From: Paramecium tetraurelia
Lineage: Eukaryota > Ciliophora > Oligohymenophorea > Peniculida > Parameciidae
Length of the DNA: 64,000 bases
Assembly: GCF_000165425.1 (NCBI RefSeq)
Contig: NW_001799066.1
Span: 702,601-766,600, forward strand
Direction of reading: 5' to 3'
Of this stretch, positions 1-64,000 are shown in pieces. The first letter of the stretch is position 1, and the number at the start of each line of letters is the position of its first letter. The position numbers were made by a program, and so were the translations under genes. The notes below the pieces were generated by a model. The model worked only from the letters and a program-made list of their open reading frames with translations, was not told where the DNA came from and made no database searches.

Positions 1-504
1 GATTTGTTTGTAAAATACAAGGTGGATTTGTATTTGAGTGGTCATGTACATACCTATTAAAGAAACAAACCATATTATAAGAATAATATTGCAAAGTACA
101 AATAACAAGATAATATCATCTCGGAATACTAATATCCTGTATCGATAATTGAAGGAGTTGCAGGTACAGATTTTGGGAAATAAAATGAAACGTTTCCAGA
201 AGCAGCATTTATGGAGATTCAAAATCCAAATCATGGAATAGGAATAATTACAGTTAAAAACTCTACACATTTATATTATGAGCATATAACAGTTTCAGAT
301 AACAAAGTTATAGATGCTATATGGTTGGATCGTTCTATTGATACTACTAATACCTCAAATCATGATGGTTTTGAGATTGTTATGTGGGTAATCTTTTCTG
401 TTTTGCTGGTCCTTACTGGTGTTTCTATCTATTATAAGTCAAATTAAGGAAAGAAAAGTAAGAAGAAACTATTGGATGAGACAATAACTATGGTAGTCAG
501 TTGA
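1..504 (+). CDS. Purple-acid-phosphatase-like metallophosphoesterase, C-terminal part
   Basis: This is the 3' end of a gene that begins left of the window. The open frame from base 1 encodes SGHVHTYQRNKPYY near its start, the last metal-binding motif (GHxH followed by Tyr and Arg) of purple acid phosphatase-type metallophosphoesterases. One hydrophobic segment (WVIFSVLLVLTGVSIYY) near the C-terminus, followed by a short Lys-rich tail, suggests a type I membrane protein with the enzyme domain outside or in a vesicle lumen. TAA and TAG codons are read through as Gln; the stop is TGA at 502-504. It lies in tandem with a related gene starting only 11 nt downstream. The substrate is unknown. The family call is firm for the visible part. 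Confidence 0.8.
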
Positions 505-515
505 ATTTTTATGTA

Positions 516-1888
516 ATGATTATTTTATTAAATATTCTTATATAATTCTAAGAAATTGAAGGAAGAATCTGCAATCCTTATGGTTTCCGATAGTCTTTGG
601 GACATTATTATTCAATTTTAAATTACTAATCAGACGTCCTTAGAATAACATTCAATTCCGAGGTAGGACATATTACTTAGAAAAATAGGGTCCTTGTAAA
701 TCTGCGTTCATTGTTCTTTTGGATAATTATACATTTTATGAATATGAAACCAATGTAATCTAAACAAATGGGATGTCATTTTGCAATACTTATCATTCCT
801 TCTCTCACACCTTCTAAATTGGGACCAAATATTTACAATAAAATAATCAAAGCAATTATTATGTCCAGGAAGGCAAATCTATATATGGTCCATTTATGAT
901 ATAGTAAGCAGGATTCTAGAATCCAAGTAGATTCATTGTGCTAGGTAACATGGATTCACAGTGGAAACTAAATAATTCTCAACATACATTTGAGTTCCTA
1001 GAAAATTCTGCTAAAATCTATGAATAGTTCGATGGAATTATTTATTTAGGAAGTATGGGTTTTAATTTAGAGGATGAGAATTGTTTGCAGGGTGATTATT
1101 TTCTAAAGAACATTTCGACATTTGCTTCTCATTACCCTTTTATGATTGCCCCAGGGAATTATGATGCAGGACAATCAAAAAAGTTTGTTTTTATAAAGTA
1201 ATAGTTTAAAATGCCTATTATTTCAGATTACAAACTTGATTTACTTGAATATTATAGTTTTGATGTTGGGTTTGCTCATTTCATTTAGTTCAATCCCTTC
1301 TAATAGATAGTTATGGATATTTAAGGATAGAAAATACTCGATCTACTTGATGAAGACTTAAGAAGAAATCAAAAGCCTTGGATTATAGTATTTACCCATT
1401 ATCCCTTGTAATGTTTTGGAATTTCTTAATGCCAGTTATTCACTAACAAATTATAAGAGTATATCAACATATTCAACAAGTATCAAGTGGATCTAGTATT
1501 GTCCTCATATGCCAATATTTATTAAAGATATATGCAAAGCAATCTCAACTCATTTATTCAAGTGATTGAAGGAATAAGTGGGAATGATATGAATTGGGAG
1601 AATGTCTACATGAATTCAGAGGAAATTGTATATTAATCTAAAGAGATAGGTTTTGGAGAATTGATAATTCATAATGAAACTCATCTCTTTTACTAGCACA
1701 AACTATCTAAGAATAATTAAAGCATTGATGAATTCTGGATTATTAAGTAGAATAGGGAAGAAATTTCACATTTTATCAGAATTACATTAATTTTAATTAT
1801 GATTACATTTATTTCGCAATTATTTGTAATATATAGATGTGTGAGAAGAGAAAAGTTATAAAGGTAATTTTAGATAGTAAGTGAATGA
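516..1888 (+). CDS. Metallophosphoesterase paralogue with degraded active-site motifs (probable pseudoenzyme)
   Basis: ATG at 516 opens a frame with an N-terminal phosphoesterase-like region (RICNPYGFRQSLGHYY). A 26-nt intron at 663-688 restores the frame, which then runs to TGA at 1886-1888 and ends in one transmembrane segment and a basic tail, as in its left neighbour. The fold is recognisable, but the usual purple acid phosphatase metal ligands are largely replaced. GDxG is GNMD, GDxxY is GSMGF, GNHE is GNYD, and GHxHxYxR is SSYANIYQR; only the His of FTHYP remains. The frame is otherwise intact for over 400 codons, so this looks like a retained non-catalytic protein rather than a random relic. 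It probably arose by tandem duplication of the neighbour. A shifted specificity cannot be excluded. Confidence 0.75.
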
Positions 1889-1970
1889 GTAAATGATTAT
1901 TTATAAATGATATTTGATTTATAGTCTAACAGCTTAAAGGTTTTCATAATATGATATAAAATATGACAAA

Positions 1971-4000
1971 TCAAATTTCTCTTCCTTATTAAATAACTTC
2001 AATAAGTGTCAATAGATTATTCTTTTTAACAGCATTTCTACACATATTGGTGATGGCAATTTTAGCATTTCCAACTCTCAATTAACTGGCGTTGCTGATC
2101 ATGGCATTAACTTCTTTTAAGTTGTTCATTAAGATATCATTATTTTATTTCTTTTTATAGAGTTCACTCTAAATGGCTTTATTCTGAACCATCACATTAG
2201 CATACATTTTTTGCATAGTCCTAATATCGCCAATCATTCTAGAATCCTCAGCTTTAACAATATAAGATTTAACAAGATTCATGGCTTCAGCAACATCACC
2301 TGAAATTTATAATTTGGAAGATTTATGTTATTGGACAGCCTCAAGTACCTTTTTGAACTCTTGCATTTCAACAGGGAACTATCCGACTGTCATTAAATCT
2401 TGGATTTGGATGAAGTCACAAAGATCTTGAATGATGTCACCACAAGTGGCAATGGAATCACAACGGATAGTTACCTTTCCTTCCTTAGAATCAAACTATT
2501 ATATTGATAATCTAAATTTACGTGAATCTGTAATTTTTATTGATTAATAATATTAATAGTGTTGAATATGAACTCATTTGTAGATTCGAATTTTTTCTTG
2601 ACTTCCTCATTGATATTGAAACACTAGTCTATCCATTTAACATATCTGGGAACTCTTTCATTAATTTTGGCTTCAACAAATGATGATATCTTAAGATCTT
2701 ACTCAACATATTAGAAATTAGCAAACTTAGGAAAGGTGGGAGATGTTTCCAAAATCAAAAAGTAATTTCCATGAGGATTTGATGAAACAAACACTTTACA
2801 GTTTAAAATAACCTTCTAATTATCAACCAATTATTTCAGAGGTGCAAATAATTTATCTGAAGGTTGAGGATTATTAACTATGTATCCTTCCTTATAATAT
2901 GTGTCATGAAATATGATAGCCTAAGTGATATAATATCCAGGTTCTGATAGGATGAATACTAAATTTAAACATTAATTAGTGTAATTTTTCTAAAATCCAC
3001 ATCTTAGATCTAACCCAACAGGCATTTTATCTAATTACATTTATTACATCAATTCTTGTTTTTTTTAGGTTAACTCAGTGAGAATTCTACTTTAAGATAG
3101 ATTCAGATTGTCTGCATCCTTATCTACAACGGTGTATCCTCTGACATTGCCTTATTTGGATATTGCAATAATTTGATTAACTCCAACACCTCTTAGATCA
3201 GAATAAAGCATTCCACTCAATTATTCATCCAAATTTAACTTTTAAATCAATTAACCAGTCATCAAAGACCTTAATTCAATCTATCCATTTCTTCTCCCCA
3301 CAATGAAATGATTTTCATCATTGCAAATGAGTTTGAATATCTTTTCTTAATCTTCACTGTTGTGCCACAATTCCAATTATTATCGATGTAATTTAATAGA
3401 TCCATTTTCCATACCAGTCAGAAGATAAGTTTGATCGAAATAGATAATTCCAGCAAAAGAAACTGGTAAAGATTGAGTATTAAATTGGAATACTATGTCC
3501 ACTCCTCTTAAGAGTCTAACACAATTATCTGTTGTGCCAATAACAATATAATTCTCATTATCGAAACCGAAAACACATAATGCAGCAACCTCATCACTTG
3601 CCACATTCCAATAAATCTCCTCGCCCTATACATTGAATCCTTATAGACTGCAATTACCTCCCACGAATATTAACTCTTAAAGAGAATCGCCATTATAATA
3701 TTACCCAATTGCCAAGGTATTTATCCCATCTTGCACTTCAATAAAGCATTGATCAAAATTGTTCTCAACATCATGAACTGTCAACGTGTTCTCACTTGCC
3801 ATCACGAGACATTGGTTGATCACACCCAATGATTTGAATTCTCTTTTCACATTTAAGAAATTTGATGTATTATTCTGAAATAGTAAAATGCTTCCTATAG
3901 AAGTATATCCAATCAACGAAGTCGAGTCTCCAATTAGCTTACCTGATGTGGCCATTATGATATCATATTTAAGCGAAAAGTTGTAGGATTGGACAATCAT
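1971..4000 (-). CDS. BBS2: BBS2, BBSome subunit
   Basis: The minus-strand frame starts at ATG 4000 (MIVQSYNFSLKYDIIMATSG) and ends at TGA 1971-1973, giving about 668 residues against roughly 720 in human BBS2. The N-terminal beta-propeller shows family phrases such as VQDGINTLAIG and FVGGNCSLQGF. The C-terminal helical region carries VKAEDSRMIGDIRTMQKMY and ASQLRVGNAKIAITNMCRNAV, matching the conserved BBS2 tail. One 26-nt intron lies at 2496-2521. The BBSome is an octameric coat that carries membrane proteins in and out of cilia, which fits a ciliate. The gene is divergent from the SIN1-like gene, with 185 nt between start codons. Confidence 0.9.
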
Positions 4001-4185
4001 TACTCCTTTAGTAATTTATATTTATTGATATTTAATTATATACCCATACTAAACATTCCCTTTTTGTAGATCATATGATTATTATTTTCTATTATATTAC
4101 AAACGAAGAACTCCATCTCCTAATCCTAAGTTCAAACTCACATTTATACATTAATTATTTATACTCCTTGGATATATTAATATTA
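4001..4185. promoter_or_regulatory. Shared divergent upstream region of BBS2 and the SIN1-like gene
   Basis: The 185 nt between the two start codons must hold both promoters. It is almost pure A+T, with no motif that I can name. A frame upstream of the SIN1-like ATG is open from 4075, so a longer N-terminus starting there is possible but would be unusually hydrophobic. Confidence 0.4.
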
Positions 4186-5842
4186 ATGGAAATCAGCAAT
4201 CGCCAAGACATCGAAAAATTGATAGCTTACAGCAAAAGTATTCAAGTTGGTCTCATCGAAGATGTATTTATCTGAGCTATCCCAGGATTTCAATGATCAA
4301 TACACTCCCCCTGAGAAACATGTCTATGAATCAGAAACACTTCCTGACATAAAATTAGAAGAATTCGAACCTAATCTAAATGAAGATGAAATGCTTAAAT
4401 TATTAAAACAGAATGTTCAATCTGCTAAAATGAAAGAAAGTGTGAGCAGTGAACATGATAGTCTCGACAGTTAAGATTCAATTGAAAGGAGATCCACTCC
4501 TCCAAAACGTAAATAATAATGAGTTGATCCTCAAATCCAAATCCAAATCCCTGTCTAGAAAAGCTAAACTACTGTAGACATGACAGAGTACAACAAAGTT
4601 CCTGAAGAAGTCTTGTAATTATTGGACGGAGCAAAAGAACGCAAATCAATGCTGGGTGCAGCCATTAAAAATACTAAAGGAACCAGCATGTTATTGCAAT
4701 CACAGGGAAAGCCTATTAAGATTTACTTTTTTAACACTCAATAACACATTCAACTCAATGTTACCAAAAGTACTACAGTCCTATAAGTTATTAGAATAAG
4801 CATAACTGAATATTATAAAAATAACAATTACGATTAGAGATTATTGAGATATCCTGATAATGTTGATGCTTACGAAATAAGATTTGTTGATGATGACTAT
4901 GAATTCAAAGCAGAAATGGCGTTTGGTGCTATTGATAAAAAAAAAGAAATCCTCTCAACTTAGACGAATGTTTTCTCTCTTATTGAAATAAGTAACTACA
5001 AATCACAAACTAATGATATGCAGATCTTAGAAAAAGTTAATCCAAATATGATCCTTGTTGATGTCTTGATTATTGACTAGAAACCTGAAAAGAATGTCAC
5101 TACAAAAATTTAATTAGATAAAAATTCTATTGTTCAAGATATATTCACTTAGATTAATAAAAAGAATAAATAAGTAAAATCTCATTAACTAACTAATAGA
5201 TCAATCAAATAGATTATATTATTCAATTAAATGATGATGACACTCTTTTAGATCTAGATTTAAGAATGCCAGTAGCTCAATTATAGAATAAAAAAGTTTA
5301 AATAAAATAAAAGACTTGGGCAGATTAGGCAGAACAATAATTCGTTAATAGTTAAAGAAGAGATACTATTACAGAACATGATGATTATGTTGATGCTCCC
5401 TTAAATCATATCCAAGCATTTAAATATGAAAAGTTTACAGTGGTTAAAATCAATGAAAGAGGAAAAAGATAGGATAGAATATTAGGAATTGACCAATTCA
5501 GAATTTATAATATGAACAAAAAGGAAAATTTAGGTATCTTCTCATCTAAGACTAATCTTAGGATTGTTTGAGAGGATTTTAAACAATAAAAACTCAGGTA
5601 CAAAGTTCCCATAGAGATTAATAGAAGATATTGTTGATATTCGGATTGCTCATTAATTTTTATACATTACTTTTAGATAAGAGAGTATTTTAATAATTTA
5701 TTTATTAGATGACTTCAAAGAATTGAAATTTGATACTTTAGATTCTAAAATTGCTTAAAAAATATACAAGAAGATTAATTTTATCCGAGACTTTTAGATA
5801 ACAACTTAAAAATATAGAGCTTCTATTTAAAAATTAGATTGA
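4186..5842 (+). CDS. SIN1/AVO1-like TORC2 subunit (CRIM, Ras-binding-like and PH regions)
   Basis: Exons join through introns at 4264-4285 (22 nt), 5174-5199 (26 nt) and 5534-5561 (28 nt) and end at TGA 5840-5842. The CRIM-type ubiquitin-like fold is clear: IKIYFFNTQQHIQLNV followed by VDAYEIRFVDDD, matching the acidic AYELRxxEDDGE element of SIN1. A second ubiquitin-like stretch follows (IIQLNDDDTLLDLDLRMP). A PH domain then opens with FKYEKFTVVKINERGKRQDRILGID. SIN1 anchors TOR complex 2 at membranes and presents AGC kinases. Oddity: an in-frame TGA at 4520-4522 separates the acidic N-terminal part from the CRIM part although both sides read in one frame. No ordinary intron removes it. The left 330 nt may therefore be a separate small gene, with SIN1 starting near ATG 4580. 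Confidence 0.75.
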
Positions 5843-5888
5843 TATATAAAATATGATATATATTAATTTTATTTTTTCCTTGAAGACA

Positions 5889-8800
5889 TCACATCAATCC
5901 AAATCCTTCACAATTTTATAATGCTATTTGCAGTTTCATTATCATTTTATCAATTGAATCATACTATGGCAGTAATAATACATTAAAACAGGTATGAGCT
6001 GATGGCAATTATTCCGAATCTTAAGTAATATAAATCAACTTTACCTTCTCCATGTTTTTAAATTAAGAATTTTAATGATTTTAAACCACCTACAGGAATT
6101 CTATCAGAACCAGTGCAAAAAAACAAAAATCTTTTTTATTATTCTTCATTTAGTGTTCTTAAAAATGTCCAAAATTATCTAAGGTATAAACAATAAAGCT
6201 AACTTTATGTATTCAGAATTGTAATCGAACCCATCATACTCTGTTGAATCCTCTAATTCCTTAAGATTCAAGTTTTTTTATCCAACAATTAATTATTGTA
6301 ATTCGGAGCCTGAAAATAATTTAATTCCATTTCCCTCCACCACTCTCCAAAATCCTTATTTAAAAGAATTAAATGTTGTTTCAATTTACAGATTTAAATA
6401 ATAGTTAGTGCATAATCTTATATATTCATGCTTATTTTATTGTGTTACCATTATTTCAGTTCCATTAGGCTAAATATAAGTATAATAAATTATACAAGTA
6501 ATTCCACATTAATAATGTCATCCCGTATTGTTTCAGTAATAGTAAAATTCAAAGCAAATACATCCTCGATATTATCTTATTCATATTAAGCAAGAGCATT
6601 GAGTCCTTTATAAACTTCGAGATCTAATTCTTTTAAATCTTCAAGACAAGTGGGCTCATTCATCAATTTTTTAAAAATGACTTCTGGAAATTAGAGATCC
6701 AAACACACTAATTTATTTGATTTATACCTTAATTATATAATGCTAATCCTAGAATCATGCCAATCAACTCATATTTAAATGGCATTTCCATATTATTTTT
6801 ATTAAACCATAATATTGAGTTATTATTTTTGGGAACAAACATTCCAAAATTTATATCAAATAACTTTTATGTCAATAAAGAGAAGAATTCTCTTGCTAAC
6901 CCTCCTTAGTCGATACCTTGTTCTCCTTAAAATACAATTTAAAGTTAAGCCTTTAAGTTAATATCCTTTCTTGATAGGGATACTAAAGCACTAGTAACAA
7001 CATCATTACGATCAATCATCAATTATAAAAATGGTTAATAAAACATAAATGAATTTTGAAATTAGCTCTTTTAATTCATTTTAGAATCGATGGCTAGAAT
7101 TTCACTTTTGAATTCCAGAGGTATCACCCATGGATATTGACAAAAAGTAAAATAATATCTTTCTAAGTTTTATATACTATAACTATCGAATTAAATGTAT
7201 TCTAACTAATTACCATATTTTGGATACAATGTAGCAATTTCTGATATTTGAAATCTAGTTAGATTTAATAGTTTAAGAGTTTTATTAGAATTATAAAATA
7301 CCTATAAGAGTTCAAGCATTTGTTTAACAAATTGGATTTCTGTTTTTTTTAATAATGGTATATGTTTCTTTGATTGTTATTTTAAGTAATTTCCCATAAT
7401 TTCAATAATTGTTGAAGTATATCTGATGAAATATTCATCAGGCAATATTTTAAGATAATTTGATAAAAGATCCTTATCTTCTTTACTTAAAATTAGAAAC
7501 ACTTCTATAATTCTATTCCCTTCTTAATATAATAAATTATTGAAGCATTTAAAATGCATAATAATAATAATAGCTCTTACAAAATATATACTTTATTTGT
7601 AATTTGAAACCAAATTTTCCATCCATAGTTTAAGAGTTTTTGCATCTAATACATCATTCACCAATTAAATAGCTGATAAATTCAATTCAGGATTTGAATT
7701 TTTATAATTAATAACATCATAGCAATTATTAAAATTTAGAATAAAAGATGCTCCAAAACTATTTGGAAAAATGGACAACTCAGTTAAAGCAACAACTATA
7801 TTATCATTATCCTGTAATTATTGAATAGGTTTTAATTCATTAATCTAATTCCAACATACAGTTGTCCAATCTAAGTAATCCTACTTAAACTATTCAATTA
7901 AATAGTATTATAGAGTTTTCCTATCAAATTCAATTTAGGAAAATATCGGATTACTTTTGCAATAATTCCTATCACAAATAAATTTACCACATCCTTTTGA
8001 TGCTTTCTAGTAAATGTGTCTAAAATCCTCAGAACAAGAAATCTAAAATTTTCATGAATAATACTTTGATATCCAATTAATCATATTGCCATTTTCCATC
8101 TATTTAGATATCAATAATTATTAAATCTGCATTATAAGATCCAATAGTAAGATTTTCATTTAAAATTTCTCCATTGAAATGTCCCTAATGCTTCTCCAAC
8201 TATTTAATAGCATAATCAGCTTAAAAATGCTTATGTTTCCATAATCTAATCTATTCAACATTGACTTAAAATTCATTTTTAATTGCCAAGCACAATAGTT
8301 ATATCCATTATTTTATAATGCAATCTTAATCTACCTATAGAACTCCTCTTTGTGGGTTTAGTACATTAATATATACAGATTACTAATTTAATTATTAGTG
8401 TTACTCTTAATAAATTTACATTTAAAGAAGGAACACCTTGTTAATTGAAATATACATTTCTTGGTATAGTCATCCCAACACCATATTCAGTTCCCCAGAC
8501 ATCAATCATTAGTTTATTTACCTGAGATAATATTTATAATATCCTACCAAAATAAAATCTTCAGACTATAATTTTATAATTTATTAATTGAAGGAATTAT
8601 CTCTAGGGTATTTTAATAGAAAATTCTCTTTACTACACAAGTCGCAATTCAATGCTCCAGGCTAATTCATGAAATATCTTATACCTTCTCTCTCTTCTCG
8701 TTTGGCGCAATCCCTTATATATACTCAACGTAGTATTACCATTAGCGAAACCACTATTTGGAAACAACATATAATTGCTTACTACTATCCTTAATTGTTT

Positions 8801-8897
8801 TCAAACTCTAAGATGATATCAATATTACCTTACTTGTTTAATAATATAGAATTATTTCCTTTTAAAAAGGAGTTATCTCTTGCCTGATTTTATTCAT
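5889..8897 (-). CDS. HECT E3 ubiquitin ligase with N-terminal DUSP-UBL and AZUL domains
   Basis: ATG at 8895-8897 opens a DUSP domain (LYVVSKQWFRQWQYYVEY, then PGALNCDLC). A ubiquitin-like segment of USP4/11/15 type follows (VEQIRLWKHKHF, then ENLTIGSYNADLIIIDIQ and DGKW). A UBE3A-type AZUL zinc domain comes next, with GCGKFICDRNYCKSNP keeping the GCG-x3-C-x4-C spacing. The C-terminus is a HECT domain with the catalytic Cys in LPSAHTCFNVLLLP and the C-terminal phrase CEGFGLM before TGA 5889-5891. Short phase-consistent introns link the parts: 23 nt (DUSP), 26 nt, 22 nt before the UBL, 22 nt between UBL and AZUL, and 25 nt at 6020-6044. AZUL plus HECT is UBE3A architecture; the deubiquitinase-style front end is not usual for HECT ligases. 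The product is about 950 residues. It converges with SIN1, 46 nt between stops. Confidence 0.8.
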
Positions 8898-8933
8898 TTT
8901 TGTATGTAGGTATTTTTATAATATGAATAATTA

Positions 8934-9906
8934 TCATTAAATTTTCTTTTTCTAAATCTCATCAAAACCATTAATCATATTATCTTAAAATTCATGCCTA
9001 AATGTTAATTCGCATGCCTTGAGAGGCTACCTTAAATTTTAATTAAAAATTTCAAGTAAATGTTAGGCCAATTCTTTTCTTAAGATTTTTTGCTATTCCC
9101 AAGTTTGATATTAGTTTTTAATTTTATTCAATTATTCAATGATTCTTTTGGCAATACCTATTGATTAATTTTGTTTTACTCTATAAATGAAATTTTATTT
9201 CCTATTCCTTCTCACTTTTCATCTATAACTCAAGTAAATCTAAATTAGAATTGAAAATTACCATAGTCTTGCTTTCTTTTTTCCAATGCCCCTTACAAAT
9301 CCTACACTGACTGTTTTAATTCTTAAATTTGGCTCTCTTAAACCTAAAATTTACTCCTCTATTATTCTATTATCTCTTATTAACTTTTCTTCAAATCCTA
9401 TTTTAGTAATATACATTTATACATGTAATTAATCTCTTTCTTCTTAAAGTTTTTCTATTTATTATTATTAATTCTGTAATTACTCCAAAAATTAGACATT
9501 TTCATTATTTATTTCTGATGTTTCCTTTTTTCTTTAAATAAGTTAATCAATTTAGTTTTGCAGGGATTTAATTTAATCTTTCTAATCGCTTTATAACTAT
9601 TAATCTTTTAAGAGATATTGGGATTATTTTTAAAGCAATTCTTCAGACTTTTACTCTTTTATATAAGTGTATTAATACAGTATAGTTAAAAGTCTTTGAA
9701 AAGTTACTGATAGTTAGCTTTTGTCTCATTTAATTCAGATTATAAAAAGGAAATTGTATTCATTAATTCCTAATTACATCAAAGATGATATGTTATATTA
9801 CCTAATCTTTTTAATTGGGTATTATGGAAGAACTGCTATTTTTACCATTAAAAATTGAGAAGTCCTGTGATTTTTCTATTATAAAAATGACATCTTTGGA
9901 ATCCAT
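8934..9906 (-). CDS. Coiled-coil protein, unidentified
   Basis: Start ATG at 9904-9906, stop TGA at 8934-8936. Five introns (32, 23, 25, 22 and 22 nt) join exons rich in Gln, Glu and Lys heptads. Examples are KSEELLQKQSQYLLKDQQL, NENVQFLEQLQNQQQQIEK and SQIQELKQSVQDLQGALEK; the C-terminus is more globular (RQPLKACELTFRHEFQDNM). The product is about 280 residues, mostly long coiled coil, as in many basal-body and ciliary scaffold proteins of ciliates. No family was recognised. It lies 36 nt upstream of the HECT gene start on the same strand. Confidence 0.65.
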
Positions 9907-10059
9907 TATTGATTATCAATTTTATTAAATATATATTCAATTGATTATTTTTAGAAAAGAAGTGGTCTCATATAATATAATTAAGTTAATTTGTGTATGT
10001 AAAATAATTACAAAATTGTATAAAAGAGCATTAACAAATATATGAATTATTCAGAGTCA

Positions 10060-10497
10060 TCAGTGAGATTTTCTGATTTTTTTTTAAATGCCAGGTTCGT
10101 TGATTCTTTATTTAAATTATCGTAGAAGTTCTTGTTCTTCTTCAGATAAAAAATTATCGTAGGAATAATCAAAATCATTATTTTAATCATTTGAATCATT
10201 CTGTTTCAACAAGTTTATCAGACTTTTGATTGACTCGATCGATTCATATTGAGACAATTAATGATCATAGAGTATTTTCAAATCTAATTTTGACAATGTG
10301 TGGTAAGCCTCATTTATTCGATGAAATTGATCTAATGCAAATGCTCGTTATTCTCTGTTTTTATCCTAAATTTAGTTAAATAGAATACAGGATGCCATCT
10401 CAAGGCCAATTTATGATATGCTTTCTTTATTTGCGGCTACTTTGCATCTCTCTTAACACCTAGGATATCATAGTGATTGCCAATCATTAATTTTTTT
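10060..10497 (-). CDS. Small DnaJ (Hsp40 J-domain) protein
   Basis: ATG at 10495-10497 starts a J domain at the very N-terminus: NHYDILGVKRDAK, then KKAYHKLALRWHPDKN. The HPD motif that stimulates Hsp70 ATPase is split by a 23-nt intron at 10366-10388 (HP before it, DKN after). The J domain covers about residues 4-70. An acidic, helical tail (LSEEEQELLRQFKQRI) follows, ending at TGA 10060-10062. The product is about 137 residues and lacks the Gly/Phe and zinc regions, so it is a class C J-protein. Its Hsp70 partner and location cannot be read from the sequence. Confidence 0.85.
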
Positions 10498-10698
10498 CTA
10501 ATTTTGCTTAAAGCTTCAAATTAATATTTATTATATAACAAAATTAACTTCTAGAATTTTCGAATTTATTTCATTAAAACATTATAGAAATTTTAAATCC
10601 AAAAAGAAACTCAAATAAACTTCTAAACACCATGAATTACAATTTGTTTCAATTTAGATAATATTAATTTGACAAATAAAACTAAATTAATAAACCCT

Positions 10699-12702
10699 TC
10701 ATTTCTGTATTTAATAATTCTAAACCAACTCATCCTAAGGTTCTGATTGTGACACATCTGTCTATTTTTTAGGGTGTATCTTTGAAACTATGTATTCAAT
10801 CAATAATGCCATAGTAACATTAAGAGTAAATAATACAACAACTATATAAAAACTAATAAAAAATATGTAAACTAAATCAGTATTAAATATTTTGGCATAA
10901 TTATAAGAAATTACATTCCAATTATTAATAATCAATAAAAACCAACATGTGCACATTCCAGATAAAAAATCGTTAAAGTTTGCTAATTCATAATGAACTT
11001 CATCCTCATCAGAATATAGGACTTTTCCTCCAAAAAGTAATTGTCCAAGGGCTGTATATAGCATAAATAGGATAAATAAAGTTCCAAACAATTACACTAT
11101 ATACTAAAAGATCGATGTTATTGAAATTATTAAATTGGTAAAACTATTACTCTTTAAAATCCATTTACATCCTCTCAATAATCTATAACATAATAAAATC
11201 AGTAACGCTCTGAATTAATTATATCCAAGTATGTTTAATATAATTAACAGAAGAATTGAAATTGAAAATAGAAATTCAACAATTAACGATTTCTTCTTCC
11301 AAATCCTACTTTTACCTACATAACATAATAGTAAGAGGCATTCCGCAAACATTATTGAATTGCAAACCAAAAGTATATATAATTTGACGTTAGTAATTTT
11401 GAAAAATATCACCACAAATGAAATTAAGGAAATGATTTCAATAAAAATTTCATAAAATTTATTATCTAAAATTTTGTATATCGATCTGGATATTACATTG
11501 TCATATTATGAAATGTCTGCTAATCTTGTGATATCAGACTCTGTTCTCTTTCGAAAAAATTTCTATGTTTAAAGACTAAATCTGTGATTGTACTTGGATA
11601 AAATTTACTTTGTTTCTTTTTGCATCAGATCTTTGTAAGATGAATAAAAGAAGGCCAACACTAAATTTATGATCAATGTAGTGTTTATGAATTAAAATAT
11701 GATAAAATATGCCACATTAGCCCTAGACTAACCATAATATGGTAAATAGATATCAGGCTAATTAACTGTTGTTTGAAGTACAAATAGAATAATTACAATG
11801 CATTTTTCTGGTTATGAAAAGGGAGGCTAATCTAATTAACATATACTGCTTTCAATTTGAGGGGTATTCTTATTCTTAAATATGGCTGATCCTAACCCAG
11901 TAAAAAATATTAGAGAAAATATCATCAAATAATAGATCTCTTTTCCTTTGTTAAGTATTTAACAATAATGAAATATCGTGGAACGTAATGTTTATCTATC
12001 TCTATAGTGATTATTAGATACTTTTAAAGTATTATAAATATTGATTTCATTAATAAACTGATATTGAAGGGAAAGTTATTTTCTAGTATCATTACTGTGA
12101 TGTCATTAAAAATGATCAACAACATAATCATGAATTAAACCATTGCGATTCTTTTGCGATGTCGTGACTAGATTATTGTGGCTTTGAACACCTAAATATA
12201 ATCTCTTACAATACTTTGCTCAAACAAAGATATAAAACGATCATTATTTCAATGCAATAATATAAGTTTACGGGAAGATAAAAATCTACTATTTTTGGAA
12301 TCCTTTATCCATTATATATGCTGCAGTATTCCTAAAATATCATAGCTTTTACTTAATAGTCAACAAAATTGCACCAAGTCGGACGCTAAAAGACTGTAAT
12401 TATTAAATATATGTAAAAAAAAACAGTTCTTATAATTTTGTGGTTTTTGTAATTTTTCATCAGCCTCACAGATTTAGAGTTTTGCATATACGAGGCCCTA
12501 TCTTATAATTTAGTATAAATGTACTTTCTATACGATTACTAAGCCGATTTAATGCATAGAACGAAGCAAAGTTATTTGAATCATTAGATTGATCAATATA
12601 ATGGAGATCCAGAACCTTACTTGTATTTAAATATGATTCTTTGATCTCATCGAGAGATTTAGCATAATCCTAAGACTTTAATGCATCATTATTTAAATTC
12701 AT
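10699..12702 (-). CDS. Two-pore cation channel (TPC family)
   Basis: Minus-strand gene with ATG at 12700-12702 and TGA at 10699-10701, several short introns, roughly 640 residues. The N-terminal cytosolic part leads to the first transmembrane helix preceded by VFQRPTWC, like the xFxRPxWC entry of TPCs. The second repeat has a pore region (FNDFLSGMCTCWFLLIINNWNVI) whose NNWxVI is the signature filter of two-pore channels, followed by S6 (FFISFYIVVVLFTLNVTMALLIEYI). TPCs are endolysosomal or vacuolar Na+/Ca2+ channels with two six-helix repeats. The exon map of the first repeat was not fully resolved. Confidence 0.8.
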
Positions 12703-13291
12703 ATAAAATTAATAAGAATTAGTTAAAACCCATTCATAATATTAACATCAATAGGAAAATTTAGATTAGATAAATCATTTATAGAAAATAAATAAATAAT
12801 TAATCAATATAAATAATTTATATGTTAATTCATAATAAATGCAACTTAGCATATATTATGAAAATAAATGATCAATTATTTTAGGAACTTTGTTTGATGA
12901 TGTCAATTTTTACAAATTTTCACTCATCATCATTCTACCTATTCAATTGTAGTCATCTATAGTCCATATTAAGAGATATTTGCCAACTTAAACGGTTATT
13001 GAAAGTCAAAGAAGTATTATACATCATCAAATAACAGTAAAGAAATCATTCAATATTATGTCCATATTTATTATTTAATAAATTGGAAAGGCCTTTTTGA
13101 TTATAACTATGAAACAATTATATATAAATATTCTAATAAAATCTCTGAATATAATAAGATTCTTATTGCATATACTGTTTTTCATTTCCATAAACTTTAA
13201 GATGAAAGAGAATTAATTTGAGTGTTTATTACTAATAATTGTTCTTTATTATAATATTTTATATTAATTTTATTATTATTATTAAGTTTTA
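12703..13291 (+). other. Region with an unresolved plus-strand ORF
   Basis: One plus-strand frame stays free of TGA from about 12905 through the small Tim gene, and another encodes KEIIQYYVHIYYLINWKGL and more up to TGA near 13220. A 29-nt intron could join the two, but no convincing start codon or family feature exists. ATG at about 12858 is a possible start. The minus strand is full of TGA. This may be a small unrecognised gene, a decayed gene, or chance openness under a code with one stop codon. Confidence 0.25.
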
Positions 13292-13500
13292 ATGAATATT
13301 CCAAGTGAATATAAATCAGTGACTGATTACGCTGTGATTTGTGGCAAACGATGTCAATTATTTGAAAGTTTGCTAAGAGGTAGAAGATTAAAGAATTTTG
13401 AAGATTGTTTATGTAATACCAATTATAATATTTAGATACTTGCGCAGAGCATGTAAAAGATAATATGGAAAAGTTATAGGCTGATAAATTTGATGAATGA
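13292..13500 (+). CDS. Small Tim chaperone (Tim8/9/10/13 type)
   Basis: ATG 13292, 23-nt intron at 13413-13435, TGA 13498-13500, about 61 residues. The protein has twin CX3C motifs, CGKRC and CLYTC, separated by a helical stretch, and a charged C-terminal helix (AEHVKDNMEKLQADKF). This is the hairpin of small Tim chaperones that escort membrane proteins through the mitochondrial intermembrane space. It is shorter than usual (80-100 residues), so an upstream exon may be missed. The gene converges with the SNU23-like gene, 28 nt between stop codons. Confidence 0.7.
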
Positions 13501-13528
13501 ATAATAAGATATATTATAATGATTGCAT

Positions 13529-14172
13529 TCATTTTTTTAAAAATTGCTTTAATTTTAAATCATCTTCATCTATTTCTTATTCATTGTTCTTTGTAATGGC
13601 ACTCTACAATTTGCTTGTTTATTTCTTTAACTTTTTTTCTTTCTTCTTTTACAATTATTCTTCCAATTGCCTTCTTATTTCTTCAATTGATTTTGGTTTT
13701 TCTTAAGCTTAAACTTAACTCTTAGTAGTTGATTCTTTAATTTATTGCAATTTTTCCTTAACATCAAGTGCAGTCACTTTATCAACTTTCATATTCATTC
13801 CAAGCAATCGATTATGCATTATAGAATTCAAATGATCTAACCATGATAAACTATCAGTAGCTAATTCATCGCACAATTCACAATAGAATCCACTTTGATC
13901 TTTCTTCAATCCCTCTTTGACTACATTTCTTTTTTTCCCAATTGATTCATCAATTCCCACAGAATCAGTACGAGCCTATAACGATTTTGTATATCTGGGA
14001 TTATTCTTATCGTATTCTTCATCTTCACGTTCTTACTAATTAATTATGTTAAACTTACTTTATCGAAGATTTTATGTTCAATGTCCCATTTCTATTTTCC
14101 ATATTCATCTACAGACTTTTTGACTACTTCTTCAACTCCTCTTCTATAAATTGGAATGTTTTGGTCAGCCAT
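13529..14172 (-). CDS. SNU23/ZMAT2-like tri-snRNP zinc-finger protein
   Basis: ATG 14170-14172 (MADQNIPIYRRGVEEV), one 23-nt intron at 14036-14058, TGA 13529-13531, about 206 residues. A matrin-type C2H2 zinc finger is visible: FYCELCDELATDSLSWLDH, then MHNRLLGMNMKV, with the LGM(S/N)M phrase typical of SNU23/ZMAT2. It is preceded by a conserved IGKKRNVV-like element and followed by a Lys/Glu/Gln-rich helix. SNU23 belongs to the U4/U6.U5 tri-snRNP and joins the pre-B spliceosome near the 5' splice site. That is notable in an organism with 20-30 nt introns. Confidence 0.85.
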
Positions 14173-14520
14173 TAAAAGTATAAAATATAAATTATAATCA
14201 TCATAATTTTAAAATAATGTCCCATAAAGTGCATTTTAATATTAATTATTCAAGACTCACTAATATCCCTTCTACATAGAATAGTAATTTTCTTTTTTGA
14301 GGCATTCAATTTGATTCAATAAAGCTTCTAATCTACATTTTCATTTATGCAGTCTATTATTATGATGAAGAACTAATGATAGATATTTTTAAAAAGTACC
14401 TCTGAAATTTAATATCTATTTTGTTTAAATTTTCAAATTAGACAAGGTTCTATTTAATTATTTAGTTGCATCTAATTCTATATTTTTCCATCTATATTAT
14501 TTCATAATAGAAATTACAAA
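14173..14520. other. AT-rich intergenic stretch
   Basis: 348 nt between the SNU23-like start and a doubtful plus-strand ORF. Both strands contain frequent TGA; no gene, repeat or RNA was recognised. Confidence 0.5.
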
Positions 14521-15214
14521 ATGAGTTTAATCTCTTATAAATTTTTGAGTTTCTTTAGACATTCAGATATATTTTATTTTCATTAAATTAATAATAAAAA
14601 TTGTATTGCAATTAAATTTACCGAAATTTCGAATAGCAATTGATTAAGCTTCAGAAATAAACCACAGTTGTCATAAACAATTAGAATTAATTATAAAAAA
14701 CACATAAAGGATGATAAAGACATTTGGATAAAATTAGGCACATGAAATGATTTTTTGGCAAAGATTCTATCTTGCAAAATTTTATATTTTGGCTTTGTAT
14801 AAGTTATCTTGATAAAACGAAAGCTTAAACTTTAAAAAGATTAACTATCATTAGGTAGCCTCAAAAATTGGCCAAAAAATATTTATATTTTTGAATGGCT
14901 TAAAACAAATATAATGTCTTTGTTTAAATAAATTCGGTGAAAATTAACTAAAGTTCCAACATGGAATCGATAAAATCTTTTGCACTAATTTAAATATACC
15001 AAATTAAGTGGCTTAACCAAATTATAGATATATGTAATAAAGAGATATTTCAATAATTGTCTATTTGAAGAATTAAATTATATATTGGAATCAGTAAAGA
15101 TATTTGAAGGCTATTAAATAAGGGTCTGATGATGTGAGTAGAATTATAATTTTTGGAGATAAAAATTATCAAATATTGACTTATTTTTATTAATGCATTT
15201 ATATATAATATTGA
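14521..15214 (+). CDS. Hypothetical protein, doubtful gene
   Basis: ATG 14521 followed by two phase-consistent introns (about 34 nt ending before QASEINHSC, and 21 nt after FYILALY) gives an ORF of roughly 210 residues ending at TGA 15212-15214. Segments such as NTQRMIKTFGQNQAHEMIFW and VSRIIIFGDKNYQILTYF look protein-like, but no domain is recognisable. With only TGA as a stop, open frames of this size can arise by chance in AT-rich DNA. It may be a decayed gene. Confidence 0.3.
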
Positions 15215-15314
15215 GTTCTTCATGAATTGGGAAATATTATTTTGGTATAATACTTTTACAATTATATTAAAATTAAATGATTATTATTAAATACCTTCAT
15301 AATATAATTTTAAA

Positions 15315-16201
15315 ATGTAAAAAGTTCATATTGCTGCCTTTACAGACGACAAAGTTTTTATTAATTTACTAGATGTATTATTGCATAATTTATCATATTA
15401 AGAAAGAAATTGAAAGACATGTAAAGGAGTATTTTGAAAAAGATCAACCTAATAATGAGAATAAAATTTTGACATCCAATAAGAAAAATAAAAAATAATA
15501 TCACTCTTTCTCTATCCTTCATAAAAATAATATTGTTGTGAAGGATCATAAAAAAATAATCCTTAAGACATTTAGCAACAACACGAAAATTTCTGATATC
15601 AATTACAACTAATTTAATGATATCCCACTATCAGAAAGGTTTAACAAAAGATGCAACATTGCTTAACGGAATTGTTATTTGGGACTTAAATCACAAACTT
15701 AACAAACTTAGAGATCAGAATTTAAATCAATAAATGAAGAAATAATATCATCTCGATTAAGTAAGACATAAAGAAACAATAGAATGGACTCTATATAAGA
15801 GCGTATTGAAATGTACTTATATTGTAATTTATAAAGTTGTAAAGAATACTTAGCTAAGGAATAATAGAGATTGAAGATGGTTGAAGAATAGATAGAAAAA
15901 AATCAATTTCTTCTTGAAGAACTGGCTTAAGAACTTGAGATTGTGAATAGCAACAAAGCAATTTTTAATTCCATAAAGAATTTAGATTAGCAAGTGTATA
16001 AAAATGAACTTAATTGTATTAACTACAAAAAAGTTACTTAAGAGCTCTATGAATTTATCCAATAAATTTAAAAAAAGTATTTTAAGAAATAACAGGAATT
16101 AATTTATCCATTTATTTAGAATTTTAAAAATGAATTAAATTTAATGCTTCTTGAATATGAGCCACAAATTCAACAAAATTAGGTACAATGAATGTTAACT
16201 A
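15315..16201 (+). CDS. Coiled-coil protein, unidentified
   Basis: ATG 15315 (MQKVHIAAFTDDKVFINLLD), a probable 28-nt intron, then one open frame to TGA 16199-16201, about 285 residues. The N-terminal half is basic and Ser/Asn-rich. The C-terminal half is a long helix with CKEYLAKEQQRLKMVEEQIEK and FLLEELAQELEIVNSNKA, consistent with coiled coil. No family was recognised. It converges with the BRCT gene, about 200 nt between stops. Confidence 0.55.
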
Positions 16202-16409
16202 TTTATGCTTGTAAATTTAAATAAAATAAATATTAACTTCTTAATGGTTCTGTTAAAGCATAGGAAAGATTAAGATAATCAATACTGAATTGAAGGATAT
16301 TCTTTCTATTTCTTCTGAAATATAAATATATATTATAAAAGATTGAACTAAAATAGTGTATTTCTTATAAACATTATAGTTATATTAATAAATTATTGTT
16401 AATGCAAAA

Positions 16410-17797
16410 TCAATATTAGATGATATATTCATTTAAGTCAATCAAACTACCTTGTTAAATAGACTTGTATAACCATTCTGCATGAATAATTTTTATATTA
16501 GGGTTTGAACTGAGTATTGTTAATGCAGTGGACTTTAACATGATCTTCATTACTATCATTATATCACAAAATTCTTTTGAAGTTATCTAGTTTAATTAAA
16601 TATTTATACCTTTCCACCAAAGTTTTAGATCAATTATTCTAATCCTTACTTCAGAGTTTGATTAATATTCTTTTATTAGGAAGTCTTTGGTTTTGAGAAA
16701 TAAACGTAAAAGTTATAAGGGAACAATATTTCTATTGTAATAATGTTATTAGTACTCTTTTACATATTGTAAGTCAAAAGATAATGAGTAAAAGATATCT
16801 CTTTTTTCTGATTCTGTTGCTATTTGATAATCCATTTTTAAGAAATAATTTTAGTCTACTTATTCAAGCAACAACAACAAAAAACCAAATCATAAACTAG
16901 TTTATCTTCATTGATAACAAGTATATCGCACTTGATTTTCATATCTTCATCTATAACTAACTGATACTAATCTCTTTATTATAATTTAAATTTACTTCAA
17001 ATTTATTTATTCAAATAAATTCAATATGTTATAATCACATGATTTATGTAAAACCAAGTTGAATTTTGAGTCAATTTATTATGTTTTTGATTTTTTATTT
17101 TTGGAACTCTTTTTGGATAACATTTGAGAATTCATTTTTTATGATACTTCTAATTATTCTGTTTCCAATTCTTCATGTATTAGTTCTTATTTATCTTTGT
17201 CATGTATATCTTTGGACGATTTTTTAAAATGAGAAATGGACACATAAGATTTATTGGTGTTTTTAGCTATTTGTTGTAATTGATCCTTGAATTAACTAAA
17301 AATGTGTCTAGTTTTAAATTCATTAGTTTCTTCTTCCTCTTCTTAGATTTATTGATTTGATTGTTTTCCTTTCTTTATATGAACTCTCTATATAAATACA
17401 TAAAATACATCTTTCTTAAGTAATTCTTGAATCTCTTGGGGGGTTAATTGAATTATAGGGAAATTTGAAGCATCGACTTCCCTCTTTTTGGTAAGGCATC
17501 TAAAATAACTTTAAGATTTACTCATTGACCCACATAGGATTGACTATCTTGATATTCCATTCCTTAGCTTTCTCCAATGTACTCAATAAACCATCTAAAT
17601 TTTCAATAGGATTTTACATTGCCAAATCAGATAGTGAGTATGTTTACTTAATTTTTTTACTATGGTGGCACCTAGAGCATAAAGAATCTCATCCTCACAA
17701 TCTGATTGATTTCGATCATTTTATTAGGGACCTGAATAAATTTCAACGTAAATTTTCTAAAGTTTATATTAGAAAAGGTACTTTTTTTGCTAGGCAT
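16410..17797 (-). CDS. Microcephalin-like protein with three BRCT domains
   Basis: ATG 17795-17797, stop TGA 16410-16412. Five short introns (25, 23, 22, 22 and 23 nt) restore one frame of about 420 residues. BRCT1 at the N-terminus: KIYVEIYSGP, LGATIVKKLSKHTHYLIW, KAKEWNIKIVNPMWVNEC. After a Lys/Glu-rich linker, BRCT2 shows CDILVINEDKLVYDLV and TKIISQKWI. BRCT3 shows FYVYFSKPK, FGGKITS and IIHAEWLYKSI. One N-terminal BRCT plus a C-terminal pair, and the closeness of BRCT1 to MCPH1, suggest a microcephalin-like role in the DNA-damage response or chromosome condensation. TopBP1-type proteins are the alternative. A run of four cysteines lies in BRCT2. Confidence 0.75.
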
Positions 17798-18301
17798 TGT
17801 GAGATGTTGTTGATAATGCTGATTTGAATTTGATTATCCCTCAAAGTGATAGCACTATGTGAGATCTTCCTTCCAGATTAAACAGCTGATACAGATCTTC
17901 TGTAGGATTTTCTGTTCTATTATTCAGTATGCACAGATGATTGACGTTACTTTCCTTAATTCATAACATTTTTGTTACCTTCATCTTTTTTGGAAAAATT
18001 CGATAGTTCAAAATTATTATTAATATATATTCACTTATTATTAAAATGGTTAACTGATTCCCAAGAACTCAGGTGTGAAACAACTATCTTGAAGAGAATG
18101 CATCTTTTATCCAAATTGAGGAATCCCAAATTCCTAATTACATGATAGTTATAATGAATATTAATTTGGTACTGTATTCAACTGATTGCTATTCAAAATT
18201 TACTCCTATTGTTATTAATCTTAAGTTTGAGGTCCTTTATCGTTTGAATCCTCATATTAAATTGACTCAGTTACTGAAGGCAATTTACAGATCTATCCCA
18301 T
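17798..18301 (-). other. Unresolved Gln-rich minus-strand ORF between BRCT and TTLL genes
   Basis: ATG 18299-18301 opens a minus-strand frame (MGQICKLPSVTESIQYED and further, Gln/Asn/Ser-rich) of about 100 codons. It is followed by a Ser/Arg/Lys-rich stretch in another frame (SSVHTEQQNRKSYRRSVSAV). No acceptable intron joins them, and the plus strand is also open here (LVLYSTDCYSKFTPIVIN), overlapping the TTLL stop. A small low-complexity gene is plausible but not established. Confidence 0.3.
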
Positions 18302-18392
18302 CTTATGCTAATTAATTTTATAAATAGATTTTTATTAAGTGCTTATCATATAATTTTCTAATATAAGATCCAGAAATAAATAAATTGATAAT

Positions 18393-20246
18393 TCATAGAT
18401 CTCCTTAGTATATTGGTATGATTGTCTGATATTGCTGAGTTTGTTAAGATAACTAATTTGGTAAAACGATGGCACTCTGTTTGGCTGCAGGTTTAGGGGA
18501 GTCTAGATTCCCAATTGATTCCCTTTTTTATAAATGTGACAAATACCATAATGATTCCGTATTAGAGTATTTATTGACTGGGAATACTGATTCATTTATC
18601 TCTAATTTCTATTTAGGTGGAAATATGACATCAATTGTTAATTTAAAAGCATCATCTACACGTATTATATAAATGATTACCCAACATTCTTGGTAGTAAC
18701 ATTTTTAAAATTCCACTTGATTCCTCTATGCAAGGGTTTGTATTAATTTCTATCAACCATGTCTTAAAATCTTGATCTATAATGAAATCATATCCAAAAA
18801 TTTCCATACAGAATTTTCTTTAATGAAGATTCAACTTTCTTTTTACGGATTGCATTGACATCCATACTAGCTATTTCATCTTTGCTACATTATTTTATTA
18901 AAAATCAATATTAAATCCTTATTGATTCAGATAATTTTAAAAATCATCGAATGACAGTTGATTACCATCTTCAAACTCTCCATATTTGTCTGAGTACTTT
19001 TAAATGGCATTGTTTGTGAGATGAATAAATTAATTACTCACATCATCAGTTGTATAATTTTCACAAGATGTGCGTATGTAGCCTTCTTTAAAAAAATAAC
19101 AATGAAGATCCTGGGTAACTAATACCCAGACTCTTATGTCAAACTTCCTTTGATTGATGAGAAATGGTTATTCAATGTACTTCTAGATTACAAAGGAATT
19201 AGCTTTGATATTATTATTCTTTTTGTTATTCTTTACATCGTCATCTTCTATAGTTTGATGTCCTTCCTGATATTCACATATAAGTGATATGATAGTATCC
19301 AAATCATTAACAACATGAATTCCTTGTCCTCTATTTAAAAATGTGGGTTTCAATAACCATAAATATTGATTGCCATTCTAAGTCTTTGGTATTTTATTGG
19401 GTATTGGTTATATTTTCTTATCATTCATTGGTTAGACTGGAATCTGACTTATTATAGTAATTATACTTTTAATTTCTTCTTGTATTCTACCAATTTTTTG
19501 GCCATTTGATCAATTTTCTTGGGAGCATACTTGTCAAAGAACTTAACAAATTAAGTGAATTGCTGGTCAACAGAGTCATCTTTGAAATCTAAGACAAATG
19601 TTAATGGGACTGAATCATATACATTTAATTTGTTTTGCTAAGAAGTTCTTAATAATAAATTGATACTTCACAATATGAACAGAGATTTCTGAACAGATAT
19701 TATTTGTTGCTGAGTTCTGGATGATTTTCAAAATGATTAACCATTTATTTGTATTAATTATTCAAGATCAACCTATCATATTTGTAACCTCTATGCCATT
19801 ATTACCATCTAAAATTAACAAACATGGATGAGTTATCCTTAGTTTACTACCAATCACCTCTGGTATCCATAATTCTTTGTACTAATTCGTGATTGTTTCC
19901 CAATCCCAAATTGTATTTATATTCATTAGATTACTCAATTATTTTTATTGATTTCTCTTTCTGTCTGTGAGTATGCTGATCAGAACAGAACTTCATTTGT
20001 TTTGCAATCAAAATCATAGAAGACTGAACAGCTCCAGGGTTTCTGTAAACTCCTGCTTGAGATTGAACTTTATTGTTCAGGTACTTAAGAAACCTATCAG
20101 GAGATATCGGTTTCTCTTCTGGACTGTTTAATTGTCGATGCTTAGGCATACTGTAAGCCTGTACTTTATGGCCTTGCAATTTTGGGAGTCTAACTTCTTA
20201 ACGATAATTCATGTGAAATCCTGAACCGCTCACTGATAAAAACATT
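18393..20246 (-). CDS. Tubulin tyrosine ligase-like protein (first of three)
   Basis: ATG 20244-20246 (MFLSVSGSGFHMNYRQEVRL), TGA 18393-18395, about 600 residues with a few short introns. The TTL catalytic fold is clear: WLLKPTFLNRGQGIHVV (ATP-binding loop), IKANSFVIQKYIE, KFDIRVWVLVT, FKEGYIRTS, IHLTNNAIQK, and the Mg/ATP site in TWLIEINTNPCIEES. The tail PRMLDDAFKLTIDV is also typical. TTLL enzymes add Glu or Gly chains, or Tyr, to tubulin, chiefly on cilia and cortical microtubules; the exact type is not decidable here. The N-terminal 80 residues are a variable extension. The start lies 26 nt from the divergent copine start. Confidence 0.88.
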
Positions 20247-20272
20247 TAATTTTGTATATTTATATAGATTTC
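20247..20272. promoter_or_regulatory. 26-nt divergent spacer between TTLL and copine start codons
   Basis: Only 26 A/T-rich nucleotides, containing a TATATTTATATA-like run, separate the two opposite ATG codons. Both promoters must lie within this spacer or inside the coding ends. Confidence 0.5.
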
Positions 20273-21936
20273 ATGTATCAACCCACAGACAGAGAGAAGA
20301 TTGAACTTTACATCTCAGCTCGTAAGCTTGCTAACATGGATGTCATATCAGAGAGTGATCCCAAGTGCAAGATCTTCGTAAGAGACTTTAATGGAGTCGA
20401 ACGATAAATTGGCTAAACCGAAGTCCTTAAAAACAACCTTAATCCTGATTGGAAAGTATTGAAATGCCATATTAGACAACCATTCAAATGGATTTCATCT
20501 TTGAGATTAAATAAGAACTAAGATTTGAGGTTTGGGACCATGATGATGGAACCATTGATAAAGATGATTTAATTGGTGTTGTCAATGTACCCTATTATCA
20601 TTTTATATAGACCACAGTTGGAGAGATTATGGGATCAAGGAATTAGGTTTATACAGGATAGTTGAAATTGAAGAACAAAGCGACTGGAACTCTTTTAATT
20701 AAGGGTGATAAATTGAAGGATGACAATAGATTCATTTTCTGGTAATGGGAGGGCAAGAAAATAAAGAATGTAGATGGCTGGTTTGGCAATTCAGATCCCT
20801 TTTTGAGATTTTATAAATAGTCTGGAAATGATTGGTTGTTTATTCACGAGACTGAATATTGCAAGAACAATGAAAATCCACATTGGAAACCATTTGAAAT
20901 ATCGATGAGTAAATTGAATGCTGGAAATACATTATAGTAAATAAAGGTGGAATGCTGGGATAATCAAACTAATGGAAAACATCAATATATTGGTGATTCC
21001 TTATTCACAATCCATCAAATTGAGAATGAACTAAAAAGAGAATTCATATCTCTCTCTAAAAAAGGCGTATTATATCAATAATTATTTGATAGAGTAATCA
21101 TGGCATCTTATAACTAAAATAATTTAACTTATTTACAAAGCCATCCTTCATTGATTATATCAAAGGAGGGGAGTAGATTAATTTGATGATTGCTGTAGAT
21201 TTCACTGGTTCTAATGGAGATCCCAAATTTCCAAACTCCCTACATTACAATAATCCAAATCAAATGAATCAATATTAATCTGCACTCTATCAAGTTTCAG
21301 AAATATTATTGAATTACGACTTCGATAAGAAAATACCCATGTATGGATTCGGTGGAGTACCCCATTTTCCTAATTATACAAAACATGAGGCAGATCATTG
21401 GTATTCAAATTGAGTCTATCCCTAGCTTTCCTTTGACTGGTAGTTTTTAATAACCAGAGGTATTTGGCCTGGAAGGAATTATGGCCTAATATAGTGGAGC
21501 ACTTCAAAATGTCACCTTATCAGGACCAACATATTTTGCACCAATCATTTAATATGCTTGTTAAACAGCATAACAAAATATAAGCTAAAATATTTATACA
21601 GTTCTAATGATACTGACAGATGGGGAGATTCATGACATGAATTAGACAACTCAATTGATAATTGGTGCTGCAAGAATCCCGCTTTCAATAATTATCATTG
21701 GAGTTGGAGATGAATAGTTTTAATAGATGAAAACTCTTGATGGAGATAGCGGTCCATTGAAAGGTTCATCCTCAAGAGACTTGGTATAATTTGTACCCTT
21801 TAGAGACTTTAAATAATAAGGAGAATTGGCAAGAGAAGTGCTAGCAGAACTCCCAAATTAATTAGTTACCTACAAACAGCTATTAGGATTGTAACCATTA
21901 AAAGTTCCAGATATTCATCTAAGTCAATTGGGATGA
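20273..21936 (+). CDS. Copine (C2A-C2B-vWA)
   Basis: ATG 20273, 20-nt intron after NNLNPDWK, further small introns, TGA 21934-21936, about 540 residues. C2[14 protein letters not shown], then [24 protein letters not shown], with the Asp residues of the Ca2+ site. C2B follows ([10 protein letters not shown], then [17 protein letters not shown]). The C-terminal von Willebrand A (copine) domain has the MIDAS-like [13 protein letters not shown], then [19 protein letters not shown] and [11 protein letters not shown]. Copines are Ca2+-dependent phospholipid-binding proteins that move to membranes on Ca2+ signals; in ciliates they have been linked to membrane traffic. Confidence 0.92.
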
Positions 21937-22280
21937 AGATGATAAAACATAAAACAAATAGTATATTATAATAATAACTAAAGCTGAAATTTTTTCTCAT
22001 TTATCTTAAATTTTTAATTACAAGATGACTATTAATTTAAACCATTATTATATGTTTTTTGAAATAATCAAATATGGCGAAATAAGTTAATTATCTTATC
22101 AAATTAAGAGATAGAACAAACTCAATATATACCCTTAAATATTTATAAATAATAAAAAAACGAGAAAGAATTTATGTAGTACTCATAAATGAATTATGTG
22201 ACTCTTTAACTTTTACTTCTCCAAAGAATGTGATAGGTAATCAATAAAAGTCTTAAATAGATTTAAAACTAATCTAATTA
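21937..22280. other. AT-rich intergenic stretch
   Basis: 344 nt between the copine stop and the 3' end of the PP2C relic. No ORF of interest, repeat or RNA gene was recognised. Confidence 0.5.
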
Positions 22281-23401
22281 TCATGTATTTGAATTCTATA
22301 AGAATGTTACAATGACAGTGATATAATCAAAACCTTCACTAATTCTTTTCCATTCATATTTTGATTCCTAAATCAATTTATGACAAACTTCTAATGGATC
22401 ATTATTCAGAAAATACTAATAGGTCATTTCTGCTATCTTGTTGAAACCTTAATACTTCATTATTATCTGAAAATTGACACAATCCATCTGAACTAATAAT
22501 TAAAAATCAAATCATCCCTCGTTATCTAATGCTAATTGATATCTCAAATAAATAATTAAATATCCCTGGAACATGAGAAAATCCAACCGACTCAGCTAAT
22601 TAATCTCCTATAATTCCGAATATTGCCAAACCTGGAAATTTGGCACCTTTAATATAACTCTAGATGGCCCTACAGATTAGCCATTCGATAATTTATAAGT
22701 ATTAACAGATCCCCCTTAATGTTCTATACTTTTCTTTTCCTCCAGTAGATGTAGTTTGTGATCGAAGGACAATTCTGTAGTAATTAATTTATCCTATTAT
22801 TTGGGACATAAAATTGTTCTTGGATCTCCCCCAAGCAGACTGAATGAATTATAATTCTAATTACAATTACAATCAAATTAGCAGTTGTACCAAACATAAG
22901 AGAAGCAAAATGAGAATGAGAAGTAACATTAGAATGAGCATTAGCAAATAGTTAGATAAAATCAAATTATTAAAGTCCTTTATTGCATGCTCTAATTTAC
23001 TATTAAATATTCTCTATACATTAAAAATAGTCTCTAACAAATGTAATTATCTAATCACAATCAGTAATATGGCCATCCATAATGGCAAAAACTCCTTGCT
23101 CATCATAAATTATCTCGGCAAGCTCTCTACTTTGATTGGTTTTTATCTCAAAATTCATCAAACCCAGCTTTAGACAAGGATCAACATTGCAGTTGAATTT
23201 CAAATTTCAATTTTTTGGAATTAATGATTCTCCTTGATTCTAATTGTAATGCTGATATAGTTTAAATGTTTTTAGTGAGATTTGTCTATCCATCAATTAG
23301 GGTAATTTGTATTTGTGATCAATGTTTATTTGCTCTTGAGTAGTCTGTCTTTGATTAATTAACGTAGATCTATTTGACTTATGAATATTAACTAATTTCA
23401 T
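22281..23401 (-). pseudogene. Decayed PP2C-family phosphatase gene
   Basis: PP2C motifs are spread over more than one minus-strand frame: GVFAIMDGHIT (for VFxVFDGHGG), FASLMFGTTANLIVIV, GGDPRTILCPKQQDKL, ELSFDHKLHLLEEK, GLAIFGIIGDQLAE, FLIISSDGLCQFSDNNE and the C-terminal DYITVIVTFL. In-frame TGA occurs at 23207-23209. The frame slips upstream of GGDPRTIL, and TGA codons at 22507-22514 break the segment before IISSDGL. No canonical 18-35 nt introns repair these. Several metal ligands are also changed: DGHGG is DGHIT, and the GDSR of active enzymes is GDPR. The gene therefore looks inactive, probably a lost duplicate. Its first ATG (23399-23401) lies 9 nt from the divergent TTLL ATG. Confidence 0.7.
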
Positions 23402-23410
23402 TATTAAAAT

Positions 23411-25353
<1,943 letters not shown>

Positions 25354-25417
25354 TTTGGAGTTTTATATAAAAATATACTAAATTTTTTGTTTAATTATCA
25401 AATAATCAATAATAAAA

Positions 25418-26016
25418 ATGTTTTATCAGGTTAAAGGATTAAAAACTAAGTTGTCCATTGAGCCAAACTATTTAGATCAATTAAAAGATTAAAAGTTCAT
25501 ATTAGAATAAATCGTATAGAAATTAGAAGGCAAGTACTTTGATGATGTTGGGTACATCATTTGTATTACTAAATGCATGAATTACAATTAACATATGGAT
25601 GAATAAATAGATGCATTAATTGAAGAGGATGGAACTGTTAGAGTAGTGGTACAATATTCATTTCATATCAGATTAAATTTGAAGCCATAGTATTCAAATT
25701 ATAGGAAAAGGAAATAGTGGACGTAGAAGTTTCGAAATGTGAAGCCCAGGCAGTCTTTGCCAAATTGGGACCAATCGATTTTATCATCCCAAGAGATAAA
25801 TTGCCTGCTAATTTCACCTATTCTAATGTAAATTTAATGTGAATTTAGGAATCATATAAAGAAGAAGATGAAGAAGTGATAAAATAAGGTACAAAATTAA
25901 GAGTCTAAGTTTAAAAGACAAATTATAAACAGGGAAAATTAAGAGCATTCGCTCATTTGACAGGTGACAATTTAGACAATATTTGCGGCATATTGAGTGA
26001 TGATCTGAAGTTATGA
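25418..26016 (+). CDS. Rpb7-like RNA polymerase subunit
   Basis: ATG 25418; introns of 23 nt (before IKFEAIVFKLQEKE) and 21 nt (after ANFTYSN); TGA 26014-26016, about 185 residues. It begins MFYQ like Rpb7 and has the RNP-like tip domain followed by an S1/OB domain: VVIKFEAIVFKLQEKEIVD (as KAIVFRPFKGEVVD in Rpb7), FAKLGPIDFIIPRDKLP, and a C-terminal GKLRAFAHLTGDNLDNICG. Rpb7 pairs with Rpb4 in the stalk of RNA polymerase II. The tip domain is much diverged (GKYFDDVGYIICIT in place of the usual GKYGFVIAVT region). A developmentally specialised paralogue, or the Pol III homologue, remains possible. Confidence 0.72.
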
Positions 26017-26527
26017 TTTATAAATAATTAATGTAAGGCTTAATAATATTCTTAATGTGTTCTATTATATATTGATAATTGTTGAATACTAATATCATAT
26101 AAATAAATACTTCTAATATTTTGATTTATTTATTGTAATTTATATATGAATCAGAATATATATTATTAACTTTATTATGAGTTATTTATTGATCCAAATA
26201 AAGTAAGGTTAATAATTCACTTCTCAAAAAGAAAGAAAATCTCTAATTAAATATTGATGAGTTGAACTTATTTGTCTTCAATTGTGGTTATTTCTATTGT
26301 TTTTAATTAATTTATTCATGATATTTGATGAATGAATAAGTTTTCTATATTTCAAGTATTTATAGATGTTTAACAATTATTTCAAATTAATGACTGAGTT
26401 TAATCACCATCAATTTTCAATTTACTATTGTTTATAAATAAAGATTACTTTGATTGCACATTAATACTATATTGTTACGAAATATGAATTATAAAAAATC
26501 TATATAGGTTTATTTTAATTAATTTAT
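26017..26527. other. 511-nt AT-rich intergenic region
   Basis: Between the Rpb7-like stop and the ABCA start. Many TGA codons on both strands, poly-A and poly-T runs, no recognisable gene, RNA or repeat. It is long for this window, where most intergenic gaps are below 200 nt, so it may hold the regulatory region of the ABCA gene. Confidence 0.5.
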
Positions 26528-29500
26528 ATGGATAATAAGACATATTTTTTCTAAATAAAGGCCATTTTCTAGAAGAACTTGCTATGCTCTTTTAGAAACA
26601 AAGAATTTTTAGCAGAAACTCTAATTCCATTTTTTTGTGGATTGAGTTTAGCTGCTAAAGATATTGATGGAACTCAATTGATATCTTTTTTTTCTCCATT
26701 TTTTGTTGCTTTGGCCATATTTTCAAATCCAAGATCACTATTGATACATCTATGTGAAGAGAAGGAGCTAAAGTTTAAGGAAACTCAAAAAGTAATAAAC
26801 TTCAATAATAGTAGATTATGGGTTTGAAGCAAAACTCGTATTTGATAGGATGGATGCTGTACGCTTACTTTAAAACTTTTATGGTATGATAGACATTCAT
26901 ATATATTAGTCTTTTGCAATATTTATTCTTACTTGGACCTTGTTTGGATATATCATAAATGAGAGACATGATCGAAACATATTTGGATTTGATAATGACA
27001 CAGCATGGTATATCATAATTGGACTTTACTTCATGTATTCAACAGCTTTGATACATCATTCAATGTTTTTAACAACATTCTTTTCGTAATCAAAGACTGC
27101 AAATGAGATTACAACATTTTTATTAGTTGTATCATTAATCTTACCATTTTTTGGATTTGTTGATAAATTTTAAAGGTATTCAATCTCATGTATAATCTAT
27201 TAGTACCTTCTTTTTTGTTTTGATTTCCCTATTTCCATAAACATGCATTGCACTTACATATATATCAACTCAATATGGAGTGTTTCGATATTTGAATAAC
27301 CAACTTGAGATATATTTCTCTTATGGAACGATGGCAATATAATTAGGAGTATTGTCAGCTGTATATTTGTTGCTGTATTTTTATTTCGATGCCATAATCC
27401 CTAATGAATATGGTATTGCCAAACACCCATTGTTCTTTCTAAATTTTACCAAAGGTAAAAAAGAGAAACGAAAAGTTGATTTAGAGAATCCTTTGATATA
27501 ATAGGAATAAGAGAATGTAGCTTCTTAGACATATAATGATGATGGCTCAAGTGCCTTTTATCATGAGCCAAGAAATTACTTAAATGTTAAACCCTCAGTT
27601 AAGATAAGATCGATAGTGAAGAAGTTTGGGAACTTTACGGCTGTAGATTAAGTGAGTTTGAATTTGTATTAGAAAGAAATCTTATGCTTATTGGGACATA
27701 ATGGTGCTGGAAAAACAACAACAATTAATGTACTAACAGGATTACTTAGTTTAACAGCAGGGAAGGTTTACGTTTTTGATGAGGAATTGGAGAGCAATTT
27801 GGAAGAGATTAGAGAGAGGATTGGAATATGTAATCAAAGGGATGTTTTATATGATGAATTGACAGTCAAAGAGTAATTATAGTTCATGGGAAGAGTGAAA
27901 GGACTAGAAGGCAATGACTTAGAGTAAGAGATATAACAAATACTGTCTACCACATTATTGACTAATGAATAGGAGAAAATAACAAAGACTTTGAGTGGAG
28001 GAAATAAAAGAAAGTTGTCTTTGGCATAAGCAATCATAGGAGGATCAAATGTATTATTTTTAGATGAACCAACATCTGGAATGGATGCTTAGACAAGAAG
28101 AGGAATTTGGGAAATATTGGAGAAAGTCAAGGCTGAGAACAGAACTCTTGTACTTACAACTCATCATTTAGATGAAGCTGAAGAGTTGGCTGATAGAATT
28201 GCTATTATGGCTGCTGGCAAATTACTAGCTTGTGGCAGAAGTGAATACATAAAACAGAATTTTGGAGAAGGATATTCCATTTCAATCACTATACTCGATA
28301 AGTCAATTAATAAAGAAGAAGTTATTAAATTTACTTAAGAAAATTTAGTATAAGCAGTTTTGGATCCTCAATCATCATAACTTTCAATTCTATTTAAAAT
28401 TAAATTTAATTAGAAAAAATACTTACTTAATTATTTCTAGGCATTGGAGAAGGAATTTCAAAATAAGTTATCAGTTAATTTCAGGATTAATTCCCTTGAA
28501 GATGCTTTTATCAATATTGGAATGGATGAAGAGAAGTTCCTAGAGAGAGCCAAAAGGATGGTTGAAGGGAGAACCAGTGTCAATGAGGATAGAGATAGTG
28601 TGATTGGAACTGACCAGTTTGCTGAACTTAAGTCCAAAGTTCCAGTTCCAGATTGTTTGAATAGAGGTACTTAATTATTTGTAAAGTAGCACCTATTTAT
28701 TCTTTTAAAGAGTAAACATTGGCCATTTATCTTAGAAAATATTACACAACCATTAGAACCTTCAGCAATTATTTAGCTATCATCATTCCCTTAGCATTGA
28801 TTATTACTGGAATTGTCGTCATTGGAGAAATGGATCTAGGAGAAGAGAATAAAGACACTAAAGTCTTCAGAATGATCTTCTTCTCAATCTTTGCTATTAT
28901 TGCACTTTGTTTTAATTCATCTCTATTTATTATGCAGCCTGTTTTAGAAAGAGAAACCAACCTTAAATATGCTTTGGTAGCTATGGGTTGTAGACCAGTG
29001 CCTTATTGGTTTGGAACTTTTCTATTTGATTTCACTATTTATTTTGGAATGATGACGATTATCATTTTGATTTCACTCTCTTATGAATTCCTAAGTGAAA
29101 AAGTAGGTAAAATGATTTTTATATTCTTCTCATTTGGAGTATCCTTCATTATGTTTTCTTTCCTTATTGGGACACTGCTCTATGAAAAAGCATCAAAAGC
29201 AATGAAAACATTCCCATTTTTAAATTACTTTATTTTCTTTGCTCTTCCCTTGAATGTTTGGCTTATTGTAGCCTTGATTTTTATGAATGGAAATGATTCT
29301 CAGGAATTATCAAGTGGATAATCTATTGTTATTAAGCTTGTAGATTTGCTGTGTGCTCTCATCAGCCCATTTTACGCATTTTTCTAGGCCATTACCAAGT
29401 CTAATGACATTGAAGGAGGAGATATACCTTACATCTCAAATGTATTTTGGCCTTATTGTTTAATCATGATCTTTTAAAGCTTTGCATTCTTTTATTTGAA

Positions 29501-30627
29501 TATGCATATTGAATAAATGAAATACTTCAAAGGGATCTCCTCTAATAATCAAAGATGTAATAATTATATTCCTGCTCCAATCAAGGATCCAGAAGTACTC
29601 AATGAAATCCAACAAATTTCTAATGGAACCAAGAATACTCCCATTAAAGTCCTGCGCTTACAAAAGTCATACAACCCCTCAAATTTCTTGGCAGTTAAAG
29701 ATATAACATTTGGAGTAGGACAGAATGAAATTTTAGGTTTACTAGGTCCAAATGGTGCAGGCAAGTCTACTACTTTTAACATTTTAACTTCATTAATTAC
29801 TAAATCATCTGGAAATGTTAAAATTAAGGACGTTGAAATAGATAGAACTAAATCGGATGTATTTAGAGACACTGGTATCTGTCCTTAATTTGATTGTATT
29901 TGGGAAAACCTTACTCCAAGGGAACATCTCTATCTATTTGGAAGAATGAAAGGTTTAAATGGAAATGATCTTCATTAAAGTGTAGCCTACTTCTTAAGTA
30001 CCATGTAATTAGAAGAATATATTTATCGAAAATCTGGATTACTTTCAGGAGGAAATAAGAGGAAGCTCTGTGTCAGTAATGCACTTATTGGAGGACCAAG
30101 CATTTAATTCTTCGATGAACCAAGCACAGGAGTTGACCCAATTGCAAGAAGGTTTTTGTGGAAAACACTCAGACAAGGAGTCAAGTTAAGGTAAAGTTCA
30201 GTGGTTTTGACAACTCATACTATGGATGAAGCTGAAAGTCTTTGTGATAGAATAGCTATTATGATTAATGGTGAAATATTTTGTTTAGGCAATCCAAAAG
30301 AACTCAGAGATAGATATGGAGAAGGATATAACATTTCGATTAGAAATCCTACTAGCAGAGAATAGATCTTTAAGATCATCTAGGAATAATATTCAGAAGC
30401 CAAGGAGAGTTAGTAGACTCACGAGGAATATTAATCGATACATGTATATTTTAATTATTATCAATTAGATACCTACTCATTAATTTTAATTCTTCAATAT
30501 GTTTCAATTGTTAACAGAATTAGAGCAAAAAAATTGCATCAAAGATTTTACGATAAATTAGTCAACTTTGGAATCTGTATTTTTATAGTTTTCTTAACTC
30601 TAATAGTAACAATAATAAGTTTCATGA
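26528..30627 (+). CDS. Compact ABCA-type ABC transporter (two NBDs)
   Basis: ATG 26528 (MDNKTYFFQIKAIFQKNLLC) to TGA 30625-30627, with at least seven introns of about 20-26 nt; about 1,250 residues. Order: transmembrane half 1; NBD1 with Walker A GHNGAGKTTT, signature [12 protein letters not shown], Walker B VLFLDEPTSGMD and switch TTHHLDEAEEL; transmembrane half 2 (ITGIVVIGEMDL and several helices); NBD2 with [32 protein letters not shown] and TTHTMDEAE. The C-terminal element STLESVFLQFS is the ABCA hallmark. ABCA proteins move lipids across membranes. Each half lacks the very large extracellular loop of animal ABCA proteins. Confidence 0.88.
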
Positions 30628-30910
30628 TTATTAGTATATCCCATATTATAAATTTATAGTATATTGTAATTAATAAATCAATGTATTTTATAATTATCAA
30701 TGATGAGCATAAGAGTAGTGAAACTACATCAAAAATGAGTACATTCATCTAGGCTATCTGATTATATTTTTATGTTACAAATAAATAAATATTATTATAC
30801 TGCTTCTATTGGAAGAGCTTAATTTAGTGTTTGGATTATTTATTCAACTAAAATATGATGTAATACAAATGATATGTTTCGTATTAATTAATTTTTTATT
30901 TATAAAAAGT

Positions 30911-33015
30911 ATGAATTAAGAAGAAAAGCAAAATGAAAATAAAGAACCGGAAGTTAAGGATAACGTAGAAGAGTTTTGCATGAAGGCTTTATCTGCAGGT
31001 TAGAAATTATATAAATGCGTTAGAGGAATAGAAAAAGATTATGTTATAAATTAGTGAAGAAGAATCATTCAATCTAAAAAATATATAATAAAGAGAAGAT
31101 GATGCTGTTTTTATTGAAGACGAACCAGATAAGGCTTTGGCCAAGCTTTTGACAATTAATTAGTAAAATTTTTAGGAAAGGTATTATGAATAATTCTTCA
31201 ATTATGTTTATAGATAAGCCTATGCTAGACATTTGAGTGAATTGATAATATTGGTAGGGGATGACGCATAATAACAATTGACTTAGATTATAAATTAATT
31301 AATTAGTGACAGTGACGAAATAAAGAAAATCCTGATCCATCAACTAAATTTATTAATAGATCATTTAGATGTATCTATAATTAAACAACATTTATTACCA
31401 GCATCTATGTAATTAATAAAATATCATAATTTTGACATCTAATCTGATGTTCAAAAATAAATATCTAGAATAGCATAGAAACTAACCAACGAAGAAATAA
31501 ATGAGTTGATATTAAATGACTTAATTCTTATGGCACATGATGAATCGAATGAAGAGAATAAGATGGTGGCTCTTCAATTTTTTGGTTCTTATGCTCATAT
31601 TGCCAATTAATAATTCTTAGAATCATTCATTTCTATTGAATTTATCAATGCAGGTGAGGATATCAGTGTCAGAGTCAGAAAGGAATCTCTTTAACAATTA
31701 CCACATATTGCAAAGTCAGTAAGACCTGAATTTTTCGTGACCAAATTGCTTCCCTATTATCTTTAGTACATCTAAAATTAAATTATCTTAATAGAAAATC
31801 TGAAGATAAATCATCTTGGCATATTCGTAAAGCATGTGTAGAGATTATTGTGAAATTAGCTTAGGTAGCTCCAAAATAAGTTCGATAGAATGAATTATCT
31901 AATAAAATGGTTGACTTCTTAAAGTAATATTTTGATATTTAAATAGGGATTCAAATAAATGGGTTAAAGCATCTGCATTCTCTCTTCTTGGATTATTCAT
32001 TCACACATTACAAGATTGTAATTAAAAAAATGAATAGTTATTAAATGAATATTGTCGATCAATAAATAAAGATGTTTGTGAATATTTCTCATCTGATTAA
32101 GAAATCTATGATGCATGTGCAGCAACCTTCCATTATGTTGTTGAAATATATGGATAAGAAAAGTGGCCAAATCTATTAAAATTGTTATAAAATCTAGTAA
32201 AAAACAAAGGAGTTAGAAAAATGTTGGCAGAAAATCTCTATGTCATTGCTAAATCATGTGGTCCAAGATATGCTGAAAAAGATTTAGTCATCATTTTAGA
32301 TTCGTTTTTGAAGGATTTAAATGATGAAGTGAAATATGCAGCAGCACAACATTTATGGGAATTTATTAAGATTTTTGATGAAGAAAAAAGAGATAATTTA
32401 CTAGATGTTGTATTAATCATATAAGTAATTATAAATCCCTAATCCATTATAGAGAGATCAAAAGAAATGGAGAATTCGTCATCTTATTGCTAAGTAAATT
32501 AAGCATTTGGTTCCTTTGTACAGTGTAGATAACATATTCCAAATCATAGTACCAATTACATTGAAATTATGTAATGACATTGTTGCAGTTGTAAGAAAAT
32601 AAGCAGCCAAAGAAATGCATTCTATTTTGCAATCTTTGAATACAGAAGATGAAACCAGTCAAATTTATTATTAATGTTTAATTGAGAATATTAAAGCATA
32701 TGGAATCAGTCATCGTTTTAATCAGAGATAAGCGTATACAAATCATTATTTATTATTAGATTTGCTTATATGTGTTCAAAGTTGATTACACTTAAAGAAT
32801 TTGAATCTACTTTCTTGGAATAATTTCTATCTCTCAGTCTTGATCCAGTTAAAAATGTGAGAATCACAGTAGCTCTTATTGTTTAAAAACGATTTAAATA
32901 AGGTATAAAAGGATATATTATTGTAGGGCATCTCAAAGATAATCAGAAAATATTGTAAATGATTGAAAACCTGAAAAGCCATAAAGATAGAGAAGTGCTA
33001 AAAATTTTGGACTGA
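30911..33015 (+). CDS. HEAT-repeat phosphatase regulator, PP4R1/PR65-like
   Basis: ATG 30911 to TGA 33013-33015, about 650 residues with several short introns, the first of 25 nt after KALSA. Regular paired helices form HEAT repeats: RVRKESLQQLPHIAKSVRPE, WHIRKACVEIIVKLAQVAP, KYAAAQHLWEFIKIFDEEKR, KWRIRHLIAKQIKHLVPLY and VVRKQAAKEMHSIL. The scaffold subunit of PP2A (PR65) and the PP4 regulator PP4R1 share this pattern. The acidic N-terminus (ISEEESF, VFIEDEPDKALAKLL) and length fit PP4R1 better. It would tether a PP2A-family catalytic subunit; the partner is not in this window. Confidence 0.72.
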
Positions 33016-33496
33016 GTTAATTTACATTTAAATTATAGATTATTAAATATTCAAATTAATTAAGATGTAAATGTAATTTATAATTATGTTTATTAAAAAA
33101 TGCATGTACATTATTATTACTACCTAAAAATATTGGATAAATAATAATTTTGTGAATGATAGAACAAAAATAAGTTAGTGTTTAATATAATTAAACTATA
33201 TATATTGGGGGAACCTTGTTTTCTAAAATATATATAAGTATTTAATTAATTACATTTTCAAACAATTTTGCATACAACAACTAAGTGGAATTTATCAATT
33301 TTGGTGGACTTGAGAGAATATTTTATGAGTCGTGAATAAGGAAAATCAAAATATTAATATTTCCTTCAGTCTTTTTAATATAAATATAATTAGATTCTTA
33401 TTCCAATAAAAATTCTTAAATTTCAAATATAGACTCAAAATTAATCAATAAAAATTAACAAATTTAATTAGAACTTACTTTGAAATAAAAGTTCCC

Positions 33497-33506
33497 TCTC
33501 GCGAGA
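33497..33506. promoter_or_regulatory. TCTCGCGAGA palindrome
   Basis: A perfect 10-nt palindrome with two CpG steps inside long A/T-rich noncoding DNA. In animals this word is a core promoter element; no such role is known to me in ciliates. Confidence 0.3.
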
Positions 33507-33576
33507 TTATATTCAAAAATTAAAATTAAAAGATAAAATGTAATCTTTATACACAATTATAAACAAAAAGGCTGGG

Positions 33577-33584
33577 TTACGTAA
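33577..33584. promoter_or_regulatory. TTACGTAA palindrome
   Basis: A perfect 8-nt palindrome, 70 nt to the right of the CG-rich one. It resembles a bZIP-type half-site pair, but this is only a word match. Confidence 0.2.
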
Positions 33585-34032
33585 GTAACAATTAGCAATT
33601 ACGATCAATAAACAATAATAAATAATCCAAAATTGTTTATTGTGTTTTCCTCATTATCAAAGGTTATTTCCAATAATCTGCTATATATTGAAATCGTTAT
33701 ATTGTATTTAGCTAAAATAGAAAATTTAATAATAAACTTGATAGAATCGCTTAAATTTATTAAAGAACTTTGTTGAATATTTAGATTGTATAGAGGGTTT
33801 GATAAATTGTCAATCTCACATTACTTATTAGTAGTAACTAACTTGTGTTATTTGTCTAAGAATGTAGATAAGCAACATCAAAAATCAGATTATGATTTTC
33901 TGATTAAAAGCTATTATAATAGCTGAGGCTAATGGATTAAATTCGGAGAAATATCAATTAAGAAGATATTTTTAGTTCCCAGAATTAGACTAGTAAGTTA
34001 TATATAAGGAAATGATATGATATTCTTTACTA

Positions 34033-37000
34033 ATGTATTTTATCTTCTCTTTAATAATTGGACTTACTATCTATAAATTATATTATTAGAACTAAAGGTT
34101 TTATTCATCTGAGTTTAGTCAGATAAGTGAAATACTTTTAAAATATAATTATGACTTTAATATTTTTGTTTCTTAGACAAATGTTCGATATATATAATAT
34201 ATTTTAATAAATTATTTTTTAAATCTTGATAGCGATGAACAAGATAAAGGAATTTTGTAGTGGGTACATTAAAACTATATTATTTGCAATTGAGTATAAA
34301 CATCGTTTTTAAGTATAATAATCATTATAACAAAGTTTCCTCAAGAGCTATTTATCATCCCTCATTTTCTGCATCATGTCCAATTATTAAGTTTATTTTT
34401 GGAAAGATCTTCAGATTAAGCATTTGATTATGTGGTTGTTTTGGCACATTTCTCTTTATTTGAACCAATGCTGACAGATGATTTAAGCAAACTTTTTTTA
34501 TTTCTAATTTTTGCCTTTTAAATAATTTTACTATTTTATCTACTAATTGCTACATTTGAAACTCAAAGAGTATCCTTAAACTTTAAATTAAGATTAATTT
34601 TAGAGAAAAAAATAGAATCTGTAAGTTCTGTTTTGCACTGGTACTTTACTTTTTATAACATCTTTACAATTCCAATAATTGTAATTAGTGTTAAGTTTAT
34701 GCTAACTAATTATTATATTTTTGCATACTTCAATGCAATATTACAATATTTTTAAGGAATAATCTTAATATATCTATTAAGGAATCATAGATTTGCTGAA
34801 AATAACTCTTTTAAAAGAAAATTTGCATATGTTCAATTTTTCAATTATACCATTGCTTATTTATTAATTTTTTTTAGATTCTATGAAGAAATTGTATTTG
34901 TTAAGTATGCTTTAGGATTTTCATATGCAATTTTGCAAATAGTTGATCAATTTTATAGTTGCCCTTACAGAGATCCGTTTCGAGAGCCATCCTTAAAAGT
35001 AGCTATGGTACTTTTAAGTAGTATATTCATATGCTTATTTTTTTCATTGAAGACTATAGTAGATGGGTAATTATTTTGGATTCTGTTTGTGGCTGCATTG
35101 ATGAGTGGTGTATCAGCTTCAATAAGTTCACTTTTCCACGAATTTGCTATGACAAACTACAATTCTCGTTTCAATTTATAAGAGAAATATATAATTATTG
35201 GTGTAGATTAATTTTATAGTCACTTTACTTATTTCTAAACAAGTGAATACAACAAATTGACTTACTTTTAATAATTGATTAAGCATAATGAGAATTGCAT
35301 GAGACCTAAGTGTCCTTCTTAAAAATCAAAATTATCAAAAGTTAATTTTAATGATAATATATAATTACAAAAATTAACAATTGATGTGGTGAGTTGCATT
35401 TTTAAGACTTGTCATAGTCGAACTGTTATTAAAAATGGAGAAATTCATAAACCTAAATTCGAATAGTTACAATTATAATATATCAGTTTTTTATCCTCAA
35501 TAGCATAAAGACCATTAATTGGCTATGTTGAATTACGGAAATATTAGCAAGACTAAAATAACGATAATTCCTTATATTTTCGAGAACTGACTTCTAAAAT
35601 TTCTGCAGAATTAGAATTTGCCATTTTGTATCTTTAGGAAAGGATGATCTTGTAGTAATTTAGAAAGGAAAAATATATGGCAAAAGAAGAAAAATTAACG
35701 ATTGCTTAACTTTGGAGGAGTATGAATTGTTATTAAGAAATAACTCCTCATATAATTGATGTCATTGATAAGAAACAAAGGTTTTGGGATAATCTATTAG
35801 AAGGCTATGATGATTTAGAACCATTTCACAACGAATAACTCTAACTCTGCAAATCTATAGATTAACTATATAAAAAAATTAAAAGTAAAAGTTTTGGTAT
35901 CTCTATTTAGCCTCAATCATAATTCCAGAGGTATTTTTTGACAGATCAAAGGATATAAGTTTATAAACAGTTCTTAAAACATTGGATCCGGAAGATAGGA
36001 ATATAAATATACTAAATTTGAAAATATATTCTATTTTATATGCAGTTATTTTGAATGATTTTGACAGAGTAACTTATCAATTTATGATAGGCATTTTAAG
36101 CAGAAAAATAAATTGAGGATCTTATAAAGGAAGATAGATAGAAATCGATTGAAATAATTGATGACTGTGCATTATTGAAAGATGATGCTGCTATTATCTT
36201 AGTAAGTCTAGTAAGAAAGAAGGGTCATATAGTGAATAAAAATTTGTTAACTTTGGCGAATTTCTTTGAGTTTTAGAATGTTCAAGACATAGCAGGGGTA
36301 AGAAAAATATTAAACATTTTTAGCAAACTTTAATCTCATCTTTCCTGCCTCCTGATCTAAGAATTTTGCACGATGCCTAGCTAAATGAATTTATTTCAAA
36401 AGGATTTACAAAGTATTCAGTTTAAAGCATTCACTCTTATTATTTATAAAAGTAGGGTTATCTTAGAGAATGCTATATCAAATTAGGAAATTTATTTTAA
36501 GATTCTTCAGATTTCATTTTGACAGGTTCAATTCTTAGATTGTAAACCTCTTATGATGTAATTATGTTCGATGGTTATGGGAAAATTATTGGCACTAGTT
36601 AAGAATTCTTTGATAAAAGGATCCTGCCCAATAATCCAAGTATGACTATGGAAAGATTTGTGGAATAAGGCAATATAATTATGCTGATGCCATTCATTTT
36701 AATCAATTTAAAGAAACTAGCGAATGAGACATAGACAGATTTTGTAGATTACAGTTATTTCCCAGAATAATTATTGGATATTTGTTTATAGTTTGGATTA
36801 TTATTTGATAATAAGCAAAAGTATGACCAAAGATTGTCATCCTATAATTTAACCACAATTAAATCCTAATAAGCATCACATATGACGGCAATATCTTCTA
36901 GGAGTTACGGTAATTCAGAAGAATAGGTTAAAATTAAAGGTTAAAACATCCCTATGTTGCAAGTTGAAAGAATGAATTTGATCCTAGATTTTTTATTGAA

Positions 37001-39623
37001 ATATCACAATGAGCAATCTATCCAATGTGATATTCTTAAAATTAAGTATAGCATAGAATTTTAAGTCATGGAAACAAAAAAAAATAAATATCCTTATTTT
37101 ATATTAAAATTGGAACCCTTAAATGAATTTGAAAGATCCGATTCGTGTTCCATAATACCTTATAAAAAATCAATCCGAAGAACACTAATTGCTCTAAAAT
37201 ATGGGGAATCGCAAACTGGAGTGGAATCAACGAACACTAAAAACTTCACAATTAGAAATTTTTAGTAAAATTAAGATTAATTAAATGAAACAGCTGATAT
37301 CAAAGGCCCTTCAGATCAACATCTTTTAGAATAGATTATGCAAATCAGCAACATATCTATTTCTAAGCCTTAAAAGCAACAAGATGATTTAAAAGTAGTC
37401 TTTGAAAACCCTTAGATTTCAAGAAATGAAGATGAAGACTTCCAATAATTAGACTAAGATGTTGAAGAAAGTAAAATAGATGTTTAAAAACCAGAATAGG
37501 AATTGTTTGAAGATCCCAAATATGATTCTGATTTAATAGAAAAAAAATCAGATAGTTCAAAAGGTTAGAAAACAAAAAAAAAAAGTGATATTTTGGAAAT
37601 TTTAAGAAAGAATATAAATAATTAAGAAGTTTAAGAACATGAACATTAATAGTCCTCAAAACCTAGTTCAACAAAGACCTCCTCATCAAAATCACCCTAT
37701 TTATTAATTAGAACTCTCTATCAAATTGGAGAGATTGATTCTTAGATTTGGGTTATAATTATGCTAAATATTTTTATTTGTTTAATTGCTTTGATTTTGG
37801 TTTTCATTAAGATATTCATTGTTTAAAGTAATTATATATTTTATTTTTAAGATTAATTTGGAATTCTTTAAGCTAATTTAAATTATGTTCAATATCCTGA
37901 GAAAATCAATAATTACTTTCTAAAATCATTAATGTTCTCATCTAACATTCTCCAATAAAAATTAGAATTAGTAACTTATAGTTAATTTGTTAATGATGCC
38001 CTTAAAAATGAATTTAGCAATTTGGCATTGAAGATTGAATATGAGTTAAAAAGTATTTATGAGGATATCATAACTTTTGAAAATTAAGTAGTTTCTATTA
38101 ATGATGATCTAAAAGTCATCAATAATTTAAAATAGTTCGAAATTACATTTGATTTAACAATACTGTTAGAATAAATTTCGTCAAATTCTATCAACTTGAA
38201 TTTATTAATTCAAAATGAAAAGGAATTAGAAGAAAATTTCTTGTCACTAAATTTATTTTTTAAATTAAATATGGTTTAAGTGATTACAGTAAGCAAAAGT
38301 TATATCAATTATCTTAATGACAATTTAATTTTTTATGAGTAATAAATTGTTAATATTCTCATTTATGTTATTGTTGCAGAACTTAGTATCATAACTGTTT
38401 TCATGTTCTTTATCATTAAGGTTTTATAAGATGTAAACTAATTAATTAGAAAAATCTTAATCCTAATTACAAAACTAAGTGAGGATGATGTAAATCAAAT
38501 TAACAGGATTTATTAGGAAATAAAAACTATACTTAAAGATCCAAAATAGGTCTAATGGAAATAAACAAATTTTGTTAAATGCATATTTGAAACCAATTTT
38601 GTAAAAGCTAAATAAGATTTAAACTATCTTTAATCCTCTAATGGATCCGAAGCTGCCAAAAACAATAAGTAGAAATTCAAAAAGAGATATCAAAACAGTT
38701 CATTAACCTCGAGAGTATATAATCTAAGATTACCTTAAATTTGGAATTATGCATTCATATTTTTATCTTGGTTATTTTTAGCTGGTTATCTGCTAGGTGC
38801 ATTAGGATTATCCCTTTCAATGGTCCATTAGATTAAACCTGCAATTACCTTAAACTTATAATTAATAGAATTTAAATTAAAATTCGATTCTCTAATAGTT
38901 TATGGGGAAATTTTGAAAACAGACTATCTGGTGAATTTGAAAATAAGTCAATTGTTTGAATTATCTTAGATTAATTTCAATTAGGATGGGGTTAAAGCTG
39001 AATTCTTTTCCTTGTAAGAAGGTTTTTAAGATTAATTATCTGTTATTTATGATCAGTTATAATCAAGTACATCCCTTTTAGACGAATAAAAAAATACTTT
39101 ATTAGTTCCATTTCGAAATTCACTTTGTGAAAGTGATCCTACTCTTGTGCCAGCTTGTACAAATCCGTTAGAAACCAATTCTTCAGATAATAGTTTAGAT
39201 TACCTTTCTGGAGGAATAGTTAACATGGTACATGAATTTTCAAAAACTTTGAAAACTTTCTGGCAATTAAATGATTATGCTATTACTGATGAAAATTAAT
39301 TAGAAAAGTTTCTATCTGGATAAGTACATACTACTGAATTTGTTCATCATTTTCTATTTTAAGGAAAGATTATGGAATAAATTGCAAATACTATGTTAAA
39401 TTTAAATAAAAGTACTTTAGACTCTGTTATCTTAAAATTTCAAATTTATATGTATATTTTGGGATTGACATTAATTATCGTTTATACTTTATGCTTTTAT
39501 AAGTGGATTTTAAAATTAGATAATGAGATGTATTTAACTAAATTAGCATTAACTTTAATTCCTGCAGATTTCTTGAATGAACAAAAGACAATGAGTGATT
39601 TAAAAAATATTTAAAATGAATGA
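34033..39623 (+). CDS. Large multi-pass membrane protein with PAS-like core, Tmc (tiny macrocysts) type
   Basis: ATG 34033 is the first reasonable start, though an upstream exon is possible; TGA is at 39621-39623. About 1,800 residues with several short introns, including 31 and 23 nt near 34270-34330 and 26 nt near 36300. The N-terminal third has about ten transmembrane helices, then FYSCPYRDPFREPS and a helical region (FWDNLLEGYDDLEPF). A PAS-like core follows: DAAIILVSLVRKKGHIV, LPPDLRILHDAQLNEF, YDVIMFDGYGKIIGTSQEFF. An acidic linker and a second membrane part with four helices follow (for example NIFICLIALILVFIKIFIV). This layout is abundant in ciliates and resembles TmcB/TmcC-type proteins. 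Function is unknown; a sensory role is a guess. Confidence 0.65.
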
Positions 39624-39707
39624 TGATGATCAATATCTATATTCCACAATACAAAAAAAATGGTTCTTAAGTTTTTTTTAATAATTTATATAAATTTAAT
39701 TTTAGAA

Positions 39708-40990
39708 ATGGCATTCAAAATAGTTTTCAATAGAAAAATTCATAAGTTGCCTCTCCATGTCACTACAGTTTAGGCTATAAGATCTTCAATCGAAAAACTG
39801 TACCCTCAAATAAATTAGAACTATCACATAGTCTTTTTCTATGATTAAGAACCTCTTGAAGTAAGAATTTAAATTAAGTTAAAAGATTGTTCATGAAGAT
39901 GCATTAATAATACTTTTAAAAATTTTACAATCATCCTCCTATAAGTTGTTTGTATTTGAAAATAATATTGGATAATTAACGGAAGAAGGTACTTTTTTCA
40001 TTTAAATAATTAGATCTCAAATTTATGGAGTAGTCTAGCATATACAGTGCAAGCACAATTTAAATAGATTAAAATATAAAATAATAATAAGCCAGGCTTG
40101 GCAATTAATAATTCCAGTAATATATTGGATATTTGCCTAGTCAACATACACATAATGAAATTGACTAGTAATCTTTACAATTATAGATCCCTTAAATAAA
40201 GCAATAACAATTATAATAACAATAACAATAATAATAATAATAATAGTAATAATAATAGCTATAATAATAGTAATAATAATAATAGTAATAACAATAACAA
40301 TAGCAATATTAATAATTTTAAGGTCTATAATAGTAAGTTTAACAACCTTAAAATAATTATCTGTTATAAGGTTATTATCCATCCTAAAAATAACCGAGTT
40401 AATTTTAAGTTCCTTTGGGCCAATAATTTTAATATCCACAAATGGAATAAGAAGTACAACAAGAAGTTTACTAAGTCGAAGTTATTTAAAACTCATAAGT
40501 TTAAAGTTATCCTGATAAAGAATTTATCTGGAAATTAGTTTTAAAAAATTCAGGTTAAAAAACTTGGCCTTAGACTATGAAAATACGATGTATCGATAAT
40601 CCTTTCAAAACTTAATAATTACTCTTGCCTGAAGCTATTCCAGGATAGGTTGTTGATGTCTCAATTTAATTAAAGGCTCCTTAAAAAATAGATTCACTTT
40701 TTGTAAATTGGGGTATTTATTACCTAGAAAATACTTTGGAATTTGCAATCAAATAAACTATTTGTCTTTTCTTAGAAGTAATAAAAGAATGTATTAATAA
40801 TATATTATAATTAGAGCCCGAATTAAGATTCCACGGCACTTAGATTTTGGTTAAGGCTGAATAAGTAAAGTCAATAATGACAGATTAGAGCATAAACTAC
40901 ATTTGTAAATTTATAGAGAAACACAGAATACTTTAATATAGAGTAGAGGATATTATCAATAAGATCTATGATGAATAATCTTAATAATGA
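39708..40990 (+). CDS. NBR1-like selective autophagy receptor (PB1 + FW domain)
   Basis: ATG 39708 (MAFKIVFNRKIHKLPLH) begins a PB1 domain, with QNYHIVFFYDQEPLE and, after a 25-nt intron, IVHEDALIILLKIL. A zinc-finger remnant (IQCKHNLNRLKYK) suggests a degenerate ZZ domain. A long Gln tract follows, then the four-tryptophan NBR1 domain: EFIWKLVLKNSGQKTWPQTM, PEAIPGQVVDVSIQLKAP, SLFVNWGIYYLE. The C-terminal helices (QYRVEDIINKIYDE) may be a UBA domain. Stop TGA 40988-40990. NBR1 binds ubiquitinated cargo and Atg8. The exon join between PB1 and the Gln tract is not fully resolved. The next gene starts 9 nt later in the same frame. Confidence 0.8.
40202..40306 (+). repeat. Poly-glutamine tract encoded mainly by TAA and TAG
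   Basis: 35 codons, 33 of them Gln, interrupted by two Leu. About 26 of the 33 are TAA or TAG rather than CAA. The repeat is open in all three frames under the ciliate code (Gln, Asn-rich or Ile-rich); the Gln frame runs straight into the FW domain of the NBR1-like protein. Confidence 0.8.
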
Positions 40991-40999
40991 TATTTTTTA

Positions 41000-42693
41000 A
41001 TGAATTATAAATTAACAGAGCCTCTTTAAGGTCAAGATCAACAACCTGATATAGTTGGTGAATTCATAACTCCAAAAGGCAAAAGAAGAGTTTTGCATGG
41101 ATTTTCTAATTAAATAATTGTTGCTAACAAGAACAAATTCATTTCTTTATCATTTGAAACCAAATTTTAGTTATTAAGAGAATCATGCGAGGAGAAGTTT
41201 AAAGTCGGAAAACCACTAGGATTATTGATTGAAAGGGAAAATGTCGAGCATAAGATAAAATTATTTTCAGATGATACTTAACTTCTAAAAAGATGGAGAG
41301 ATTATTTAGCAAGACATATAAATTAAAGAGCATTTCATGAAAGTTTTAAGGCTCATCGAAAGATTGGGAAGGGTAATTTTGCCTCAGTGTATTTGGCTGA
41401 TCGTTTGGAGGATGAAAGAAGTTTTGCAATTAAAGCATTTTCAAAAGAAGTAGCCTATGGTTAGGATAAAGGAAAAGTAAATATGAATTAAAATAATTTA
41501 GATGTCTATTTTGAATGAAATATAAGTCATGAGAAAATTTGATAGTCATGCCTTAATAAAACTACATGAAGTTTATGAAACTGAAAATTCTTTATACATG
41601 GTACTTGATTTACTGGAAGGAGGATCTTTGTATGATAAGGTAAAGAATAGGCCATAGTTTAATTCATTCGAAATTGAATTGCTTATGTTTACGTTATTAG
41701 AAGGATTATAACACATGCATTCAAAACATATAATGCATAGAGATTTAAAACCAGAGAATATTTTGTTTAGAAAACCAAAGTAATCACTAACCTTTATGAT
41801 TTATTAGCAATATATAGTCTGTTTGTATTGCCGATTTTGGGTTGGCTTAAAATGCAAATGAATTTCCATATTTGTTTAATAGATGCGGAACACCAGGATT
41901 TGTAGCTCCAGAAGTTGTGAATTGTAAGGATGGAGGAAGATATGATCCAATATGTGATGTTTATAGTTTAGGCTTAATTTTCTACATACTGTAACTATTT
42001 CTGTTATATTATAAGGTTAACTGGCAAACCTGCATTTCCTGGAAAAAGCTATAATGATGTATTGGCAAAAAACAGAAAATGCGAAATATTATTCGATGGG
42101 GCCTTATTTGAGAATGTTCCATAACAAGCATATGATTTATTAAGAAAGATGTTAGAAAAAGAGCCAAATAAAAGAATAACTGCTTAGTAGGCTCTTGGGC
42201 ATTCCTACTTTGGTCGAAGGTTGAAATAGGTAGATGATAATGAAGAGACGACATTAAAAGTATAAGAGGAGCATTTAAAATTTGATAAATAGAGATTAAC
42301 ATAGTTAAGCAATTCACCACTTAATTCTCCTTTGATAGCTGCTTCATCTAGATTAAGGAAGGATTATTCAAATGATAGTTTATATTAAAACAGTCCTTTA
42401 TTAAATGGACACACCGATTAGATAGGTAATATGATTTAATATTTTAAGATTCTCCTTTAAATAATGGATTTAATAGCCCATCTGCTTAGGGTAGATAATT
42501 GAATAGGGCTGATTAATAATAATAATAAAAGCCATCTAGATTTAGAGATTTCGATGGAAACAATACTAATGGCCAAGGAAGTAATACAAATTCTAATTCC
42601 AAACCTTTTAGTCTAAATTAAAATCCTTTACATAAATACGCAATAAGAAATGAAATGGTCAGGTAGTAAAATAACTAAGAATAGAAGCATTGA
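41000..42693 (+). CDS. Ser/Thr protein kinase with N-terminal PH-like region
   Basis: ATG 41000; introns of 25 nt (after AYGQDKGK), 28 nt (before the DFG loop), 25 nt and 23 nt; TGA 42691-42693, about 525 residues. The first 110 residues look like a PH domain (FITPKGKRRVLHGFSNQIIV to LKRWRDYLARHI). The catalytic domain is complete: KIGKGNFASVYLA, FAIKAFSKE, IMHRDLKPENILF, VCIADFGLAQ, GFVAPEVVN, DVYSLGLIFYILLTG, and the final Arg element PNKRITAQQALGHSYF. The tail is Ser/Asn/Gln-rich. The CAMK group fits best. Upstream, one TGA and three codons separate it, in frame, from the NBR1-like ORF. Confidence 0.85.
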
Positions 42694-42798
42694 AAAAAAG
42701 AGATTTGAAAATATTTTTTATCATTCTAAAATATCATATTATATTTACATAATATTGAGATTCTTAAATTAATTATTTATTGTTATAAGATCATTTGA

Positions 42799-43269
42799 AT
42801 GCAGAGTAATAAAAAAATAGAATAGAATTTTAATGAACTGTTGTTCCTTCCACATATTAATAGCAAATCTATTGCGATTAATGAATCAATGAGAAGATAA
42901 TTGAGTTTATAATGCAAAGATAACTTTTTGTAATTTCTTGTTGTCTAGAAGGCAGGAAAGGTAAAAATGGTTTGAAATAGGCCTGGTGACGTAGTATTTC
43001 TAGAAAAGTTGAAATAATAATATCGATCCGAATTCAAGACTAAGCCTTTACAGATACCAAAATCACATATTCCATATTTAAAAGTAAAAGAAGAAAACGA
43101 TAAATAACTGAAAAAATAAGCATACCTGGTCTTAAGTGGTCGCAAAGTGAGATAGCAAACACCCTTGGATGAATTTATTAAAAAAAGACATGAAAAGAGT
43201 TTAAATTAGACTGCTTCTCTAGCTGATGGATTGCATGCAAAATCTAAACTTGATATATTTAACATATGA
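42799..43269 (+). CDS. Hypothetical basic protein
   Basis: ATG 42799 (MQSNKKIEQNFNELLFLPH); two introns (19 and 20 nt) give a frame of about 143 residues to TGA 43267-43269. The protein is basic and helical (FLEKLKQQYRSEFK, ENDKQLKKQAYLVLSG, EFIKKRHEKSLNQ). It has no transmembrane segment or known motif. Clean intron phases make it a real gene more likely than not. Confidence 0.5.
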
Positions 43270-43281
43270 AATTTTAAATAA

Positions 43282-44027
43282 AATGACTTGCAGTATTGAT
43301 ATAAATTAGTTTATTGTTCTTATATCTATTTCCAAGAAGTAATAGGAAACATCATAAGGAACTAAATGATTAATCAAAGGAACATGCTGCTTCAAAATTT
43401 CAAGCAGTATTTAAGTTTATAAATGCTAACATTTGATTAGGACACTCGTGTAAGATATATGCTCAAACTTTAAAGTATTTGAAGCTCTTTTTATAATTAA
43501 AACAGAATAAATATATGAAAATCTTAACGGATGATTCAATCAAAGAAAAGGTTAGCTACTTTTAAGACATGAATCCCAAAAATAATCTCAATTTAAATAC
43601 AATTTCAGAAAATATTCAATGTGATTGGATCTTTTATGATAATTTAAAAGTCAAGATAAAAGTACATATAAAACTATCAAATTAGTGATGATAAAGGAAG
43701 ATAAAGAGTATGAAGAATAAAGGAGAATAAATAGCATAGGAACTTATTCTTGTTAAAAAACAGATAAAAATTAAACATCAAAATTATTTCTAATTATTTA
43801 CAATAATTTTTTTAGATATAAAAATTTCTTAAACTATGCTTCAAATGTGAGAAAAAATAAATCTTAAAGATGTTGTAGATTAATAGCTATAATTTAAGAT
43901 AGTTCCAGAAAAAATAACTGTTTTTGAAATGAATCATAATAAATCATATTGTCAATTCAGAGATATTTAGTTAGCAATAATGCTAAAATTTAGAATCAAA
44001 AAGGACAATTTCAACTTAGATATGTGA
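43282..44027 (+). CDS. Hypothetical protein, exon map uncertain
   Basis: Several protein-like segments follow one another on the plus strand: FLYLFPRSNRKHHKELND, MKILTDDSIKEKVSYFQDMN, ENIQCDWIFYDNLKVKI and LKDVVDQQLQFKIVPEKIT, ending at TGA 44025-44027. Introns of 33, 26 and about 36 nt could join them. The start is not fixed; ATG at 43282 is the first candidate. No family was recognised. It may be a rapidly evolving or decaying gene. Confidence 0.35.
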
Positions 44028-44243
44028 AGAGTTTTAAAATAATGATTAATCTAATATGGATATGCTTAAAAGAACATAAAATTGGAGTGAAAAAAAAAGT
44101 ATAAATAAATAATTTGCCTTTCTTTTGATATAATAATCTGATCTTTATTGATGAATCTAGATTTTAGATTATATATCAATTTTCTTTTACTTTGTATAAT
44201 ACTTGTTTTAATTAAATTTCATTTATTCATTATTATAAATTAA

Positions 44244-44888
44244 ATGTTAAACTTTAAGAATATTTACAAATTATTTATTTAAGCAAAACCCACACCAAAC
44301 CCAAATTTTTTGAAATTCATTCCAGGTGGAAAGTAAGTTATGCTCAATGGAACCTATGATTTTACAAGACCAAGGGAAGCAAAATGTTCACCTTTAGCAT
44401 AAAAATTATTTCTGATTGATGGAGTTACTAGAGTTTTTTATGGAAAGGATTACATTTCTATTGCAAAAAAGGAAGAAAGTAGATGGGAAGAGATAAAACC
44501 CTAAATTTTTGAACACATAATGGAACATTATTAATTAGATTCAGATGGATAAGAGAAAAAATTGATTATTGATGGTTATTAAGAAAATCAAGATACTTAA
44601 ATAAATGAAGATGATTCAGAAGTACTCTAAATATTAAAATAGGTTGTTTAACTAATTAAAGAAATAATTGATACTCGTATTAGACCTACTGTGTAAGAGG
44701 ATGGAGGAGATATTGTCTTTCGAGATTTCGATGAGAAGAGTGGAATTGTTCAATTGTACATGAAAGGTTCTTGTGCAGGTTGTCCTTCATCATCTGTGAC
44801 TTTGAAAAATGGAATCGAAAGAATGTTGTGTCATTATGTTGCTGAAGTCAAAGAAGTGGTTGCAGAAGATTATAATGGTTCTGATTGA
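44244..44888 (+). CDS. NFU1: NFU1, mitochondrial Fe-S cluster scaffold
   Basis: A single uninterrupted frame of 214 residues from ATG 44244 to TGA 44886-44888. After a short basic, mitochondrial-type leader come TPNPNFLKFIPGGK and SPLAQKLFLIDGVTRVFYG, the Nfu N-terminal domain. The C-terminal NifU-like domain has RIRPTVQEDGGDIVF and the cluster-binding CAGC motif in MKGSCAGCPSSSVTLKNGIE. NFU1 delivers 4Fe-4S clusters to lipoate synthase and respiratory enzymes. It lacks introns, unlike most neighbours. It converges with the third TTLL gene, 28 nt between stops. Confidence 0.95.
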
Positions 44889-44916
44889 GTAATAAGATGC
44901 TTTTAGTTTAAATCAA

Positions 44917-47305
44917 TCAATCATCATCTGATTTGTATTCTTCTTCTTCCTCATTCATTTCATCAATTTGATCATCATTAATTTAATTGCTATACAAGTT
45001 TTTCAAATCTAAGGCATCATCCTTTTCATCAAACAATAATTAAAATCTATTATTTTCCAACAGATTATCATAAAATAATAGATGTTTTTTATTTGGAGGC
45101 CATGCTGATGATTCAGGTGGTGGTACCAAAGTATCAATAGATAATCTCATTATAATTTGATATAAAGTTACCTAAAGGCATTTTCAACCATGGCTGGTAT
45201 TATTCTACCTAATAATGGTGAACTTAATTCTAAACAAGGATTTGTATTTATTTCAATTAGATAAGGTTTAAATTTTTCATCAATCATAAAATCTAATCCA
45301 AAAATTTCAAAGTTATAATTCTTTTTGAATGGTTCAATCTTATGATATACTGATTTAATAGCATTTAATGTTATGACTTTTAATTAAGGGTACAAATCTT
45401 TATAAAAGTCGAAATGATCATTATTATGCCATTTATCTAGATACCTTTAAAATTCAGCAAAGGATAGTTTATTTCCATTTTCATATTTTCCATATGCTTC
45501 ACTATATTTCTAAATGGCATCATTAGTTAAATGAACATACTAATTACTTACATCTTTTATGTCAAACTCTTCACTCGAAGTTCTTAAATATCCTTCTTCA
45601 TACCAATAGGCTCTGATTACATTATTTAGTTAGGTTATCAGAAAATAGCATCGAATATCAAATTTTCTTTTATTGTATAGAAAAGGTTTCTCAATATACT
45701 TTTGAATCAAATAAGTAAAAGGTTTCCCATTAGGGTGGTTTTATCTTTTACTGACAATTCTATGTATTTCATTTAAATTTTGGCAGACTATAATTCCATT
45801 TCCTCTATTTGTGAATTCTCCAGGCTTTACTATCCATATACCGTTTCCCTTCCTTATAAATAATTAAATATACTTTTCTTTATAATATTCCAAAAATTAC
45901 AAGTATGACTTATCCTTAACTCCTGAGACATGGAATGTAACGGGTAGATGTTAAAATAGATCTTATTTTGTTAACTCATAAAACTTTTTCATGTTGTGGA
46001 ACATTGCTTTTTTATTTCCTAAGTGATAATTCCTTTCAATATGATTGTGAATCTAAGCTTATATTAAAGAGATACTTTATGAAAATTGTCAATGATTTTA
46101 AATTCCTTTTTTTCTGCATATTTTTAAAAGTCTTAAATCGACTTATCAATGTTCTTAAGTTCACAGATATCTTAATCATTCATCAGTTTTTGTAAAGGAT
46201 CATCGAATTTACCGAATCTTGTAGATTTTTTTAATGATTTGGGAGATTAAGGTTTTTTCATTCTTTTTAATTCTGTTGATGTAGTAGATAATGATTTTTA
46301 ACGAGTTAAGACTGATTCCTTACTCCATTCTTATAGATTCATAAATTAAGGTACCTTGATTTAAGTCCAAATAAAATTTAATTCCTTATTATCGGCTTCT
46401 TAATTTAATGTCCACCACCATCTTTATTTAAAAGTTTCTTTAATGAGTAAACTGTTGTTTCCTTTGCCAACTTTAAATTTTAATTCGATTAAATTGTTTG
46501 ATGGAACCACATAAAAATTACTCTATGCAGAAACCATAAATAAGAAGTGATGGTAGCTGAACAATTTTGTTTAAAATAGTTGATCTCTACTCAAATTTGA
46601 ATATTCATTTAATGAAAATCGAAAATTTTGATTTATTTTCATGTTTGATTATGAAACATTTTTTATCTTGCTTTATGGAGATTCCCTTCTTTTTTGTACT
46701 GAACGAGTTGTGGTTTCCCTTTTTTCTATTGAAGTTTTTATGGATTCTCTTTCCTTTTCTAAAGAATATGCTTTAGTCCTAAAAGCCTATTGTTCTTATT
46801 ATTTCGATGCTTTGATTTGCAGTCCCATAATTTAAATGAGATTATCATTATCAAAATCATTTTATTTACATTAGAACCCTCTTAAAATAGTGCTTAAAAG
46901 AGTTTTAGTTTTCGAGGTCTCCTTGAACCTTGTATAAGATTTTTTAAGGTCGATTATGTTTGTTTTCTTTTCTTCAACAAGATCCATATGTACTCCTTAT
47001 AAGTTATTTTATAAATTTGAAAGTTTGTCTATTTTTGAGACAATTGAATCTTCATTCTTTGAATCTGGATATACTATACTTATTGTTGCTTCCTTGTAAT
47101 GTGATCCCCTTCTCTACTCTTAGATATAGCATTTAATATTACATTCATTTTATTGTTTTTTAACTGCTTATAATGCTCTTGGCAAAGAGATGTGTCTTTA
47201 ATCGTGTTATCTTTTAGAATAGTATTGTTCAACATTAAACCTATTTAATTTGTTTCGTTATAATTAATTATTTTTGTAAGAAGATCTCGAAACAAATGCG
47301 CTCAT
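44917..47305 (-). CDS. Tubulin tyrosine ligase-like protein (third of three)
   Basis: ATG 47303-47305 (MSAFVSRSSYKNNQLQRNK); one long open frame with few introns to TGA 44917-44919, about 780 residues. A Lys/Ser/Gln-rich N-terminal extension of about 250 residues precedes FKVGKGNNSLLIKETFKQRW, the ciliate TTLL entry motif. The catalytic core includes GIWIVKPGEFTNRGNGIIVC, TYLIQKYIEKPFLYNKRKFD, EEGYLRTSSEEF, YVHLTNDAIQKYSE and PYLIEINTNPCLELSSPLLG. The tail is very acidic (EEEEEYKSDDD). Closest in motif style to the first TTLL gene here. Probable tubulin glycylase or glutamylase. Confidence 0.88.
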
Positions 47306-47709
47306 AGGATGTACAAGAGTTGGATTGTAAATAGTCTAGAATTACGGAGTGTGTGGAAAAATGGCTAAATCCTCCCTATTCATTTATTATTTAGAATATT
47401 TATATATATATATAATTACAACAATTTTCCTTTATATTCGTTATAACTTTATTTATGAGTTAAGTGCTCGAAAAGGATAAATAACCATTTTGAGATTAGG
47501 ATACCAATATGATAAAAGGTCTACTGCAATTTTCGGAAGAATTAGATTTTAATATAGTTGCTCAAAGCTAGTGAATAGGTATAAGGATTACTAATTATCT
47601 ATTAAAATAAATCTTAAAAATCTTACTAATAATTTTTACATCTTTAAGCAGAAATAGCTAATATTATTTCTAAAACATTAAATATTTTGTAGTATATCAT
47701 ATAATTCTT
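47306..47709. other. 404-nt AT-rich divergent intergenic region
   Basis: Lies between the TTLL start (minus) and the ABCC start (plus), so it should contain both promoters. It includes a (TA)n run near 47400. No ORF or RNA was recognised. Confidence 0.5.
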
Positions 47710-50700
47710 ATGAGTGAAATTAATCCACAAAAAAAACAACACGAAACAGAATTGGCTTTACAAAATAAAGATAGCGATAGAAATAATTAAATAAATACTG
47801 TTTTCAATGATCAACAGGATGAGCAAGTGCAAGAAGAATAACCATTAAATCAATAGGAATAATAAGAAGAACCTTCAATGGCTTCAATTCCTGAAGAAGA
47901 AGAAGAAATGTTTTATCCTTACTATCATGGTTAGAATAGTTGGTTAATTTCTAAGTTGGCTTTCTTTCATCTCACATCGTACTAATTATTTTTGAAGAAA
48001 CATGTATTGGATAAAGGACATAAAATTGCAGAAAAGCATTTACCAAAATTATCTCCTTGGGAGGACCTGTAAGAAACAGTAAAATAATGTTAAACTGCAG
48101 TAAAATAACAAAAGGTGGTTACTTGTGGGAGCTTGGTAAAAATAATATTTTTTGGTTAATTAAAGTGGGTATGTATTGGATGCTTTATTGGATATGTTAT
48201 AGAAGCTATAGGAAGGAATGTATTATCAATAATAATGAGCAAAGTGATTACGAGTGCTGCTCAAAATGAAAGGGATAGCGCGTATAATTATGCAATCTTA
48301 TTGGTATTTCTAAATTTAATCTGTGTTTTTTCAAGGCATCATGGTTACAATCTATCTATGGTTTTTTCATCAAAAGCAAGAATGGCTCTAATCAATTTAG
48401 TTTACATTAAACTAACTGAATTGAGTGCCTATTCCATAAAAGAGGCAAACATAGGCAAAATTTTAAATTTGGTTTCTGGCGATATCAATTATCTTGAGTT
48501 TGTTTTTATTATGATATTCCAAACCAGTGTATGCTTTATTTCAATGATTTTTGGATCCTACATCCTTTGGGATAGATTTAATGGCCCAATTGGAATGATA
48601 GCTCTTGCCATCATTTTCGTTGCGTATCCTATTTAAATAATTCTACAATCTTTTAATTCGGAAACTTTGAAGACTTCTAAACAATATTAGGATCAAAGAT
48701 TGAAACTGACTAATGAACTTATTGAAGGTATACGACTTATTAAAATGTATGCCTGGGAACAAGCATTCAATAAGATGATATCTATTATGAGAAAGGAGGA
48801 ATACTATTGTTTATTGAAAATCAATTTTAGAACAGTCACAGATAGATTATTTAGTTTAATTTCTTAAGTTTGGTCTAGTTTTGTGTTTTTTATTATCTTA
48901 TATTATGGAGGCTATAGAAAGACTATGAGTGTAGCAGAAATGATTTCAACCATTCAATTGCTTACATTTTTTAAAATCAGTTGTGTCTTTATGGTTTCCT
49001 ATGGAATTTAATCAATCATCCACATAAAGGTGTCATTTACAAGAATAGCTACTGTTTTAAATATTTTAAATTCAGAAATGACTAATTTGGATCAAATTCA
49101 ATTGAAATCAGACAATAATAATAAGGAATAATCTTCAAATTATCATGGTCCAAGAATCCAACTTAAGAATTTTTCTTCATTTTGGACAGGCAAAGTTACA
49201 GAAACTACAAAGCCAGTTCTTAAGAATTTAACACTTGATATTTAAGCAGGAGAGGCATGGGCTTTTATTGGAAGAGTAGGTTCTGGAAAGTCTACTCTCC
49301 TTAGTGCTTTTTTGTATGAGATTCCTGCTTATAAAGGGTCATTCAAAATTGATGGTTAAGAAGCAAACAAAGGAGATTTAACTTTAGCGTATGTTGAATA
49401 AGAACCTTTTATCTTTCCTGACACAATAAGAAGAAATATCTTGTTTGGTAGACCATATGATAAGGTATTATATTAAAAAGTATTGCATGCTTCATAATTA
49501 GAAGCGGATTTAACTTAGATGAAATATTAGGATCATACAGAAATTGGAGAAAGAGGCACTACTCTCTCTGGAGGTTAAAAAGCTCGTTTGTCTTTGGCTA
49601 GAGCTCTATATCAATAAGCAGACTTATATTTGTTTGATGATCCGTTATCAGCTGTAGATGCCAGTGTTGCCAAAAATATATTTCATATGGCTATCAAAGA
49701 ATTCATATTTTAGTTTCAAGTATAGAGGAACCCATAAAAGAAAAAACCAATTGTTATTTTGGTTACACATTAAGTTTAGTATGCAGTTGAGTGCGATAAA
49801 ATTGCCATATTAAATGACGGAGAATTAATTGCTTAAGGTTGCTATGATGATATCAAATAAAGTCTTTATATGATAAATGATGAATTAGCTTAATAGTTAA
49901 GCAACACTAAGGAATTGAAAAAATAAGAGTTTTTACGACCATCGTTCTAAAAGAGAGTAAAAATTAGAAATTCTGTTGCTAATAATCTAATTGGTAAAGA
50001 GGCTGATTAATAATAATTGATCACAATCAAAACCTACATTAGATATTATAAATTTTGGAATATTATAGTCATTATAATTGTGTTATGTTTAGAAGTTGGT
50101 TCTGAAGTTTGCAATAACTTTTATTAAAGAATCATTTCACTTTTTGAACAATACTAATAAGAAAACGATATAGACACTGCCTATTATCAGTTAGGAATGC
50201 TAACCTTAGGACTAATTCTTATAAATCTAATAAAATACATATTGAATACATATTCAGTTTTATCTTCTACTTAGAAAATACATTAGCAAATGCTTAAATC
50301 CTTAACGTCAGCACCGATTTCATATTTTGATGTTAATCCATCTGGAAGAATAATCAACAGATTTTCAAATGATTTATCATTATGTGATAATCAAACCAAT
50401 ACTGTTAGTTTGGATGTCTTGGAAATTATGGGTAATTTTTTATTTGCACTTGTAACTTTGGCAATATTATAACCATACTTTTTGATTATGATCCTATTTA
50501 TTATCATTATTGATTATTATTAGTTTAGCTATTCCAAGAAGATTATCAGTTAACTTAAAGAGGTTGAATTAATGTAAAGAAGCCCCTTATTTGATTTTCT
50601 AAAGAAAACCTTAGGAGGAGTAATATAAGTTAGAGTGTATGAACAATAGGAATGGTTTAGAAAATAGTTCTTAGATATTTCTAATAAATGCAATCTTAAT

Positions 50701-51813
50701 TCACTTACTTATTACTACTCTTCAAGAGCTTTTGGCTTTAATTTGGATCTTGTAGGATTTATAGCTTAGACAGTTGGAATATTTATTTTTTTAAAACTAG
50801 ATTTGAACGACGTTGCAGTATTGTCTTAAGGATTGCTTCTTTTGATTACCTATAATGACGGTTTACAATGGGGGTTAAGGCAATTAATTACCTTTGAAAC
50901 TTAAATGAACTCATATAATAGAATGTTTTAGATTATTGATATAGTACCAGAGGCTCCTCATTATACAAAAGAAGATGAAAAATATCCTGATTTTCCAAAA
51001 GATGGTAGAGTTAAATTTGACAATGTGTTTATGAGATACAGATAGAATTGTGATTTAGTTTTGAAAGGATTGTCATTTGAAATTTAATCTGGTGAAAAGA
51101 TTGGCTGTGTTGGAAGAACAGGAGCAGGAAAATCCTCTATTTTGTAAGTTATTTTCAGAATGTCTGAAATTGAAAGTGATAAAGAATCTACATTATAAAT
51201 TTCAGACATAGATATTAGAAAATTAGGATTGCATAAATTAAGAAGCAACATTGGAATCATTCCCTAATCACCATTCTTATTTACAGGAACTATTAGGAGA
51301 AACCTAGATCCTTTTGAAAATTTCACTGACGAATAATTATGGAAGGCACTAGAACAAACAGATCTTATAAATCATGTTAAGGCGTTTTAAAGTGGTCTAT
51401 AAACAGATATGAGTGATGTTAATTCGGTTTTTTCTGTTGGCTAAAAACAATTAATTTGTTTAGCTAGAATAATATTACAGTAGAAAAAAATTATTGTTTT
51501 GGATGAGGCAACAGCCAATGTTGATATGAAGACGGATGATTTCATATAAGACACACTAAAGAAGAAGTTTTCAGATTGTACATTAATCACTATTGCTCAT
51601 AGATTAAACACAATTGCTGATTACGACAAAGTTATGGTTGTAAGTGAAGGGTAAGTAATTGAATTTGATACTCCATTTAATTTATTAGCCAATTCAATTA
51701 AGTCCACAACTGTAGATAAATCAACAGAGTTTTCCAGATTGGTTAAAAACACTGGTGATTAAAATTCTTAAGCCATTTTTGATATTGCTAAATAAAAGCA
51801 AATCAGAATGTGA
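47710..51813 (+). CDS. ABCC (MRP-type) ABC transporter
   Basis: ATG 47710 to TGA 51811-51813, about 1,350 residues, introns few and short (22 nt near 48080). An acidic Gln/Glu-rich N-terminus precedes TMD1. NBD1: [12 protein letters not shown]-loop VEQEPFIFP, signature LSGGQKARLSLA, Walker [16 protein letters not shown]2 contains [18 protein letters not shown], the ABCC intracellular loop. NBD2: [34 protein letters not shown] and TIAHRLNTI. The non-canonical Asp after Walker B in NBD1 and the VGQ signature in NBD2 are normal for ABCC. Likely exports conjugated organic anions or drugs, or acts on vesicles. Confidence 0.92.
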
Positions 51814-51839
51814 TTTTATTTATTTGATTTTACAGTCAT

Positions 51840-52976
51840 TCAATTCTTGTAATATTTTTATCTCCATTTGCTTAATCTAAATATATCTAGAAGTAAATCT
51901 TTAAAATTCATTTATATTATTATGTTGATCTTAAAAAATGAAAAGAAAAGGTATTATAACAATGTTATATCTATCATATTTATAATTTCATCAGAGTTCA
52001 AAGACTAGATCTTCGTGATCTTAAACCTTTCCAATTTATTGAAATTAAATCTATCTTAGTTGTTGATACATACATAATTTGAAGATGTTTACAGTTCATC
52101 CTTAACTTATTCCAAAAATTCATTATGATGAAAATATTAATTATTCATTTTTTTATTTAATTCTTCCTTTAAGAATGGGTAAGCTGGTTAAAATTAATCT
52201 TATTTCATTAGAGTATTTAATTATCTAGATAAAACTAAAAATTAATTCTGCTATTACTAATTATATTTAATAAACTCAACAAGAGAAGTTATTTGATTGC
52301 GTGTAGTAATATAATTATCATGCATTTTTTTTCTTATTGCTTCCAACTCTTAATTTCTTCTTTTAATTTCCTCCTTTTATTTCTATTCTTGATACTCCAA
52401 TTAATTTTAGTCAATTTAATCTTATACTTTGCTCGGACTTATTTTTATATCATCAATTGGATTCAATGATGAAATTGGACGAGGTTGAATGTGAGAATGT
52501 TCAGTATTGAAAACAAAAGACTTTGACAAAGTATTCGGTACAATTAACACTTAAGTATTCATATTTTTATTAGTTTAAGGTTCTTAAGAGTAGGCTTAGA
52601 TTTTTGGTAATTTTAATGGAACAATTAAACTATCATTTTGCTAGGATTTACTTAATTCTTTAATTCGCTTTTTGTCTTCAGCTATCATCTTATTATAATT
52701 ATAAATATCCTATTCCAACTTTTATTGTTGTAGCTTTTGTCTTTTTTCTAAATCTTAATTGTCCAATATTGAATGAATTTAGAATCTTGATCTTGGTTAT
52801 CTTAAATAATCAAAGCAAATTTACTAGAACAGGAATTGATCCTTGACATTATCTAAAATTCTATCTTCTTTATTTCTTTCCTCCTTTTGTTTTATTTGGT
52901 TTTCTAAATACAAAGCATATTCCCTTTTATCTATTTGATTTCTTGGATTATAAGCACTTTCAAACCTCCTTCTCAT
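51840..52976 (-). CDS. Coiled-coil protein, possible ciliary or centrosomal
   Basis: One uninterrupted frame of 378 residues from ATG 52974-52976 to TGA 51840-51842. It starts MRRRFESAYNPRNQIDKRE and is followed by ALYLENQIKQKEERNKED, a pattern seen in CSPP1- or CCDC66-type ciliary proteins. Two Gln/Lys/Glu-rich coiled coils (LEKRQKLQQQKLEQDIYNY and KQKEEIKRRNQELEAIRKK) flank a Ser/Pro-rich middle. A late intron (GTATGTATCAACAACTAAG) is possible. Family assignment is not secure. It converges with ABCC, 26 nt between stops. Confidence 0.6.
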
Positions 52977-53397
52977 TATAAATTAATAAATTACAATAAA
53001 ATTAATTACTTTAGTAGATGTAGAAGGAAAATAACATTTCAATATAAATATGATTAATCACTAACTAGAATATATTCTCAGAATAAAAACTGACGAAATG
53101 ATTTGCCATTTAAATTTTAAAGAATTTATAATAACATATATGTTTTTATAATTGGGTGATATATTCTCTAAATGATTAAATTATTATTTATTTACTTTTT
53201 CAAAATATTCTAGACATATATCAATTAATTATATCTAACTATTTCTATAGGTCTTTATTTAATCTTGAATCACTAAATTCACTTTCTCAAAATTTAGGTA
53301 TTTATAATAAATGAATTGTTTACCAAATAATTAAAGAAAAAATATTAATGAAAGGTAAATAATTAAAAATTAAAATATGTATTTAATATATATTAAT
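52977..53397. other. 421-nt AT-rich intergenic region
   Basis: Between the coiled-coil gene start and the 3' end of the second ABCA gene. No gene, repeat or RNA was recognised on either strand. Confidence 0.5.
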
Positions 53398-56300
53398 TCA
53401 CCAAAAGATGCAGAAAAAAGCCATGATCGCTCTTAATCTATTTCCAAAATCAAATTGATTATCTCCCATATTATTCAACAAATTTTAGTTTAGCCCTACT
53501 ATTTGCTATGAAGCAAAGAAGGCAAAGATTTAATCTAAGCTTGGTTAGTAAATTGAAAAATCTGTAATCAGTAATTATTTTTATTTAAGTTCTACTTATA
53601 AGTACTAGAAGAGATTGGATAACTTGAAATAGCCTGCTGGAATTTAATAGGATAAATAACTAAAAAATATTGAATAATATAATACTTTTCTCTGTATTCA
53701 AAAACAGGTTGTAACTGGAATTGCTGTGACAATTATAGCCATATGGTTTGATGCACTTGTTCTTTTCTACCGATATTACATTTCACACTAAATCTAGCTT
53801 GCTCTCCTAACTAGGCTCTTAATTCATTTATAGTTCCTTAAGTAATTAAGAATCCATTGACCATAATACCAATCCTATTACAAATACTTTGAGCCTCTTA
53901 TAATGAATGAGTAGTCAATAGAACTGAAGCATCATTGTTGATGGTAGATTACAATAGTATCTATTGTATAATCCTTCTAGATTTCGGATCCAACCCAGTA
54001 GTAGGTTCATCCATAAACAGCCTATTTGAGCCTCCAATCAATGCTATTCCTATTTGCACCTTTCTTCTTTCCCCTCCACTCAAGTACTCTACTTTTCTGT
54101 CTTTTATGTCATACATGTCAAGAGCCTTCAAATAAACTTCAATAGCATTTTGCAAGTTCTCTTAACCTTTCAAAGCTCCATAAATGCTGAGATGTTAATA
54201 TACAGTAAGAGTAGGATAGAATGGGCAAAATTATGGTACTAACCCAAGATTGGACTCAGCATCTCTAACTCTTACTTAACCTGTTGTAGGCTGATCAAAC
54301 TTACTGATCATATTAAAGGTAGTTGATTTTCCAGCACCATTTGGTCCAAGTAATCCATAGATTTCTTTTTATTTAACTTGGAATGATAGTTTGTGAACTG
54401 TCTCAACTACTCCAACTTTCTTTGTTAATTCTTACACATCAATGACAGCATCAGTATCACTCATGTCTGGTTGAATTTACTTAAATTACCCTTTGTCAAG
54501 TTATTATAGGATTAAATAGTAGACAATTCCTCCTAGAATTAGATATAAAATGCAAGAGAAATAACTAAAAATAGCTCCATTCAATAAAATGGGGCTCATT
54601 GCAAAACCCATATAACAAGCTGAATATGGTGATAATACCATCAACAACATTGAAAACATATTTAAACCCAAAGAACATGAAGGTTGAGCAGTGTATAGCA
54701 TGAATATGAAAAACAACAGGAAAAATACAAAAAATTATAGTAATGGAGCACCTACATACACTCGTTGTGAATTTCCTTAGAAAACAGCTATGCAATTAGC
54801 AAAACAGCTCAATGAGACTCCGAAAACTGTTATTAAGAGGAAGACTCCAAAAATATGCTATCCAAAATGTCCAACATCATAGATATACAATAGAACTGCT
54901 GTGAAAAGACCTTCAATAATTGATGGCACTATATCAGTGAGGACATTACTCAACCAATAGGTGTGTATTTGGACTCCACTTGCATACATATACTATTTAA
55001 TCTTGGTATCTTTATCATCTAATTGAATCATTACATATAAAGTAGAGGTGAGAGCCTTAATTGTCAAATACAAGAAGACAAATAAAAAGGATGATTACAA
55101 ACCAAATATGACGGCTATATAGATAAATGGTAATGGGAATAAATATTTCCACTATTTGTCTGTGGAACTAAGCAAAAGCAATAGTTTTCTCTAGGCTAAG
55201 CTAAACAATTAAGCTTTGAAATCTATCTTTGGTTTCTATTAAAACACTCTCTAAGCATTCAAATCAATATTCTAGGTTCCATATTAATAATCAATTGCAA
55301 GATATGAATCTTCAAGAGAATTTAATTAAAGCGAGAATTTACTTTGTGAGTTCTCTTCTAGATAATTTAAAAGCTCATGAAATAAATGGATTTTATTGAC
55401 TGGTAATACACTCTTTAAGGAATTTGGAGCAGATTAAATTACTGGAGTGTAACTGTCAATTTTTTAGAGTTAAGCTTAAATTCTTGGTTTCTCTAATAAT
55501 AATTAATTCTAATCCTAAAAGTCCATTTGTAAATGATAACCTACTCCAAAGTTAAGTTTTATAAAATCAGGAGTTCCTTAGGTTACAATTTATCCGTTCA
55601 TCAGAATTCCAACTCTAGAGGCTAATTCATCAGCTTCTTCCATATGATGAGTAGTCATTATGATTACTCGATGTAATCTCATTTATTTAATGACATCCCA
55701 AATTTATTATCTTGTCAATGCATCCATTCCTGATGATGGTTCATCCAAGAACACTATTTTAGAATTCCCAATTAGAGATATTGCCAAACTTAATTTTCTC
55801 TTATTTCCACCACTCAAATGATCTGCCTTGGTGTTGGCTTCATTTAGTAATTGACAGACTTATAAGATATAATTTATTTATTGTTGTAATTCTTAATCTA
55901 AAATGCCCCTCAATTATCCGTAGAATTTCAAATGCTCATAAACATTTAGTTCTGAATAAAGGACATCTTTTTATAAACATATTCCAATTTGATTCTTGAA
56001 TTGCTTATTATCTATACTCTATCCTAAGATGTTGATTTTCCCTTTAGTTTTTTCTTATAATCCAGATAATATACTAATTAAAGTAGATTTGCCAGCTCCA
56101 TTTGGTCCCAATAGACAATAAATTTCATTTTAATATATCTCCATATTGAGTGACTTGAGAATATATTGATTTTCAATCTTCTTCCACATATTTTCTACTT
56201 AGATATATGGTTATCCTTGATTTTCGACAAGTTAATCTTAAATATTCAGCATAGGTTTGTAAAGTTAATATGGCTCTGCATCTTAATTATTAACATTTGG

Positions 56301-57119
56301 AGTTGATTCATCGTCAAAATCTGCATAGGTTTTATTGTTCTTTTTGCAATAATTGCATAAGAAAAAATACCTTTTAGACCCACTCAACACTTAATCGAAA
56401 TACATAAAACCTAGTGAATAAGCCACTATCTAAACAATTAAACAAGTGATGTATATTCCAGGATTTAAGAAGTATTCTTACTCTTTATAGAGCCAATTTG
56501 AACTTAATAATAGCATTTAGAATGCTGTTTACGGTACAAATAATGTTGGTAATTGGCCAAGGAATGTTAATTTTGGCTCTGGTGCAAAATTTGAAATCAC
56601 AACAAATGTCAATACTACATTCAATAGTCCGATGAGTTCACTTGCTTTATTTTAGTTTTTGGAAAATGAACTTAAAAATAACACAAAAGATGCTAAGGCA
56701 CAAGAATATAAAATGAATCCTAAAAATAACATATCAATTCTTAAATGTCCATCGCCTGCTTCATTGAGTCTGAATATAATAAACGGTATTATATAGAGTA
56801 GTGAAACACCGATAGTCAAAACAAAAAATGTTATAATCCAGGATGCATAATAGGCATTTGAACTTAATCCCATTTATTATTACAACTTCTTAAAGTTTGA
56901 GCTTTTTTCTCTAATAATCAATATTAATGAGTGTCGTAATGCACCATTATTATTTAAGCAAACAAAGATTAACAAAATGTAATAGGTCTCATTATTTTTG
57001 TACGTAAAGATTATTGATAAAATTGCACTTAATATCGGAACGTATAAGTTTACCCAGAATTGTTTTGATCTGAAGTGTAAGGTGAAATTCTTCTCTAATA
57101 AAGTTTTTAGTTAATTCAT
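53398..57119 (-). CDS. Second compact ABCA-type ABC transporter
   Basis: ATG 57117-57119 ([20 protein letters not shown]) to TGA 53398-53400, about 1,230 residues, nearly intron-free apart from one 26-nt intron near the 3' end and probably one in NBD2. TMD1 has six helices; NBD1 has [34 protein letters not shown] and [14 protein letters not shown]2 includes [17 protein letters not shown] and later helices. NBD2 has [34 protein letters not shown] and TTHSLQEAQSI, and ends with DFSIYQPSLDQIFAFFA, the ABCA C-terminal element. It is a paralogue of the gene at 26528-30627 but not a recent copy. Confidence 0.88.
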
Positions 57120-57800
57120 ATATACAATTATTTAATGATTAAAATATTAATATTTTTATATTATTACTTATAACACCATATAGAAACAAATTACATATGG
57201 ATGTAATTTAATAATCTCAATAATTATTAAACTTATTTTCTCATACAAATTTTGATAAAACAATCAGAATTGAATTTGTGCATTAATTGTAAATTGCATC
57301 AATAAATCTATTTACATTTCTACCTCATTGAATGTTATAATTTGCTCAGATCAGTCTATAATTATTTTGGATATGATAAACAAGAGGAACTATGATTATC
57401 TAAACTAAATTTTAAATTAAAAATTAAATTTTATACCATTATAAATAATAAGTGGAAGCTAGATTTCTAATTGTTATTAAAATGAAGCTTAATTAATCAT
57501 TTTATATAAAATACTGTCTCTAATACATATAATGTAATAGAGCCTCTAGATAGCAATCCAAATAAATGAATATTTTTTTAAAAATAAGTCTATTAAATTT
57601 GCACATACATTTTCTTAATAGGAATAACATATAAATCTAGGATCCTCTTTCTTTAAATACTATTCCACAGTGGTAGTTTATAAACGATTATCTATAATTA
57701 ATAGAATATAATTCTTATATATAGAGAATTTTAAAGGATTTTTACAATAAATATAAATATCTTGATGAAACATACTAATACCACTTCTTTTGGGAGAACA
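57120..57800. other. 681-nt divergent intergenic region
   Basis: Lies between the second ABCA start and the chitin synthase start, so it carries both promoters. Both strands hold many TGA codons. No RNA or repeat was recognised. Confidence 0.5.
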
Positions 57801-60580
57801 ATGGAATTTATTAGGAAGATATCTGATTATCGGTCAAGATATCAGCCGTTAGAGTTGTAACTACAAAAGAACGGAGGTCTATAAAAGCAAATATTTTATG
57901 AAGAAAATGGAATTACTAAAGTACATTCTACAAACATCAGCATTAAAGGAATAGGTTCACTAAGGAAAGCAGCTGATTAGACGGTAAAAAATGAATCAAT
58001 GATGAAATAATCATAAGTAATGAAGATTGATCATGAGGGATTAATTAGTGAGATCATATTTTTATAGAATAAGGATAGAAGAAAAACAGAAATTGAGTAA
58101 TTTGATGGGAACTAACAAAAGGAAATAGAAGAATTTTGTAGAGAAAATCCAATAAAGGTAATGATTTGCATAACAATGTATTCTGAACCTTTATCAGAAC
58201 TGTAAAAATCTTTATAGGGAATACAAGAAAGTCTTTAAGAGTTTTATGAAAATGATATATTGCCACAGTAAATTGTAGTAGTCGTGATTTACGATGGGAT
58301 TGAAAATATAAGAAATTAAGCAGATGAAAATAATAATAACCAAGAAGGTGACATTATACGTAAATATCGTATTTAATTTAGCCTACTTTTGTTAATATTT
58401 GGACAAATAAAACAATATAGAAGTGAATTAAACATTGGAATATTAATATTTGAGATACAAGTTCAAAAAAGAACTAATTTAAAAATACTCTTTGGAGTAA
58501 AGAAAATTATTTTAAGAGAAACCAGATTAATTAAAATCTATATATCAAGATAAATATTTAAGAAATGAAATCAAACAATAATAATAAAATGAAAATGATC
58601 TTTAAGCTATAATAAAAATTATGGAGGAGCAGCATAGGAAGGCGGTGGAATATGTTAAATTAAGATAAGATAATGCTTTGGTTTATCAAAATGTTTAAAA
58701 AATAAAGCTTCCAAATAAAGATGAAGAATAAATGCCCATCTTTCATGTTTTTAAATTTGCTAATGGAACTAAATTGTCTTCACATTTATGGTTTTTTAAA
58801 GGGTTTTGTCATGAATTTAAGCCAGAATATTGTGTTTTGATGGACTGTGGAGCCAGACCATAGAAAGGGTCCGTATACAATTTGGTAAAGGAACTAATCG
58901 ATAATGATCAAGTAGGAGGTGCATGTGGAAAAATGACGATTGAGTTATCTAAAACAGGCAATTAAAAGGATGAATATATGGACATTCTAACTGAACTGTT
59001 AAGTGTGAACATTTTCAATATCGAAAGATGTTAAAAATGTGAGTATGATATTGGCAATTTATTGGATAAGTAATTTGAGTCAGCATTGAACTTTATTTAA
59101 GTTCTACCTGGAGCATATTCAGCCTATAGATACAAAGCTTTTTCGACTAAATATAAAAAGAATACTGAACCTGAAATTAACAATTCCTAATAAGTACAAG
59201 CGAATAATGAATAGGAGGTTAGTTAAAATGAAAACATTCTCGACTATTATCTAAAATCTAAATTAGATCATAATTATGAACATGCCACCTTAGAAGAAGC
59301 AAACATGTTTTTAGCAGAGGATCGAGTCTTGTGTTTATACTTATTTTGTAATGGTTACTACTTAAGATATGTCAGGGATGCTTTGGTTGAGGTTGACCCT
59401 CCCTAAACCATGATTTAACTGTTATTGCAAAGAAGAAGATGGATAAATGGATCATTTTTTGCTTTGAATTATGTAATAAAGAAGTTCGGAGAGTTATTGC
59501 CTAATAGTGGTCATTCTAGAACCGATCAATATCTATTCATAATTTGTTTGGTATTTGCCAGAATTTCATAAGGTAAAATTACTAATAAATTTAGCTATGC
59601 AATATTCCATAATCTCGCTATAGATGGTTTGGTTATACATGATTCTAAATACTTTAACAGAAACTTTAGAGAAAGTCGTTGCTGCAGCAATTAAATAGGC
59701 AGTAATGGGAAGTTACGGCTTCTTAATTTTCTGTTTGATTTACCTTTCATTAAATTACAATCCAAGTAGTGTTAACATGATTAGCAAGAAGGATGAAAAA
59801 GAGGAAGAAAGACATAAAATCAATTCATACTTCTTCTCAAAATTTTATGGGATATCTACATTATTAGGGCTATTCAGCATTTTCAACGCTGGAATAACAA
59901 TTTATTTGTTCATAGAAGAATTGATAATCAACCTATCGCCATTCAACTTTTTTCAATATCCTTAGGATCTGCCTTCTTATGTTTATTTTATCGTTTTACT
60001 CTCAATAATTTTAACAATTTTACCCTTTTTATTACAAATTTGTATTGATCGGAAATTGGTAATCTAAATAGCAATAAATTCAATCCATTATGTCTACTAT
60101 ATGCCAACTTATACTCATTTATTTATCACTTACTCTTTTTGCAGAATAGACGATTTGACTTGGGGAACCAAAGGTTTAACATAGGAATTAGAGAACAAAG
60201 ATTAAAATAATAGAGAATCAAATAAAAAGTATCAAAAGGCTAAATTTTTGGTAAAATGGATTTTTTGGAATGTTGCCTTAGTATTAACTTTTTATTTGCT
60301 ATTTTCTTTCAAAATTCAAAATATCATAATTATAATAGTATTAGCATTGGGAGTGACTTTTAGTATATTGTAATTAGCAAAGTTTTTTGGGTACTTTAAA
60401 TTTTGGATTAAATTGATAATATCAAAAAAGGAATCCAATAATTAAGTGCATAATTTCAATGAATAATAATAAATTGTAAGGCGCAAAACTAAGAAAGAAA
60501 GAAGCATAAAGCAAAAGGAATATACAAAAGCATTGTATTAACCTTTTCCTTAAGATGAAGGATAATCTTAGACTCAATGA
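57801..60580 (+). CDS. Chitin synthase (GT2 family)
   Basis: ATG 57801 to TGA 60578-60580, about 900 residues with a few introns around 58370-58610 and 59690. GT2 catalytic motifs in order: KVMICITMYSEPLSELQKSL, PEYCVLMDCGARPQ (donor-binding Asp), VLPGAYSAYRYKAF, MFLAEDRVLCLYL (EDR, catalytic Asp) and LLLQRRRWINGSF (QxxRW). This set is diagnostic of chitin synthase. The C-terminal third has several transmembrane helices (FCLIYLSLNY, LLGLFSIFNAGITIYLFI and others) and a Lys-rich end. It would polymerise GlcNAc from UDP-GlcNAc across a membrane. Most Paramecium do not form cysts, so its use is unclear. Confidence 0.85.
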
Positions 60581-60639
60581 TATATTTTAATAATAATTAT
60601 AGATTGATATCATTCATCTCCTTTCATTTTTGAAGCAGC

Positions 60640-62035
60640 TGAAATTTCTGTATTTCACATGGGAAATAGAACTTTGACATGATATCTCTGATAGTCAATA
60701 GGTTGTATTCTGGTACCACACCTTATCTAAATTTATATAAGGTACTCTTGTAGCATCTAGATTTTTGATTTTCTAAGATTAATGAGATATATACTCTGAC
60801 AGCCGGTTCAATGTCTTGTGTTGAGTATTTTTAATTTTTGAGATCAGACATAAATGGAACATTTTTGCATCTGATTCCTTCATTAACAATGGCAACTCTG
60901 TTCTATTTAGATAGTGTAAAGTTGTATTTTCTATAAGTTCATGAAATCTAACATAACTACCAGATGCAAAGATTCTCTTAATATCAGTTCTCTAGAAGTA
61001 ATCCACTTTAACTCTCCCTGCATTATCGAATTCGAATTAATGATCACTAACTTCTGCTAATTCAGTTTTTGGTAATAAGATCACTGCATCAGATTTAAGT
61101 TTCTGCTTTCCCTTGAAGACAATGAAATCGTTTTCGAACTTCTTAATCTTGATGTTGTCATATATATTGATTCCTTTTTCAACATGCAGATCCAAACAAG
61201 ATTTGTGAATTCAGGACCATACTGGACTTGGAATTGACTTTCGTCTTTGGGATCAATGATGTTGATTTTGATGTTTGGATATCCTTATCAAATTGTTTAA
61301 GCCTCTAATAATGACATTGCTGTTGCTATCAATATTGTGTCATAAGCAATCTTGTTGCTGTCATCCAACTCCACATATGTATTACGATATTTATTATTTA
61401 CATAAGAGATTTTTCTGCCTAATTAGCATCAATAGCAATAGCTTAGTACCATCTATCCTTTCTAAAAAAGAATTCTTCAGGTTTTGTTGGCTTGATTCTT
61501 TTGCTCATCTTGGTCTTGTTATATGGCATATAATTGTCATTCGAAATGTAGGATAACTCTCCTATATATCTAAATTCTCTCAAAGTAGTCAAACAAGAAA
61601 TGCAGCTGCTCCTCCTCAATATATAATGACTTTTCTTTGATTGTTGTAATCTCTAAAATGATGTTAAGGAATAATCTTTTTAGACACTATTAGAGGAGCA
61701 TAAACCTCAATTGAGTCTTCATTCTCCTTTACTCCAAACTTAGGCAAATTATCAATAGATGGAGGTCCTTCAACCATGACATTTGTAATATTGAATTAGC
61801 ATCCATGTTTTGGACAATCTAACTTATCCCCAAAACAAATTCCTACGGATAAATCTGTTTCCAGATCGTATGGACATAGACTTCCAAAAGCATATATCTT
61901 GCCTTTATATCTCATTATAATTATTTAATAATCTTCATCTCCATTCTATATCATAAATGGCACTCTGCAACATGCAGGTACTCCTAATTCTTTTACAAGC
62001 GAAGAAAAATATGGGAATTAATTTCAATGTTCACC
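60640..62035 (-). pseudogene. Decayed AIFM3-like gene (Rieske + FAD oxidoreductase)
   Basis: The 5' part encodes a Rieske domain: YKGKIYAFGSLCPYD and DCPKHGCQFNITNVMVEG, then PPSIDNLPKFGVKE, as in AIFM3. The FAD/NAD part follows in shifting frames: VIIY then GGAAAFL, TLREFRYIGELSYISND, YMPYNKTKMSKR, YDTILIATA, INIIDPKDESQFQVQYGPEF, DLHVEKGINIYDN, GRVKVDYFQRTDIKRIFASG. TGA interrupts the FAD-binding glycine loop. The frame changes after DANQAEK and between GPEF and DLHVEKG, and TGA lies before QGYPNIK. No GT...AG intron of normal size bridges these. The Rieske His of the first CxH pair is Tyr. The gene therefore looks inactivated several times over. Ends are approximate. Confidence 0.7.
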
Positions 62036-62272
62036 TCCTCATATAAAATTTAATAAAATTGTTTTCGATATTGTATGTATATTTAACTCCAAAGCATCTC
62101 AGCATAATTAAGTATGGTAATTAAATTTCAACACTTTCAACCAGATTTACTCTAAAATTAAATTAATAGACAAATCTTATTCTATTATGAACTTTATAAA
62201 TTCTTTCTTAGTATTAAGTGTGATTAATTAAATTCATTTTAGGCAGTAGAATAAAGTAAATAAATTAAAATT

Positions 62273-62494
62273 ATGTATGAGGGTAATTAAAGCATCAACT
62301 TTTTAGATTAAGAATATTCAAAACAAATCTTTAATTAAGAGTAGAGGCTCTCTTTAGTTAGACATTACATTGAATATTATGAAAACGTTAATATTATTTT
62401 AATCATTGTCATTACATTATTAATTTCTGAATAATAATTTGAATTTTTTCAAATTTATGATTCGTTGCACTAGTATATTGGGATTGAATTCTGA
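62273..62494 (+). CDS. Small single-pass membrane ORF
   Basis: ATG 62273 to TGA 62492-62494, 73 residues, no intron needed: MYEGNQSINFLDQEYSKQ, then a hydrophobic helix (VNIILIIVITLLI) and an aromatic tail. It has no recognised family. It may be a real short gene or a chance ORF. Confidence 0.35.
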
Positions 62495-62653
62495 TTAAAA
62501 AAATCATATTCTTTCATTTCAAGGAGAATTCTTAACCATACTAGTATTTATCTTAATATATTAAAACTAATTTGGTCACCATGATTTATGAGGCCGAAGG
62601 GTTTTTATTTTGCTTCATATATATGTTAATTAATAAATAATATAATAAAATCA

Positions 62654-64000
62654 ATGATGTAAGATTCATTATTTGCTGAATCCTTTTGGAATCCTATTTC
62701 GCTCACTTCATTTTCACATGACGACGATTATAATGTAAATTTTTAGATCTCATTTAATTTAGGTCTTTTAACTACACTCTGAAAACACCCCAGTAGTAAT
62801 AAGAGTCATTGATGGGTAATTAATATCTAGTAGTTAATAATTGGATTTATTTCAAACATACATAACTTTAGATGAGAAGGGAGTAACACTCCAAAATCAA
62901 TTTGGATAAATTACATACTCAGGGCCATAATTATAGTAGTTTTATGAACTCATTAATAAACTCTGTATGCATCTAGATATTCACAATCATTACTAAATTG
63001 AGAAACAGACTCATTAGTTAGATAATTTTGAAGTATTATTATATTATTCAATTAGATTTTTCAATCTAGAGATAAAATGACTGGTATTTTAAAATCGATA
63101 AAAAAATACTCAAAAAACCTAGGAAAACAGTATTTGAAGGACATTCTCAGCTACTCAAATTATGAGATTTTATATGAAGATGACCAATATTTATATTTGG
63201 TCATTTAGTATTTAAATGAATAAAATATTCAAAACTTGGCTTTCGAACAGTCCTTCTTTGGATTACTTAAACTTCTATACAATTATCACAAGAAAGGATT
63301 AGCGTTGAATCATTTTTCTGTAAAACTATAAGATTTATGTTAGGAATCAAATACCATTTTGTTGGATGAAAATTATAATATGGAAATACTGGATAATTCT
63401 TAACTTAAAAGAATTACTTAAGATTATCAAAACGATGTCTTGAAAGATGTGTAAATTATCAAAAGTTATTTAATTTAATAGTAAGTTAACTTATATATTT
63501 CAGATTTCCCCACAAATAAGATACCCTCTTAGATGTTGTTGATACTACTTTTAACTCCGTACAAGAACTATTATTTCATTAATGTTTTATTAATTACTTT
63601 GGAGAGAGAAACTTTTTTGTGTTCCTCAATGCATAACCATATTAACAGTTAGGCTATCTCTCTTCTAATCCGTAATTAAATTTGCTTGAAACCTTCAACA
63701 CTATTAGATCAAGCATCATGGATTCATCTGATGAATCAGAAGACGTCTAATTAATTAATCAGTTTAATTTTTGCTAATCCCAGTTCGAAGACTCTCCAAT
63801 GCTCTCTCCTTAGTTGAAACCAAAACACCAATCAAGATTATCAAGTAGATAAGTTGTGCTAGAAACCCTATTAAATGAACATATAATTACACCTGAATAA
63901 TTCTAATAGTTTTATAAAGAAGAAGATTTTCAGAACGAACAAGAAATCAATGAATTCAGCGAGATGCTCTCTAAGGAAATTGAAAATTCTTAACTAACAA
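62654..64000 (+). CDS. Kinase-like protein with N-terminal PH-like region, partial
   Basis: ATG 62654; a 28-nt intron after SHDDDYN joins to FQLHSENTPVVIRVIDGQ, and at least one more intron lies near 63080. The coding frame continues to the right edge. Segments YEILYEDDQYLYLVIQYLNE and SNTILLDENYNMEILDN match the hinge and the NILLD region of protein kinases. Where HRDLKPEN is expected there is ALNHFSVKLQDLCQESN, so catalytic residues seem lost. The C-terminal part is Ser/Asp-rich (MDSSDESEDV, QFEDSPMLSPQLKP). A TGA before the Ser-rich part in one frame implies another intron. Best read as a divergent kinase or pseudokinase. Confidence 0.45.

Follow-up and report, generated by a model that had tools for sequence, protein, structure and literature searches.

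The gene at positions 5889..8897 (minus strand) of the window, the 64,000-nucleotide stretch of DNA analyzed here, raises the question of whether the DUSP and UBL-like segments typical of deubiquitinases truly belong to the same protein as an AZUL-HECT ubiquitin ligase and, if they do, what they contribute to it. Read with ciliate code 6, in which TAA and TAG encode glutamine, 8897..5889 forms one gene of 932 codons plus TGA, starting with the ATG at 8897 and ending with the TGA at 5889, exactly the extent given in a preliminary description of this DNA. The G+C content of the window is low, which, like the code and the very short introns, suggests a Paramecium. The gene is interrupted by nine GT..AG introns of 20-26 nt each (8828-8808, 8684-8662, 8547-8522, 8404-8383, 8064-8043, 6727-6708, 6495-6470, 6203-6179, and 6044-6020), and its domains follow one another in the order DUSP, UBL-like segment, AZUL zinc module, middle region, and HECT. 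A splice-aware aligner recovered the identical nine introns; since the aligner was given the protein, independent support for the gene model comes from the paralogues. Directly upstream, on the same strand, inspection by eye revealed a glutamine-rich, coiled-coil-like gene (8934-9906), whose stop codon precedes the ATG of the ligase gene by 36 nt. A minus-strand reading frame at 10060-10500 looks by eye like a DnaJ domain (HYDILGVKRDAK).

When the genome (69 Mb in 231 contigs, the window included) was searched at the protein level, five further genes emerged, on contigs C211, C23, C226, C209, and C201 (loci L036 to L040, in that order), each of which was followed by splice-aware alignment from near the N terminus to the stop codon. 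The order DUSP, UBL, AZUL, HECT was present in all six genes, so that the arrangement proposed in the preliminary description for one minus-strand gene is borne out both by the gene model and by five paralogues. Introns after residues 23, 64, and 102 are common to the six genes. An intron at the DUSP/UBL border likewise occupies one alignment column in all of them, while the intron-position comparison places it five residues apart between two branches. These two deep branches share 27-31% identity in the DUSP and 54-56% in the HECT. In the three pairs compared, dN/dS was 0.05, 0.20, and 0.20 for the DUSP, 0.09-0.12 for the UBL, and 0.05-0.11 for the AZUL; the ratios were calculated with a Nei-Gojobori script, and when L036 is paired with the window gene, synonymous sites approach saturation and the HECT gives no ratio. 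The family, front end included, is under purifying selection. Five paralogues with the same order, together with a DUSP dN/dS of 0.05-0.20, make chance or a mis-joined model very unlikely, and confirm that the architecture is real and not an annotation accident.

The C-terminal part of the protein is a HECT domain (5895..6878, minus strand; residues 636-931), which contains four introns and was found in the whole 932-residue protein above the curated Pfam cut-off (PF00632, E value of 2.8e-92). Among solved structures, the best phmmer match of the whole protein over the HECT was UBE3A, with 286 bits, and the next family reached 196. The codon of the putative catalytic residue C900, within the motif HTCFN, lies at 5988..5990 (minus strand), as judged from the sequence and its alignment to UBE3A. 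The middle region (6879..7853, minus strand) leads up to the HECT, and its part from residue 545 onward can be aligned to the stretch of UBE3A that directly precedes the HECT there. By phmmer bit score, the HECT of the window gene is UBE3A-like, and its active-site motif is intact. The genome contains 74 HECT matches, grouped by eye into 30 loci; the six family loci were read over the whole gene, and two protein searches served to assess the rest. Matches starting before query residue 545 occurred only at the six family loci. When the N-terminal part of L039 was compared with the genome, 17 of 18 matches fell at family loci and one at the DUSP of C185, a USP locus.

Between the front end and the middle region lies an AZUL-type zinc module (7854..8042, minus strand; residues 248-310). 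Four cysteines that putatively bind zinc (C265, C270, C275, and C310) are conserved without exception across the six genes. The module is not N-terminal in the window gene, about 247 residues preceding it. Pfam AZUL lists four of the six family members (best E value, 0.005); the AZUL piece of the window gene scored 16.3 bits (E value of 0.012), below the cut-off of 23.8, and the whole window protein gave no AZUL row in Pfam at E values up to 1. The Pfam AZUL family had no match in the genome itself, a null that is weak because the same search also misses the DUSP-UBL-AZUL-HECT family. With an AZUL profile built from the six members, the nine best of 18 PDB matches were UBE3A, four of them at E values of 0.008-0.018 (best, 0.0081) and five at 0.32-0.33. 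In addition, phmmer placed a weak UBE3A AZUL match (4.8 bits) ahead of the HECT in the whole protein, the same order as in UBE3A. An AlphaFold model of the AZUL stretch was of low confidence (mean pLDDT, 47.8).

The AZUL of UBE3A binds Rpn10, and the contact residues in the AZUL-binding segment of human Rpn10 are F334, L335, V338, and L339 (PMC7064531, in the part available). The Rpn10 homologue of this genome (L060, G000:C37, approximately 4864-5472) contains UIM-like stretches. In its tail, read through a hand-made join, a QDxxFLxxLL run resembles by eye the first helix of the human AZUL-binding segment. A second AZUL-binding helix was not evident by eye in this tail, and the tail had no match in the PDB.

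Near the N terminus, the DUSP domain (8450..8780, minus strand; residues 33-126, exons 2-4) scored 50.2 bits against a Pfam cut-off of 29.3 (PF06337, E value of 3.7e-13), and Pfam DUSP lists all six family members (E values up to 10; best, 3.9e-14). The DUSP-UBL stretch of the window gene alone matched nothing in the PDB at E values up to 1, while a six-sequence DUSP-UBL profile found USP4 and USP15 structures as its best matches (USP4 5ctr, E value of 9.3e-6). In a profile-profile comparison, the DUSP part matched human USP4/11/15 at 3.2e-10. No UCH or other peptidase domain was found in the 932-residue protein (Pfam, E values up to 1). Chance resemblance to a DUSP was rejected on the basis of the five paralogues and dN/dS. 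A USP that had lost its catalytic domain was also rejected, as a full HECT occupies that place. A search of viral contigs with the DUSP-UBL profile gave 28 pattern matches, none of which was confirmed.

From the loci behind the DUSP matches of the genome, eight USPs with UCH were fetched, along with eight loci that have no UCH match close by; L047, L048, and L049, also fetched, were outside the Pfam scan. In each of the USPs L052-L055 (four of four), a phase-0 intron can be placed directly behind VNLL[R/K] so as to put the UBL in frame, and some of them also allow other joins. This intron shares its alignment column with the DUSP/UBL intron found in the six HECT genes, where the corresponding residues are VNLLR in two and PNLAR in four. 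In L050 and L051, candidate introns lie nearby, about seven columns off. A tree of 15 DUSP-UBL stretches unites the six HECT copies (79/78) and places L052-L055 (group a) nearest to them (fork, 86/86); L050-L051 and human USP4/11/15 lie on the opposite side. The tree holds six of the eight fetched USPs, L056-L057, the group without UBL similarity, having been left out. The supports of these two forks lie under the tool's star, long branches join one another, and rooting was at the midpoint, so that the position next to group a is no more than suggestive. By eye, L052-L057 carry a MYND-like zinc finger between the UBL and the catalytic domain.

Collectively, these findings are best explained by a UBE3A-type HECT ligase that has gained the DUSP-UBL of a USP and uses it as a docking module on partners of DUSP-bearing proteases, an explanation to which we give an even chance. 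The front end of a ubiquitin-specific protease would have been acquired probably once, before the oldest duplication of the family. The idea of an ancient fusion, raised in the preliminary description, is upheld inside this genome by the introns after residues 23, 64, and 102 and the DUSP/UBL intron that all six genes have in common. In the proposed mechanism, the HECT would accept ubiquitin from an E2 at Cys900 and hand it on to substrates, while the AZUL might tie the ligase to the proteasome or to another UBE3A partner. The DUSP-UBL would dock the ligase on partners that are also bound by the DUSP-bearing proteases of the cell, and ligase and protease could thereby act on shared complexes or compete for them. 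In favor of docking, DUSP-UBL mediates some enzyme-substrate interactions (PMC4624187, in the part available). Counting against it, the likeness in the Rpn10 (C37) tail is limited to the first helix and the tail had no PDB match, the third USP group is without UBL similarity, and the tree joins long branches at fork supports under the star.

Alternatively, the DUSP-UBL may work in cis, folding back on the HECT or the middle region and thereby controlling catalysis, which on our analysis is possible but rather unlikely. In USP4, contact between the DUSP-UBL and the catalytic part helps the product to leave, and the role described for the DUSP is faster ubiquitin release within the same molecule (PMC4243247, in the part available); this favors action in cis and counts against docking. 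Action in cis would also be in line with the 39 DUSP-UBL columns that are invariant in the six genes. However, no UCH domain and hence no USP4-type switching loop was found in the protein, and the catalytic fold of HECT ligases is not related to that of USPs.

The UBL-like segment (8065..8382, minus strand; exon 5, residues 142-247), which was assigned by profile comparison with the USP UBLs of the same genome, is the weakest part of the architecture. It gave no Pfam row in the window protein or in the family members, the family profile hit no UBL of the PDB in this part, and the AlphaFold model of the exon was of low confidence (mean pLDDT, 43.6). Pfam Ubiquitin_3 had no match anywhere in the genome, and the controls of that search gave none either. 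Against human USP4/11/15 UBLs the segment scored 15.6 (best of 50 column shuffles, 14.7), against L056-L057 it showed no similarity (10.7; maximum of 100 shuffles, 18.6), and against all eight USPs pooled it reached 25.2 (maximum of 100 shuffles, 23.2). These results would fit a segment of unrelated fold after the DUSP, the front end then being a DUSP alone. We consider this improbable, for the segment resembles the UBLs of two of the three same-genome USP groups (E values of 9.6e-5 and 2.6e-4), with scores of 30.1 against L050-L051 (shuffle maximum, 18.0; 64 aligned columns) and 28.4 against L052-L055 (shuffle maximum, 24.1; 36 aligned columns), each from 100 shuffles. Furthermore, an RxW motif and the border intron are common to the segment and USPs of the same genome.

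The front end might also be a lineage-specific shuffle of little consequence, in which a common DUSP came to sit on a HECT ligase without a special role there. DUSP is indeed frequent in this genome, with 47 matches, 45 of them above the cut-off; this number is a lower bound, because the search misses the six HECT genes, in which the DUSP is cut by introns. By comparison of the lists by eye, 38 of the 47 matches have a UCH match no more than about 2.5 kb away, and three more, at two loci, proved to have a UCH piece alongside when read. The remaining six comprise four with DUSP alone in the scanned pieces, one above the cut-off outside the Pfam scan, and one below the cut-off. In the four DUSP-alone pieces, L043 (2982-4649), L044 (4473-4970), L045 (4360-4773), and L046 (4667-5074), Pfam found nothing else, which suggests that DUSP may have left proteases elsewhere in the genome too and may exist there as a module outside them. 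While such stretches without a peptidase found would suit an inconsequential shuffle, the front end has been kept in all six copies, with a DUSP dN/dS of 0.05-0.20, and we regard this explanation as a little less probable still than a false UBL.

Finally, two neighboring genes, one encoding DUSP-UBL and the other AZUL-HECT, could have been read as one, a reading that the exact position of a window gene intron at the UBL/AZUL border would favor but that is hardly credible given that only 22 nt part the two there, that four of five paralogues run through without an intron, and that the order holds in all six genes. This intron (8043..8064, minus strand) is found in the window gene and L036, with a length of 22 or 26 nt, and is absent from L037-L040, where the border lies inside one uninterrupted exon, contradicting a gene boundary between UBL and AZUL such as the preliminary description had allowed for. 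The length of 22 nt given there for the window gene was correct, and its location, near 8060-8085, becomes 8064-8043.

A combination of DUSP-UBL with AZUL-HECT was said in the preliminary description to be without a described example, and this agrees with the literature searched, with the qualification that AZUL-HECT by itself had already been reported in Tetrahymena, Oxytricha, and Trichomonas (PMC5913265, in the part available), in a text from which the word DUSP is absent. A search of the literature on HECT with DUSP, with the eukaryote-wide HECT survey PMC3673628 outside its scope, found no DUSP-bearing HECT ligase in the parts of the sources available. The available parts of a study of USP4/15/11 evolution (PMC4624187) and of a survey of the eukaryotic ubiquitin system (PMC4327156) contain no ciliates with a DUSP-HECT combination, HECT occurring 0 times in the former and DUSP 0 times in the latter. 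The DUSP-UBL-AZUL-HECT architecture may be catalogued somewhere without description.

More broadly, there is a somewhat less than even chance that the family is a conserved ligase family wearing the control module of a deubiquitinase, such that writer and eraser would dock on the same scaffolds or obey the same switch. If true, it would represent a natural exchange of a regulatory part between writer and eraser not described before. DUSP-UBL is known mainly in proteases, where its part in catalysis is not easily told apart from its part in recruitment. In a ligase family with the module minus the protease, the role of the module could be tested directly, since its function there cannot depend on a protease domain. 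The six copies also offer a natural experiment in which ubiquitin writers and erasers exchange parts, and the unusual mix may let both meet the same partners.

Among known systems, USP4, USP11, USP15, and the DUSP-bearing USPs encoded in this genome resemble the window gene in having, near the N terminus, a DUSP and behind it a UBL-like segment; with group L052-L055 the window gene also shares the DUSP/UBL border intron. In contrast to these proteases, no USP catalytic domain was found in it, and a ligase domain is present instead. With UBE3A (E6AP) and the fungal HUL4A AZUL-HECT ligases it has in common a four-cysteine AZUL ahead of the HECT, the latter closest to UBE3A among solved structures. 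It differs from them in that its AZUL is internal, with about 247 residues of DUSP-UBL ahead of it, and from UBE3A in the longer spacing between the third and fourth AZUL cysteines, which is 34 residues in the window gene and 28 residues in UBE3A.
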